Shown here: positions 1-64,000 of the stretch, piece by piece
How the letters are laid out: every line of letters begins with the position of its first letter
Position numbering within the stretch: position 1 is the stretch's first letter
NCBI RefSeq assembly: GCF_014356525.2
Contig: NC_052514.1
Span: 3,772,190-3,836,189 of the forward strand
Source of the DNA: Nilaparvata lugens
Lineage: Eukaryota > Arthropoda > Insecta > Hemiptera > Delphacidae
Length of the DNA stretch: 64,000 nt
Reading direction: 5' to 3'
The notes under the pieces: model-generated
The model's input: the letters and a program-made list of their open reading frames with translations, nothing else
Database searches by the model: none
Told to the model about the DNA's origin: nothing
Program-made: the position numbers and the translations under genes

Positions 1-236
1 TATACTAGATTTTTACCACTTTCAGCTATCGATTACAATAGATAAATCAAAAAAATGAAAAATGTCACTTGGACCCCTTGTTTTCCATGTTTGTAAATTT
101 TCATTGATTTGGCAATAGATTATAGATTATTTGATTATTCTATCTGATTGATCTCATTGTTTCTATCTGTAAATTTCCATTGATTTGGCAATAAATTCAA
201 TTATTTTATCTGATTGATTCTCATTGTTTTCCTCAG

Positions 237-545
237 TTAATTACCAGGAGCGGGTGCAGGGGGAGCGGGTCCCGGAGTCTGATGATAATACTGCGTGTGA
301 TGGTAGCGAATCTCGTCGATCGGTGAGGGCGCTATCTGCTGGATGAACTGGGGACCCTGCGGGGTCCAGGTGGCCCCCAGTGTGGAGGGGTCTGCGGTGC
401 CCGTGGTCTGCCAGACGGCAGCGGTCTGGGGCGCGAAGCGGTGCTGATCGACCGCGCGAATAGGGGTTGCAAAACCGCTTCCGTCCACTAGTCCCGTCGG
501 GGTAGAGGGCTGGGTGCCGTAGAAAGGCATTACTCCGGCTGGGGT
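237..545 (-). CDS. GC-rich exon of an unrecognised gene, possibly the last exon
   Basis: On the minus strand an acceptor (TTTTTGCAG) precedes base 545, and a frame stays open for 102 codons to a TAA at 239-237. The segment is clearly GC-rich against an AT-rich surround. The peptide starts TPAGVMPFYGTQPSTP, is rich in Pro, Thr, Gln and Ala, contains an aromatic run (RYHHTQYYHQ), and ends PAPPAPAPGN. This is the composition of a disordered tail of a regulatory or RNA-binding protein, but I do not recognise the family. The end is ambiguous: CTG|GTAATT at 245/244 is a usable splice donor just before the stop, so the exon could be internal and end at 245 in phase 1. The exon begins in phase 0, the same phase in which the exon at 50159-50037 ends, so both could belong to one very long gene. 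No AATAAA is visible downstream before the window edge. Confidence 0.6.
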   Translation of the reverse strand, partial: TPAGVMPFYGTQPSTPTGLVDGSGFATPIRAVDQHRFAPQTAAVWQTTGTADPSTLGATWTPQGPQFIQQIAPSPIDEIRYHHTQYYHQTPGPAPPAPAPGN

Positions 546-641
546 CTGCAAAAATCAAACATTAATTAATTAATTAACAAATATCATATTTTCAATTATG
601 CTACTTATATCTGATGGGATGATTGGTTGATAAATAATGTA

Positions 642-1260
642 TCCTATACTATTAAACGAGCAACTTCTGTTTTTATGTTTTATATGTTTAGATGTTTACA
701 TTTCACCGGATCTCGAAAACGGCTCTAATGATTCTCACGAAATTCAGAACATAGTAGGTTTATAATATAAAGATTCGATTGAACTAGGTCTCATCCCTTG
801 GAAAACTCGCTGAAGGACATTAAAAGGATAATTATTAATCATCCTTGGAAAAACAGCTGATATAATTATTTCGTCGTCTGTTGGTAATGGAAGTGAGTGA
901 GCGAGTTCATGTGTGATGGACTGTGTCAAAATTATGACTCAGCTGTTGAATTTTTGTAATCATTCAATCAGGTACTTAGTGCCTAAGGCCAAAAAAGCCG
1001 GGTTATTTTCAATTCTGATTAATTCCAGTAGATCCATCTTTTTGAAATGGTCTCCTGTGATTTGGTTAATCAGGATTAAAATCTAACCGGCTTTTGTGCA
1101 ACTGGGCCTTTGTGAGGGAAATTTTTGTCTTCCCTTTGGGAATTAATCTCAATGTACTGTGATTAGATAGAACATTTCTGTATGAATGTTATTATAATTT
1201 CTTCTTTCGTAATACATTTTTTATGCTTTTGTACTCCAGAGCGAAGCTCGGTCCCCGATA
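642..1260 (+). mobile_element. Helitron-like repeat, copy 1, carrying a P-type MITE
   Basis: This segment matches 53054-53640 closely along its whole length. It starts TCCTATACTATTAAAC and ends in a short hairpin-like GAGCGAAGCTCGGTC segment followed by CCGATA. A TC start with a GC hairpin near the 3' end and no inverted termini resembles non-autonomous Helitrons, but there is no canonical CTRR end, so the class is tentative. A P-family palindrome lies at about 985-1115, at the same place as in the other copy. Confidence 0.6.
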
Positions 1261-1334
1261 TTTTGGTTCTAAACTGATATCAGGTTTTTTTGTGTAGTTG
1301 AGAAGTTGATATTGTGGTAATTATTCATATTAAA

Positions 1335-1447
1335 TAAAAAAGACTAAGAAATTGTCAAAACGCACAGATTTATTGACACTTAAAAAGACCGGTTTCGGTT
1401 ATTACACCATTGTCAATCTCTGATATCAGATTGGATATCAGAACCAA
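1335..1447. mobile_element. R-family palindromic MITE, half copy
   Basis: It begins AAAAAGACTAAGAAATTGTC and continues through ACCGGTTTCGGTTATTACAC. It matches one arm of the complete R elements at 16468-16780 and 54357-54583. Confidence 0.65.
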
Positions 1448-1602
1448 TAGAGGAAACATGGTTTTTCAATCACATGATTTTCCTTGCAGGTAGGTGATTG
1501 GTTTCTTATATTTTGCTAAAAGATTCGTTTTTTTGTATACTTGTTGTATTGTATTGAAACATGGTATAACCAATTCCAGAAGTGCAATTCCCACAAGATA
1601 TA

Positions 1603-1757
1603 AGCCTGGTTGCACAAGAGCCCGTTAAATTTTAATCGCGATTAAATTCTACTAGAACCAAACAGAGAAAGTTTTTCTATGAAGGCTTTTCTGATTTGTT
1701 ATCGTGCTATTTAATCAATATTAAAAGTTAACAGGCTTTTGTACAACCAGGGCAAAC
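1603..1757. mobile_element. P-family palindromic MITE
   Basis: Two inverted arms begin GGTTGCACAAGAGCCCGTTA and end GTTAACAGGCTTTTGTACAA. The core carries the AACCAATCAGAGAA / TTCTCTGATTGGTT type palindrome of the family, here degraded. This is an old copy. Confidence 0.7.
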
Positions 1758-2031
1758 AAAGGTACTAATTGTCAGCCAGTAGAAAATCATTGGTAATGAT
1801 AAACGACAATCACATCATTAGGCTACTCTAGTCTTTACTATTTTTTTTTTTTTTGAAAATTAGTAGAATATGACATTATGGAAATCATAATGTCATGAGA
1901 TATGTATATATGAAGATATTGATTTTGAAGTTTGATTGATTGATTTTAATTTTAGTTTGATTGAGTTTAATTAATTGATTCAATTTATTTAAGGCGGAGT
2001 TAGGACTCCAGATCCTCTCTGCCACACAACC

Positions 2032-2330
2032 CTATAGAGAGATTGATTGAGTACTTTATTTATGTAGATTACAATATATACTGGCTTATACACTTATATA
2101 CAATAGCTTACAATACAGCAAAATTATAGATGAATTTACATGATATAGACTAAGAAAATAATTATTGAACTGTATATGATATGAAAAAGCAATTTGTAAT
2201 ATAATAACTATATATAATAATTATATTGTTATGCATCTACATAATTGGGGGGGCTTTGGACATATCGATGTCCATTCTTCGGAAGAATATTAAAATATCC
2301 TCCCCACTAACTCTCTACCAAAACGTTAAT
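2032..2330 (-). mobile_element. K-family retroposon 3' end
   Basis: Read on the minus strand, this ends in AATAAAGTACTCAATCAATC, a polyadenylation-like signal followed by an (AATC)n tail. The body includes TGGACAT and TTTCCAAAGAATGG motifs that recur at 2880-3660, 38080-38660 and 41540-41735. A simple repeat tail and no TIRs suggest a LINE or SINE 3' end. No reverse-transcriptase coding is visible. Confidence 0.65.
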
Positions 2331-2879
2331 TTCATTATTTAACTAAGGATTTATTTATCAATGGAAATATTGTAAAAGTTTTAATCAATATGAATTTTAA
2401 GAGAAAAATCAAAAATTGATAAGTAAAATAATTATATAGGTAGATAAGAGAGAGATAGAGTAAGAGGGAGAGTGATAAAGAGAGAGAGAGACCTGATGGT
2501 ACAGTGTAACAGTGGAGAGAAGAGCAAACTAAATAGGCTATGCGACATACACTATTCAATTTCAGTCCGAAATTGGATTTGAGCAACTAATAATTGAAGC
2601 GTGCTGCAGGCGTGTTCTGATTGGTAGCTTATCTCCGCGCAAGTCCCGCGCAATCAAAATGGCCGCCTCAAATATCGAAGCGCCATTTTGAAATTGAAAT
2701 GATAGTCTGCACAAATTCTCTCTGCCTAAATCTACAGATCCTCTTGTTGGCTGGTAACATCAATTCAAATATTTGTTCAGAGAAACTGTAAATCCTAACC
2801 ATCTCTGATCCTCTCTCTTCACTCTCTCCACTCATCATTCTCTCTTTCTTCCTCTCTCTCACTCTTTGGTAAGAGTTAG

Positions 2880-3405
2880 TGGGAAAATACTTCGATTTCT
2901 TTCCAAAGAATGGACATTGATATGTCCAAACTCCGCCATTTATGTTGATGCATAACATATATCTATTTTATCTATAGTTATTACAATTGTTTTTTCCATA
3001 TTATACAGCTCAATAATTATTTTCTTAATTTATATTTTGTAAATTCATCCCATTTGCTGTATTGTAAGCTATAGAAATATAAGTGTATAAGCCATATATA
3101 TTGTAATCTACATAAATAAAGTACTCAATCAATCAATAGAGAGTTACTGGGAAGATATTTTTAATATTCTTTCCAAAGAATGGACATTGACATGTCCAAA
3201 GCTCCGCCAATTTATGTGGATGCATTACAAATTATCTTGTATAGTTATTTCAAATTGATTTTTTTTCATATCATTGTACAAGTTCAATAATTATTTTCTT
3301 AGTTTATGTATGTAAAATTCATCAAAACTTTGCTGATTGTAACTATTGTTTAAGTGTTAAACCAGTGTAATCTACATAAATAAAGTACTCAATCAATCAA
3401 TCTCT
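2880..3405 (+). mobile_element. Two tandem K-family retroposon ends
   Basis: Two successive copies each contain TTTCCAAAGAATGGACATTG, then GTGTATAAGCCA, and end AATAAAGTACTCAATCAATC. A third, more diverged copy follows at about 3420-3660, ending in (AATCT)n. Tandem arrangement of tails suggests insertion into an existing tail. Confidence 0.65.
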
Positions 3406-3833
3406 CTCTCCTCTTATCCGGTTGTGTGTTAATGAGAAGGATATTTTATTCCTTCTAAAAGAATCGACATTATTTGTTGAAACACCGCCGATTTATGAAG
3501 TTACATCACATATTATATTATCGTTATTCTATTGCATTCTATATTTATTCTCATTGATTAATTATTTACACTTTGTGAAATTCGTTGAATAACTAGCATT
3601 ATCGTCATTTAATGTAAATTAGTGTATAAGCCAATAATATTGTACATAATAAAATAATAAATCTAATCTAATCTCAGTCTCTCATTTTTCCAAGCAAGAA
3701 ATTGATTATTATTATTTTAAGTTCTAGAACTTGAGTTTGATTTTGTCTTTTGAACACATCAATAGAGGAAAAGGAATCTGAATCTGAATCTCGCTCTCTA
3801 TAACCCAATCTCTCTTTCTCCTTCTCACTTTCT

Positions 3834-3925
3834 CTCTTTCTCGCTTTTTCTCACTTATTGTCACAACCCTTCAGACTGTCTCTCTCTCGCTTTTTCTCAC
3901 TTATTGTCACAACCCTTCAGACTTT
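3834..3925 (+). repeat. 46-bp minisatellite, two units
   Basis: The unit is CTCTCTCGCTTTTTCTCACT followed by TATTGTCACAACCCTTCAGACT. There are two units here and five in the paralogous segment at 38815-39043. The apparent Ser/Leu/Phe-rich reading frames across it are repeat-driven and not treated as genes. Confidence 0.85.
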
Positions 3926-4741
3926 CTCTGTCTTCTCTCTCTCTCTCCCTCTGTTGTTTGTTTTGATGGCGGGGAATATAATAGAGCAGATGATTCAATT
4001 CCAGTGGGATTTAGATGATAAAATACATAGGGTGGCAGATTGCTACTCCAGTGAGATCAGCTTCAAAATATCAGCATTGTTTGAAAAGGGGGGCATTGGA
4101 GTTACCCATAAGGAATATTGACAGTTTGAAATTGAATCTCACTATGATTTTCCAAGAACAGTTTTCAATTCTCTCCATCGAAGGATTTTGAAAAGGGATT
4201 CAAATTGATCGTTCAGTCAACAAGCAAATGTGAATAAATTACGATTTCACCAATTTTTCAATTCAATTTATTCACAGCACACAAAAATACAATGAGAAAA
4301 AGCAATATACAACAAAACAATTACAAAAACAGTAGAAATGATAGTAATTATGTGAACTTGAATTCAGTGAATGGAAATTTCAGCTACAACTTCTGTTGAT
4401 AAGCTATAACTTGTGTAGATGACTTGAAGATTTGTGTCTGAATTTTCTGAAAATTCTCTGATTTGTGTCTGCAAAAAAGAATTGAATGAATTCTCTGTGG
4501 ATGAGTCATCCATAAGTCAAGAACAAATCAGTATCCTCTATAACTGATTCAGTTTACTAATGGTATATTGTATGAAATACTAATCGTATTCAATATGAAT
4601 GGATTGTCTTCGTCATTAAATAATGAGATGCTATTCTAACAGCCATCTGATTAATTGTGGAAATACTAGAGCTTCTTCTCAGGTAGCTAAAAGTTTTTAG
4701 CTAGAGTCCAATTTTCCTACTCCAAATATTCATTTTCCTTC

Positions 4742-4869
<128 letters not shown>

Positions 4870-4872
<3 letters not shown>

Positions 4873-5139
4873 ATTATCTTCACATTGTTCGTTTATTTCT
4901 TCACCTCCTTCATCATCTTCTTTTTCTTATTATTCTTCTTCTTCTGTCCTTTTCTTCTTCTTCTTCTGTCTTCTTCTTGTTCTTCTGTCTTTTTCTTCTT
5001 CTTGCTCCTCCTCTTCCTACACTTCCTCCTCTTTTTCTTCTACTTCTTATCTCTCTTGTCCTTCTCCTTCTTCTTATTCTTCTTCCTTATTATCTCTCTC
5101 ACTCATTCTCATTCCCTTCCTATCACATTCACAACAAGC

Positions 5140-5174
<35 letters not shown>

Positions 5175-5176
5175 CC
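4870..5176 (+). repeat. Pyrimidine-rich tract ending in (CA)n
   Basis: A run of TTC/CTT-rich sequence gives way to a (CA)n microsatellite at 5139-5176. Long Phe/Leu/Ser frames across it are low-complexity artefacts. A shorter version lies at 40960-41065 in the duplicate. Confidence 0.9.
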
Positions 5177-5477
5177 TTACTTCAACCACAAGCCCGTACT
5201 AAATTTGACATCAACACTTGTCTCCCTTCCACCCATACACTACACTTTGTGTGGGAAGATTCCCCTCCTCCTCACACGTGCAACATTTCCTTCTACTAGC
5301 GTACTACAATACTACAACTACAACTATTCTACACATGTGTGTAAATTGCTCGTACGTGTGTGTATGTGTGGCTACAGTTCACGCCTCAAGGCCGACATTA
5401 TCACAATCACACATTAAATTATTTTACATATATACAGTATCACACACGCGAAAGCTTCACTCTAATGTAATACGATA

Positions 5478-5622
5478 AGGTGCGTACAGATTTACGCGCC
5501 GCGAACATGAGCAATTCACTTTTAATCAGCTGATGCCAAGCTTTTTATATCTGTATCTTACCGTTTCTGTAAAAATACAGATATAGTCAGCTGATTAAAA
5601 GTGAAATGCTCATGTTCGCGGC
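5478..5622. mobile_element. Q-family palindromic MITE, cut by the gap
   Basis: It has inverted arms GGTGCGTACAGAT...CGCCGCGAACATGAGCAATT and ...GCTCATGTTCGCGGC, with an inner palindrome ATATCTGTA...TACAGATAT. Complete copies lie at 41370-41532 and 55110-55272, and a half copy at 40441-40505. The outer right end is lost in the N gap. Confidence 0.85.
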
Positions 5623-5722
5623 NNNNNNNNNNNNNNNNNNNNNNNNNNNNNNNNNNNNNNNNNNNNNNNNNNNNNNNNNNNNNNNNNNNNNNNNNNNNNN
5701 NNNNNNNNNNNNNNNNNNNNNN
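5623..5722. other. Scaffold gap (100 N)
   Basis: Exactly 100 Ns, the usual placeholder for a gap of unknown size. It falls at the end of duplicated copy 1. Confidence 0.99.
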
Positions 5723-6672
5723 CTGAGGTCCTCTAGTTTCGACTCAATCGGCTTTTGTCTGTTTGTTTGTTTGTTTGTTGTACCGCAGTTAAAGTCGCTG
5801 TTATAGTCCGATTTGGATGAATTGGTATGCAAGGTCTTCTTGAAACAAGGCGCAGAAACTTATGGTAACGATTTTTTATAAGACCTCCAGTGTTTTTGTA
5901 ATTTAAAAAACCGCAGACCAACCTCCATCCAGAAAGTTACTAATTCGTATCATAACTATCAGTTTATTATTTTAGTTATTTTCAACTGAATTTTCAGTTT
6001 ATCAGGTACAATGATTATTATATTATTAGCTTATTCAAATTGTGAAAGACTCAATTATCTAAGAGAGAAAGCATGAGAATGCTTTCCCATCCACTTTTCA
6101 TGAAAAACATAATTACCAACCTCCTGTCATTGCCATTTTATTGTCATTTCTTGCTTCAATTTTTTTTGTTATCTCTGCATATTTTGTATTGTATTGTTTG
6201 CTAACGACGTGGTTAATGATAGGGTGGACAATATTGTCCAAACTTCGCCACGTCACATAAATAAAAAGTCATTCTATTCTATTCTATTGTCACCAACAAA
6301 CCCATCTTATTTAGAAACGTTTTCCGTCTCACTATCGTCTGTGAGACGATTCATCGTCTAATTGCCTACTGCATATTCAATTTTTCATGAGTTGGCCAAT
6401 TTCTTATAATCATTATTAGAAAAGTTGTAATAAACTTTAATATTGTAAATAATTATGAAGACGATATAAAGGTACCTCCTTGATAAGTCCGGTGTCCCTG
6501 GAAACAGTGTCTCTAGCACTCTCAATGGAGAAAATAATAGATGACATGGCTGAATCTTCACAATATGCTGTAGCCTACTGGCCCTTCTCATTAGATTGAA
6601 AGTGTATCCACGAGCGAGGTATACTGTTCGCAGAACTACTAGTAGGTACATTATAATGTACCGTACTGTATT
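5723..6672. other. Unassigned AT-rich sequence with a retroposon-like tail
   Basis: No exon with convincing borders was found. A (TTTG)n run lies near 5759-5780. Near 6215-6290 a TGGACAATATTGTCCAAACT segment ends CACATAAATAAAAAGTC(ATTCT)n, a probable relative of the K-family tails. Confidence 0.5.
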
Positions 6673-6826
6673 AAAGCTGGATTCGCACACAACAGTGACA
6701 GTGGAAATAAATTCCACGAGTTCTAATTGGGCTATTCTCACTGAGCCCGCCGAGTGAGTATGAATAGTACAATTAGAACTTATGGGAATTATATTTTCAC
6801 TGTCACTTTCGTGTCTCACACGGTAC
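6673..6826. mobile_element. Palindromic MITE related to 52380-52572
   Basis: The arms CTGGATTCGCACACAACAGT and ACTGTCACTTTCGTGTCTCA are imperfectly inverted around a GGGCTATTC...GAATAGTAC core. The element at 52380-52572 shares the layout, including a GGGCTCAGTG-type centre. Confidence 0.65.
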
Positions 6827-6889
6827 ACTATTATTATGTGAATGTAACACAAGTATAGGTCTACCTATGCTACCATATATATACAGGAT

Positions 6890-8094
6890 GTTCTGGAAAA
6901 AGGTGCTCATAAGTCAGGGCGTGATTCCTCTCATCAAAAGAAGGAAAAAGTACTAATTAACATATAGGTCCGAAAATGCTTAGTCACCAAGTTATACAGG
7001 TTGGAAGATTTCGTCTGAATTTCTGTGCCCCTTGTAATATTACATTTTTCTTCTCACATTGGAATCGAATCTTCAATTCGAGATCTATGGAACTTTATAG
7101 TAAATGTCAGAGTCATCAATAGACGGACAAATTTTTTGACGGAGAATTTATTATCGTAAATGTTTGTTGCATTGTTCCATGGTGTCACCGAGGCAGGGTT
7201 AACAAATTACTAAATAAATCGTTTATTTAAATAGAATATATGTATAAAAATTTAAAATAACATTTTCAAAATAAAGTTTTATTGAGAACAGATGTAGAAT
7301 GTGAATTCTAAACTTGTAAATTATGATTTTGTGGTGACGTGTCTGTAATGTTGGAGGCGTTGTCTTCGTGACTTGCAACTTATGTCTTTTTCCTGTTCAG
7401 CCCTTCTTCTGAAAAATGGCTGGCTACAAGTATTGTCGTGGAGTTTTGCTCTAAATCATTTTCGTTTATTAATGTTTTAAATTGAGTTTTATATAAATTT
7501 TTGTGCATAATTAGCTATTAGTGTAGTAAAGCCAATAGCCACTGTGTTTCAACTGTAAACTAGATAAGTATTTTAGTTCGTAATAACTCTGAAATAATTA
7601 GGCTTAATATATATTCTCCTTGTGTATTTGTGTAATTTCATCTGAAGATTATAAGTTAATTTGCTCTGAAAACTGGATTTCTCATTCATAGGCAATAGAT
7701 CCGTTCACAGTTTATCAAGAATCTATTTTATTGGAGCCGACAACTATCCATAGGTTGATAGGTGTTAAATGCTATTCCAACCGTTTAAGGAAAAATTGGT
7801 AGCACGGCACCCTGCTGCAATGAAGCCCTCCGGGTATTTGTTGGCTGTTAATTAAGATGTAAAATTAAGCGTACTTTATGTGAAATGAACTGAAAAATTG
7901 AATAAAACCGTTTCCACACGTGTAGCTACAGTAATTTTTACTTTCCTTGCCCTATTACCATAGGTAAGGAAAGTATTGCTTTCCGAAAAAAATTAAGGTA
8001 CCCCAATTTCTAAATTGCTTTACGTTTCAAGGTCCCCTGAGTCCGAAAAAGTGGTTTTCGGGTATTGGTCTGTATGTATATGTGTGTGTGTGTG

Positions 8095-8152
<58 letters not shown>

Positions 8153-9556
8153 GAGTGTATGTGCATCTGTGTACACGATATCTCATCTCCCGGTTAACGG
8201 AATGACTTGAAATTTGGAACGTAAGGTCCTCACACTATAAGGATCCGACACGAACAATTTCGATCAGATGCAATCCAATATGGCGGCTAAAATAGCGAAA
8301 ATGTTGTCAAAAACAGGGTTTATCGCGATTTTCTCAAAAGCGATTTGATCAAATTCATACCTGAAATAGTCATTCATAAGCTCTATCAACTGCAACAAGT
8401 CCTATATCTGTAAAAATTTCAGGAGCTTTGCCCCATCTATGCAAAGTTCGATTTTAGATTCCGAATTATCTGGCTTCAGATAAAATTTAAACAAAAAAAA
8501 AAAAATGAATAGAAAAGATTAAGCATGAAAATCTCTACAATTAATGTCCAGTAACATTTTCACCTAAAATTGAAAATAAGCACGAAATTTGAGAAAATGT
8601 TATTATTTCAATTGCAAACTGTTGGCAACTGTTGATTCTATTAAATTATTCACTATGAAGAGATAGCAGACCTCGTATGTCTCCAGCGTTATTGTCCTGT
8701 ATCACCAGCTGGCTCAGATCTTTGTTTATAAGTAGACTTGAGATGCGCGTGCATACTAGCGTCAGGTAATCAATTTTCATAACGGCAAGGAAAGTTGTGT
8801 GAGTGCGCCACACCAGATTTTTAATATATGTGATGAAATACGCGAAACTTGGTCCCGAAAAACAAGTTCCTTCAAGGTTTGTAGCAGATTTATTACTATA
8901 ATAAATGTACAATAAACACAAAATATTTTTCTACAGAACTTGAACAAAATTTAATTTTGAAGAGAAAAATGTAGAATAAGTTGAATAGACAAATTCAACC
9001 TTAAAAAATAAACCTTAATTACATACAAAACGCATGAAAAATAGAGAGCTTAACGGATTTTGTCTATTTTTCATGCGTTTTGTATGTAAGTAGGGATTAT
9101 TTTTTAAGGCTGCATTTGTCTATTATAGACTTATTCTACATCTTTCTCTTCGAAATAAAATTTTCTACAAGTTCTGTAAAAATATTTTGTGTTCATTGTA
9201 CATTTAACATAGTAAATCTGCTTCAAACCTGGAACTTGTTTTTCGGGACCAAGTTTCGCGTATTTCATCACATATCTTGAAAATTACTGTAGCTACAGGT
9301 CTGGAAACGGTTTTATTTAATTTTTCAGTTCATTTCACATAAAGTACGCTTAATTGTACATCTTAAATTAACAGCCAACAAATATCGTAGGGCTTCGTTT
9401 CGGCAGGGGAACTGAAATTCAGACGAAATCCATCACTTTGTATAACTTGGGGAACCAAGCATTTTCGGACCTATGTTAATTAGAACTTTTTTCCTTCTTT
9501 CCTTCTTTTGATGAGAGGAATCACGCCCTGACTTATGGGCACTTTTTTCAGAAAAC
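6890..9556. mobile_element. Large foldback element with nested insertion
   Basis: The outer arms (about 6890-7037 and 9410-9556) are inverted copies, including AAGTCAGGGCGTGATTCCTC. A second pair of arms (about 7795-7937 and 9270-9405) and an inner near-perfect palindrome (about 8830-9275) continue the inversion. An H element (7938-8826) interrupts the left arm, and about 755 extra bases (7038-7794) have no counterpart on the right. No transposase is recognisable, so this is a non-autonomous foldback. Confidence 0.8.
7938..8826 (+). mobile_element. H-family element, complete copy with (TG)n
   Basis: It starts TACTTTCCTTGCCCTATTAC and ends GTGTGAGTGCGCCACACCAG. Its conserved features are GGAAAGTATTGCTTTCCG near the left end, an internal (TG)n tract (8082-8150), ACACGATATCTCATCTCCC, and ATGGCGGCTAAAAT. 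The same order is seen in copies at 23394-24210, 25235-28770 (split), 28881-29230, 39615-40442 and 48563-49448. No TIRs or coding region; class unknown. Confidence 0.85.
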
Positions 9557-9654
9557 TAACATTTTTACGTTAATCAATACAGTATTATTGCAAATAATAC
9601 AGCTTCAACAAGTCTCATAGGATCATGGGATAGAAATCATTTCAGAAAACAATT

Positions 9655-9800
9655 TATTTATTTATTTCATTGACAATTCCAAATCATAATTATAATATAA
9701 ATTATATGATTGGTAGAAGACAACAGGCATAGCCCAAAACTGTCTTCTCCCCAAATTTTTACAAATAAAATTCTATTATTTGACACAATACATTTGATTT
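9655..9800 (-). mobile_element. Retroposon 3' end (reverse), tentative
   Basis: On the minus strand the segment runs to a polyadenylation-like stretch followed by an (AAAT)n tail (TTTATTTATTTATTT on the plus strand). Similar fragments occur at about 4260-4330 and 61680-61760. Only the tail end is present. Confidence 0.4.
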
Positions 9801-9961
9801 TATCCATTTAAGCACTGAATGTATACAAAATTATACTTCAAAATCCAGCAACTTACACTGAATTCAATTAATCTTGAAGTTTCAATATTTGTACTTGTCA
9901 ATATTAATTCGACTGAGTCATTGTCAATATTGTAGAACCGTTCCATAATTGAATAAAAACA

Positions 9962-10132
9962 CACATATGTTGTCAAATTCTACACAGTTTTATTCGGTAC
10001 AGGACAATGGTTTCGTGACCACACCGGTCACATTTCCAAGTTGACTGTCAACTCAACTCAAGTGACCGGTGTGGTCACGAAAACATGGTCGTGTACCAAA
10101 TAAAACTGTTTAGAATTTGACAACATATGTGT
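9962..10132. mobile_element. Palindromic MITE
   Basis: Long inverted arms: TTGTCAAATTCTACACAGTT at the left and its near-complement at the right, with inner arms GTGACCACACCGGTCAC and GTGACCGGTGTGGTCAC. It lies just downstream of the DNAJC28-like gene. Confidence 0.8.
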
Positions 10133-10193
10133 GTTTTTTTTAAATTGTCAATATTACTCAAGTACATTTTACCACTGAGATCCTTTCATACAA

Positions 10194-10199
10194 TTTATT
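10194..10199 (-). terminator. Polyadenylation signal of the DNAJC28-like gene
   Basis: AATAAA on the minus strand, 89 bases past the stop codon at 10288. It is the first such hexamer after the terminal exon, so it is the likely 3' end signal. Confidence 0.6.
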
Positions 10200-10287
10200 C
10201 TGGCTGCCACCAGTTTAATCTAGTATCACACAGTAAGAAAAATGATTTGACAGCTTTGGTTAGACAAGGGCTAGAAATTTTATCGAG

Positions 10288-10490
10288 TTATTTTTTCATC
10301 AGGAAGGAGAAAAGACCAAATAATCCGGATCCGTCGTCTTCTTTCTTTGTCTTACTCGTTTGATGTTGATTGGGTTGGCTTTGTTCTCCCTTACTGTGCT
10401 CTCCTTCCTCCAGAACTCTTTGTGCTTCTCGAAGCAAATTGAAAGTGACAACCTGTTTCTGCAGCATTGGTACAACTAAATTATATTTCC
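10288..10490 (-). CDS. DNAJC28: DNAJC28-like protein, exon 7 (last), residues 334-400
   Basis: The acceptor TTTTGTTTCTAG precedes base 10490. The first two bases (GG) complete a glycine codon begun in the exon ending at 13375. The peptide continues KYNLVVPMLQKQVVTF, matching the conserved NLIVPxLxRQxVHF block at the end of the DUF1992 region of animal DNAJC28, then LLREAQRVLEE. A hydrophilic linker follows (EHSKGEQSQPNQHQTSKTKK) and a tail ending LFGLFSFLMKK before the TAA. The reading frame stays in phase across the join, and the total over seven exons is 1203 bases, divisible by three. This confirms that the in-frame stop just past the previous exon is intronic. Confidence 0.92.
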
Positions 10491-10579
10491 CTAGAAACAA
10501 AAGAAAGTAGATTGAAGTCGAATAGAGGAGATTGGCAGTTTTCAATAACATAAGGGCCAAGCGACATGAATCATTTTTT

Positions 10580-10735
10580 TCAGGCGTTAGAGTAATGGGT
10601 CAATCATGATTTACAGTATAGAGTAATAGGTCATTCATGATTTACTGGCTTTACATGATGTAACTGGCTCTTTAGCTTAAATTTAGATTATAACTATTGT
10701 ATTTTAATATAACTTCAAAGTGAAAAAATCTGGTG
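10580..10735. repeat. Fragments of the TAGAGTAATGGGTCA repeat
   Basis: Two short direct copies of an AGAGTAATGGGTCAATCATGATTTACA-type segment. The same words form the outer ends of the inverted element at 11539-12172. Confidence 0.5.
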
Positions 10736-11019
10736 TGGTACACTCACACAACTTTCCTTGCTCATTGATCTATAAAGCCTCATTAACGAGGATAATTTAT
10801 GGAATAACATTATGCCGATTGGCGGCTAAATAATTAAAACTACGATTATACTATTGTGATTGTGTTCAGAGTACATTTTCCTTTTGTTTGAATTATGAAA
10901 TTTGAGGATTTTTTAAAAGTTGTCAAAACAGCTGTTCTACAAATAAAATATCGACATGTGTTCTTTTGAATAAACTTCTCTACCTACCTACCTCACGCAC
11001 GAGAAGGAGGTTACAAAGT

Positions 11020-11490
11020 AAATTTCTCAAGGATGGGGTGGACCCCCTGTTAATTTCTCAGGGAGGAGACTCATGCCAGTTAATAGAGCTGATATATAAC
11101 TATACAGGATATGAATTTGAAAAAATCGGTCAAGTCATTTTTGAGAAAATCGTGATAGAAATTTAACAAAATTCATTCTTCTCAGGAATATTACGGAGCT
11201 CCTGCTATTTTCCCAGAAATGAGACTCATGTCAGTTGATAGGGCTTATAAATAGCTATCTAGGGTATAAATTTGAAGAAAATCGTTAGAGCCGTTTTTGA
11301 GAAAACCGTGAAAAACATGTTTTTTTAGCCATTATCCGCCATTCTGAATTGAATTTTATTGAATTTCTTATTGTCGATCCTCATGGTATAAGGACCTTAA
11401 GTTTAAAATTTCAAGTCAATCGGTTAATTAGGAATGGAGTTATCGTGTTCACAGACACACACACACACACCCACACACACACACAGACCA
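11020..11490 (-). mobile_element. Diverged relative of the H family
   Basis: Contains GGAGCTCCTG, ATCGTTAGAGCCGTTTTTGA, AAGGACCTTAAG and a (CA)n tract in the same order as reverse-strand H copies, but heavily diverged. Probably an older subfamily. Confidence 0.55.
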
Positions 11491-11538
11491 ACACCCAAAC
11501 AGAAACAGCCCGACAGAAACTAAAGTATTTAAATTTTA

Positions 11539-12172
11539 GAATAATGGGCCATGCATGATTTACAATATTAGCTTCTGTACTTAATTTGAACAATTTCTAT
11601 TAATTTGTTCTCGATAAATCTGAGAAAAAGCAAAAACCGCTAATTTTAAGCGTATCTTTGGCGTTATTTCAAATTACTTCTAACACAACATTACTACGTA
11701 CCCTAGCTGAGCTTCTGTACTAAATTTGAACATTTTCTCTTCATTTGTTCTCGATGAAGCTCAGAAAACGCTAAAAAAACGCTGGAAAAACGCAGATTTT
11801 GGGTGTATCTTTGGAAATTTTTCCAAATCCTTTCTTAGTGCGCCTCTAAAGGGCCAACTGAACATACCTACCAAATTTGAACGTTTTTGGTCCGGTAGAT
11901 CTTTAGTTCTGCGAGTGAGTGAGTCAGTGAGTGAGTGAGTGAGTGCATTTCGCTTTTATATATATATATAGATAGAAGATAGAGTAATGGGTCAAGCCAC
12001 AAGAGGAGTTTTCAGACGAGACGACAGGACAGGAAGCTCTCCGATTGGCTGATTCTCGAACCGAACGCCAACCCAATCGGAGAGACTTATCTGAAAACCG
12101 CTTCATGTGGCTTGGTCCATTACTCTATTACTCTATAATATTGTAAATCATGCATATGGCCCATTATTCTAT
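11539..12172. mobile_element. Inverted-repeat element with an inner palindrome
   Basis: The outer arms AATAATGGGCCATGCATGAT and its inverse (AATCATGCATATGGCCCATT) bound the segment. An inner palindrome at about 11985-12135 has arms GTCAAGCCACAAGAGGAGTT / CATGTGGCTTGGTCCATTAC and CTCCGATTGG / CCAATCGGAG. A GAGT-repeat run lies near 11914-11945. Confidence 0.65.
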
Positions 12173-12185
12173 ATTAAAGCCAGTT

Positions 12186-12330
12186 ACACACACATCGTCT
12201 TTTTGCCATCCTTATGAATTCTACTAGATTAAACGGAACTTGACAAACATAATCTGTTTTAATCTAATAGAAGGACGTCAAAAAATCGTACGTCCAAAAG
12301 TCGATGTGTGTATGTAACCAGCCTTACTTT
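12186..12330. mobile_element. Palindromic MITE of the C superfamily
   Basis: The arms GGTTACATACACACATCGAC-type sequence face each other around a TTCTACTAGATTAAACGGAA core that also forms the heart of C-family elements. Confidence 0.65.
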
Positions 12331-12525
12331 ACTTGATTTATGCTATAATGGAATAAGCTTAGAACTATAGAAGTTCTGCGTTCTGTTATTAAGTGTTTTA
12401 TGTTGTATACTTCTATAACACAACTTGTGTTTTGTTATGTATCATACTTCATGCTATATTATTGAATCTTGTTTAAAATTAATTAGGTTTTATCAAAATA
12501 TGCGATTCAGTTTTGTGTTTCTACT

Positions 12526-12702
12526 GTATAATAATCACTTCAAATATCCAATGAAAGCCATATAAAGCCGGCAACAGAGAGGTATGGTACCGGGTTCGAT
12601 TCCCGGTCTGGGCACAGTATTTGGGCAGTTACATTCTTCCTTCTGCGAGTCCTTAGTTCTATTTATTCAGCTTTCATCGGATATTTGAAATGCTTATTAT
12701 TC
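12526..12702. repeat. Inverted arms enclosing a tRNA-like T-arm
   Basis: TAATCACTTCAAATATCC and its inverse (GGATATTTGAAATGCTTATT) flank a segment holding CCGGGTTCGATTCCCGG, a perfect tRNA T-arm (5-bp stem, TTCGATT loop) and consensus pol III B box. No A box, D arm or anticodon arm is recognisable upstream, so this is not an intact tRNA. It may be a SINE head or a tRNA 3' fragment caught in a foldback. Confidence 0.55.
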
Positions 12703-12739
12703 AGTAATAATTCTCCACCAGTTGGCTAACTGCAATTTC

Positions 12740-12975
12740 TATACTCTGTCCAAATTCGCATGAGCTCAGAAGGATTAGGCCGACCCTCCTACTACTCACA
12801 CACACACAAGCGAAGTCTCCTTTTGTGTGTGTGAGAGTAAAGGGACAGTCTGCCTACCTGTATACTACGTAGTATAAATAGTATATCAATGGCGCAAGTA
12901 GGCCGGGCGTGGGGGAGCGAGGGTCGGCTTAACCTTTAAGGGCTCATGGCAGTTTGGACAGACTATGATAAATCT
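12740..12975. mobile_element. Imperfect palindrome, MITE-like
   Basis: CTGTCCAAATTCGCATGAGC at the left faces GCTCATGGCAGTTTGGACAG at the right, with an inner GGCCGACCCTC / GAGGGTCGGC pair and a CACACACA / TGTGTGTG pair. No coding. Confidence 0.65.
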
Positions 12976-13039
12976 TCCATTTTTGTGTTTCTAGTTTAAC
13001 GTGTGATCTGTTCTTCTTCTCATTATTGTGTTTCAGATA

Positions 13040-13395
13040 CATTTTGTTTCAGAGTTTCAGATTGATTTTGTTGAGTTGTCTCGTACCTATGTGTTGATTT
13101 ACTCTATACGGGCTGTTTTTTCTTCAATTCAAAGGCTCACCAATTTTCTTTCATAAATTTGATTTTGTTGAGTTGTCTTGTAGTCTATTGTATTGAGTTG
13201 ATTCTATTCCATACGTTCTGAATTTGTTTCAATGTTCTTACAAATTCGATTGCTCACCAATTTTCTTTCATAAATTTGATTTTGTTGAGTTGTCTTGTAG
13301 TCTATTGTATTGAGTTGATTCTACTCCATACGTTCTGAATTTGTTTCAATGTTCTTACAAATTCGATGGCTCACCAATTTTCTTGTTGAGTTTGT
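13040..13395. repeat. 117-bp tandem repeat spanning the exon 6 donor of DNAJC28
   Basis: Three units. The second and third are almost identical, each running from GATTTTGTTGAGTTGTCTTG to GCTCACCAATTTTC; the first is more diverged. The unit nearest the gene includes the real splice donor and last codons of exon 6 (GTGAGC after base 13375). The same AAATTG|GTGAGC word recurs at 13258 and 13141, exactly 117 bases apart. Confidence 0.85.
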
Positions 13396-13576
13396 CGACA
13401 TGAATTTGTGTATTGTCCAAAATTCGGCTCCAACGTATTTGGTCGTCTCGATTCAGTGGTAACCTGCCCAGCCTACTCCTTTCTTCCAACAGTTTCTTTC
13501 TTATCTCATCTTCGCTTTCACGGATTTCTTTCTGTAGTTGAATCCACTCTGGTACGAAGCCGTTATCTATCAGCAC
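13375..13576 (-). CDS. DNAJC28: DNAJC28-like protein, exon 6, residues 267-333
   Basis: The acceptor ATAATTGCAG precedes base 13576 and the exon starts in phase 0 with VLIDNGFVPEWIQLQKEIRE. It matches the family's ILIDNGYQPEWILKQKEI block. A charged helical stretch follows (SEDEIRKKLLEERSRLGRLP), then RWSRILDNTQIHVDKLNKKI. The donor is ATTG|GTGAGC, leaving one base of a glycine codon finished in exon 7. If the donor were ignored the frame would stop after EPSNL; the intron reading is preferred because the conserved continuation is found in phase at 10490. The exon lies beside a foldback element (13622-14331) and its donor sits in a tandem repeat. Confidence 0.93.
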
Positions 13577-13621
13577 CTGCAATTATATTGAATGACTCAT
13601 TCATTCATACAAATTCATTCA

Positions 13622-14331
13622 GACACAGAATAACGCGAACTTTTAAAAACGCCATAAAACATTAGTGGGAAGGGCAAAAATGATTTTATTCAAACTAATG
13701 TGAAGTTCAAGACTTGCCATTTGAGAATTATCAATAACATCTATCAGTTTTTGACAATTACTTCTTCAAGATGGCTTCCTCCTGCACATATACACTCTTG
13801 AAAACTGTGTTTACGATTCCTCATTGATCGCTGCAACATCTGCGTTTCCTGGTCCCATGATCTGTCCAACTGTGATTTTCTGTTTGTGGATGGATCTATC
13901 TCAAGTTAAACGTTTTCACAATGTGACCATTAACTGTGGTTGAATCATAACAGACAATTCAAAATGAAATTAACAATATATTTGGACAATTTATTTTATG
14001 AAATTGTGATGAGAAGAAGATTTGGACTGTAGTCTGTTTCTTTGTCCTTAAGCTGATTGTGAATGATAAATAAATAAATAAATATCCCATATGAAATGTT
14101 GCAGCAATCGTTCAGGAATCTCAACACAGATTTCAAGAGGATTTCAACACAGATTGTATTCGTGCAGGAGGAAGCCATCTTGAAGAAGAAATTGTCAAAA
14201 AGTGATAGATGTTATTAATAATTCTCAAATGGCAAGTCTTGAACTTTACATTAGTTTCAATAAAATCATTTTTGCCCTTCCCACTAATGTTTTATGGCGT
14301 TTTTAAAAGTTCCCGTTATTCTGTGTCATCC
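13622..14331. mobile_element. Foldback element with ~170-bp terminal inverted repeats
   Basis: Left arm 13622-13795 and right arm 14160-14331 are inverted copies, including GGGCAAAAATGATTTTATT and AAGATGGCTTCCTCCTGCAC. The ~360-base middle has no recognisable coding. It sits 45 bases upstream of the DNAJC28 exon 6 acceptor. Confidence 0.8.
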
Positions 14332-14340
14332 TGTACATCA

Positions 14341-14412
14341 TCAAAAATGATAGGGAGAGAGAAAATAAGGTAACCTTGTGCTATTCCTCTCCCAAATTCA
14401 GATAAGGTGTAT
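14341..14412 (-). mobile_element. W-family fragment
   Basis: Contains AAGGTAACCTTGTGCTATTC and CTCTCCCAAATTCAGATAA, matching the W copies at 16790-17058, 47318-47600 and 54117-54710. Confidence 0.6.
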
Positions 14413-14436
14413 TATATCCAATTATGTGAGAATTTG

Positions 14437-14587
14437 TGCCTGTTGCACAACAGCCGGTTAAATTTTAACCTTGATTAATTCCACAAGAACCAATCAGAGA
14501 AGCCGTATTTTCAAAAACGCCTTCTCTGATTGGTTCTCGTTTAATCACGATTAAAATTTAACCGGCTGTTGTGCAACCGGGCCTTTG
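14437..14587. mobile_element. P-family palindromic MITE, well preserved
   Basis: The arms GTTGCACAACAGCCGGTTAA / TTAACCGGCTGTTGTGCAAC and inner AACCAATCAGAGAA / TTCTCTGATTGGTT form an almost complete palindrome. Confidence 0.85.
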
Positions 14588-15009
14588 TCTTAGGGAGAGA
14601 CAAATAATCAACATCTAATACCTTCTGCTTCATCCACACTTGTGTGATCGATGGCGTCACAAAATTCAATTTAATTTGCACGTAATTACAAACACACACA
14701 ACTATCAAGATGGCAGATCCAAACTGTGACCACTTTTAATAATAATTCAAATCATCACTCATAAATTCATTCACATTATAATATGCCTTGTGATAAAGCA
14801 GCTTCCTGACGGTTCTCTTGAAGGCGTTCTCATCTAACTGTTAACACCAGGAGGCAGCTCAGGATTTCTGGGCAGAAATCCTATAACTGGCCTGTGATCA
14901 GTGAAGGCGATTCCTGGGGTCATCCAACAGATTGCGAATCAAATCTATTTTCGATCCATTTCAGAGGAAATGCATACCTATATCATATAATTCAACGAAA
15001 TTTAGTATG

Positions 15010-15292
15010 ATATTACCATAGAGAAACAATAGCGTAAGTAGATATCCCATGGTATAGGGCGTTTATGTCGTAACTTTCACTGTTATCTCAAGCCGATTAC
15101 TGTCGATTTTTACTGTTTTGACCGGGTAAGAGTGTATGAACGGCACAATATGAGAGACTACCAGCGTCATAAAGCTTCACAGGAAAGAACTACGTGGACT
15201 ATCAGCTTGAGATAACAGTAAAAGTTGCGACATAAACGCCCCATACCATGGGATATCTACTTATGCTATTGTTTCACTATGATATTACTACT
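15010..15292. mobile_element. Foldback MITE, about 280 bp
   Basis: GAAACAATAGCGTAAGTAGA at the left faces its inverse at the right; the palindromic CCCATGGTATAGGGCGTTTA segment and TGTCGTAACTTT / AAAAGTTGCGACA continue the arms. Confidence 0.8.
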
Positions 15293-15317
15293 ATTGTATT
15301 TTTATAACTTCAAAGTG

Positions 15318-15537
15318 AAAAACCACTCACATTCTTTTGTGTGGCGACGACCGTTTCGTGCTGGTGTTGCACATTTTCAAGCTAAACAAAAACTATTAGT
15401 TAATCTACTAATTAGAAAGTTAAATTAGTTAATCTACTAATTAGAAATAGTTTATGTTTCTGTTTGACTTGAGAATGAGCAACACCGGCACGAAACGGTT
15501 GTCGCCACACCAAAGAATTTGAGTGTTTAGTGAAAAC
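15318..15537. mobile_element. Palindromic MITE
   Basis: Arms with TGTGTGGCGACGACCGTTTC and GAAACGGTTGTCGCCACACC. The centre carries a 27-base direct duplication of TTAGTTAATCTACTAATTAG. Confidence 0.75.
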
Positions 15538-15669
15538 AAGATGGATAACCAGCAACGTATCATATTACAATATTGAAGATAGGCTACTAGAAAATAACAC
15601 AACTTAATAGAAGAAAATTAGACATTACCAACAAGACAGTGTCTGAGCTTGGACATTAGTTTCAGACTA

Positions 15670-15825
15670 TGCCTCAGCTCCACAAAAGCCTGTTAAATTT
15701 TAACCGTGATTAAATGTCAAGAAAACCAATCAGATGAGCCTCAATTAAAAAAAACCTCTGATTGGTTCTCGTGACATTTAATGTTGATTAAAGTTCAACA
15801 GGATTTTGTACAACCGGGTCTATGG
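15670..15825. mobile_element. P-family palindromic MITE
   Basis: CACAAAAGCCTGTTAAATTT at the left faces AAAGTTCAACAGGATTTTGT at the right around AACCAATCAGATGAG / CTCTGATTGGTT. It lies just downstream of DNAJC28 exon 5 on the minus strand. Confidence 0.75.
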
Positions 15826-15870
15826 TTACTATCAATAATTGTGTAGAAAAATGACAAATTATGACTGTAC

Positions 15871-16021
15871 CTGATTTAGTTTGTGTGTAACAAGGTCGAC
15901 ATAGGGATTGTGGTGGTCAAACTGTCTCCCTAGTGGTTTTCCCTGGCCAGGAAGGTTGTCGAATTCTCCCTTGTTCATCGACTCTTGTATCAAATCCTCA
16001 ACTAGACGTTCAAGCCCATAC
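15871..16021 (-). CDS. DNAJC28: DNAJC28-like protein, exon 5, residues 216-266 (DUF1992 core)
   Basis: The acceptor ATATATTTTTAG precedes base 16021. Its first G completes an arginine codon begun in exon 4, and the frame then reads [18 protein letters not shown]. The signature [12 protein letters not shown] lies at residues 235-246; this glycine-rich core of the DUF1992 region (family form GDFDNLxGKGKPL) is strongly diagnostic. The exon ends [12 protein letters not shown], paralleling the family's DPMTHNLNR, at donor CAG|GTACAG in phase 0. The biochemical role of DUF1992 proteins is poorly known. The vertebrate member has been linked to Golgi and mitochondrial contexts, and nothing in this exon settles location. 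Confidence 0.95.
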
Positions 16022-16467
16022 CTAAAAATATATGGAGGTCAATTAGAATTGAGTTTTTGGAATTATTAGTACGTGTTGGGTCAATAGTTTGTTAATTCAT
16101 CCCAAGGTTGTGATCTATTAATGCTAGTATGTTTCCAAGAGTAGAGTGGAATCCTAATTCAATTGAACTTATCCAATAATTCCAATTATGATTTCAATAT
16201 GATATCATCAATCAATGAATGATAATCAAATATGACCTGATGTAATAATTCCTTCTTACATACTACACTTACAGTACATACTTTACTCATTACATGATAA
16301 TTTTATCTTTGTAACACAATTCTTCAGCTCTAGTTTTCATAAATCTCAGACTTTTTATGGAAGAACTCGTATAAACAGGCAGTGTGCATTTGAGAGATCA
16401 GTCATAATTATTGCCAGTGCCATCTTAATTCTAATATCAACAGAACATTATATACAAAAAAATATTA

Positions 16468-16780
16468 AGACCGAAACCGGTCTTTTTAAGTATCAATAAA
16501 TCTGTGGTTTTTGACAATTTCTTTTTGTGTAGTTGAGAAGTTGATATTGTGGTAATTATTCATATTGAATGAAAAAGACTAAGAATTGTCAAAAACCACA
16601 AATTTATTGATACTTAGAAAGACCGGTTTCGGTTATTACACCATTGTCAATCTCTGATAAACTAAAACAGTTTTAGATTATCAGAGATTGACAATGGTGT
16701 AATAACCGAAACCGGTCTTTTTAAGTATCAATAAATCTGTGGTTTTTGACAATTTCTTAGTCTTTTTCATTCAATATTAA
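16468..16780. mobile_element. R-family palindromic MITE, complete or composite
   Basis: Alternating inverted blocks of ACCGAAACCGGTCTTT and AAAGACCGGTTTCGGTTATT, with ATTGTCAATCTCTGATAA / TTATCAGAGATTGACAAT at the centre and ATTGAATGAAAAAGACTAAG at the edges. One extra arm at the left suggests two overlapping insertions. Confidence 0.75.
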
Positions 16781-16789
16781 GTTCGTTTT

Positions 16790-17058
16790 TTGGTCCTGCA
16801 AAATATTTCTTTAATATGTGAATATTTCCTATGTTAGTGATAATAATGTGAAATATTTCTTCTATGTTTGGTTTTGAACCATATAAGATTTAAAAATCTA
16901 CTTTGTGAAAATAAGTGAAAGTCTTGACCTATTTCGGACTACGTGTAACCTTATCTAAATTTGGGAGAGGAATAGCACAAGGTTACCTTATTTTTTTCTC
17001 TCCCTATCAATTTGATGATGTACTTATTGTATCAATCAATAAAGAATAAAGAATCAAT
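16790..17058 (+). mobile_element. W-family retroposon 3' end
   Basis: The segment ends in GTATCAATCAATAAAGAATAAAGAATCAATCA, an A-rich simple-repeat tail, preceded by CACAAGGTTACCTTATTTTT. Reverse-strand copies lie at 47318-47600 and 54117-54710. No coding seen. Confidence 0.65.
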
Positions 17059-17261
17059 CATTATATCTAACTGAAAACTAGACTGATATCCTGCCAAATA
17101 CTTATTCTAATTGTACTCTGATAATTTATTATAGAATTTATGGGAAAGTGATGAAAAATTGTAAGAATTGAAACCATAACATACCATATTCAAAAACTAC
17201 TAAAGTAACGTATTAACTTCGGAAAATTATGAGTTTTATACATACTAATATAACATGCTAT

Positions 17262-17492
17262 AGTGAGGTCCACGTTATAATGACAGTATTTGATCAACTT
17301 TGATTTTGCTATCCTTGTCTATCATTCGACAAAGCCGGTGGTACTATCCTTTTGTAGGTCCACAACGATGCCAATTATGTTTTTGACAGTGTAGAAATAT
17401 AATTAATTAATGCAGAGAATCGGCATCGCTATTCTTCTATCTTCATCCACTGTCATTATAACGTGGACCTCACTATAGTACGATAACAGCTT
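17262..17492. mobile_element. MITE with perfect ~30-bp terminal inverted repeats
   Basis: The left end CTATAGTGAGGTCCACGTTA is perfectly inverted at the right end (TAACGTGGACCTCACTATAG), extending through TAATGACAGT. An internal TGTCTATCATTCGACAAAGC word recurs in a half copy at 31005-31130. Perfect ends suggest recent activity. Confidence 0.85.
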
Positions 17493-17831
17493 CGCTTTAA
17501 TCCTATTAACAAATATTATATTATAGAAAGTATTCACCAGGTTCAACAACTACGGAATAAATTAATGATAATACCATTCAGTTTTTACCGTGGAGTTACA
17601 GTTGCATGCTTGAAAAATTTCTTGAACTCGTGATAGAAACTGTAAAACATTTAAATATTCCCATCAGTTATCAACATAATAACTTAACTTTTGATAATAT
17701 TGTTTTTGAGTTTGAAAATATGCAACAGTCCGGTTCCTGAGTCTTAAAATTCCTTTATCAAACACTACTAATTGTATGAATTTGTCTTGATAATTATGTC
17801 TGACTGATAAATTCTGTTTTATGATTTTCAG

Positions 17832-17921
17832 GAAATCTACAATATTCATGATGAGAACTGTCAGACTTCAGCATTGATTTGGAACGTCATCAGTGAGGAC
17901 AAGTATCGAACGATTCATAAC
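17832..17921 (+). CDS. Plus-strand internal exon of an unrecognised gene
   Basis: A strong acceptor (CTGTTTTATGATTTTCAG) and a consensus donor (AAC|GTGAGT) bound exactly 90 bases that are open in phase 0. The peptide starts EIYNIHDENCQTSALIWNVI and ends SEDKYRTIHN, an ordinary globular composition with no repeat character. It lies antisense inside intron 4 of the DNAJC28-like gene. No partner exon with a matching theme was recognised on the plus strand, so it may belong to a gene with long introns extending outside, or be a relic. Product unknown. Confidence 0.55.
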
Positions 17922-17969
17922 GTGAGTAATTTTAAATGAAGACAAAATCAGTTTGAAAAAAAATCTCTA

Positions 17970-18395
17970 AGGACCGGTTGCACTACAGCCGGTTAAATTT
18001 CAACCGTGATTAATTCCACGAGAACCAATCAGAGAAGGCGTTTTTAAAGAGATGGCTTCTCTGATTGGTTCTCGTGGAATTAATCACGGTTAAAATTTAC
18101 TCTGCGTTTTTAAAGAGACGGCTTCTCTGATTGGTTCTCATGGAATTAATCGCGGTTAAAATTTAACCGGTATAAAATTTAACTTAAATTTAACCGGTTA
18201 AAATTTAACAGGTTCTCATGGAATTATTCACGGTTAAAATTTAACTCTGTGTTTTTAAAGAGACGGCTTCTCTGATTGGTTCTCATGGAATTATTCACGG
18301 TTAAAATTTAACTCTGTGTTTTAAAGAGACGGCTTCTCTGATTGGTTCTCATGGAATTAATCGCGGTTAAAATTTAACCGGCTGTTGTGCAACCA
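17970..18395. mobile_element. P-family MITE with internal tandem expansion
   Basis: It starts with the standard P arm (CCGGTTGCACTACAGCCGGT). The right half, CTTCTCTGATTGGTTCTCAT plus GGAATTAATCGCGGTTAAAA, is then repeated about four times before the closing arm CCGGCTGTTGTGCAACC. The ~65-base units differ slightly from each other. Confidence 0.8.
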
Positions 18396-18532
18396 GCATC
18401 AAGTTTCTTAAAATGTTAAATATTCTGCAGTTTGTAGTTCATTGTCAATAATGTTCTTACTTATAAAATCGGACAACTAGAATAAACTCTGTGTAATGTA
18501 GGTACTGTATATAGGTGTAGGTACTGTTAGTG

Positions 18533-18690
18533 CCGGTTACACAAAAGCTGGTTAAATTTTAACTGTGATTAATTCCACAAGAACCAATAATCACAGAAGC
18601 CGTCTATTCAAAAAAAACCTTCTCTTATCGGTTCTAGTGGAATTAATTACTGTTAAAATTTAACCGGCTTTTGTGCAACTGGGCCTTAGT
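18533..18690. mobile_element. P-family palindromic MITE
   Basis: Arms GGTTACACAAAAGCTGGTTA and AACCGGCTTTTGTGCAACTG, inner AAGAACCAATAATCACAGAA facing CTTCTCTTATCGGTTC. Standard layout, moderately diverged. Confidence 0.75.
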
Positions 18691-18709
18691 GTACAATGAT
18701 ATTGACAGG

Positions 18710-18860
18710 CTAGGGGACCGCTTAATAATAATAATAATATCATGTGACCTGGCTGGCTTAGGTTTGGTGTCAGAGTTTTCAGGTCGCAACTGATCGATTT
18801 CAGGGCCTCTGACATGACCTAACGACTGCTTTTCAGGCAGTCGGGACCGCTTAATCATTT
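18710..18860 (-). mobile_element. X-family repeat with (AAT)n edge
   Basis: Contains TGACCTGGCTGGCTTAGG and TCAGAGTTTTCAGGTCGCAA next to a short (AAT)n run. The inverse arrangement is at 42575-42690 with a longer (ATT)n run. The family is probably a retroposon end with a triplet tail. Confidence 0.55.
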
Positions 18861-19084
18861 GATTGGACTTGAAATCCCTAGACATTGAAGCAGCCTGACA
18901 CAGAGAAAACGGATACAGATGGTTTATTCCATGCCTGAAGTTATAAGTAGGTACGATTGTACAGAGTGGTGCAGTGTGCAGAGGAAACGCATGTTTTTCG
19001 AACCGCTAGTATTCGGTGACGGGAGGGGGTATTGCCCTGGAACGAATGTTGGCATACGGCCCAAACTATGCCATTTCAGTCACT

Positions 19085-19304
19085 ATGGAGCGTTGGAACG
19101 TTCAACATTGTGTGTTCGTTGTCGAGCAGTTTAAGAAACAATGAATCTGTAGTCGCAGTGCAACGTCAATATTTTAGAGTTGGACGTCGATGTGTAATGC
19201 CTGATCGAAATACTGTACTCCAATGGGTTGAAGCGTTTAGAAGTACTGGTTCTGTGATGAAAAAGAAACCACCTGGTCTTCCACGTTCAGTTCGTAGTCC
19301 GTAA
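19085..19304 (+). pseudogene. Broken mariner-like transposase N-terminal (HTH) region
   Basis: Two adjacent frames read MERWNVQHCVFVVEQFKKQ, then (shifted) ESVVAVQRQYFRVGRR, PDRNTVLQWVEAFRSTGSVM and KKKPPGLPRSVRSP. This matches the layout of the N-terminal helix-turn-helix region of an insect mariner-like transposase family (DUF4817-type): SxVxVQRxFR, PxRxTIxxWxxxFxxTGSV, then KxPGRPRxVRxP. A frameshift and stop separate the parts, and there is no DD[D/E] catalytic region, so this copy cannot encode a transposase. An inverted, shorter relic lies at 19940-20060 on the minus strand. Confidence 0.75.
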
Positions 19305-19336
19305 AATGTGTGGATCGAGTCAGAATATTCTCGGGA

Positions 19337-19933
19337 ATAGTATATTTCACACCTAGGGCCGAAAATGAGACTTTTGCGGCTCAAAATCGTTTTTCAAGTC
19401 CGAGGCCGTAGGCCGAGGACTAGAAAACATTGAGAGCCGGAAAAACATTTTTGCCCGTGGTGCGAACGCTATTTTTCGCCACGCAGAAAAATAAACAATA
19501 TATATATGAGAATAATTGTTTATTAAGCACTTCCGAAAGCAAAAGTGGAAGGTGATAGCTCTAGCAAATCTGAGGTAATCTGAATATCAGGAAATTGTCC
19601 AAGTATTTTCATTTTTTATTCTGATTTGTCTAAATAACCTAAAAGATTATGTTCAATTATGTGGGAGGTTGAGTTTATACTTTTTTATTCTTTCAAATGA
19701 CAATAAGATGATATTATTATAAATGTTTTTATTATTGAATAATAAACTCAAATAATGAAAAGTTTTTTGATCAGCTGTTTTAGAACACCTGAAATTTAGC
19801 GGCCGGAAAGGGTACTCTTTCCGGCCTTAGCAGGAAAGAAACCTGTTCTGACGTCAGACGAGAGTCGTCTGCAAACAATGTCTTTCAGATCTACGTAGGG
19901 ACTGGAAAACAGCTGCTTTCTGTGCAGTGTGGC
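19337..19933. mobile_element. T-family element, copy 1 (nested in V)
   Basis: It starts AATAGTATATTTCACACCTA, contains CAAGTCCGAGGCCGTAGGCC and ACTCTTTCCGGCC, and ends GTGCAGTGTGGCGAAAA. It shares the full order with 46621-47258, where no transposase arms are present, which identifies it as an independent insertion. Confidence 0.75.
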
Positions 19934-20141
19934 GAAAAAGACGTTGCACTGTGACTACCGATTCATTGCTTCTAAAACTGCTCGACAGCGAACACACGAT
20001 GTTGTACTTTCCAACGCTCCATAGAGACTGAAATGGCATAGTTTGGGCCGTCTGCCAACGTTCGTTCAAGGACAATACCCCCTTCATCGCCGAGTAGTAG
20101 CGGTTCGGAAAACATGCGTTTCCTCTGCATCACTCTTTATT

Positions 20142-21121
20142 GACTGAACGAAGTGAGGTCTAAGATTCAAGTCGACGGTTTGGCATTTCTCTTAATGTTT
20201 GAATGTTTATATGTTTATTTATTTATATGTTGCGCATTTACGGCGAAACGCGGTAATAGATTTTCATGAACTTTGACAGGTATGTTCCTTTTTTTAATTG
20301 GGCGTCGACCTATATACAAAGTTTTTGGGAATTTTGCATTTCAAGGATAATATAAAAGGAAAAAGGAGCCTCCTTCATACGCCAATATTAGAGTAAAAAT
20401 CAGACTATAGAAGTATTCATCATAAATCAGCTGACAAGTGATTACACAGATGTGTGGAGAAGCCAGTCTATTACTGTATTTGTATAAGGTCTATAGTTTC
20501 AATCAAAGACATTAAAGAGGTATGCATCTTTAAGCTGAGTTTACACCAAAGTTATTAACAAAATAGTTATAACTTAATCCTTATAGATTCTATTAGATTG
20601 AACGGAAGATGACAAACACATATGTTTATCATGTGTATGATAAGTTATGTTCAATCTAATATAATCTAAAAGGATTGAGTTATTAACATTTTTTTAATAA
20701 ATTTGGTCTAATCGCAGCTTTAAGGTCTTTCGTTTCAATATTTTGTTTTGCACTCATGGTATTATTATGCGTATTAAGTATGTATACATGGTATTTCATT
20801 GTATGTATACATGTATGTAATCATGGTAGTACATTAATACATGGTATTATCAGTATCAATATTCTCACATTCGAAAAAACTAATTTAATAGGTAAATAAA
20901 AATAAACAAATGAACTAAATAATGCTTGAGAAATTATAATATTTTTGATTCTAAAAAAATAATTTTCATCAGATAGAAAGATCATCACGGAACTGGATGA
21001 ATTATATCATATGAAATACAAATTCAAACGTGAACTGAGTTTGTTAACATTTAAAACAGTTGACATCTGGTACTTGTGGATGAGAATACTGCGTGAGGTC
21101 TACTGTTCACAGAACTGCTAG
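20142..21121 (+). mobile_element. B-family element, long copy
   Basis: It starts CGAAGTGAGGTCTAAGATTC and ends GTCTACTGTTCACAGAACTG plus CTAGT. It contains TTACGGCGAAACGCGGTAAT and GGAGCCTCCTTCATACGCC. The CTAG|T end preceded by a short hairpin (CTGTTCACAG), and the absence of TIRs, resemble a Helitron-type 3' end, but no Rep/helicase is present. A C-family MITE (20531-20722) is nested inside. Confidence 0.7.
20531..20722. mobile_element. C-family palindromic MITE
   Basis: Arms AAGCTGAGTTTACACCAAAG and the inverse ending CGCAGCTT, with a core of TAGATTCTATTAGATTGAAC facing TTATGTTCAATCTAATA. Nested in a B element. Confidence 0.8.
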
Positions 21122-21269
21122 TATACAGAGTGTCTGATAAGTCTCTCTCTATTTTTTTACAGCAAAAAATTCTTTATCCATGAACCAATATTGTTAGAAC
21201 CACATTTGTTAGATAGAGCACTCCTTGATGTTGTGTTCAACACCAATTTTCATTTGTTTCAGTTTAAAA

Positions 21270-21730
21270 ATTCCCCCTCTCTTAACTCTGGAAGAACGTG
21301 CCAAAATAGCAGCTCGTTATGAGGTGTGTTGATGGTCTATTGTGTTGATGGTGTTTGTGTTGATGGCGTTGATGGTCTCTTGTGTTGATTGCGTTGATGG
21401 TCTGTTGTGTTGATGGTGTGTTGAGGGATCTGTAGTGCGAGTACAAAAGTGGGGGAGGGCTGAACCATCATGGATCCATGCAACACTGGATGTAAAAACT
21501 GTTAGAAATTGCTATTCCAAATTACTAACAACAGGGAGTGCCGCACATGCAAGATGATCAGGAAGACCATCAACGTCAAGGACAGCAGAGAATGTTGACA
21601 GAGTTCGTGAAATGTTCATGAGGAGCCCTCAGAAATCAATGCATCAAGGATCTCGTGAAAGTGGTCTTTCACATTACTCTGTTGCAACGATTCTTAAGAA
21701 AGATCTCAGTGTTTTTGCATCCAGTGTTGC
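21270..21730 (+). pseudogene. Broken mariner-like transposase, N-terminal part
   Basis: The frame reads PLLTLEERAKIAARYEV at 21270-21325, a low-complexity GTTGATGGTGT stretch follows, and from 21441 it continues VQKWGRAEPSWIHATLDVKT and NCYSKLLTTGSAAHAR. It is interrupted by an in-frame TGA at 21555, then reads SGRPSTSRTAENVDRVREMF, MRSPQKSMHQGSRESGLSHY and SVATILKKDL. This is the HTH and linker region of an insect mariner-like (DUF4817-type) transposase, with the typical TGSxxxxxRSGRPSTSRT motif. The DDE catalytic part is missing. A reverse copy of the first segment (VEERAKIPARL) is in the right arm at about 22115-22200. Confidence 0.8.
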
Positions 21731-21783
21731 ATGGATCCCTCGTTCAGCCCTCCGCCACCTTTGTACTCGTACCACAGATCCCC

Positions 21784-21913
21784 AGGTCCCTGTTTCATAA
21801 AACTTATGTCACGTAATACAGGAGAATCACTATTCCAATTGCATTGTCAATAAAGCCGATAAAATCAGCTGTTCCTGTATTACAGGACTTCTAAGTTTTT
21901 ATGAAACAGGGGC
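21784..21913. mobile_element. Small palindromic MITE
   Basis: CCTGTTTCATAAAACTTATG faces CTAAGTTTTTATGAAACAGG, with inner GTAATACAGGA / TCCTGTATTAC. Nested in the U element. Confidence 0.8.
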
Positions 21914-21925
21914 CAGACCCAAAGC

Positions 21926-22110
21926 CACCTCTAATACAAGGCTCCGGCCTACGATATTGTAACGTCGCAGCATAGGCCTAGAATCTAATACATGATTGGT
22001 GGAAAAGATCAGCTGGTATTTTTTAAAATCTTTTTCACCAATCATGTATTAGATTCTAGGCCTACGCTGCGACGTTGCAATATTGTAGGCCGGGGCCTTG
22101 TATTAGAGGT
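21926..22110. mobile_element. Palindromic MITE
   Basis: CCACCTCTAATACAAGGCTC faces GGGCCTTGTATTAGAGGTGG, with inner TAGAATCTAATACATGATTG and its inverse. A half copy lies at about 46030-46082. Confidence 0.85.
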
Positions 22111-22285
22111 GGCTATTCCAGACTCTGCCAGACGAGCTGGTATTTTGGCTCTTTCTTCCACAGTCAAGAGAAGGGGCATTTTTAAACTGAAACAAATGAA
22201 AATTGGTGTTGAACACAACCTCAAGGAGTGCTCTATCTAACATTTATGTAGTCCTAACAAAATTGGTTCATAGATAAAGAAATTA

Positions 22286-22690
22286 TAGCTGTATAACTAG
22301 TACTTCTGTGAACAGTGGACCTCACGCAGTATTCTCATCCACAAGTACCTGATTGAAACTTTAGACCTTATGGAAATACAGCAATAGACTGGCTTCTCCA
22401 CACATCTGTGTAATCACTTGTCAGCTGATTTATGATGAATAATTCTATAGTCTGATTTTTACTCCAATATTGGCGTATGAAGGAGGCTCTTTTTCCTTTA
22501 ATATTATCCTTGAAAAGCAAATTTTCCAAAAACCTTGTATATAGGTCGACGCGCAATTAAAAAAGTAACATACCTGTCAAATTCCATGAAAATCTATTAC
22601 CGCGTTTCGCCGTAAATGCGCAACATAAAAACATTTAAACATTAGGAGAAATGTCAAACCGTCGACTTGAATCTTGGACCTCACTTCGCT
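22286..22690 (-). mobile_element. B-family element nested in U
   Basis: Short form of the family: AACTAGTACTTCTGTGAACA at one end and GACCTCACTTCGCTCGGTCA at the other. It splits the U right arm between GCTGTA and AAAAATAGGG. Confidence 0.8.
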
Positions 22691-22780
22691 CGGTCAAAAA
22701 TAGGGAGTGACTTATCAGACACTCTGTAGTATTGGACACTCTCATAAGTGGTTTTACTAAACAGAACAGAAATCTCTGAC

Positions 22781-22998
22781 CGTGTTTTGATCTTCTTGGC
22801 CTCAGCTTTGTCCTTGAGTGCCAGGGCTTGCTCCTCCGTGCAAACGGTCTCTGATATGACCTTGTCCATGCGGTGTTGGAACACGTTCTTAACAGCTGTT
22901 TCGGCGCGGCTCTTCTGGTAGTGACGCTCTCTCTGCGAGGGGGTTCCCGTGCCCCAACCCCCGTACGTCAAGTATTGTCTGTGTTGGGGCGCTGTGTG
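22781..22998 (-). CDS. DNAJC28: DNAJC28-like protein, exon 4, residues 144-215
   Basis: The acceptor GTTGTTGCAG precedes base 22998 and the exon opens in phase 0 with HTAPQHRQYLTYGGWGTGTP. It matches the family's conserved TPQHRxYLxxxGxGxGTPxxRExxY motif between the J domain and DUF1992. It continues SQRERHYQKSRAETAVKNVF and QHRMDKV, and ends AEAKKIKT plus two bases of arginine. The donor ACG|GTCAGA is somewhat weak, but it is the one that restores the frame with exon 5. The GC content is well above that of the surrounding intron. Coding begins about 50 bases after the end of the nested U element. Confidence 0.94.
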
Positions 22999-23067
22999 CT
23001 GCAACAACATTCATTCATTCATTTCATGATTATTATTATTGTAAGTAATTCAAAATAACTTATAGTT

Positions 23068-23172
23068 ATACCCCGCACACACTCATCCATTTTTGTTCGT
23101 ACGATATTTTGATATGCTTATGAATTCTATTAGATTAAGAGGAACTTGATAAACATCATCTGTTTAATCTAA
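23068..23172. mobile_element. C-superfamily palindromic MITE fragment
   Basis: ATGAATTCTATTAGATTAAG faces CTGTTTAATCTAATGATGG, with a CGCACACACTCATCC left edge. It overlaps the last codons of the exon-like segment ending at 23164. Confidence 0.55.
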
Positions 23173-23328
23173 TGATGGATTGGAAATTCGGATGGGTCCA
23201 GGATTATTGACAGGGGCAGCATACTTGTACCCAGGATTGTCCCCAACAGTAAAGCTGGACCCAGGATTGGCAGGGGCAGGTCCAGTATCTCTGTTGGGGA
23301 CAATATTGCCGGGAAATGGTAGAAGCCA
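23164..23328 (-). CDS. Exon-like segment, Pro/Asn/Gly-rich C-terminus (unrecognised)
   Basis: On the minus strand a good acceptor (TACTTCTTTTCAG) precedes base 23328. A phase-0 frame reads WLLPFPGNIVPNRDTGPAPA, then NPGSSFTVGDNPGYKYAAPV, then NNPGPIRISNPSLD and TAA (54 residues). NPG recurs three times. The block is more GC-rich than its flanks. It lies inside DNAJC28 intron 3, 166 bases upstream of exon 4. Because exon 3 ends in phase 0, splicing into it would give a short J-domain isoform lacking DUF1992. It could instead be the last exon of another gene or an old insertion. A MITE abuts or overlaps the stop. Confidence 0.4.
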   Translation of the reverse strand, partial: WLLPFPGNIVPNRDTGPAPANPGSSFTVGDNPGYKYAAPVNNPGPIRISNPSLD

Positions 23329-23393
23329 CTGAAAAGAAGTAGAAGGTAAAAGGTTATGTTAGAAAACATGTGATGTTGGTTTTATTTCAAAAC

Positions 23394-24210
23394 AAAAAAA
23401 TCTGGTGTGGTGCACTCACACAACTTTCCTTGCCGTTATGAGAATTGATCAACTGAAGCTAGTGTTCACGCACATCTCAAGTCTACTTATAAACAAAAAT
23501 CTAAGCCAGATGGTGACAGGACAATAACGCTGGAGACACACGAGGTCTGCTATCTCTTCATAGTGAATGATTTAATAGAACCAACAGTTGCAAACAGTTT
23601 GCAATTGAAATAATAACATTTTCTCGAATTTCAAGCTTATTTTCAATTTTAGGTGAAAATGTTACTGGATATTAATTGTAGAGATTTTCATGCTCAATCT
23701 TTTCCACTCGATTTTTTTCTATTAAATTGTATCTGAAGCCTGATAATTGGGAATCTTAAATCAAACTTTGCATAGATGGGGCGGAGCTCCTGAAATTTTT
23801 ACAGATATGAGACTTGTGGTAGTTGATAGAGCTTATCAATGACTATTTTAGGTATAAATTTGATCAAAATCGTTGGAGCCGTTTTCGAGAGAATCGCGAA
23901 AAACTCTGTTCTTGACAACATTTTTGCCATTTTAGCCGCCATCTTTGATTGCATTTGATCGAAATGGTTCGTGTCGGATCCTTATAGTCTAAGGACCTTG
24001 AGTTCCAAATTTCAAGTCATTCCGTTAATTTGGAGATGAGATATCGTGTACACACACACATACACTCATACACACACATACCCAAAACCCACTTTTTTGG
24101 ACTCAGGGGACCTTGAAACGTATAGAAATTTAGAAATTGGGGTACCTTAATTTTTTTCGGAAAGCAATACTTTCCTTACCTATGGTAATAGGGCAAGGAA
24201 AGTAAAAACA
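23394..24210 (-). mobile_element. H-family element
   Basis: Reverse copy from TCTGGTGTGGTGCACTCACA to AATAGGGCAAGGAAAGTAAA, with a short (CA)n tract. Otherwise as the copy at 7938. Confidence 0.85.
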
Positions 24211-24237
24211 TGATGACGAGTTAAATAGTTTAGAAAA

Positions 24238-24447
24238 GTGTGTATACCAGCACCACTCACATTGGAGGGTGGTGTGGTTTCAAACTGGAAAAGATTCAAA
24301 CAAACTTTTGAAATTTATTTACTTTCTAGTGGAAAGAGTGTGAAAAAGGAACCAGTGAAAGTTGCAGTTTCTCTAAATATAATCGGTGATGAGGTTCTGG
24401 ACATATCTGTTCGTAAGATAATGGACTTCAGAAAAACGTTCACTTTG
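24238..24447 (+). pseudogene. LTR-retrotransposon gag fragment
   Basis: The open stretch reads IPAPLTLEGGVVSNWKRFKQ, TFEIYLLSSGKSVKKEPVKV and AVSLNIIGDEVLDI. This resembles the start of gag in Gypsy-type retrotransposons (P-LxLxGN-xxNWxxFxQxFxxY, then KxxxLLxxxGxxxLxI). Only about 70 residues remain before a stop. No protease, reverse transcriptase or LTR was found nearby. It abuts the H element on its left. Confidence 0.65.
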
Positions 24448-24589
24448 TAAAATAAAATTGGAAGGTAGTCTTAAGACAAAGTTAGAAGACAGAAACTAAC
24501 ATTGGTCATATGATACAGAATTTCAATAGAAAATGAATGGTGAAAACAGCACCGATTTCTCAAACCGTTCAAAAGTTAATCTCATTCAT

Positions 24590-24770
24590 AGATACTGATA
24601 AATCTCCCCCAGACGGCGATATGCCATGGGGAATAAGCCGACATTTTGTCTGTACCTGTTTATTTAATGTAATGAATATTTATTATTGTTTAATATTGTT
24701 AATAATTACTATCTAATGTTTATTACGCATGCAATTGTTCAATAAAGGCATTTATTTTTTTTTTACTGAT
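24590..24770 (+). mobile_element. Retroposon 3' end, tentative
   Basis: Starts near CCCCAGACGGCGATATGCCA and ends CAATAAAGGCATTTA followed by a T-rich run. The AATAAA-plus-tail shape is typical of a 5'-truncated retroposon. Confidence 0.4.
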
Positions 24771-24849
24771 AAATCATTCATCTATCCATCATCTTCACTA
24801 TGATAATGGAAAGAGCTGGCTCATACACATACGTGAAATTATGTAGGAA

Positions 24850-25035
24850 AATTATGTTTGAAGCATCATCACGTCTGAACTACTGGACTGATTGATTTGA
24901 TTTTTTGCATAAAGATTCTTTATTAACCAAGGATGGTTATTGGCCTATTTTTAAATTTCGAATTTTTCATCACATCAAGTTTTCAGTTTGCAAAGTTTTA
25001 ATATAGACCCTTGTGAAACACGGGTTACCTTACCT
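24850..25035 (+). repeat. Z-family repeat
   Basis: Contains GAACTACTGGACTGATTGAT, AAAGATTCTTTATTAACCAA and GTGAAACACGGGTTACC. Related segments are at 50620-50790 and, inverted, at 42755-42965. Ends with an ACACGGGT word near ACCTTACCTA, reminiscent of some Helitron ends. Confidence 0.5.
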
Positions 25036-25099
25036 ACTATTAACAATAAATGTTCCAAATAGAAAAATATAATATTGGGGCACCAAGCTTTGCTTGTTA

Positions 25100-25235
25100 T
25101 TTTTATTTCTGATGAAGAGAACACAATGATTCTTTAAATTATTGTGTTTATATTTCACAGCTGGCTATGTCATCTTATGAATTTCGGGTATGTGATATTG
25201 TTATTTTTCACATACTCGCTCACTCACTTACTTTT
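25100..25235 (+). repeat. Flank unit of a tandem duplication (first copy)
   Basis: ATTTCTGATGAAGAGAACAC through ATTTCACAGCTGGCTATGTC is repeated at 28771-28885. In both places it is followed directly by an H element, so flank and H were duplicated together. Confidence 0.75.
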
Positions 25236-26185
25236 TTACTTTCCTTGCCCTATTACCATAGGTAAGGAAAGTATTGCTTTCCGAAAAAAATTAAGGTACC
25301 TCAATTTCTTAATTTCTATACGTTTCAAGGTCCCCTGAGTCCAAAAAAGTGGTTTTTGGGTATTGGTCTTTATGTGTGTGTGTATGAGTGTATGTGCGTC
25401 TGTGTACACGATATCTCATCTCCCAGTTAACGGAATGACTTGAAATTTGGTACGTATAGTCCTTACTTTATAAGAATCCGACACGAACAATTTCGATCAA
25501 ATGCAATCCGAGAATGTTGTCAAAAACAGGGGTTTTCACGATTTTCTCAAAAAGGGCTCCAACGATTTTGATCAAATTAATACCTAAAATAGTCATTGAT
25601 AAGCTCTAACAACTGCAATAAGTCCTATATCTGTAAAAATTTCAGGAGCTTCGCCCTATCAATGCAGATAGATTCCCAATTATTAGGCTTCAGATACAAT
25701 TGAAACAAAAAAAATCAAGTGGAGTAGATTGAGCATGAAAATTTCTACAATTAATGTTCAGTAACATTTTCAACTAAAATTGAAAATAAGCTTTAAATTC
25801 GAGAAAATGTGATTATTCAATTGCAAATTATTGTTGATTCTATTATTAGTATGACCTATTCCACCCTCTAGGTTTCCTAATAATTGCGAAGTATTGCTAC
25901 GACGCGGACTAGCTACAGTCGGATATGGGTCGGGGTCAGTAGCCGTACTGACAGGTGGAGACACCGGACCTACACTTCTCCCTCTATCCTGATTCTTTAC
26001 CCTCTGCTTCTTTCGCGAGATTTTTACTTTCAGGGGAAGAGCGTTTGCCCGTGCCGTTGCTGGCCGATTCGGCCCTCGGCCTTTGGAATACAGGGTGGGT
26101 GTTAAGGGAGATTAAGATGACCCTATACAAGGAGACGGATCTGACTATCAGATCCCTACCAATAATTCTATTTATAAAGGTAGTA

Positions 26186-27389
26186 CGCAATCTGAACCAA
26201 CTGCGAATTGACGGCGAGCAAGCTGTACCTGCAAGCCCAGGATGTGGTTTTTCTATGGGGTTTAAGGTGAGGGCTATGGAGTAACGGTATGGCGGAACTA
26301 TGGAGTTATTAGTAGTATTTAAGACATAGTTAAATAGGGCACGGTATAGGGTGTAAGCTATAGAGAATAGGGTGCAGGGTATGAGGTATACGGTATCGGG
26401 TATAGGGAACAGAGAATCAATAATAAGATTATTATTCTCTACAGCAAATAAATATCTGCTCAATAATCCGCAATCTGAGAATTGCGCTCTAGCTCTCAGC
26501 AAGCTGAACCTGCTAGCTAAATGCAGTATATCAATTTTAATTATGTGGTAATTAAAATTCAGAGGATAAGGTTTGAGGTGTGGGATTTCTGAGTCGCGAG
26601 CCTGCAGCTGCGAAAGGATTTTCAGCAATTCTGAAACTGCTAAACAGGATTTCCGCGCTAATCTGATGACTGCGCGCCGGTTATTAAGGGCCAATCTGTG
26701 ACTGCCCTTAAGGGTATGGGAATCACTCTCAATCGTCCGAAACGCTTTTAAATTAATAGTCAGTATGTCGACTATTATGAGAGGATAGAAAAGATTTTTC
26801 ACAGACACAGTCTGTAGAATAATATCGGGAAGACAACAGTCTGTCGTTGTCAGGGTAGGAAAGGATTCTTCCAGGATTTTCCACAAGGAAAATATCGAGT
26901 CAGAGACTCCTAATTCAGGAAAAGATTTCAATAGATTTTTCCAAGTAATTGCCAGTCTAAGGACTACCACAATATCGATCTCTAATTTGCAACTGAGATC
27001 ACGGGAAAATTCGTGAATTTTCCACAGGGAAAACCAGCAAATAATATTTGCTATTAAAGAAGACAGGTTTCTAAGAATTTTAGAAAGGATTCGCGGGTCT
27101 GAAAACCCGCGACTAGGACGATCTCGAATCTGGAACTGAGATCAGGAAGGATTTTAACACAGGAAGAATTAAGAGAAAGGATGCCGCAGTCTAGAAACTT
27201 CGGCGAGGAAGTCCTCAAGCTGTACCTGAGAGCTAGAAGGATTTTAGAATAGGGAAAGTGAAGAGAAAGAAAGAGAATGGACGTCGCAGTCTAGAAACTT
27301 CGACAAGGACGAACTCAAGCTGCACCTGAGTTCTCTAGGAAAAGGATTGGACTTTTCCTACTTGGAATTACAGCAAGTCAGAAACTGCT
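26186..27389. repeat. Array of about sixteen hairpins with a shared loop motif
   Basis: Examples, given as arms and loop: 26186-26205 CGCA/TGCG, loop ATCTGAACCAAC; 26498-26514 AGCA/TGCT, loop AGCTGAACC; 26594-26613 TCGC/GCGA; 26624-26641 AGCA/TGCT, loop ATTCTGAAAC; 26654-26676 CGCGC/GCGCG, loop TAATCTGATGACT; 26684-26711 TTAAGGGC/GCCCTTAA, loop CAATCTGTGACT; 26977-27000 and 27120-27143 GATCTC/GAGATC, loops TAATTTGCAACT and GAATCTGGAACT; 27183-27204 GCCG/CGGC and 27283-27304 GTCG/CGAC, same loop CAGTCTAGAAACTT; 27214-27230 CTCA/TGAG; 27312-27332 AACTCA/TGAGTT; 27372-27389 AGCA/TGCT. Arms vary but pair; loops converge on about AAKCTGNAMCT. Confidence 0.75.
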
Positions 27390-27470
27390 AAGCGAATTTA
27401 AAATACAGGGTCACTCTATAGTATGAAAACTAAGCAAGGAAAATTTACCATAGATGATAATAATCTCTCT

Positions 27471-27640
27471 ACAAGGATAAAAATTAATCGAGAAAACTTT
27501 TCTCAAAAGGAACAGGGATTTTCCCACAAGAATAAAAATTAATTGAGTAAAACTATTCTTAAAAAGGACAGGGGTTTCCCTACAAGAATAAAAATTCAAT
27601 GGAGAAAAATTACTCTTTAAACTAAAGGCCACCTTACTAC
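27471..27640 (+). repeat. ~58-base tandem repeat, three units
   Basis: Units contain ACAAGAATAAAAATTAATTG, a GAGAAAACTTTTCTC-type hairpin and an AGGGATTTTCCC-type hairpin. The third unit is truncated. Part of the hairpin-dense insertion. Confidence 0.75.
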
Positions 27641-28770
27641 AGAGAAGGAAAAATATACGGACTACCAGTCCTGACATACAATTACCTGAAATGACGTAGA
27701 TACTGATACGGAGAATAGCGAACCGATTCCCACTTCCCGTATTATAAGTTAATTAAAAACGTCGTGAAGCGACAGAGTCGAGACTTATAAATTAAGTACT
27801 CAAAAATAACCCGCTATAAGAGCCTAGCTAAATTTCCCCACTCAACTGTTTGTAACACAAACTTGAGATCCCTTACAGGTTTCAAAACCAAGAATAACTC
27901 GTTCACCCCCAGTGATACGAATTTAGGAAAAATAACCAACAAGAAAGAAAATCCCCCAGGAAGTTCTATCTTCAAATACAGTCGGCAATTCGACATACAA
28001 TATTCCATTCACTAAAATACAGAATGGAATATTAACCCTCTAGTACACCACTATTAGGAGCGCCGCTCGGGACGCAGCCGTACACGAACCCGTTCACCGA
28101 ACAACTGCTTTCTCCCAGGTCTTCTTGAAGCTGCACCGGGTCGCTGAAAATTAGGAGGCCGGGGGAAAAGAGCTTCCTGACCAATGAGAGTCTGAAAAGA
28201 CGATCACGCCACTGGTCATGTGACGGGGTTTGACTCAGCTGCTCCTGATGCTAAGGGTGCAGCAAATGATGACAATACTGCTGATTCATATAGTAGATTA
28301 GGCCGGTAAACAATATTTCTATTCCAGAAATTTCATGAAGAGCGATACCGACTCAACTCGGTAGCCGAGTGGTAAACAAGATCTGGAAATATCTGGTTAG
28401 ATGAATCCGCTGCTGATGATTTAAAGGGGTTGACGGCGATGGTGATAATGTGCATGTACACAACTGCAAATCTAACAAAATATATCTGGAAGTCGATCCT
28501 ATTCCTATTCTAAAACAGAATAAATTCGCTAAATTATGCATTAGTCGACGGCTCTCCATCCGTCACAAAAATTCACTTTGTGACACTATTAAATCATTCA
28601 CTATGAAGAGATAGCAGACCTCATGTGTGTCTCCAGCGTTATTGCCCTGTCACCAGCTGGCTCAAATCTTTGAATAGTAGACTTGAGATGCGCGGGAACA
28701 CTAGCGTCAGGTGATCAATTTTCATAACGGCAAGGAAAGTTGTGTGAGTGCGCCACACCAGATTTTTTTT

Positions 28771-29018
28771 ATTTCTGATGAAGAAAACACAATAATTCTT
28801 TAAATGATTGTGTTTATATTTCACAGCTGGCTATGTCATCTTATGAATTTCGGGCATGTGATATTGTTATTTTTCACTTACTTTTTTACTTTCCTTGCCC
28901 TATTACCATAGGTAAGGAAAGTATTGCTTTCCGAAAAAAATTAAGGTACCCCAATTTCTAAATCTCTATACGTTTCAAGGTCCCCTGAGTCCAAAAAAGT
29001 GGTTTTTGGGTATTGGTC

Positions 29019-29110
<92 letters not shown>

Positions 29111-29230
29111 TGAAATAAAATGACTTGAAATTTGGAACATATAGTCCTTACACTATAAGGATCCGACACGAACAATTTCGATCAAATGCAATCCAAGATG
29201 GCGGCTAAAATGGCGAAAATGTTGTCAAAA
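28771..29230 (+). repeat. Second flank unit plus truncated H element
   Basis: 28771-28885 repeats 25100-25235. 28881-29230 is the left third of an H element with an expanded (TG)n tract (29024-29111), ending within ATGGCGGCTAAAATGGCGAA and AATGTTGTCAAAAACTG. The truncation lies 45 bases from DNAJC28 exon 3. Confidence 0.8.
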
Positions 29231-29274
29231 ACTGCTTTTATATATATATAGATTAATTTGAGTAAATAACTTAC

Positions 29275-29412
29275 ATTAATATTCTGCTCTTCAACACCTT
29301 TTTGTGCCCCTTTCTTTTCATCATAGTATAATCCATATTCTCCCAAGCCTTCGTTCTTTTTCCACCTGTCCTCAGAGAATTTCTTTTGTAGTCTTCTATA
29401 AGCATTTTCTAT
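29275..29412 (-). CDS. DNAJC28: DNAJC28-like protein, exon 3, residues 98-143
   Basis: The acceptor CATTTTTCAG precedes base 29412. The phase-0 frame reads IENAYRRLQKKFSEDRWKKN and EGLGEYGLYYDEKKGAQKGV, then EEQNIN, with donor AAT|GTAAGT. IENAYRRLQ is the last helix of the J domain (family form IEKAYRKVLxH). The remainder is a charged linker leading to the HTAPQHRxYL motif of exon 4. Length and order agree with the family. A truncated H element sits just beyond the donor. Confidence 0.93.
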
Positions 29413-30251
29413 CTGAAAAATGATCAATTCATTTATCAGTCACTTCAACTCATTTTTCAGCCACTTTAATTCATCTATCAGTTATGAAACAATGTTATTG
29501 TAATTTTATTTTCAGTCACAGAGCAACTGCATGCTTTTTGTTTATAGCAGATATTTATTGAATAAATATGCATAGATGAATTAGTTATCTATTGATAGAA
29601 AACAAGTTACATATAGGTAAATAGTATATTCATTTGAATTGAGTTCCAAAATATTACTTTTCTTATTCTTGACATTCTGCTTGGTTTTGTTTGTTAAATT
29701 GTTGCCAACAAAAATTTATGATAATTGAAATAGATTAAGAACTATCACATATTTTCTTAACCAACCAATTATAATTATTCACATGTTTGTGCCTTGTTTC
29801 TCTCACAAAGTTTCAATGAAGAATATTGCCTTGTTAAATTGTTGCCAACAAAAATTTTTATTTTCTTAACTAACCAATTATAATTATATACATGTTTGTG
29901 CCTTGTTTCTCTCATAAAGTTTCAATGAAAAATTGCCTTCCTTGAAAATTGAAAAATTTATAGATATTAAAAATTAAATTCCATATTTTTTTATAGACTC
30001 ATTGTATTATATTCTAGATATTTTGCACTTTTTATGTTTTAATTGTTTGTTGCATTTTTTAAAGGAGATGAATTTATTTATTATTATTATTATTATTTTA
30101 TTATTATATCTTCTTCTGATACATTTACTTTAAATGATATTGTCTTTTCTTTAATAGTTGGCTATAAAAATGTAATATGCAAAGAATCATGGTTTATTGT
30201 TTTGTTATAGGTCTCAATCATATAAAAATGGATGATCAACTGATACAAAAC

Positions 30252-30383
30252 CTCTTGAAATCGCTGTGGATCCGCCTTTTCTGAGCCGCTGTCAGGATGA
30301 TATTTCTTGACTAGTTGAACAAAAGCCTGTCGAACGGTTTCCTGGTCACTTCCATAAGGCACCCCCAACAGGTAATAACTTTT
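30252..30383 (-). CDS. DNAJC28: DNAJC28-like protein, exon 2, residues 54-97 (J domain)
   Basis: The acceptor TTTTAAATTTCAG precedes base 30383 and the phase-0 frame reads KSYYLLGVPYGSDQETVRQA, FVQLVKKYHPDSGSEKADPQ, RFQE. YYLLGVPYGSDQETVRQAF is J-domain helix I to II. HPD at residues 82-84 is the invariant motif that stimulates the ATPase of Hsp70 partners, and HPDSGS plus FQEIE is the specific DNAJC28 pattern (family: YHPDSGSxxADxxxFxxIExAY). The donor GAG|GTTTTG is weaker than average but gives the right join to exon 3. The key J-domain residues are all intact. Confidence 0.95.
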
Positions 30384-31004
30384 CTGAAATTTAAAAGAAA
30401 AATTATATCACTTTTTTTGTTACTAAATAGAACGACTAGCAGTCAAATTTCTTCAATAAATGAATTGATTGACTCACTGTGACAACTAGATCTTTAGGTT
30501 GCCGATTCTCTGCCTAGCCACTGTCATCTATTCTTTTCATCTTTTCTTTCCTCCAGTATTGATTGCTATGTGATCTAGTATAATGTTGATGGCTTAATAT
30601 ATACTATATTATTTTCTTTGATTATACTATATTGTAATTGATTATACTGATGCAGAACTGTTAAATAATTATTTATCCATTGAGTTTGATTTAATTTTAT
30701 TGTCAATTTCTGTAAATGTTACCATAGTCAAGAGCCTTGTAACAATTATCAATAAATATCTATCTATCTTTCTATAGAGGCAGTGATTAACATTGGCGTT
30801 TAGCTGTAAACCTCTTCGAGTTGTACTTTTTTCATGTTATGTATTCTCAATAAATAAATAATTACAACTGTTTATTCTTGTTAAAAATGATATCTTGTAT
30901 CTTATTAGTCGAGAATCTATATTCTTCAATAATATAATAATACATTTTTATAATTGAAGTTGAATAATTTGTTGAAAAAAATATATTTCTACATAGTTGA
31001 AAAC

Positions 31005-31135
31005 TGATCTGGCAACGTGGCGGAGCTAGAAAAGGAAGGATAGCGCTAGATAGATCTGCTTTGTCGAATGATAGACAAGGATAGCAACACCAATGGTAAT
31101 CAAGTACTGCCATTATAACGTGGACCTCAATATTT
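31005..31135. mobile_element. Half copy of the GAGGTCCACGTTATAAT MITE
   Basis: Contains CTTTGTCGAATGATAGACAA and ends TGCCATTATAACGTGGACCTCA, matching the right half of the element at 17262-17492. Confidence 0.65.
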
Positions 31136-31361
31136 GTAGTATCTATGATTTCTCTATAATAATACCTAGGGTACTGTGTGAGAAATGGATTCATATACGT
31201 TACATTCTTTTTCAGAATTCTCATTTCTTGGATGTGTGATAAGTGATAACTTCAAAAACATGTGGATTGGATGATCTAAATGTTGAATGGATTACTCAAA
31301 ACATCAAGTAAAAAGGTAATTATGAAACTTATTCGACTAATTTTTGAATTGGAGTGTGATC

Positions 31362-31749
31362 ACAATGGGCCATATGAATAAAGTTGAGCATTTGCTTATA
31401 CTTCTAAAATATTGAGCATTTGCTTATACTTCTAAAAAATTGAGCATTTGCTTCATTTTCTATGAATAAACGTGAGCAAAACCTTTTGCTCATGCTCATC
31501 GAAAAAATAGTTTGAGCATTTGCTCAAAATTGTATGAGTAAAAAAGAGCATTTGCTCAACTTTTGAAGCAAATGCTTCAAAAAATGTGAGTCTAGTCTAG
31601 AGCAGCTTATCACCTTTTGCTCATAGTAAAATGGCTCAACTAATTCGTATGAGGAAGAGGAAACTATACCAGATACGATTACAACCACATATGCTCCATG
31701 CTCTTGCTCATGAGCATTTGCTCTGGTTTTATTCATATGGGCCAATGTG
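31362..31749. mobile_element. MITE rich in GAGCATTTGCT palindromes
   Basis: The ends CACAATGGGCCATATGAATA and TATTCATATGGGCCAATGTG are inverted. Inside, TTGAGCATTTGCT or its inverse occurs at least seven times, some as full palindromes such as TTGAGCATTTGCTCAA. No coding. Confidence 0.75.
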
Positions 31750-31849
31750 TTTCAATGACACTTTTCAAATTTTAATTTCCCGGCTCATGCATGATTCGAC
31801 GTGATGTGCACATATATGCAGACAATGTGATCACACCCTTAGTGGCGGA

Positions 31850-32765
31850 CGCACAAAAGCCGGTTAAATTTTAATCGTGATTAATTCCACGAGAACTAAT
31901 CAGAGAAGCCTTCTTTAACTAGTAGTTCTGTTAATAGTAGACCTCACGTAGTTTTCTCATCCACAAGTATCTGATGTCACCTTTTCTAGTTGATTCACAA
32001 TTCATAGTTGAATCATAATTACTCATAAAAACTGTTATTTGTTTTCTCCTAGATCAAAAACTCACTTATGTTAATAAACTCAGTTCGCGTTTGAATTTGT
32101 ATCCCATATGATGATTTATCCAGTTTCGTGATAATCTTTCCATCTGATAAAAATATTTCTCAACTATTTTAAAATTAATTTTTTTCAATGAAGAATATTA
32201 TAATTTCTTCGGCATTATTCAGTACATTTAATCATTTTTTATTCTATTTTCAATCACCTATTAAATTTGTTTTTCAAATGTGAGAATATTGATACTGATG
32301 GGCACGCATCATAGAAAATATTGAAACCCTACCTTATAGAAATAGACACCGCCAGACATCTGTGTAATGCATGCAATGAATAACCCACTTGTCAGCTGAT
32401 TGATTATGAATAATTCTATAGTCTGATTAATTCTATCTTCAAAGTAGATGATATATATAATGATATCAGAGTATGGAGGAATTCCTTTTCTTTTCATATT
32501 ATCCTTAAATAATGAAAAATTTCAAAAAACCTTGTGTATACATCGACGCGCAGTTGAAAAAGGAATATTCCTGCCAAACCTCATTGAATTCTATGAACGC
32601 GTTTGGCCGTAATCGCGTTACATACAGACAGACGAAAGCAAATTGAGTTGAAACATAGACCTCACTAGGTTTTTGACCTACAGTCAAAAAAGGCCTTCTT
32701 TGATTGGTTCTCGTAAACTTAATCACGGTTAAAATTTAACCGGCTTTTGTGCAACCGGACATTAG
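31850..32765. mobile_element. P-family MITE split by a B element
   Basis: Left half 31850-31917 (GCACAAAAGCCGGTTAAATT ... AGAGAAGCCTTCTTT) and right half 32688-32765 (AAAAAAGGCCTTCTTTGATT ... CCGGCTTTTGTGCAACCGG) would form one normal P palindrome. Confidence 0.85.
31918..32687 (-). mobile_element. B-family element, long copy, nested in P
   Basis: Starts ACTAGTAGTTCTGTTAATAG and ends near AGACCTCACTAGGTTTTTGA. Contains the family's long interior (GTTTGAATTTGTATCCCATA) also seen at 20142-21121. No clear target duplication at the edges. Confidence 0.75.
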
Positions 32766-32782
32766 ACTGTTGATTAGTTTAC

Positions 32783-32941
32783 CTTCACGCTCAGCTCATC
32801 AGTTTTGAAAGTGCAGTATTCACAACGGAGAAATCCATGGTTTGTCTTCAAGTTTGTTTGGAAATAATTATACATGAATTTAATTGATTCTTGGCCCATT
32901 AATAGATTTGTTATCGGTTTTCGTTTGGATACTAATTCCAT
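32783..32941 (-). CDS. DNAJC28: DNAJC28-like protein, exon 1 of coding (residues 1-53)
   Basis: The acceptor TTTCTATTTTTCAG directly precedes an ATG at 32941. The frame reads MELVSKRKPITNLLMGQESI, KFMYNYFQTNLKTNHGFLRC, EYCTFKTDELSVK and ends at donor AAG|GTAAAC in phase 0, joining the J domain. The ATG is taken as the start because it follows an acceptor and the intronic frame upstream is not conserved. A non-coding first exon is therefore expected further upstream but was not identified. Vertebrate DNAJC28 has an N-terminal stretch of similar length that looks like an organelle-targeting sequence. This one is basic and moderately hydrophobic but not a clear presequence. The N-terminus is the least certain part of the model; a further coding exon upstream is possible. 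Confidence 0.75.
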
Positions 32942-33298
32942 CTGAAAAATAGAAACCGTTATTAAGCTGCAACTTGAATGCAATCAGACAAAAGTCATTA
33001 TTTTACTAACTCCAACATGTTTAAATTAAATTCTTAAATCTCTAAATTCCTGTAATTATTTCTGAAGAAACAAGTTTAATCCTTTTTGTTATAATTTATG
33101 GGTAGGCCTAAAAACTGACTCTTGTATCAGTACTTGCCTTTTATAGAGAAAATTTTTACTTTGATGCTTCCTTTTCATTTTTTATATTCAATTCTGTGAC
33201 TTAATATTAGTTCTTTGATAAAGCTCAAGTATAAATAAGTTATTCTATTTATCAAAAAGGTCATTTCCCACTAGTCTACAATCAATCAGGATGACGGT

Positions 33299-33707
33299 TA
33301 AGCTGCGTTTACACCAAAGTTATTAACAAAATGATTATTTCTAAGTCCTTATAGATTCTATTAGATTAAACGGAGCTTGACAAACACATATGCTGCTCAT
33401 GTGTATGATAAGTTATGTTTAATCTAATAGAATCTATAAGGAATGAGAAATAAACATTTCGTTAACAACTTTGGTAGAAACGCAGCTTTTACAGATAAGA
33501 GTTGCATACCTACTAAAAAGCTAAATCCGTGTTTTCACCAAAGTTATTAACAAAATGTTTATTTTTCCTACCTTATAGATTCTATTAGATTCAACATAAC
33601 TCATCATACACATTATGAGCATATGTGTTTGTCAAGTTCCGTTTAATCTATAAGAACGGAAAATAATACTTTTGTTAATAACATTGGTGTAAACGCAGCT
33701 TTTCTTG
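33299..33707. mobile_element. Two C-family MITEs side by side
   Basis: 33299-33502 and 33522-33707 each have TTTACACCAAAGTTATTAAC-type ends and a TAGATTCTATTAGATT core with its inverse; the cores are in opposite orientation. Confidence 0.8.
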
Positions 33708-34076
33708 CACACCCAATATTAATCTTGATTAACTTATTTGCAGGTTATGTAATGAAGTATTTGCTTAATTTAAAAATTAATGCATCCTTTTAATTTTTTA
33801 TAATGATAGCTTTCAATTGCTAAAAAGGTTGCCAAATGAATAAAAAACTGTGTCATGAAGCTAGCAAAGTAGAATAAAGAAAGGTTATACCAAGGGTTAT
33901 TCAAGCTTAAAATTATATTATCAAAATTGTCAGTTTGTTGAATGAATGTAAATATATTGTAAGGTACTTATTTTCAAACCATTTCATGCTCGTAAATTAA
34001 AATAAACTGTTGAAAAGATTAATTTTATGTCAGATTTTTAGGTTATGTTATAACGATTATTCTTTTCGGGGGGTTA
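33708..34076. other. No feature recognised
   Basis: AT-rich sequence with no exon-like or repeat structure that I can support. Confidence 0.4.
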
Positions 34077-34201
34077 CAAACTGACCGACCAGGAAACTGA
34101 CCGACCTGCAAAGTGACCGTCCTGAAAACTGACCGTCCAACAAACTGACCGTCTTGCAAAGTGACCGTCTTGCAAACTGACCGTCCTTATGACGTCATAA
34201 G
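34077..34201 (+). repeat. 16-bp minisatellite ending in a CRE palindrome
   Basis: Seven units of the form AAACTGACCGTCCTGC. The array ends at CTTATGACGTCATAAG (34186-34201), a perfect 16-base palindrome that contains the full CRE word TGACGTCA. Confidence 0.85.
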
Positions 34202-34289
34202 CACCCTGACAGGGGGAACATCAACTGTTCAATAGGAGAGCCGATCGACTGTAAGCAGAGATGGCCTTGAAGTTCCTAGCGTTCCACAA

Positions 34290-34460
34290 TTCCACTTTTG
34301 AATACTTTGAAGTAATGCGCATGTTCTGGATCGACCAATAGAATTTACACGCGCGACTAGCCATTACATTTCAAAATTGCTAATACTTTGAAGTAATGTG
34401 CGTGCGCTGGATCGACCAATAGAATTTACACGCGCGTCTAGCCACTACATTTTAAAGCCT
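34290..34460 (+). repeat. ~85-bp direct repeat, two units
   Basis: ATACTTTGAAGTAATGCGCA, then CTGGATCGACCAATAGAATT and ACACGCGCG, occur twice in tandem. A third unit lies at about 35895-35955, outside the right arm of the neighbouring foldback. Confidence 0.8.
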
Positions 34461-35893
34461 AGGTTTCTCTGAACCACGCAGCGTTACCGCGGGATGCGCG
34501 ATGACGTAATCATGCAAAAGTTTGCTGCAGCTATTGCTAGGAAGTGTTTTCTCTGACTTCACGCGCGCAATTCTCTGTAATTCCCTCTGCGTCGCGCACT
34601 CAAGAATTTTACTAGTAATTCAATTGTTCCAAAAAATAATAATGCTTTAGTTACCTGAATATGCCTACTAATTATTAGATAGCAAACAATAATTTCGGCT
34701 CTAATTTTCATACAAAACTTCAACACCATAGTAAAGGTTTCAACTTGATTCAAATCAATCATTTATCTGCCATACAACAAATACATATTCAAAACGAATA
34801 AAAGAAAATACATAATTTTATAAACAAAAGTATAAAATAATAAAATAAAAAGTAAGCATAAAATACCAAAATCATAATTAGATACTTTTGTTTCATTAAC
34901 TGTTTTGTTCAATTTTTCATAATTTTTACTTCAGTTCTTGAACTTGAATTTTTCTAGGGGAGAGAATAAAACCATTTTTCCAAATATTCAGGATGTATCT
35001 CCCCTGTTAACGGTGGAAATTAGGCTACCCCCGTTTATCATAACCGGAAAATTTTAAGGGTAGAAAAAGCTGATTGAAGGTATGAATATGAAGGATAGAA
35101 ACTATGGGTGGCCATACTTGTCTTCTCACCCACATGCTTGAAACTCAATAAACTATGATCAACTCTGAAAAAATATAAGCTACATTGAATTTCTTCAAAA
35201 TAATAGATGGTGAAAAATAACAAAATTGACTCACCTTAAAGTGCTATCTTTTTATTTTCATGCTATCTCAGTCCATATACACTAGACCATTCACTGTCTA
35301 GCTTATAGTTTCATAATTATCATTGTGCTATTCTCTCATCTCCTAGATATTTATTCGACTCATAAAAGCTAAAAAAACTAAGTAGTTGCTGAATTGGCCA
35401 CGAAATAAATGTAGGTCTCATTTCGCTGGGGGGGTACTCCTCATATCCCCCCTGGATACGCCACTGACACAACAGCACAGGACAGAATTTACTCTGATGG
35501 ACAGTATTAGAGGAGGCTGTGGTTTATAACTGCGCGAGGTCTACTATTCACAGAACAGTACCTCATAAAACAAATATTTGAAAGCCTAAAATTTCCCTAA
35601 ACTTGGTATTTTTATCCAACAGATGCCTGGTAATCACAATTCTAGAAAACCTTCTTATCCCCAGTCAATAAAAAGTTCAATGGGTTTTCATTTACAAAAT
35701 TCATTAATAGATCATTAGCTACAGGGACGTGTTGGACATCTATGTTGCCTATGACTGAAAATATAATCGCGCGCTGCGAGGTTGCTGTCAGAGAAAACAC
35801 CCGCTTTTTTTATCACGCACGCGTGATTTTCGCGTATCACGGTTGACGGAACCCGCAATAACGCTGCGTGGTTCAGAGAAACCTAAGCTTAAA
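34452..35893. mobile_element. Foldback element with GC-rich inverted ends
   Basis: AGGTTTCTCTGAACCACGCA plus GCGTTA at the left is inverted at 35860-35890 (TAACGCTGCGTGGTTCAGAG). Inner TTTTCTCTGAC faces GTCAGAGAAAAC. The ~1.1-kb interior is AT-rich without recognisable coding, apart from a partial B-type end near 35520-35570. Confidence 0.7.
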
Positions 35894-36043
35894 ATTGCTA
35901 ATACTTTGAAGTAATGCACATGCGCTGGATCGATCAATCGAATTTACAAAATTGCTAATATTCTCAAGCATGAGCAACGATCAACAAGAACTTATTATGT
36001 TATGTTATTATATGTGTAGACTTGGTTAGACCGAAGTATAATA

Positions 36044-36748
36044 CTAGTAGTTCTGTGAACAGTAACCTCGCGCAGTTTTATAAACCGCAGCCTCCTCATA
36101 TACTGTCCATCAGAGTAAATTCTATCCTGTCGTGTCGTGTCGGCAAGATATCGGTGTGAAAACGGCTAATGGCTGTTCGGGTTGGTGTATCAAAAATGCT
36201 AACATCAAAAGCTAATCTCCTTCAAGACATACTGGCAACAGGACAGCCCGAGTTCAAAGCAGAGAAAATTTGAGAGCCAATACTATGGTATTTTAGTTAT
36301 TAATTGCATGCGTTATTGCACGCAATCAATAGTTCATTTAATAGTGCATAAAAATTTATTGCATTCAATGAGTCACGCAATCAATAGTCTACACAGTTGC
36401 TGATTTCTTTCCCAAGTTACATTGAGATATGCGTCATGGCATGCAATTTATTATAATCCACTCGACAGCTGATTTATGATGAATAATTCTATATGGTAGT
36501 CTGATTTTTACTCTAATATATTGGCGTACGAGGGAGGCGCCTTTTTCCTTTTATATTATCCTTGAAATTTCCAAAAACCTTGTATATAGACTACGTTGAC
36601 GCGCAATTTGAAAAGGAACATCTGTCAAATTGCATGAAAATCTATTACCGCGTTTCGCCGTAAATGCGCAACATATAAACATTTGAACATAAAGAGAAAT
36701 GCCAAACCGCCGACTTGAATCTTAGACCTCACTTCGCTCGGTCAATTA
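36044..36748 (-). mobile_element. B-family element
   Basis: AGTAGTTCTGTGAACAGTAA at the left and TTAGACCTCACTTCGCTCGG at the right, with TTACCGCGTTTCGCCGTAAA inside. The segment CAGCCTCCTCATATACTGTC is inverted at about 35465-35560, so a longer inverted structure includes both. Confidence 0.75.
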
Positions 36749-36889
36749 ATAGACCTGCAGTTTTACTTATGCTAGGATCGAATTTCAGGTGGGTCCCAAC
36801 CACGGAGACGTGATTATGCAGCTCATAATTTTCTGTTAGCTGAGCTGGCCTATGAGATCCTGCGTTTATTCATTTATTCAACGATGATT

Positions 36890-37262
36890 TAATCGATGAT
36901 ATTAATCGAACAACAGCTGTTTCTCTTCAAGTTACATTGATATATTAAATTGATTGCGTCATTGCATGCAATTTATAATCCTCTCGACAGCTGATCTATG
37001 ATGAATAATATTCTAGTCTGATTTTTACTCTAATATTGGCATATGAAGGAAGCGCCTTTTCCTTTTATATTATCCTTGAAATGCAAAATTTCCAAAAGCC
37101 TTGTATATACGTCGACCCGCAATTTAAAAAGGAACATACCTGTCAAATTTCATGAAAATCTATTACCGCGTTTCGCCGTAAATGCGAAGGAACATAATTA
37201 TAAACATAAAGAGAAATGCAAAACCGTCAACTTAAATCTTAGACCTCACTTTGCTCGGTCAA
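36890..37262 (-). mobile_element. B-family element, partial
   Basis: Contains GATTTTTACTCTAATATTGG, ATTACCGCGTTTCGCCGTAA and ends TTAGACCTCACTTTGCTCGG. The opposite end is missing. Confidence 0.75.
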
Positions 37263-37653
37263 TTATGTTCCTATATATTTTTATTATATATTATTTACTA
37301 CATCTATATAGGCCTATTGCTACACAGAATATACAAGCACACTATATTCAAATTGCTATACAGTCGAGCCTCTCTATAACAAGCCACCACTTAATAAATT
37401 CTTCTAAGCAACAAATATTTTTACCTTGTCCCATGACATTTCAGAATTTTTGCTGCTTATTTTTTTCTATAACGAATTTTGGACCTCTCAACTACAAAGT
37501 TATCTCTCTTCACTTCAACATACAAGATGTAGTGTGTATAAGAAGCCAACAGTCAGAATTGTTTAGTTTCAGCAGAAAGGTCAATAAACTAAAAATAATG
37601 ACAAGTTCAGGTAGGGAGAAGATAGGATGGTGAACAGTGAATAGAGTTTGAAA
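37263..37653. other. No feature recognised up to the gap
   Basis: AT-rich. A 196-codon open frame starting upstream at 37043 runs through B-family sequence and is not considered coding. Confidence 0.4.
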
Positions 37654-37753
37654 NNNNNNNNNNNNNNNNNNNNNNNNNNNNNNNNNNNNNNNNNNNNNNN
37701 NNNNNNNNNNNNNNNNNNNNNNNNNNNNNNNNNNNNNNNNNNNNNNNNNNNNN
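37654..37753. other. Scaffold gap (100 N)
   Basis: Exactly 100 Ns. Duplicated copy 2 begins on the first base after it. Confidence 0.99.
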
Positions 37754-38079
37754 TCATTTCAGTCCGAAATTGGATTTGAGCAACTAATAATTGAAGCGTG
37801 CTGCAGGCAAGTTCTGATTGGTGGCCTATCTCCGCGCAAAGTCCCTCGCAATCAAAATGGCCGCCTCAAATATCGAAGCGCCATTTTGAAATTGAAATGA
37901 TAGTCTGCACAAATTCTCTCTGCCTAACTCTATAGATCCTCTTGCTAGCTGGTAACATCAATTCAAATATTTGTTCAGAGAAACTGCAAATCCTAACCCG
38001 TTCTCATAATATTCTCTCTTTTACTCTCTCCACTCATCATTCTCTCTTTCTTCCTCTCTCTCACTCTCTCTCTTTGGTA

Positions 38080-38660
38080 GAGAGTTAGTGGGAAGAATAC
38101 TACGAATATTCTTTCCAAAGAATGGACATTGATATATCCAAAGCTCCGCCAATTTATGTAGATGCATAACAATATTATCTATTTTATCTATAGTTATTAA
38201 AAATTGTTTTTTCATATTATATACAGCTCAATAATTATTTTCTTAATTTATATTTTGTAAATTCATCCATAATTTTGCTGTATTGTAAGCTATAGTATAT
38301 AAGTGTATAAGCCAGTATATATTGTAATCTACATAAATAAAGTACTCAATCAATCGATCAATCAATAGAGAGTTACTTGGAAGGATATTTTTAATATTCT
38401 TTCCAAAGAATGGACATTGACATGTCCAAAGATCAGCCAATTTATGTAGATGCATTACAATATTATCTTGTATCTTATATTCCAAATTGATTTTTTTTCA
38501 TATCATTGTACAGTTTAATAATTATTTTCTTATTTTATGTTATGTAAATTCATCTAAAACTTTGCTGTATTGTAAGCTATTGCATAAGTGTATAAGCCAG
38601 TATATATTGTAATCTACATAAATAAAGTACTCGATCAATCAATCTCTCTCTCTCTCTCTC
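38080..38660 (+). mobile_element. Two tandem K-family retroposon ends
   Basis: Each contains TTTCCAAAGAATGGACATTG and ends AATAAAGTACTCAATCAATC or AATAAAGTACTCGATCAATC. They correspond to the copies at 2880-3405. Confidence 0.7.
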
Positions 38661-38814
38661 TCTCAATCTCTCATTTTTTCAAGCAAGAAATTGATTATTA
38701 TTATTTTTAGTTCTAGAACTCAAGTTTGATTTTCTTTTACAAACGCATGAATCATGAAAGACATCTGAAACTCACTCTCTATAACTCACTCACTCTTTCA
38801 CCTTCACACTTTCT

Positions 38815-39052
38815 CTCTCTCGCTTTTTCTCACTTATTGTCACAACCCTTCAGACTGACTCTCTCTCGCTTTTTCTTACTTATTGTCACAACCCTTCAGA
38901 CTGACTCTTTCTCGCTTTTTCTCACTTATTGTCACAACCCTTCAGACTGTCCCTCTCTCTCGATTTTTCTCACTTATTGTCACAACCCTTCAGACTGACT
39001 CTCTCTCGCTTTTTCTCACTTATTGTCACAACCCTTCAGACTTTCTCTGTCT

Positions 39053-39148
<96 letters not shown>
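38815..39148 (+). repeat. 46-bp minisatellite (five units) followed by (CT)n
   Basis: Five units of TCTCTCGCTTTTTCTCACTT plus ATTGTCACAACCCTTCAGAC, then about 100 bases of CT dinucleotides (39050-39148). Copy 1 has two units and a very short CT tract, so both arrays changed length after duplication. Confidence 0.9.
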
Positions 39149-39149
<1 letters not shown>

Positions 39150-39614
39150 CCTCTGTTGTTTGTTTTGATGGCGGGGAATATAATGGAGCAGATGATTCAA
39201 TTCCAGTGGGATTTAGATGATAAAATACATAGGGTGGTAGATTGCTACTCTAGTGAAATCAGCTTCAAAATATCAGTATTGTTTTAATGGGGGGCATTGG
39301 AGTTACCCATATGGAATATTGACAGTTTGAAATCTAATCTCACTAGGATTTTCCAAGAACTGTTTTCAATTTTCTTTATTGATGGGTTGTGAAGAGGGAT
39401 TCAAATAGACCGTTCAGTCAACAAGCAAATGTGAATACGCTACGGTTCCCCCAATTGATGTGAACTTGAATTCAGTAGCTGAAAATTTGGATATTAAAGA
39501 AGCAGATGTGTCCAACTGTTTTTTTTTAGAAACAAGTTATGTTACCTAACTTGTGTTAGATAGCATAAAGATTTGTGTGGTAGCGCAATAAGCTAAATAA
39601 ATCAAATTTCAACT

Positions 39615-40258
39615 TCAAAAATCTGGTGTGGCGCACTCACACAACTTTCCTTGCAGTTTTGAAAATTGATCACCTGACGCTAGTGTAGTCGCGCATCTCA
39701 AGTCTACTTATAAACAAAGATCTGAGCCAGCCAGCTGGTGACAAGACAATACCGCTGGAGACATACGAGGTTTGCTATCTCTTCGTAGTGAATCATTTAA
39801 TAGAATCAACAGTTACCAACAGTTTGCAATTTGATTAATCACATTTTCTGGAATTTCGAGCTTATTTTCAATTTTCAATTGTAGAGATTTTCATGCTCAA
39901 TCTTTTTTGCTCAATTTTTCTGTTTAAATTGAATCCGAAGCCTGATAATTGGGAATCTAAAATAAAACTTTGCATAGATGGGGTGGAGCTCCTGAAATTT
40001 TTACAGATATGGGACTTGTGACAGTTGATAGAATTTATCAATTTCTATTTTGGTCAAAATCGTTGGAGCCGTTTTCGAGAAAATCGCGAAAAACCCTGTT
40101 TTTGACAACATTTTTACCATTTTATCCACCATCTTGAATTGCATCAGATCGAAATTGTTCGTGTCGGATCCCTATATTGTAAGGACCTTTAGTTCCAAAT
40201 TTCAATTCATTCCGTTAATTGGGAGATGAGATATCGTGTACACAGACGCACATACACT

Positions 40259-40309
<51 letters not shown>

Positions 40310-40442
40310 CAATACACAAAAACCACTTTTTTGGACTCAGGGTACCTTGAAACGTATAGAAATTTGGAAATTGGGGTACCTTAATTTTTTTCGGAAAGCA
40401 ATACTTTCCTTACCAATGTTAATCGGACAAGGAAAGTAAAAA
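39615..40442 (-). mobile_element. H-family element
   Basis: Reverse copy from TCTGGTGTGGCGCACTCACA to GACAAGGAAAGTAAAAAG, with a (CA)n tract at 40262-40306. Absent from the duplicated segment copy 1. Confidence 0.85.
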
Positions 40443-40631
40443 GCTTGGCATCAGCTGATTAAAAGTGAATTGCTCATGTTCGCGGCGCGTATCTGTACGC
40501 ACCTTAAGTCAAGAACAAATCAGTATCCTCTTTATATGATACAGTTTACTAATGGTATATTGTATGAAATACTAATCGTATTCAATATGAATGGATTGTC
40601 TTCGTCAATAAATATTCGGATGCTATTCTAA

Positions 40632-40818
40632 AGCTTCGTTTACACCAAAGTTGTTATCAAAATGTTAAGAGCTTAATCCGTATAGATTCTATTAGATTGA
40701 ACATAACTTATCATACACATGATGAACATATGTGTTTGTCAAGTTCCGTTCAATCTAATAGAATCTATAAGGACGGAAAAATAAACATTTTTTCAACAAC
40801 TTTGGTGTAAACGCAGAT
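40632..40818. mobile_element. C-family palindromic MITE
   Basis: GCTTCGTTTACACCAAAGTT faces AACTTTGGTGTAAACGCAGA with the usual TAGATTCTATTAGATTGAAC core. Absent from copy 1 of the duplication. Confidence 0.85.
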
Positions 40819-41369
40819 TCATCTGATTAATAATATTGTGAGAATACTAGAGCTTTTCAGGCAGCTAAGCTTTTCAGCTAGAGTCCAATTTTCCTACTCA
40901 AAATATTCATTTCCTCTCAATCATCATCACCATCATCATAATCTTCACATTGTTCATTCATTTATTCTTATTCTTCTTCTCCCTCTTCTTCCTTATTCTC
41001 TTTCTCACTCATTCTCATTCCCTTCCAAGCCACATTCACAACAAGCCACACACACACACCCACACCCCCTCACTTCAACCACAAGCTCGTACTAAATTTG
41101 ACATCAACACTAGTCCCCCTTCCCCCTACACTACACTTTGTGTGGGAAGATTCCCTCCTTCTCCCACGCGCAACATTTCCTTCTACTAGCGTATTACAAT
41201 ACTACAACTACAACTATTCTACACATGTGTGTAAATTGCTCGTACGTGTGTGTATGTGTGGCTGCAGTTTACGCCTCAAGGCCGACATTGCCACAATCAC
41301 ACATTACATTATTTTACATATATACAGTATCACACACGCGATAGCTTTACTCTAATGTAATACCATAAG

Positions 41370-41532
41370 GTGCTTACAGATTTACACGCCGCGAAGATGA
41401 GCAATTCACTTTTAATCAGCTGATGCCAAGCTTTTTATATCTGTATCTTACCGTTTCTGTAAAAATACAGATATAGTCAGCTGATTAAAAGTGAAATGCT
41501 CATGTTCGCGGCGCGTATATCTGTACGCACCT
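41370..41532. mobile_element. Q-family palindromic MITE, complete
   Basis: GGTGCTTACAGATTTACACG faces CGCGTATATCTGTACGCACC; inner TTTTTATATCTGTATCTTAC and AAAAATACAGATATAG complete the fold. Confidence 0.85.
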
Positions 41533-41539
41533 ATAGAGA

Positions 41540-41735
41540 TGAGATAGCACAAGAATATATGCTATGGTTATCACAATTGCTTTTTTCATATCATTTACAG
41601 TTCAATAATAATTTCCTTAGTCATATTATGTAAATTCATCTATAATTTTGCTGTATTGTAAGCTATTGTATATAAGTGTATAAGCCAGTATATATTGTAA
41701 TCTACATAAATAAAGTACTCAATCAATCAATCAAT
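41540..41735 (+). mobile_element. K-family retroposon end
   Basis: Ends TGTAATCTACATAAATAAAG plus TACTCAATCAATCAATC, as in the other K copies. Confidence 0.7.
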
Positions 41736-42574
41736 CTTTCTCTCTTCCACATACACAATTTTACCACACGATACCACACCACCTGATAACAAACTCACCC
41801 CACACAACCCTTCCACTCTTTTTCAACACTCCGTTGAAATCCAACATATATAGCCGCTCTTGTACCATCTTTCTTTATACACACAAACACATATATATCT
41901 CCACCACATTCACATACACAGCTAACAGCCAATATAAACAGATATATTTTATACACCCTCCCCGCAGCCAGCAGACAAAACAACAGACTTGTTCCCCTCT
42001 CTCTCCTACCCCCTTCACTATTATTTCCTCCTCTTTCTCCTCACATTCCTCCTCCTCACACATCACCACCTCTTTCTCCTCTTCCTACACCATCTCCTTC
42101 TCACCCTTCTCCACCACCACAACAACCACATTTTCCTACTCTTCCCCCATCAATTCGCACCCACACACGCACATCCACATATAGCTATCGGGCATTCCTC
42201 TTTGCAGTCTGTTTCTACTACACACACACATACACACACATACACACACACACACATACACTCTACAAAGTAGCGGTTCCTCTTTCATTCATGTAATGTC
42301 TGTCATTCTCTCAGTCACTTTTTCTCTGTTCCATTCACGGTTCGTTCACTGGGTGAAGGTCGGGTCAATGACCTTTCTCTCTCTTACTTTCTCTCTCGGT
42401 GTTTGTAAACATAACCCAAATTTGTGGAATTTTCTCTTCCTCGCTTGGTGTTTGTAAACAGAGCCTAAATTGCTCGATTTTTCCGCCAACGTACAGTACA
42501 TGTTTGTTGTTTGTAATAGCGGTTATGCTGTTATGAAGGTTTTGGGTTATGAATGAAGGTTTTTGGTTTGATGC

Positions 42575-42639
42575 CCTGAAATTGATCAGTTGCGACCTGA
42601 AAACTCTGACACCAGACCTGAGTCAGCCAGGTCACTCGA

Positions 42640-42688
<49 letters not shown>

Positions 42689-42690
42689 GT
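42575..42690 (+). mobile_element. X-family repeat with (ATT)n tail
   Basis: TGATCAGTTGCGACCTGAAA, ACTCTGACACCAGACCTGAG, then about 48 bases of ATT triplets (42640-42687). Inverse relative at 18710-18860. Confidence 0.6.
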
Positions 42691-42754
42691 TGTTGTTGTT
42701 ATAAGTATTATGATTTTGATGCGGTTTAGTGTGGAGTTAATATTGATACAATAC

Positions 42755-43060
42755 TTGCAGGTAACCCGTGCTCCGCAAGTGTCCAATTAGAAACTTGACA
42801 AACTGAAAACTTGACGTAAAAGAAATCTTAAAGAGTTGAGAATAGGCCTATAACCAACTGTACATGGTAAATGAAGTATCTATAAGAGAAATTTCAAGTT
42901 AATCAGTCAAGTTAATTTCAAGTTGAGACGTGATAATGATGCGTCATTCGTGAATTTCCTATCCCGTACATGTATAAGCCGATTTTTCCTTCATGATATA
43001 ACATAGATTATCCTTCATTAAGATCTTTCCTAATTATAATAGGGGTTAAAGTGAGGTGAG
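42755..43060 (-). repeat. Z-family repeat
   Basis: Starts GGTAACCCGTGCTCCGCAAG and contains AAACTGAAAACTTGACGTAA, TATAACC and GAATTTCCTATCCCGTAC. Inverse relative to 24850-25035 and 50620-50790. Confidence 0.5.
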
Positions 43061-44229
43061 GGTTATTACTATTATATCAGGAGAAGTTAGAAGGTAGGGA
43101 TAGGGTTTTGTCTTTCAAATGGCAATATGCTATTGTTATTCAGAGCTATACAATGATCAGGAATCATTCAATTATCAAATGAAATCAGGAATTTTGTGAT
43201 TGTAGTTACATAATGCCCACTTGGCGCGCTGGAGGTATTGATATTTTGCAAGGTCTAGAGAAACCTTATTTATAGACCTTGATATTTTGTAGTGACTCTT
43301 AATAAAAGTTACTGTATGTTATTTACAGTAGGTGTGTTGCATACTATTACACTAGGCACGATTGTACGTTTTCTCAATTCGGTTTTGAAGTGAATTCAAA
43401 TTAATAAAAGGATATAGATAAATTTTGAGTGGACATGTAAGAGAGTGGTAACAAACGCTCTTTTTCCAGTAGCCAAAAAACTTTACAATAGACAAATAAA
43501 TTAATGAATATCAATGTATCTGAGTATCGATAGAATATCTTCTATGAATTGATAAGCTAACGTTTGTCGTGAAGTAGAACCAGTATCAAATGGAACATAT
43601 ATCTAGGAATAAAGAGGAAAGCAGCCCATAAAAATGTTTTAGAAACATCCAATAGTAAACTACTATTAATTTATATATTTATGCTACGTATTATTATTAT
43701 TACTATCATATGAGATATATGTATGTGTGTATAAAGAGAGATGGTGTATAATTTTTGAAAATTTCTCATCAAAAGAAATTTGAAAAGGAAAAGAAAAAAT
43801 GAAAAGGAATTTTCTCATCATTTGTCATTCTTGCTTTGTTTATTATTCTTCATTTTTTGTAATGAACTCCCTTCTTCTGGGGATACCAGGACGAAGGAAA
43901 AATGAAAGGAATCAATATCTGGAAATAAATACGAAAGTAAACCATTAAATGTTTTTGAAACCTTGAATAGTGAACTGAATCAAATTCTATTGATAGTAGG
44001 CTATAAATAGATGGAGCTTGTCTCATATGAAAAACAACATACTTTCTTCAGAATAAGATAGGCTGTCTAAATAGTGAGTCACTTCTATAAGAATAGAAAA
44101 GAGATATCTAGGAATACAACAAGGAAACGAGCTACAAAACAATTGAGAATCCTCAAAACGTATCAATGACTATCGACAGTAGATTCCTATAAATAGATTA
44201 CACTCGACTTGTAGTAAGAAACAATTCCC
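43061..44229. other. Unassigned AT-rich sequence
   Basis: No splice-bounded exon and no repeat with a partner in the window was recognised. Confidence 0.4.
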
Positions 44230-44394
44230 TTTCAGAAAGAGCCTGACGTGATCTAGAAATAAACCGAGAAAAACCACCTCAAAACGGTCGAGAAACGAAC
44301 GTAAGGGTTTCCGAAGAACGATGAGAGGTGGGGGGTTTCGGGAAAGCTGCAAAAACCCGCCTCCGGAGCTGCGTTTGAAACAATTTCCCACGAC

Positions 44395-44990
44395 GGAGGA
44401 GGAGGAGGAGGTGGTGGGAGGAGGAATAGCAGAGGAATGAGAGGAAGAAGAAGGTGGAGGTGGAGAGGACGGAGGAAGAGGATGATGATGGAGAAGAGTG
44501 GCAGGAGGTAAAGCATAAGGAGGAGAAGGGAGAGGAGGATGAGGAAGAAAAGGAGGAGGAGGAGGAGGAGATGGGGAGGAGGAGAAGGAGGATGAACAGG
44601 TGAAGAGGAAGGTCAAGGAGAAGTTGAGAAGGAGAAGAAGCAAGATGATGAGTAGGAGAAGGAGGAGTAGTAAGAGGGTGAGGAGGAGGAGGATGAGGAG
44701 GAGGAGGATGAGGAGGAGGAGGAGGAGCAGGAGGAAAATAAGGTGGATGAGGAGGAGCAAGAGGTGGACTTGATGGTGAATGAGGATAAAAAGTAGATTT
44801 AGAAGGAGTAGGAGGATGAGGAGGTGGCGGTGGAGGAGGATGAGGAGGAGGAGGAGGAAGGGAAGAAGGAGGAGGAGGAGTTGATGGTTGAGGGGAAGGA
44901 TGGACTGACTATGGTGGTGGTGGACTATGAGGATGAAGAGAAGGAGGAGGAGGAGGAGGAAGATGTGGAAGAGGTATGGAAATGTAGAAG
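44395..44990 (+). repeat. ~600-base GGA-rich homopurine tract
   Basis: Nearly all purines on the plus strand, mostly GGA and GAA units. Long frames on either strand (Leu/Ser-rich or Glu-rich) follow from composition. Such tracts can form triplex or G-rich structures. It borders a CpG-rich block. Confidence 0.9.
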
Positions 44991-44999
44991 GAAAAGCAG

Positions 45000-45240
45000 A
45001 GGGTTTGGATTTTCCATGACCGCCAAAAGTCTCAGCCGTTGGCGGGGGGTGGGGGGTGCGAGTTGAGCGAGAAAATCAGAGGGGAGATTTTCGTTCGAAT
45101 TCCCCTTAAATCCTTGTGCGGGGGGGCGAAGAGGGAAATCGTGACGTCACACCAGAAAGATCGATTGCAGAGTTTGTGGACCTCGCGGCGCGTTCCTTAA
45201 TAGTCGGCCCCCGAGCAGGGCTACCAACCTAAACTCACTT
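45000..45240. promoter_or_regulatory. CpG-rich block with CRE, candidate promoter
   Basis: The segment is GC-rich and CpG-rich in an AT-rich region, holds G runs (GGCGGGGGGTGGGGGGTG), a full CRE word TGACGTCA (45142-45149) and CTCGCGGCGCGTTCC. It lies between the purine tract and AT-rich sequence. No TATA box or initiator can be assigned, so direction and target are unknown; the DNAJC28-like gene 12 kb away on the minus strand is one possibility. Confidence 0.35.
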
Positions 45241-45739
45241 AAAAACGAAATTTCTTTCTTTGATCCTCGCTTCTCCACTGTGGTCTGATTCATTACAATG
45301 TGACAGTTTTCCTCACGGCAAACACCGACCACTTCCCGTTCAACCTACACTGACATTCATAAGAAAATCTCACTTTGGAGAGATCCATTTTGTATTGACA
45401 GCTTCCCTCATAACTAAAAGCAACGCACCCTTTTCAAAAAATACTGACAGTATTAAGTGAGTCTCACTACAGGACCAATATCCTGCTTCCTCTACTCTGC
45501 CTGTCAGGCTATATATACACTCCATGTATATATTGTATATGTGGTCTATGTATATCTTTAGCTTGCCACTGCACTGTTCTGACAGCTAGAATGCAGCTAA
45601 AGTGTTTTTGTCAAGGGCTTAGATTTTTTCTGCCTCAGGTTAGAATAAGACAGACTAATACTGGAGTGGGATTTGAAGATAGGGTTCAAACTAGATGAAA
45701 ATAAAGTGACCCTGGTAATAAGTAGTGTTGATCTATTTA

Positions 45740-45925
45740 TTGTTTGATTGATTGATCCTTCAAGGGGCAGAATATGATGATAGACTTACAATTTTTTTGT
45801 AATAGGGTTTTAACCTAAAAAGTAGTCGTCATCTCTCATCATCATAGCTCTCACTCATTAGTCATTACCCACGCACAAGCCTAAGAGCTTATGTGGGCAT
45901 CACCATCAGTATTATTATTATTATA
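45740..45925. repeat. Y-family repeat
   Basis: Contains CATTACCCACGCACAAGCCT and TATGTGGGCAT next to a short ATT run; related words at 49755-49830 (TTGTGCGTGGGTAATGAGAC) and 59570-59620 (CTTGTGCGTGGGTAATGTG), inverted. Confidence 0.5.
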
Positions 45926-46620
45926 ACCTTTTGTGCTCTTTTTTTCAATAATATGGAAATATTATTTGCAAAATACTCAATCACAATTATAACATAGCCA
46001 CCTCTATTAAAAAATTAATTTAAATTTTAAAAAAATACCACCTGATCTTTTTCACCAATCATGTATTAGATTCTAGGCCTGGAGAAGATGAGTGGAATAT
46101 TTCAAACTGTTCTCATAAAATATCTGAGTTATTTTTAGAAACTTGCATTGGGAGAAAGTAAAAGGATAGAAAGAGCAACTATAAGAGAGAGAAACAAAGT
46201 TGATCTCAACAGCATCCAGTTTCAAAATCAGTTCACCATTCAGATTCTGAATTGATCCTAATCAAGACCATCTTCCCTACTATTGTACTGTTCCTCTTGA
46301 AATATACATTGTGAATTCACAGTGATACGATATTCTTTTATATGCTGTAGACACATCTTTCCAATGTAGAAATGTATTTTCAATACAGAACTCTTAGCTC
46401 CTAGAAGGTCTGGATCCCAAAACTTCAAATAATCAACTTTTTTGACACTTAATAAAGGCAATTTAAGCCGGCACTAGCCCTGCTTTAAATAACATGAAAT
46501 AAAAGAGGTTACTACTAGAGAGTACTGTAGGAAGGTACTAATAAAGAGTGTACTGTAATTGAACTTCTATAAAATACACAAAACTAATTTAATGAAGCTA
46601 GGATAGTGTTCTTAATCAAA

Positions 46621-46732
46621 AATAGTATATTTCACACCTAGAGCAGAAAATGAGATTTTTCCGGCTCGAAATCGGTTTTCAAGTCCGAGGCCGTAGGCCG
46701 AGAAACATTTTTGCCCGTGGTGCGAACGCTAT

Positions 46733-46825
<93 letters not shown>

Positions 46826-47258
46826 TAGTTGTTACTAAGCACTTCCGAAAGCAGAAGTGGAAGGTGATAGCTCTAGCAAATCTGAGGTAATATGAATATC
46901 AGGAAATTGTCCAAGTATTTTTATTTTTTATTCTGATTTGTCTAAATAACCTAAAAGATGATGTTCAATTATGTGGGAGGTTGAGTTTATACTTTTTTTA
47001 TTCTTTAAAATGACAATAAGATGATATTATTAGAAATGTTTTGATTATTAAATAATGAACACAAATAATGAAAAGTTTTTTGATCAGCTGTTTTTTATCA
47101 CCTTTCTTAGTTCCATGTTAGCGGCTGGAAAGGGTACTCTTTCCGGCCTAGGCCGGAAAGAAACCTGTTCTGACGTCAGACGAGAGTCGTCTGCAAACAA
47201 TGCCTTTCAGATCTAGGTAGGGACTGGAAAACAGCTGCTTTCTGTGCAGTGTGGCGAA
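46621..47258. mobile_element. T-family element, copy 2, with (AT)n
   Basis: AATAGTATATTTCACACCTA to GTGCAGTGTGGCGAAAA as in copy 1 (19337-19933), here with about 90 bases of AT dinucleotides at 46731-46820 where copy 1 has a short TATATATG. It contains the palindromic TACTCTTTCCGGCCTAGGCCGG. Confidence 0.8.
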
Positions 47259-47317
47259 AAGAAATTATTTGAACAAACAAGACTGGGTCACAGAAGGAGT
47301 AGGATTAATAATTTATT

Positions 47318-47600
47318 CTTTATTCATTTATATATAAAGTACATTATTAAAATGATAGGGTGAAGAAAAATAAGGTAACCTTGTGCTATTCCTCTCCCAA
47401 ATTTAGATAACACATAGTCCGAAATCTGTAAAGTCTTGTAATTCTTCAATTCACAAAATTTTCAGTCCTCAAGTATTTTCACAAAGTAGATTTTCAAATT
47501 TAAATGCTTCAAAATTAAACATAGAAGAAATATTCCACATTATTATAACTAAAACAGGAAATATTCACATATTAAAAATATAATTTTGAAGAATTACCGA
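47318..47600 (-). mobile_element. W-family element
   Basis: AAGGTAACCTTGTGCTATTC, TCCCAAATTTAGATAACACA and GAAATATTCCACATTATTAT in the family order, reverse of 16790-17058. Confidence 0.7.
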
Positions 47601-47748
47601 AAAACAAACTCAAGGATAAACTTCCTGCTTTCAAAATTTGAAATGATGATTTCTACGAAACTGGTTGAGAACTAGACCAAATCTAGGACAACAACACTCC
47701 ATGAATTATCACTGCATACGACTGTTATAATATTATACGACACTATGA

Positions 47749-47905
47749 CCCGGTTGCACAAAAGTCGATTAAATGTTAAATTTTAACAGGGATCAAATGC
47801 CAAGAGAACCAATCAGAGAAGGCTTCTTTGGGAACAAGACTTATCTGATTGGTTTTCATGTCATTTGGTCAGGATTAAAATTTGATAGACTAGTGCAACC
47901 GGGGC
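47749..47905. mobile_element. P-family palindromic MITE
   Basis: CCCGGTTGCACAAAAGTCGA and CTAGTGCAACCGGGGC at the ends, AACCAATCAGAGAAGG facing CTTATCTGATTGGTTT inside. Confidence 0.75.
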
Positions 47906-48125
47906 TATATGTCAAAGGTCACAAATCAAGAACTCAATCTAAAATAACTGTAGATTTGAATAAGGCCTATTCCACTACCAGAATACTATTTTGATGACAG
48001 TTTCGATAGACTAGTGCAACCGGGGCCATATGTCAAAGGTCACAAATCAAGAATTCATTCTAAAAAAAACTGTAGATTTGAATAAGGCCTATTTCACTAC
48101 CAGAATACTATTTTGATGACAGTTT
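47886..48125 (+). repeat. ~120-base direct repeat, two units
   Basis: GATAGACTAGTGCAACCGGG through CCAGAATACTATTTTGATGA is repeated once with few differences. The unit includes the right end of the P element, so the duplication happened after P inserted. Confidence 0.85.
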
Positions 48126-48562
48126 CTCTACTCTATCAAAAACTGAAACCTGGCTGATTAAACGTTACAAGATGGCCGTCCTGTTATGTAACGACCGAAA
48201 ATCCGGAATATGTTTTTAGAAAGTGGGCCGTTCGATAGTACTGTATTCTAAATATTCTCTTTTCAAGATAAGTTTGTTCGAGAATAACTTAAACAAAGAA
48301 GAATATCAGTGACCTAAAAAGACTGTTTTAGTGTTTTAAATGCACTTTCTCTTCCATGATTAACGACCGACTGAGAACAGAGAATCGTGCATGGAAGTCG
48401 GATAATGGTTAAGTAACAATGGTAACTTGAAAAGTTATGACAAGAGTACCATTGGATACTCTAGTACCATTGGATGACTGGTACCGTTGGATTGATTCTT
48501 TTCTCTTAAGATTTTATTTTGGAGCAATACTCGTTCAAAATATAGTATGTAAATCTTTGAAA

Positions 48563-49239
48563 AAAACCTGGTGTGGCGCACTCACACAACTTTCCTTGCC
48601 GTTATGAAAATTGATCACGTGACGCTAGTGTTCCCGCGCATCTCAAGTCTACTATTCAAAGATTTGAGCCAGCTGGTGACAGGGCAGTAACTCTGGAGAC
48701 ACACGAGGTCTGCTATCTCTTCATAGTGAATCATTTAATAGAGTCAACAGTTGCCAACAGTGTCAATTGAATAATCACATTTTCTGGAATTTCTAGCTTA
48801 TTTTTAATTTTAGGTGAAAATGTTACTAAACATTAATTGTAGAGACTCTCATGATCAATCTTTTCCACTCGAAAGTTTTTGTTTAAATTGTATCTGAAGC
48901 CTGATAATTGAGAATCTAAAATCAAACTTTGCATAGATGGGGCGGAGCTCCTAAAAGTTTTACAGATATGGTAATTGTGGCAGTTGATAGAGCTTATCGA
49001 TGACTATTTTAGGTATAACTTTGATCAAAATCGTTGGAGCCGTTTTCGAGAAAATCGCGAAAAACACTATTTTTGACAACTTTTTTGCCATTTTAGCCGC
49101 CATCTTGAATTGCATTTGATCGAAATTGTTCGTGTCGGATCCTTATAGTGTAAGGACCTTACGTTCCAAATTTCAAGTCATTCCGTTAACTGGGAGATGA
49201 GATATCGTGTACACAGACGCACATACACTCATACACACA

Positions 49240-49316
<77 letters not shown>

Positions 49317-49448
49317 CAATACCCAAAAACCACTTTTTTGGACTCAGGGGACCTTGAAACGTATAGAAATTTAGAAATTGCGGTACCTTAATTTTTTTCG
49401 GAAAGCAATACTTTCCTTACCTATGGTAATAGGGCAAGGAATGTAAAA
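48563..49448 (-). mobile_element. H-family element with long (CA)n
   Basis: Complete reverse copy from CTGGTGTGGCGCACTCACAC to AATAGGGCAAGGAATGTAAA; the (CA)n tract spans about 49230-49313. Confidence 0.85.
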
Positions 49449-50036
49449 AAAGAACAATTGTCACTTCAATGACGTTTCAAATGATAACGGCAACACTGAA
49501 CAAAGTGATGTTTTTGGACTTGGGGGATCTTGAAACGTATAGAAAACTTGAAATTGGGATATCTTGAATTTTTTGGAAAGCAATAATTTTCTTTGCCTTT
49601 GGTAGTAGGTATGACAAGGATAATATTCATTATAGATGTGTGATTGATCTTATCATAAATACTTATCTCACTGGATATTGAATACCTCAGGTAGGCTATG
49701 TTGTTCCAATTTTTGAAAAGTCAATATTTTCTGTATACATTGTTAAATTTTTACTTTTTTGAGGGTGTTGCCCACATGATCTTCAGGCTTGTGCGTGGGT
49801 AATGAGACTGATGATGATGATAATGAGAGAAGATATGATAATAGTCTATATTGTCTCACTTATTTGATGGGGATTAATGATAATAATACTTAACCATATA
49901 GAAGAAAATGTGGTAATGATACTCGTAATTAAAGGTAAGTGTGGTAATGATACTCGTAATTAATGGTAATCGTAATGATTGAATAATGAATAATTGATTT
50001 TTAATTACATAAAATAATGAATAATTATTGACTCAC

Positions 50037-50159
50037 GGTTTGATGGTCTTGTAGACCGGCCATCATAGGATCACTGGAACCATTTAGGGGTACAGTCGTC
50101 TGAGGGGGGGTTTGCCCTCTGGTGGGGGTACCTCCAGCTGACAGCTTGCCTCGGTAAGT
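50037..50159 (-). CDS. Internal exon of an unrecognised gene
   Basis: The acceptor AATTTTTTGCAG precedes base 50159 and donor ACC|GTGAGT follows 50037. The 123 bases are open in phase 0: TYRGKLSAGGTPTRGQTPPQ, TTVPLNGSSDPMMAGLQDHQ, T. The segment is GC-rich against its flanks. The composition (Thr, Pro, Gly, Gln) suggests a disordered region of a regulatory protein. If the donor were not used the frame would stop after VSQ. It ends in phase 0 and the exon at 545 starts in phase 0 with similar composition, so they may be consecutive, although DNAJC28 on the same strand would then lie inside the intron. Confidence 0.6.
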
Positions 50160-50619
50160 CTGCAAAAAATTGGAAAATTATTTAAATTTCAATAATAAAT
50201 TGATATAATTTAAGGGGGGAAAGATAATTCATAAAATGAGTCCAAAAAGAGTATGAGATTACATGCTACATGATACCGTATAAGCTTCCTTTTTTATTTT
50301 ATTTTTTGATGTGTCCATGTGGTTTTTGTTATCACATTATGGACCTAAAATCTCAAATATAATAAAGGAGAGAATGAATAAAATATGAATAGAAAGGCGT
50401 TTATTTAACAAAGCTAAGAATAAAAAACAAAAAAAAAATCATAAAAACATTTCATATGCATAATTATTAATTATTAATTATTCAAGGAAATAAGAAAACA
50501 AACTAAGCCATTCAATTTTGGCATAACCGAGAAGGTTGTCTGCCAGGAGTCGGTTATCAATATATTTGTGAAAAATTTTAAAATATTAAGGAGAGAATTG
50601 GCATAGGAAATTCACGAAT

Positions 50620-50790
50620 GACTCATCATCAGGTCTCAACTACTGGACTGATAAACTTGAAATTTTGCTTAAAGATTCTTAATTTACCGAGGGTGGTTAT
50701 AGACCTATTTTAAATTCTTCAAGATCTCATTACGTCAAGTTTTCAGTTTCTAAAGTATTTGATTAAACCCTTGCGGAGCTCTAAATTAAG
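50620..50790 (+). repeat. Z-family repeat
   Basis: CTCAACTACTGGACTGATAA, TAAAGATTCTTAATTTACCG and CCTTGCGGAGCT; relative of 24850-25035. Confidence 0.5.
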
Positions 50791-50879
50791 CATTTGAAAA
50801 ATGTTCAAAAACCACCATAAAAATCGATATTAGTGTTGAATCAGAACAACCACAACAAAACAACTCATTCTAAAACAAA

Positions 50880-50940
50880 ATTGAGATACTAGTTTCGATT
50901 ATTACACCATTATCAATCTCTATCAGACTCGATGCTTAAA
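50880..50940. mobile_element. R-family fragment
   Basis: TTTCGATTATTACACCATTA followed by TCAATCTCTATCAGA, matching the R core. Short and diverged. Confidence 0.45.
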
Positions 50941-50974
50941 CATCGAGCAGCAGAGTATATAGAATGTATGAAGT

Positions 50975-51065
50975 GTGAAGCGCTATGATTGGTCACTAGC
51001 TATTGACCAATGAACGTTGAGCTGCACTGTGATTGGCCGAGCGACTAGACACGCCCAAGCATTAC
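50975..51065. promoter_or_regulatory. Cluster of CCAAT/ATTGG boxes, tentative
   Basis: ATGATTGGTC, TTGACCAATGAAC and GTGATTGGCCGAG occur within 60 bases next to GCGCT and ACGCCC words. Three CCAAT boxes in a short span are promoter-like, but palindromic MITEs in this genome also carry ATTGG, so this is weak. Confidence 0.25.
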
Positions 51066-51882
51066 AAATATGGCCATGAAAACCGTTGAACAACAGTGAA
51101 TGTAAAGAAACCTATAGTAATCAACAAAACCAAATGGATATTATGTGAAAAAATTGAAGAATAATGCTATTTGAAAATCAGTAAACCCGAAAATACAAAG
51201 ATAGTTGAAAACTATATATGTTGATAATTATATAGGCTACACTTGAACTAAAAATCGAAATGGTATCGCTTGTAAAACAAAACATACACTCTTCTTCTAT
51301 GAATTGATAATCAATTATTCCAATTAAATTGGAACAACTCTAGTTTAATGAGTTAATTAACCTATAATATTCTACGCACAACGCACTAAATGATAAGATT
51401 AGAGAAACTATTGCTTGTGTCTATCTCTCTCTAGCCTATTCATCATACACTAATGATAAAGAATTGGATACATTTGAAATAAAATGATATTCCATATTCA
51501 AGAAAAGAAGATATATTGATTTGATTTATATTAAATATTAGTTCTTCTAATTTTGGTCAAAAGTAGTTTGGTCAAATTTGGACCAAATTTTGGTCAGATG
51601 TAAGTGTTCGTTTAATATTGCTCTTTCCTTATAAGATCATTATATTTATAGTTACTTTTCAAGATAAATTATAGTTTTGAAATTGAAATTTATTCCCAGC
51701 CCACAAATTTCGTTCAAAAAACTAGCTTGAAGGAGAACCACACTCTACAGGCATTGACAGCCTTTTCTCCATCAAAATATCAGGAGAACGCAGGCTTTGA
51801 ACTTCTTTTTTCTCTTCTCCAGAAATCGTGACGAATACCGAACAGTTTGACCAACCAAAAATCCTACAAAACGAAAATTTAC

Positions 51883-51933
51883 CTCCTTTTTTGAGTCTGG
51901 AGCCCAGTAAAGGTCACTCAGGACAAGGTCCAA
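51883..51933 (-). CDS. Candidate 51-base exon
   Basis: Acceptor CTATCATTACTGACCAG and donor GAG|GTAAAT bound an open 17-codon stretch, LDLVLSDLYWAPDSKKE, in phase 0 at both ends. This matches the phases of the candidate exons at 58617-58447 and 50159-50037. It is short, so chance is a real possibility. No family recognised. Confidence 0.35.
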
Positions 51934-52139
51934 CTGGTCAGTAATGATAGGTTTGTTGATCACATGGTTTTACTTTTGTAAGATGCAGGACTGGTTTAAT
52001 CGATTTGTCTTGTTATGTTCATCTCTTCATAGCAAGAACTGATAATAATTATTGTCTTACAAAAATCTTTCTTTGTAGAAGTGATTTGTTTTTAAGATTT
52101 ATATTTATTACAATAGATAATTAATGAGTAAATAAATAT

Positions 52140-52300
52140 TATCATAGTAATAGAAACAATATAAAACTTGTAGTACCCTTTTATTAGACATTTTAAAAAC
52201 TTAAAAACATTTTAACAACTAGTCTCGACCTACTTTGGCCATTTTCAAGTTGAAATGTTTTAATAAAAGGATACTACAAGTTTTATATTGTTTTTATAAT
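52140..52300. mobile_element. Palindromic MITE
   Basis: AACAATATAAAACTTGTAGT faces ACTACAAGTTTTATATTGTT, with inner CATTTTAACAACTAG and a GTTGAAATGTTTT arm. Confidence 0.7.
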
Positions 52301-52379
52301 TTATTTGAATAAATTAGCTCAAATAAGTAAAGTGATTATTATTATAGATGTCTTTCTTCTAAATAAAGTATCATGCAAA

Positions 52380-52572
52380 GCTAGATTCCCCACATATCAG
52401 TGTTAGAGCCCCGTATTCGTTTCAGTGAAAATATTCTCTTTATACGTTCTAATGGCACTATTCATACCCGCTCGGCCGGGCTCAGTGTAAATAGTCCCAT
52501 TAGAATGTATAGGAATAATATTTCAACTGAACCGTACACGGACTCTCTGATACTTATATGTGGATATCCAGC
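52380..52572. mobile_element. Palindromic MITE related to 6673-6826
   Basis: AGCTAGATTCCCCACATATC faces ATATGTGGATATCCAGCTT; inner TTCTAATGGCACTATTCATA and AAATAGTCCCATTAGAATGT. Confidence 0.7.
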
Positions 52573-52734
52573 TTGAATCAAGTGGAATGATAGAACAAGT
52601 TTATCACATCAAAATTAATTGCTTAAAACTTCAGTTCCATCACAACATATCTCAAGCTGTAACTTTTTTCCAGTTTCCTTAATAAGTAGAGTTTTGAAAC
52701 TATCAAGTTGGCACTATTTTTCAAAACCGAGTGT

Positions 52735-53003
52735 TGGTTGCACAAAAGCCTGTTGAATTTTAATTATGATTTAATTCTATGAAAACCAACCAGACAAGGG
52801 TTTTCTGAAAAAAAGCTTCTGTGATTGGTTCTCGTGGAATTTAATCAGGTTTAATTTCAATTTTTAAATTTTTATCGGGATTATAGTCCACGAGAACTAA
52901 TCAGAGAAGCCTCCTCTCCAAGAAGGTCTTCTATGATTGGTTTTCGTGGCATTTAAACATGATTTTAATCAAAATTTAGTAGACTTTTGTGCAACCGGCT
53001 GAG
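52735..53003. mobile_element. P-family MITE, expanded
   Basis: GGTTGCACAAAAGCCTGTTG to TAGACTTTTGTGCAACCGGC, with two internal CCAAT/ATTGG palindromes instead of one, so it is either two nested copies or an internally duplicated one. Confidence 0.7.
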
Positions 53004-53053
53004 ATACTTCTTAATTTATTACAACAACAGATACAGCTTTTCTGTGATGTTAA

Positions 53054-53640
53054 TCCTATACTATTAAACAAGCAGCTTCTGTTCAGTTTAGATGTTTGGA
53101 TGTTTAGATGTTTATATATGTTTGTATTTCACCGGAGCTCGAAAACGGCTCCAACGATTCTCACTAAATTCAGAACATAGTAGGTTTATAATATAAAGAT
53201 TCGATTGAACTAGGTCTCATCCCTAGGAAAACTCACTGAAGGACATTAAAAGGATAATTATCATTCATCCTTGGAAAAACATCTGATAATAATTATCTCG
53301 TCGTCTGTTGGTGATGGAAGTGAGTGAGCGAGTTCATGTGTGTGGGACTGTGTCAAAATTATGACTCAGCTGTTGAACTTTTGTAATCATTCAAAAAGGT
53401 ACTTAGTGCCGGTTGCAAAAAAGCCGTTTATTTCCAATCCTGATTAATTCCAGTGGATCCATCAGTTAATCAGGAAGTTAATCAGGATTAAAATTTAACT
53501 GGCTTTTGTGCAACTGGGCCTTTGTGATGGAAATTTTTGCATTCCTCTGGTAATTAATGTTATGAATGTTATTATAATTTCTTCTTTCGTAATAAATTGT
53601 TTATGCTTTTGTACTCCAGAGCGAAGCTCGGTCACCGATA
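53054..53640 (+). mobile_element. Helitron-like repeat, copy 2, carrying a P-type MITE
   Basis: Matches 642-1260 throughout, from TCCTATACTATTAAACAAGC to GAGCGAAGCTCGGTCACCGA. The embedded P element is at 53405-53525, the same internal place as in copy 1. Confidence 0.65.
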
Positions 53641-54116
53641 TTATGGTTTATAAGAGTTTTTAAAAGGTTTATCCCAGAACCTTCTCATGTTCACTCAAAA
53701 TTCTGTCTTGATGGGTAAAAATGGGTAGCATAAGAATAGGGATATCCCATACAACGAAACTACTCAATCATATCACAGTTCAATAGTCTGACAGGAAGAT
53801 CGAATCTAGGACAAGGGATGTAGAATTTCCAGAAGAATTCCTCAGCAAAAAGCCTATTATTTACAGCCTGAAGCCTATTCTTCCCAGCATGAAATATTTT
53901 TCAAAAATCATCAACAATCAGAAACTTTTAGGAACAGATGGTTCCAGGTTCTGGTTTCGTGAAGAAGGTTCTGGTAGAAGATCATCTTCCCATTGAATAG
54001 AGAAGTTTCACCTAAAATCATAGGTTAATTCATCTAGTTCCTTCATGAACTCGAACAGTTCTAGTCGTCTACAGAAGTACTCTAGAAATTAGAATTCATT
54101 TTCATTCATTCATTTA

Positions 54117-54710
54117 TACAATATCAAGTACATTATCAAAATGATAGGGCGAGAAAAAATAAGGTAACCTTGTGCTATTCCTCTCCCAAATTTAGATAAC
54201 ACATAGTCCGAAATAGGTAAAGTCTTGTAGTTCTTAAATTCACAAAATTTTCAGTCCTCAAGTATTTTTACAAAGTAGATTTTCAAATTTAGATGCTTCA
54301 AAACTGAACATAGAAGAAATATTTCACATTATTATAACTAAAATAGGAAATATTCACATTTTTTGTGTAGTTGAGAAGTTGATATTGTGGTAATTATTCA
54401 TATTGAATGAAAAAGACTAAGAAATTGTCAAAAAACCACTGATTTATTGATATTTAGAAAGACCATTGTCAATCTCTGATAAACTGAGATTATCAGAGAT
54501 TAATAAACGAAACCGGTCTTTCTAATTATCAATAAATCAGTGGTTTTTTGACAATTCCTTAGTCTTTTTCATTCAAAATATTCACATATTAAAAATATAT
54601 ATATATAACCTTCGAGTTTGGCAGGACCCTCAATTGTTTGTATTGTGAATGAAAATTTTGATTTGATTTTTGAATTACCGAAAAACAAACTAAATAGTTC
54701 TCCATGCTAA
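54117..54710 (-). mobile_element. W-family element split by an R element
   Basis: Left part 54117-54356 and right part from 54584 together match 47318-47600 in order. The R element sits between copies of about ATATTCACAT. Confidence 0.75.
54357..54583. mobile_element. R-family palindromic MITE with target duplication
   Basis: Edges TTGTGTAGTTGAGAAGTTGA and TTGACAATTCCTTAGTCTTT, with inverted AAATTGTCAAAAAACCACTG and CAGTGGTTTTTTGACAATT. A ~10-base repeat of W sequence (ATATTCACAT) flanks it. Confidence 0.75.
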
Positions 54711-55109
54711 AACTCTTTGATATTGAAAGATTGATCACTATTTTTCAAATAATACAAAACAATACATTTGAATCACATTACATTCTACTCATTCACTCTT
54801 GTAATATTCCTGGCCCAAGTTTTAAAAAAATGTAGCAATTTAACAAAAATCATTATTTTTTCTGATCAAAAACTGATTTTGAAGATCGATTCATACTTCA
54901 AACTATACGCACTCAATCATTCTTGCGATTCTTGTCACACGTTTTGAAAAAAATCAGAATTAAAAAATCTCGATTTTTTTTGTAAAAAATAAACTAATTT
55001 TGAAGATGAAGGCATACTTCAAACTGTACACATGTTATGATTTAAATATCGATCCTTCCAATTTCTGCACGTGTAATGCAAGTAGTCAAAACAACAGCAG
55101 CCCATAAAG

Positions 55110-55272
55110 GTGCGTACAGACATACGCGCCGCGAACATGACCAATTCACTTTTAATCAGCTGACTATATCTGTATTTTTACAGAAACGGTAAGATACAGA
55201 TATAAAAAGCTTGGCATCAGCTGATTAAAAGTGAATTGCTCATGTTCGCGGCGCGTATATCTGTACGCACCT
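55110..55272. mobile_element. Q-family palindromic MITE, complete
   Basis: GGTGCGTACAGACATACGCG faces CGCGTATATCTGTACGCACC; the centre is inverted relative to the copy at 41370. Confidence 0.85.
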
Positions 55273-55872
55273 TAATATAACTGGATCAGTAGTAGCAACT
55301 CAGTAGGGAACGTTTTTGCTTTTTCTATCTCCTGCTGAGATTGTAAACTCAGATTCTACGAGAGTTAAGTCTATTTTGATAAGTACACGTGAGCTCAACA
55401 GAATGTTAGAGCTGTTTATGTTACAGTGGACATGAACTTCAAACTAGACTACTATCAGCATGATTGAATGGGCAGCAGAGCTGGATTGCTCACGGTTCGA
55501 GATTATTATATCAATCAACTTTTGGATGTTCTGTTAAATCTCTACTACTCCAAGGTACATGAGTAGTTCACTCTTAGTATAAATGATACTTTCCTACACC
55601 AAGTCTGAATACTAAGAAATAGTATACGTCGCAATACTGAGAAATACTTCTGATACAAAGAAATGACATACAAAATTATACTTCTTGTAGCAACACTCAA
55701 AAACTGTACAAAATTGTAATCAAACAAATCTTTCTATAGCATGAAAATGATCGACATCAATGTAGAATCTTTAAATTAATACACCTTGTATCTTTTTCCA
55801 CTGCCATCTAAACGTGAATCTCACTGTCAATGTTCTTTCGAGAAGCATTAAATTTTGATCGGACAGATATAG

Positions 55873-56027
55873 TGCTGGTTGCACAAAAGCCGGATAAATT
55901 TTACTCGTGATAAATTTCACGAGAACCAATCAGAGAAGCCCTCTTTTCAAAAAAGCCTTCTCTGATCGGTTCTCATGAAATTGATCACGATTAAAATATA
56001 ACCGGCTTTTGTGCAACCGGGCCCTTG
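55873..56027. mobile_element. P-family palindromic MITE
   Basis: GCTGGTTGCACAAAAGCCGG faces CCGGCTTTTGTGCAACCGGG with AACCAATCAGAGAAGC / CTTCTCTGATCGGTTC inside. Close to the family consensus. Confidence 0.85.
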
Positions 56028-56029
56028 AC

Positions 56030-57220
56030 TCGGTATTCCTAGTGCCTAAATATCTATTCAATTTCATTTTAATCACACGTGCAAAAAAATGATAAGATGA
56101 AAGAATATGTCAATAAATATTTTCGATAAGGAAGAGCATACAGAAAATTCAAGCCAATAATCAGAATACTAGAAGTCTAGTATGAGGAAGTAAGTATTCA
56201 GAAGGATCAGAAGTGAAGTATAAACCTAACAGATGATTGAAATCTAACAGAACGAGTGAAAGCTGAATGATATATGAATAGACTCTCTCCTTACTCGAAC
56301 ACCATAAATACATAACTATTATACCCTGAATTATATATTATGTGGATATATTATGTGTGATATGAATTACCGTTTATCGGTCAATGACCTTTCCAATCAG
56401 TACTGTATACAAATTGATAACAATTGGAGCACTATAATTTGAAGTATTAGTGTTCTTATTTTCGTCAAATGCTAGCAAGAGATTAGTTGAAGAAGCAAGA
56501 ATTGATAAGTTGGATAGGCTACTTGAGATAAGTACTTCTATGGTAACAAAAACCTTGATTTCAAGTCAGAAAATATTTATTTCTTTCGAATAATTTCATT
56601 AGAGACCATAGCACAATGTAGACTTGAACTGAGTCGGATAAACTGGCGATTTGAATAAACTTAAAATGGAACACATTATTATGAATGAGTTGATTCATAA
56701 TCACATTATTATGGATGAAAATATTAATCTGAGTACATATTACAAGTCGAAAATCTTGAAAATGGCATTAGTAGCCGAAACATGTCATGCTAAAATAATT
56801 TAAAAGGGTACTCAGATTTATATTTTTATTTATATTTAAAGTAGCCCTAAAGAAAAAAGGCATTATCATGAATATGCCTAATGAAGAATTATTTCATTTC
56901 ATGAGACTATAACTGGCTAGTATTTAGTATTTCAAGTCCAATGTTTAATGTTTAATGTGATTACAGAAACCAAAAGGACACGTCAATAAATATAAATGAA
57001 AACTGAAGCTAATAATAGCTAGTGCCACAAAATAGCTAGATTTGATTAATCAGTTGTTGCAGTTTACTTTTAACTTACAATTCTCAAACAGCCTTTAAAC
57101 TTACAATCCTCAAACAGCCATTAGCAACGACAGTTAAACACTTGAAATGAGCTTCTAATTTTCATTGAACAGGTTTAATTTTCAATAATTGAATAATGTT
57201 CAATATTGAGACGAAACTGG
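56030..57220. other. Unassigned AT-rich sequence
   Basis: No exon with both splice signals and no repeat with a partner in the window was recognised. Confidence 0.4.
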
Positions 57221-57224
57221 GGCT

Positions 57225-57390
57225 AAGACGCTCGGCAAATCACGGTCGAGAACCTTCAGTCAATCACAACTGAGTATATTGAGCTGCTCCGCCCACAAAA
57301 TTGTTGAAATACTTCGTGGGCTTGGATTATTCAACCAATCACAGCTGTTAAGAGTTAAGAGCTTTCAGCCAATCACAGCTGAAGCTTCGC
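57225..57390. promoter_or_regulatory. Repeated CCAAT plus E-box block, tentative
   Basis: CCAATCACAGCTG occurs at 57335-57347 and 57369-57381, with a diverged CAATCACAACTG near 57264. Each joins a CCAAT box to the E-box CAGCTG. CGC-containing words nearby make it less AT-rich than its flanks. It could be a promoter or a diverged tandem repeat. Confidence 0.3.
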
Positions 57391-58090
57391 ACACTAAATG
57401 GTCGACTAGTTTATTGTGTGTTAGCTGATCTAATTCAGTTTCTCTTCAGTTCCAACTGTTTATTAATTTAATTTTATTGGTTGAATTGAATTATTAATTT
57501 GAGTAATTAATTCACTGATCCAACAAAGAACTATCCAATGAATCAGTTATGAGAAGAGATACTTTTGACACCTAGATTGAAGCTAATGTTGATGTTTCAA
57601 TTAGTCATACTGGGGATAAATTAATTCATAATTCTAACTGATATTAATGTGCCGTGTTTGCACAGTGACAATTTTCAAACTCAATTAAATTTTAAACTGG
57701 ATAAAATCCATATCAAGTCTCGTTCGTTATATTGTGGTTCATTTTCAGTTTAAGCCGAGATAAAGGAAGTACTAACTTCTCGCTGGTTTAAGCCACCAGC
57801 TGATTCAATTCAGTTTAAGCTTTGACTGTGAGAACGGCCCGAAGAGAATCTTTTGATTGCTAAGACGACTTTTTCAGTAGAAAATAAAGGTGAATTCTTT
57901 TCAAATTAGAGTCTGATTCACACAGACTGTGATATCACGTGACTCATTGACTGATGCAGTGCAATTCACAGTAGTCATGCTATTGAAACAACATTCTACC
58001 AGAACTCTACCATTGTTTTTTATGTTTTCTGAATTCGCGAGACTTAATTCATTTGTACAAGCATGCCGGTTCGTGTGAGTAAGCTTCTTA

Positions 58091-58262
58091 CCTTATGAAG
58101 AAGAAGAAGAAAAAGGCAGAAGAAGCAGAAGGCAGGAGGAGAAGATGAAGAAGACGAAGAAGAAGGCAGGAGAAGAAGAAAGAGAAGGCAGGAGAAGAAG
58201 AAGAAAAAAGAAGAAAGAAGAAGAAGAAGGAAAAAGAAGAAGACAAGAACAAAAAATAAAAT
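58091..58262 (+). repeat. GAA-rich purine tract
   Basis: About 170 bases almost purely of A and G in GAA units with GGCAGGA interruptions. Lys/Glu-rich frames across it reflect composition. Confidence 0.9.
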
Positions 58263-58446
58263 CAGAAACAATTTACAAGGATGATCGAATCGACCAGGCA
58301 AAACCAGGCAGGATCAGACCAGTTTTTGATTTTCTCTCTCATTCTTCGTTGTTGTTTTCTGTTTCTCTTCTGCCAGCTTTCGTTTTTTTTCACCGATTTT
58401 ATAGCTGTGTTCTGGTAGCCACCCCTTTGCAGTAGTCCAAACTCAC

Positions 58447-58617
58447 CTGTTCAAGATTCCAAATGTTCACAACATACAGACGTTTGTGTTTGTAGTGCAA
58501 GATGCATGTCAATCTGTCAGCAGTGGCTGAATGGAAAGCATTAATGTTATTAATAAGGAATGCTGACAATTCCACCACGAGAGCAGTCGGTGGTTTCGAA
58601 AATAAGGTCTTCATTGA
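58447..58617 (-). CDS. Candidate internal exon of an unrecognised gene
   Basis: On the minus strand the acceptor CAAAGTCTGGCAG precedes base 58617 and a consensus donor (CAG|GTGAGT) follows 58447. The 171 bases are open in phase 0: SMKTLFSKPPTALVVELSAF, LINNINAFHSATADRLTCIL, HYKHKRLYVVNIWNLEQ. The composition is that of a folded globular domain, with no repeat character. I do not recognise the family. It lies upstream on the same strand as the candidate exons at 51933 and 50159, all in phase 0, so the three may be one gene. Confidence 0.5.
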
Positions 58618-58954
58618 CTGCCAGACTTTGAGGATTGAATATTTTTTGCTTCTTTTGCCTCAGGCATATATTCTAATACAGTTATCAAACATACAGTTGT
58701 AAGGTATCTGTTATAAAATGAATCTATTAATACTGTTTTTATTGGTTGATATCTATTATTTTGCCTGCTAATATCTTATTCCATCTGCTTGTAGCATTTT
58801 CTGTTACAGTTACTACGATGAATCCATTCCTTTTTTTTTAGTTGTTTGGTTTATACTTTAGTTATATTTTTCTCAGTATGTGACACATATTTAGTACATA
58901 ACCGTAATCTCTCCTCTCCATTGAAGAAATCATCATAAATGAGAACTTTTGTAT

Positions 58955-59006
58955 TATCATTCTTCTTCTTCGTCTTCTTCTTCTTCTTCTGCTTCTTCTT
59001 CTTCTC

Positions 59007-59037
<31 letters not shown>

Positions 59038-59100
59038 TTCTTCTTCTTCTTCTTCTTCTTCTTCTCCTTCTTCTTCGTCTTCTTCTTCTTCAACTTTTTT
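58955..59100 (+). repeat. (CTT)n pyrimidine tract
   Basis: About 145 bases of TTC/CTT triplets. Opposite-strand Lys-rich frames are artefacts. Confidence 0.95.
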
Positions 59101-60124
59101 CTCCTCACCTTCTTTGATTGATGAGCTATGATACCTTGTTTGTTCCGACTTATAGCAGTATATTATATATTATATCTATGACATTACAGTATTTCTAAAA
59201 TTGGAATAAAATATTTCTTTGACAGCTATCACAACTTCGCGTCAATTCAACTTCCAAATAGTAATTTATTGATTGTTTCAATTACTTGATACCTGAGCAT
59301 CAAGCTACTAAAAAATGTAGGAGCTTCACCTAAATCTACCTCGCTTCTTTCCCATCTCACTTTCTCTCACATGATCCAATTCCAATAAGAATGTCATCAA
59401 TATTTCAAGGGCAAAATCCCTATTTATGGATATACGCTAGTTGCCAAATGTGATCCACTTTCTCTTTCAAAATAAACAGAATCCTTGCCAAAAGTAACAC
59501 TACAGTAATTTCTTGAAAAACATCAATATTCTGGGTATTTTCTTTATTTCAATTCAATTTACTATTTGCGGATGAAGCCCACATTTTTGCTTGTGCGTGG
59601 GTAATGTGTGATTTAATGAGATGGTGTTGACAAAGTATATTCTCGACCTTCACCTTCTATTTCCAGCTGAAAATATCAATCTTTATAGTGAATTTCTCGT
59701 CAAACTGTGGTGGGCATTCCTCATATATTATAATAGCAATCCATACATCATATGGATTTAATCCATTATATTTATAGATTCATTTATCCTCATATAATTA
59801 TTATAATAGCAATCCCCCCATTTAAACAATGTTGGCTAACTGAAGTGAATTTCACTGAGCTTATAAAGAGAGATTACTGATCTCAAATCGAGGATATCAA
59901 TATGAAACTGATGGTTGATTCCGATTCCTAAGACATTTATCAAATCCAATGAAATATTGAACCTTAGATTTAATGTGGACTAGATAATGGTCCATTATAT
60001 TTGATAATTATTGTCCTAGAAGCCGTGCCTAAGAACCAAAGCTCTTCTCTCAATATATATTTGTATCTGCATCCACTTTTCACTAGCATTGGAACATGGA
60101 ATCTACTACAGAATAAAAATACAA

Positions 60125-60280
60125 TGCAAAGAAGTAGAAGAAAAAAGAGGAAGAAGAAGAAGATGAAGAAGAAGAAGAAGAAGAAGAAGAGAAGAAGAAG
60201 AAGAAGAAGAAGTAGAAGATGAAGAAGAAGAAGAAGAAAAAGAAGGAGAAGAAGAAGAAGAAGAAGAAGAAGAGAGGAGC
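60125..60280 (+). repeat. (GAA)n purine tract
   Basis: About 155 bases of AGA/GAA triplets, followed by GA-rich sequence to about 60530. No coding. Confidence 0.95.
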
Positions 60281-60886
60281 AAGAGCAAGCTTCCAAGTGC
60301 AATAGCAAGTCAAGAAGAAATGGAAACGGTAAATAGAGTATAGAGTTAACAATCGGTAAATGAGAAAGCGAAAGTAAATTTGTGTGTGAGGAAAAAAATA
60401 AGACAGAGAGAGATAGAGTGAGCGTGATAGAGTGAGTGAGAGAGAGTAAGAGAGAAAGAGTGTTTGAAGGAGAGCGAGGTTGAGCGCGCTAGAGAGAGTA
60501 AGAGACAGAGAGAGAAGTTCAGCCTTGGTGGAAGAGAGCGAAGCAAACGTTCAGTGGCCAAGTAAAAACCTTTGGAAGGATCAAACGATCCAAACCAACC
60601 TCAGCCCATACTGAATATATCTAAAGTAAGCCATGAACCAAGCCAGCCAGGGTAGCAGCAGTAACCTTCACCCGTGACCTTCAAAAACAAAGGATACTGG
60701 AATCGGACGGTAATGCAACGAGAGCGAGTGATAGAGTGAGAGAGATTGGTGCATATAATCATCGTTGGAATTACACGTTAGTTTATTCATTTGTAAAAAT
60801 ATAATTATTAGAAATACAGGTGAAAGAAATAGGCAACTGATACCAGAAATCAAATTAGAAATAAAAAAGGAGATTGACACAAGAGT

Positions 60887-60887
<1 letters not shown>

Positions 60888-60948
<61 letters not shown>
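60888..60948 (+). repeat. (GA)n microsatellite
   Basis: About 60 bases of GA dinucleotides, directly joined to the tail of a K-family element. Confidence 0.95.
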
Positions 60949-60949
<1 letters not shown>

Positions 60950-61190
60950 GATTTCTTTATTTATGTATGTTACAATATTTACTGGCTTATACACTAATTT
61001 ACATTAAATGACGGTAATGCTAATTATTTAACGAATTTTACAAAGTAAAGATAATTAATCAATGAGAATAGAGATTAAATGAAACTAGAATAACGATAAT
61101 ATAAAATTGTAATGTAATTTCATAAATCAGCGGTGTTTTAACAAGTAATTATTATCAATTCTAAAATAATATCCTTCCCATTAACACACG
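60946..61190 (-). mobile_element. K-family retroposon end
   Basis: On the minus strand it runs through GCATTACCGTCATTTAATGT and GTGTATAAGCCAGTAAATAT to an AATAAAGAAATCTAATC tail. It resembles the diverged copy at 3420-3660. The preceding region 60720-60850 (TTGGTGCATATAATCATC ...) is repeated at 61240-61370, flanking it. Confidence 0.65.
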
Positions 61191-61885
61191 ACCGGGAGAG
61201 TGAGAGTGAGAGAGAGTGCGTGTGAGAGGGACATACAGTCATAGAGATTGGTGCATATAATCATTATTGTAATTACACGTTCATTGTTAGTTTATTCATT
61301 TGTAAAAATATAAAAAATTATTAGAAATACAGGGGAGAGAAATAGGCAACTGATACAAGAAAACAAATAGTCAAATTGAAAATGAAATAGGAGATTAACA
61401 TGAGGATGAACTACTACTTTTGAAGATCTCCGAATGTAATGTGTTCCAATCTCTTATAGCATCCAATGTAATAGAAGCCTTTAAATGCTTATTAAAGAGC
61501 AAAAATTATTGCTGTAAAGGGCTACAGGATTCCTTCAGGAGAAACTTTCAACTTGACTGTGAACCATTACATGAATGTACTGTAATTATGTTAAATGTTA
61601 AGATTCTGATCATTATCGATTCTAAGGAATTGATTCATTAGAAATACGTATATTTGTTAGACAATTATTCAATTATTAATTATTGAAATTGAAATTTATT
61701 CATAACACTGACAATATTACAAACAAAAATGGATGAACTTAACAAATCAGTACAATAATTTTGAAAAAATAAAAAACGGAAATACATAATAGTATTATCT
61801 TCTAATTCTATTTATATAAATGAAAATAATTACAAACTAAGAAATACATTATGTAACGTCAGAGTTACATTTCAATTATTGTTGA

Positions 61886-62296
61886 CCAAGCGAAGTGAGG
61901 TCTAAGATTCAAGTCGACGGTTTGCATTTCTCTTAATGTTTAAATGTTTATATGTTTATATGTTGCGCATTCACGGCGAAACGCGGTACTGTAATAGATT
62001 TTCATGAAATTTGGCAGGTATGTTCCTTTTTTAATTGCGCGTCGACGTATATACAAGGATTTTGGAAATTTTGCATTCCAAGGATAATATAAAAGGGAAA
62101 AGGAGCCTCCTTCATACGCCAATATTATAGTAAAAATCAGACTATAGAACTATTCATCACAAATCAGCTGACAAGTGATTACAGAGATGTGTGGAGAAGC
62201 CAGTTTATTGCTGCATTTCCATAAGGTCTATAGTTTCAATCAGGTACTTGTGGATGAGAATACTGCGTGAGGTCTACTGTTCACAGAACTACTGGT
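61886..62296 (+). mobile_element. B-family element, short copy
   Basis: GACCAAGCGAAGTGAGGTCT to GTCTACTGTTCACAGAACTA plus CTGG. Close to the copy at 22286-22690. Confidence 0.8.
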
Positions 62297-63069
62297 TAGA
62301 CAATGATAAAACAATTATTCGTATCACAATTGTATCAAACTAGTCACAACTCCTTTATGGAGGCCAGGATTTGGAACAGAAAAATCATGAATTCTACAAT
62401 GAAGATATTGTTCTTCAGCAAATGTATGATGACTCGTTCACAGTTTCTAGTAATAATGCTTGTTGGGTACAATACTATACTTCATACAACTATTTTGAAG
62501 AATATATTCTGCTCAATCCAATATTCTATACTTTTAAGTCAACTACGAGAAATTTTTTATCAATAAAATCGCTTGGAATCTTATTTATAATGTAGTTACA
62601 ATAATATGTAAATTTGATTAACCTTTGTATTCCACAAGTTGATAGATGGGAAAATTAAATTCATAAGAGTGGGAAAATTTTTAATCTATAAAATTAAAAG
62701 CTGAAGACACTTTCAGAACAGACGTGCAATTTGTATTGTGAGCTTTACACTATTTTGTCAGCATTTCTTATAGATAACATGGATGCTGCCCATTTAAACA
62801 GAGCTGACAATTTGAAGTGGATCTCCATAGTGGAATGTTGTAGCAGCTCACAGTTCAAGGACGGTTATACGATCACAAAAGTACAGGTATAGTAATCAAC
62901 GTTCACTGCACCATAGATATACTGTGATAATAGTCAATGTGGAATAGACTGCTACGTTATTAAGTTGACAACAATGCGAGTATACTATTATAAATAAGAA
63001 AACTGAATATTTGGTTTGTCTATGCTCTATGGCACTACTTCTGTAATCAAAATGTGGTCTAGTTTCTTG

Positions 63070-63645
63070 TACTACTAGTTCTGTGAACAGTAGACCACAG
63101 TAAGTTACATTGACCTGTTGTTATGTTTTCTCAAAAATAAAAAAATAATCTATCAATTTAAAATGACTAGAAAAAATCCTAAATAAACATAGAGCTTTCT
63201 GTCCTATCGTACCGTGACGTGTCGTCCCGGGATGTGAGTGTGAGCGCTGTTATCAGATCTGGCTGCAACTGTCTACAGCATTGATGGAAAGATTGGAAAG
63301 ATACATTTTCAAGATGTTCGATGTTTTTGAACGGGTCGTATTATAGTCCACTAGACAGCTGATTTATGATGAATTATTCCATAGTCTGATTTTTACTCTA
63401 ATATTGGCGTATGAAGGAGGCTCCTTTTTCCTTTTATATTGTCCTTGAAATGCAAAATTTCCGAAAAACCTCGACGCGCAATTAAAAAAGGAATATACCT
63501 GTCAAATTTCATGAAAATCTATTACCGCGCTTCGCCGTAAATGCATAACATATAAACAATTAAACATTTAAACAATGTTTAAATGAAACAATGAGAAATG
63601 CCAAACCGTCGACTTGAATCTTAGACCTCACTTCGCTCGGTCAAC
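63070..63645 (-). mobile_element. B-family element
   Basis: TACTAGTTCTGTGAACAGTA to TTAGACCTCACTTCGCTCGG. The right two thirds follow the family; the left part has unrelated sequence between the end and the conserved interior. Confidence 0.75.
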
Positions 63646-64000
63646 AATACTAGTATTCGATTTTCTAATTTCTTATTAATATTTCATTTTTCTAGACTGT
63701 TTTCTTGATTATATGGTGTGTATCTTTGTAGTTTGATGCAGCTATGTCGTTCTCCCATACATGCTCTGTTTTGATATTTGTTTGAAAGTCGAAATTTACA
63801 TTAATAGAGTTACATTATGAATTAAAATTATTGCTCTTGAAAGAAATTAAATACACGCTGATTGGAGCACGGTATGAACAGAGTATTAGACCTACACCGA
63901 TGCGAAAAAATATTGACTTTTGAACAACAGCATTCACGAAGATGCATTCAAAGTGTTTTCAAGAAATGGAAGCTTTCAACAGAGAAACAAGAATACGATA
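63646..64000. other. No feature recognised at the window end
   Basis: AT-rich sequence without a splice-bounded exon or recognised repeat. Confidence 0.4.

Follow-up and report, generated by a model that had tools for sequence, protein, structure and literature searches.

A tandem hairpin array in the LTR of a putative Ty3/Gypsy-type retrotransposon family of Nilaparvata lugens

A stretch of 64,000 nucleotides of the Nilaparvata lugens genome (NC_052514.1, positions 3,772,190 to 3,836,189; hereafter the window) contains a close succession of short hairpins between its positions 26186 and 27389. The locus raises two questions: what kind of element carries the array, and are the arms of the hairpins kept complementary by selection? 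Coordinates of the relevant features are collected in Table 1.

Table 1. Features of the LTR and of its hairpin array (window coordinates)
Feature	Position	Strand	Remarks
Solo LTR, 2,742 bp; starts TGTCAC at 28585, ends CTAATA at 25844	25844..28585	-	common ends, target site duplications, direct LTR pairs
Target site duplication CTAT, left	25840..25843	.	empty sites in four host-repeat copies; 11 further copies also have 4-bp duplications
Target site duplication CTAT, right	28586..28589	.	same basis as left CTAT
Candidate TATA box TATAAATAG, immediately 3' of the array on the sense strand	26168..26176	-	intact in 27 of 30 copies; putative promoter role
Array of hairpins, some 18 with a loosely common loop motif and 11 others	26186..27389	- (LTR sense strand)	shuffles, loop-first test, hand list
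Hairpin CGCAAT/ATTGCG	26469..26486	-	two-sided change relative to related LTRs
X-type hairpin, arms GCCG/CGGC	27183..27204	-	
Y-type hairpin CTCA/TGAG, loop AGCTGTACC	27214..27230	-	
X-type hairpin, arms GTCG/CGAC	27283..27304	-	two-sided change relative to the hairpin at 27183
Y-type hairpin GAACTCA/TGAGTTC, loop AGCTGCACC	27311..27333	-	
Hairpin TAGGAAAAG/CTTTTCCTA	27336..27360	-	inner pair varies among 30 LTR copies
Three 55-56-bp tandem repeats adjoining the array	27438..27604	.	
Terminal hairpin GTCACAAA/TTTGTGAC, sense 5' end of the LTR	28562..28584	-	arms unchanged in L060, the one relative compared

The array itself, first described in a sequence-only reading of the window, was borne out. 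Between 26186 and 27389 there were 19 non-overlapping perfect stems of at least 6 bp (loop 3-16), against a mean of 3.5 in dinucleotide shuffles, whose maximum was 7 (200 shuffles) or, in a repeat run, 8. Stems of at least 7 bp numbered 12 (0.94 in shuffles) and those of at least 8 bp numbered 6 (0.27 in shuffles; n = 200 for both). Shuffled sequence was thus far poorer in hairpins. The two flanking parts of the same LTR had small excesses within the shuffle range: 3 stems compared with 0.94 (maximum 5) in 25846-26185, and 7 compared with 3.25 (maximum 9) in 27390-28585. The arms and loops that had been described were all found in place, including the identical loop CAGTCTAGAAACTT common to the GCCG/CGGC and GTCG/CGAC hairpins. 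A direct repeat of 60 nt, whose copies are 85% identical and lie 100 nt from each other, contains these two hairpins. Where the original estimate was about sixteen hairpins, a loose hand list gave approximately 18 with the loop motif, and 11 further hairpins lack the motif and have GGAAAA/TTTTCC arms, A+T-rich arms, and others. Likewise, the arms do remain complementary, but they are not all different, since several recur within the array (AGCA three times, GATCTC and CTCA twice each).

The loop motif was tested separately. A[AG][TC]CTG occurs 9 times in the array (plus strand, flanks ignored), compared with a shuffle mean of 1.17 and a maximum of 6 (n = 300), and a stem of at least 4 bp flanks 8 of these 9 sites compared with 9 of 50 outside the LTR. 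Four other loop patterns were stem-flanked at 7 of 8, 5 of 5, 2 of 4 and 5 of 8 sites in the array, against 4 of 51, 4 of 17, 5 of 25 and 10 of 57 outside; all five patterns were chosen after the earlier finding had been read. The proposed common loop form is therefore enriched in the array but only loosely shared, because a covariance model built from 4 hairpins gained few array hairpins and also matched elsewhere: of the 17 window sequences that it matched at E up to 10, 4 were its own, 3 were additional array hairpins (E 0.05, 0.36 and 0.79) and 10 lay outside the array, from E 0.39 on. No known RNA family was recognised in the array: the Rfam covariance models gave no match at the gathering threshold over the window, nor at E up to 1 over 25840-28600.

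The array forms the middle of a 2,742-bp LTR. When set against four copies of a host repeat in the window that lack it, the array proved to lie within an insertion bearing a short target duplication. A search of the species' own 1.085-Gb genome yielded at least 54 matching rows (best 40 of 1,224 first-look candidates scored); among the matches listed, whole-length LTR copies other than that of the window are 93-97% identical. The same two LTR ends recur in 25 of the 30 listed loci; the remaining five are truncated by a contig end, lack one base, or match only in part. Matching 4-bp target site duplications flank the window copy, 11 further solo copies and a direct LTR pair on contig C4 (ACAT on both outer sides); the outer flanks of a pair on C9 carry no matching duplication. 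In the direct LTR pairs on C1771, C9 and C4 the LTRs are separated by 2,947, 2,935 and 2,931 bases, with starts 5.65-5.67 kb apart, and differ from each other by 1.1%, 0.8% and 1.4%, respectively. The common ends, the 4-bp duplications and the direct pairs identify window positions 25844-28585 as a solo LTR with its sense on the minus strand. It is a remnant left by recombination. Its sense 5' end is TG; its sense 3' end is TA and not the CA of the TG...CA rule. Because the other defining features are present despite this TA, the element was filed as an LTR retrotransposon with an unusual end.

Two other identities were considered for the insertion and rejected. A stand-alone element with a 6-bp target duplication and a plus-strand promoter does not agree with the other copies, which show a 4-bp duplication and an LTR that includes the TA, and a plus-strand sense is contradicted by the Gag frame, PPT and PBS, which place the sense on the minus strand. 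A TIR transposon was rejected for want of any terminal inverted repeat of note. Queries of IMG/VR with the frame and pieces of the LTR, with the loop and with the host repeat all gave no match. The host repeat is about 0.9 kb long, with copies at 7935-8837 (+), 23394-24208 (-), 39617-40442 (-) and 48560-49450 (-); the LTR is inserted into one copy of it, and a further partial copy lies at 28763-29198. At one locus (L035, C7:33357500-33365000) a full LTR has inverted LTR pieces of higher divergence (76-88%) on either side, a layout that suggests nested or rearranged insertions. Elsewhere LTR matches follow each other 5.5-5.7 kb apart in rows of two or three (C1771 at 18398, 24063 and 29731; C14 at 9656142 and 9661726; C6 at 11565580 and 11571078), consistent with tandem LTR-internal units with common LTRs.

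The region between paired LTRs was used to characterise the family. The PPT gtaggagtgggg adjoins the LTR in 8 of 30 loci, and a PBS-like sequence TGGCGCCCAAG (primer-site candidate, TGGCGCCC), which we take to be of the tRNA-Lys type, follows the LTR at a distance of 34 nt in the three junctions displayed. Self-priming in place of a tRNA primer was rejected, the best LTR matches scoring 7-9 over 12-21 nt. A Gag frame of 748 codons is present in one copy (L032), and the Gag-protease frames match Retrotrans_gag (PF03732), zf-CCHC and aspartyl protease. Scanning of four frames from three internal regions revealed no RT or integrase, and in these four frames the family is Gag-PR only; frames of 1,144 and 1,193 codons occur in further copies. 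The family appears to be of the Ty3/Gypsy type, encoding a predicted Gag-protease and, as far as scanned, lacking RT and integrase. A 467-aa piece of Gag had no match at E 0.001 in a large protein set (7,998 candidates scored). The protease-like motif of L032 and L031 reads DMG, where aspartyl proteases carry DT/SG, and L031 has a second protease-like match downstream, below the Pfam cut-off.

When the same genome was searched with Gag, at least 10 places at 66% Gag identity were found besides the family itself (best 91 of 2,439 candidates). Three of these 10 places contain a 1,702-aa frame. A piece of one such frame (L061) matches RVT_1, RT_RNaseH, Integrase_H2C2 and rve, in that order, and this RT-RNase H-integrase order fits Ty3/Gypsy. 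The LTR side of a relative (L059) is 81-89% identical to the window LTR over three main blocks and 69% over one weaker block, and in its middle a two-hairpin unit of approximately 56 or 100 bp is repeated in tandem. Units counted by pattern numbered 29 (X) and 28 (Y) in L059, 12 and 11 in L060, and 19 and 18 in L062; by the identical patterns, 26 of the 30 loci listed for the window's family have two units of each type. Six of the L059 X units have lost their pairing by deletion. A related family with RT and integrase thus carries the same array, expanded, in its LTR, and on account of these longer versions the hairpins have the appearance of a signal that the element has kept. The sequence-only reading knew of no described insect element with such a layout; the element is nevertheless not of a new kind, being the LTR of a family that is most probably Ty3/Gypsy-type.

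Selection on pairing was assessed from the covariation of the arms. The window and three relative LTRs together yield 19 distinct X units, in which 95.5% of the cells are paired and 7 are two-sided; before the L062 units were added, the set numbered 15. Only 1 of 500 shuffles, and none of the slid versions, attained the covariation score of the 19 units. Two-sided changes (C-G/U-A) affect two of the seven pairs and are accompanied by U.G intermediates and a few breaks; the number of two-sided pairs and that of pair types did not exceed those of shuffles (331 of 500 each). Where an X unit has one non-Watson-Crick pair, that pair, counted on the sense strand and leaving out the six L059 units with the deletion, is U.G in 7 cases and A.C in 2. 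Two sets of four hairpins each (A2 and A3), hand-picked because their hairpins pair, also covary, with scores reached by 1 and 5 of 500 shuffles, respectively; in A3 two-sided pairs and pair types were not clearly above shuffles (51 of 500 each). All these shuffles leave the relatedness among the units in place.

Between families, the hairpin at 26469 is CGCGAT/ATCGCG in L059 and L062 and CGCGAT/ATCGCA in L060, a two-sided change from A-T to G-C at the same pair when compared with the window copy. Most motif stems are unchanged in this comparison: 253 cells were unchanged, 7 two-sided, 15 broken and 12 gapped, and G.U cells numbered 21 on the sense strand and 14 on the antisense strand. The hairpin at 26498 is broken in L059, and the non-motif hairpins at 26533, 27659 and 27999 decay in the relatives. 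Among 30 LTR copies, the pair 27344/27352 in the hairpin at 27336 is G-C in 13 copies, T-A in 14 and T.C in 1, and is gapped in 2. Other copies of the element have paired arms in the large majority of cells. The description as variable arms around a constant loop holds for the paralogous hairpins within one array, but not between copies or families, where most motif arms do not change. Nevertheless, the two-sided arm changes among units and between families, together with the smaller number of variable sites in stems (see below), support the suggestion that a structured nucleic acid is under selection. We regard selection on pairing as moderately supported.

Over 50 aligned rows, 59 of 302 stem sites were variable, compared with 207 of 743 unpaired array positions (P = 0.005). 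Across 30 copies, the share of cells that depart from the commonest base was 1.26% for stems, 1.99% for loops and 1.94% for spacers in the array, and 1.69% in 25846-26185 and 2.68% in 27390-28240 outside it. When 29 copies were compared with the window copy per 100 bp, divergence was 0.7-2.8% in the array core (26646-27245) and 3.2-4.9% in 27246-28145. The core ranks with the least diverged stretches of the LTR; the whole array does not, because 26246-26345 and 26546-26645 diverge by 8.1% and 6.0%. These data bear on the copying mechanism put forward in the sequence-only reading; in the form considered here, quasi-palindrome template switching and unequal exchange would make and homogenise the arms without selection. 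Such a process would agree with the wide variation in tandem unit number (12 to 29), with the recurrence of arms within the array and with the two-sided G-C/T-A difference segregating among copies. It is at odds with the partly paired U.G-type intermediates, which stepwise change would yield, with the paucity of variable stem sites relative to unpaired positions across copies, and with the low divergence of the core. We consider it improbable and not needed to account for the array. Divergence from the window copy rises to 15.3% at 28346-28445, and 28246-28545 is the most variable, indel-rich part of the LTR among the copies. A tRNA A-box-like stretch was noticed by eye near 28363 and a loose B-box pattern matches at 28395, possibly by chance; the A-box pattern had no match.

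The pairing could also serve at the DNA level. The array would then be a U3 row of repeated sites for a host DNA-binding protein, acting as enhancer or insulator like the Su(Hw) sites of the Drosophila gypsy element, with arms that pair because each site has dyad symmetry. The position of the array just upstream of a TATA-like motif would suit such sites, as would the core CAAGCTGNACCTG, which is identical in all 4 aligned Y-type rows, and the conservation of the motif loops (31 of 152 sites variable), which is close to that of the motif stems (27 of 160). Nor is the strand asymmetry of wobble pairs robust. In 30 copies there was an excess of G.U on the sense strand (28 versus 16 distinct events, P = 0.048), but when 20 partial copies were added (50 rows) the counts were 25 versus 18 (P = 0.18), and since the excess weakens with more copies, wobble does not decide which strand acts. 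A fixed DNA site, however, does not predict two-sided arm changes with pairing kept, and the sense RNA of 26960-27400 folds more stably (z -3.70, 0 of 100 shuffles) than the antisense (z -2.05, 3 of 100). On this balance DNA-level sites seem unlikely, though less so than hairpin copying. Nine 150-nt windows over 26100-27449 had mean fold z values of -1.2 and -1.3 on the two strands, and one part of the L059 array was not unusually stable (z -1.09 sense, -0.40 antisense).

The LTR sense strand also contains an unexplained stop-free frame of 385 codons without Met (25984-27141, minus). If it were a protein gene, the hairpins might be a by-product of coding. A frame of this length appeared in none of 1,000 whole-element shuffles and none of 8,000 block shuffles, and no stop interrupts it in 27 of 30 copies, L008 with its 1-base gap among them. 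Against coding, the window copy of the frame has no Met codon, there is no Pfam match and two sequence searches gave no homologue, and the two shifted frames show the same kind of behaviour. Its synonymous, nonsynonymous and stop variants number 91, 179 and 4, compared with neutral expectations of 85.9, 180.5 and 7.6. Since the variation looks neutral, a protein gene in the LTR was rejected as very improbable.

We therefore favour, with somewhat better than even confidence, the explanation that the array belongs to the LTR of a Ty3/Gypsy-type family and that selection maintains its hairpins as a multi-copy cis signal, most likely in the sense RNA. This explanation draws on the LTR identity of the array, the related family, the expansion, the covariation among units and the fewer variable stem sites. 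The hairpins would form in the sense RNA of the element. If TATAAATAG at 26176 (sense) is the TATA box, the array would lie in U3 and hence at the 3' end of the element RNA; the three relatives lack TATAAATAG and read ACAAATATAAT there. Since both the family with RT and integrase and the Gag-PR family have kept the array, a cis signal common to the two is suggested. We tentatively take its most likely use to be that of serial binding sites for a protein, for instance Gag, serving packaging or dimerisation; RNA export or stability, or a site array at the DNA level, are alternatives. The Gag-only family might use the enzymes of the other family through the common signal, a mobilisation in trans. 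One could go further and suppose that the multivalent array is a recognition ticket common to a full Gypsy-type element and its Gag-only relative, its length (2 to 29 unit copies) tuning packaging or mobilisation; this is speculative, and we think it rather unlikely in so specific a form. To our knowledge the cis signals of animal LTR retrotransposons are poorly known. Two related families with very different array lengths in one genome offer a natural dosage series for the role of such an RNA, and the same series bears on the way in which a relative may carry a Gag-only element.

LTR retrotransposons, derivatives with Gag alone and motifs repeated within LTRs are already known; no description of a covarying, expandable hairpin array filling an LTR was found in the open-licence literature searched. 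With Ty3/Gypsy elements (Metaviridae) the window's own family shares LTR pairs, the PPT, a PBS candidate, Gag with CCHC and protease; the piece of the relative has the RT-RNase H-integrase order. The window's family differs from them in the 2.74-kb LTR with its hairpin array, the sense end TA, the PBS 34 nt from the LTR and the lack of RT and integrase in the frames scanned. In the latter respect it may resemble TR-GAG and other plant non-autonomous LTR elements, which, in the portions of their descriptions available, have LTRs and Gag; unlike what those portions report for TR-GAG, it keeps protease-like domains and has a long LTR with a hairpin array. Its host is an insect, whereas TR-GAG is a plant element. 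RNA viruses have packaging signals that likewise consist of many hairpins with a short loop motif; as far as the accessible accounts go, these are dispersed in the genome and have a known coat protein, whereas the hairpins here are clustered in an LTR and would have a proposed protein partner. Conserved RNA structure or stem-loops in LTRs have been noted for Cassandra (PMC7215508) and in LTR models (PMC3601003), which in the excerpts at hand concern LTR-to-LTR pairing or R-region stem-loops and not a tandem covarying array. The LTR and linker motifs of Sirevirus (PMC2829016) are, in the available part of that account, high-copy symmetric motifs in the LTRs of otherwise diverged elements; those plant motifs have a fixed CGG-CCG core, whereas the arms of the present array vary and stay paired.
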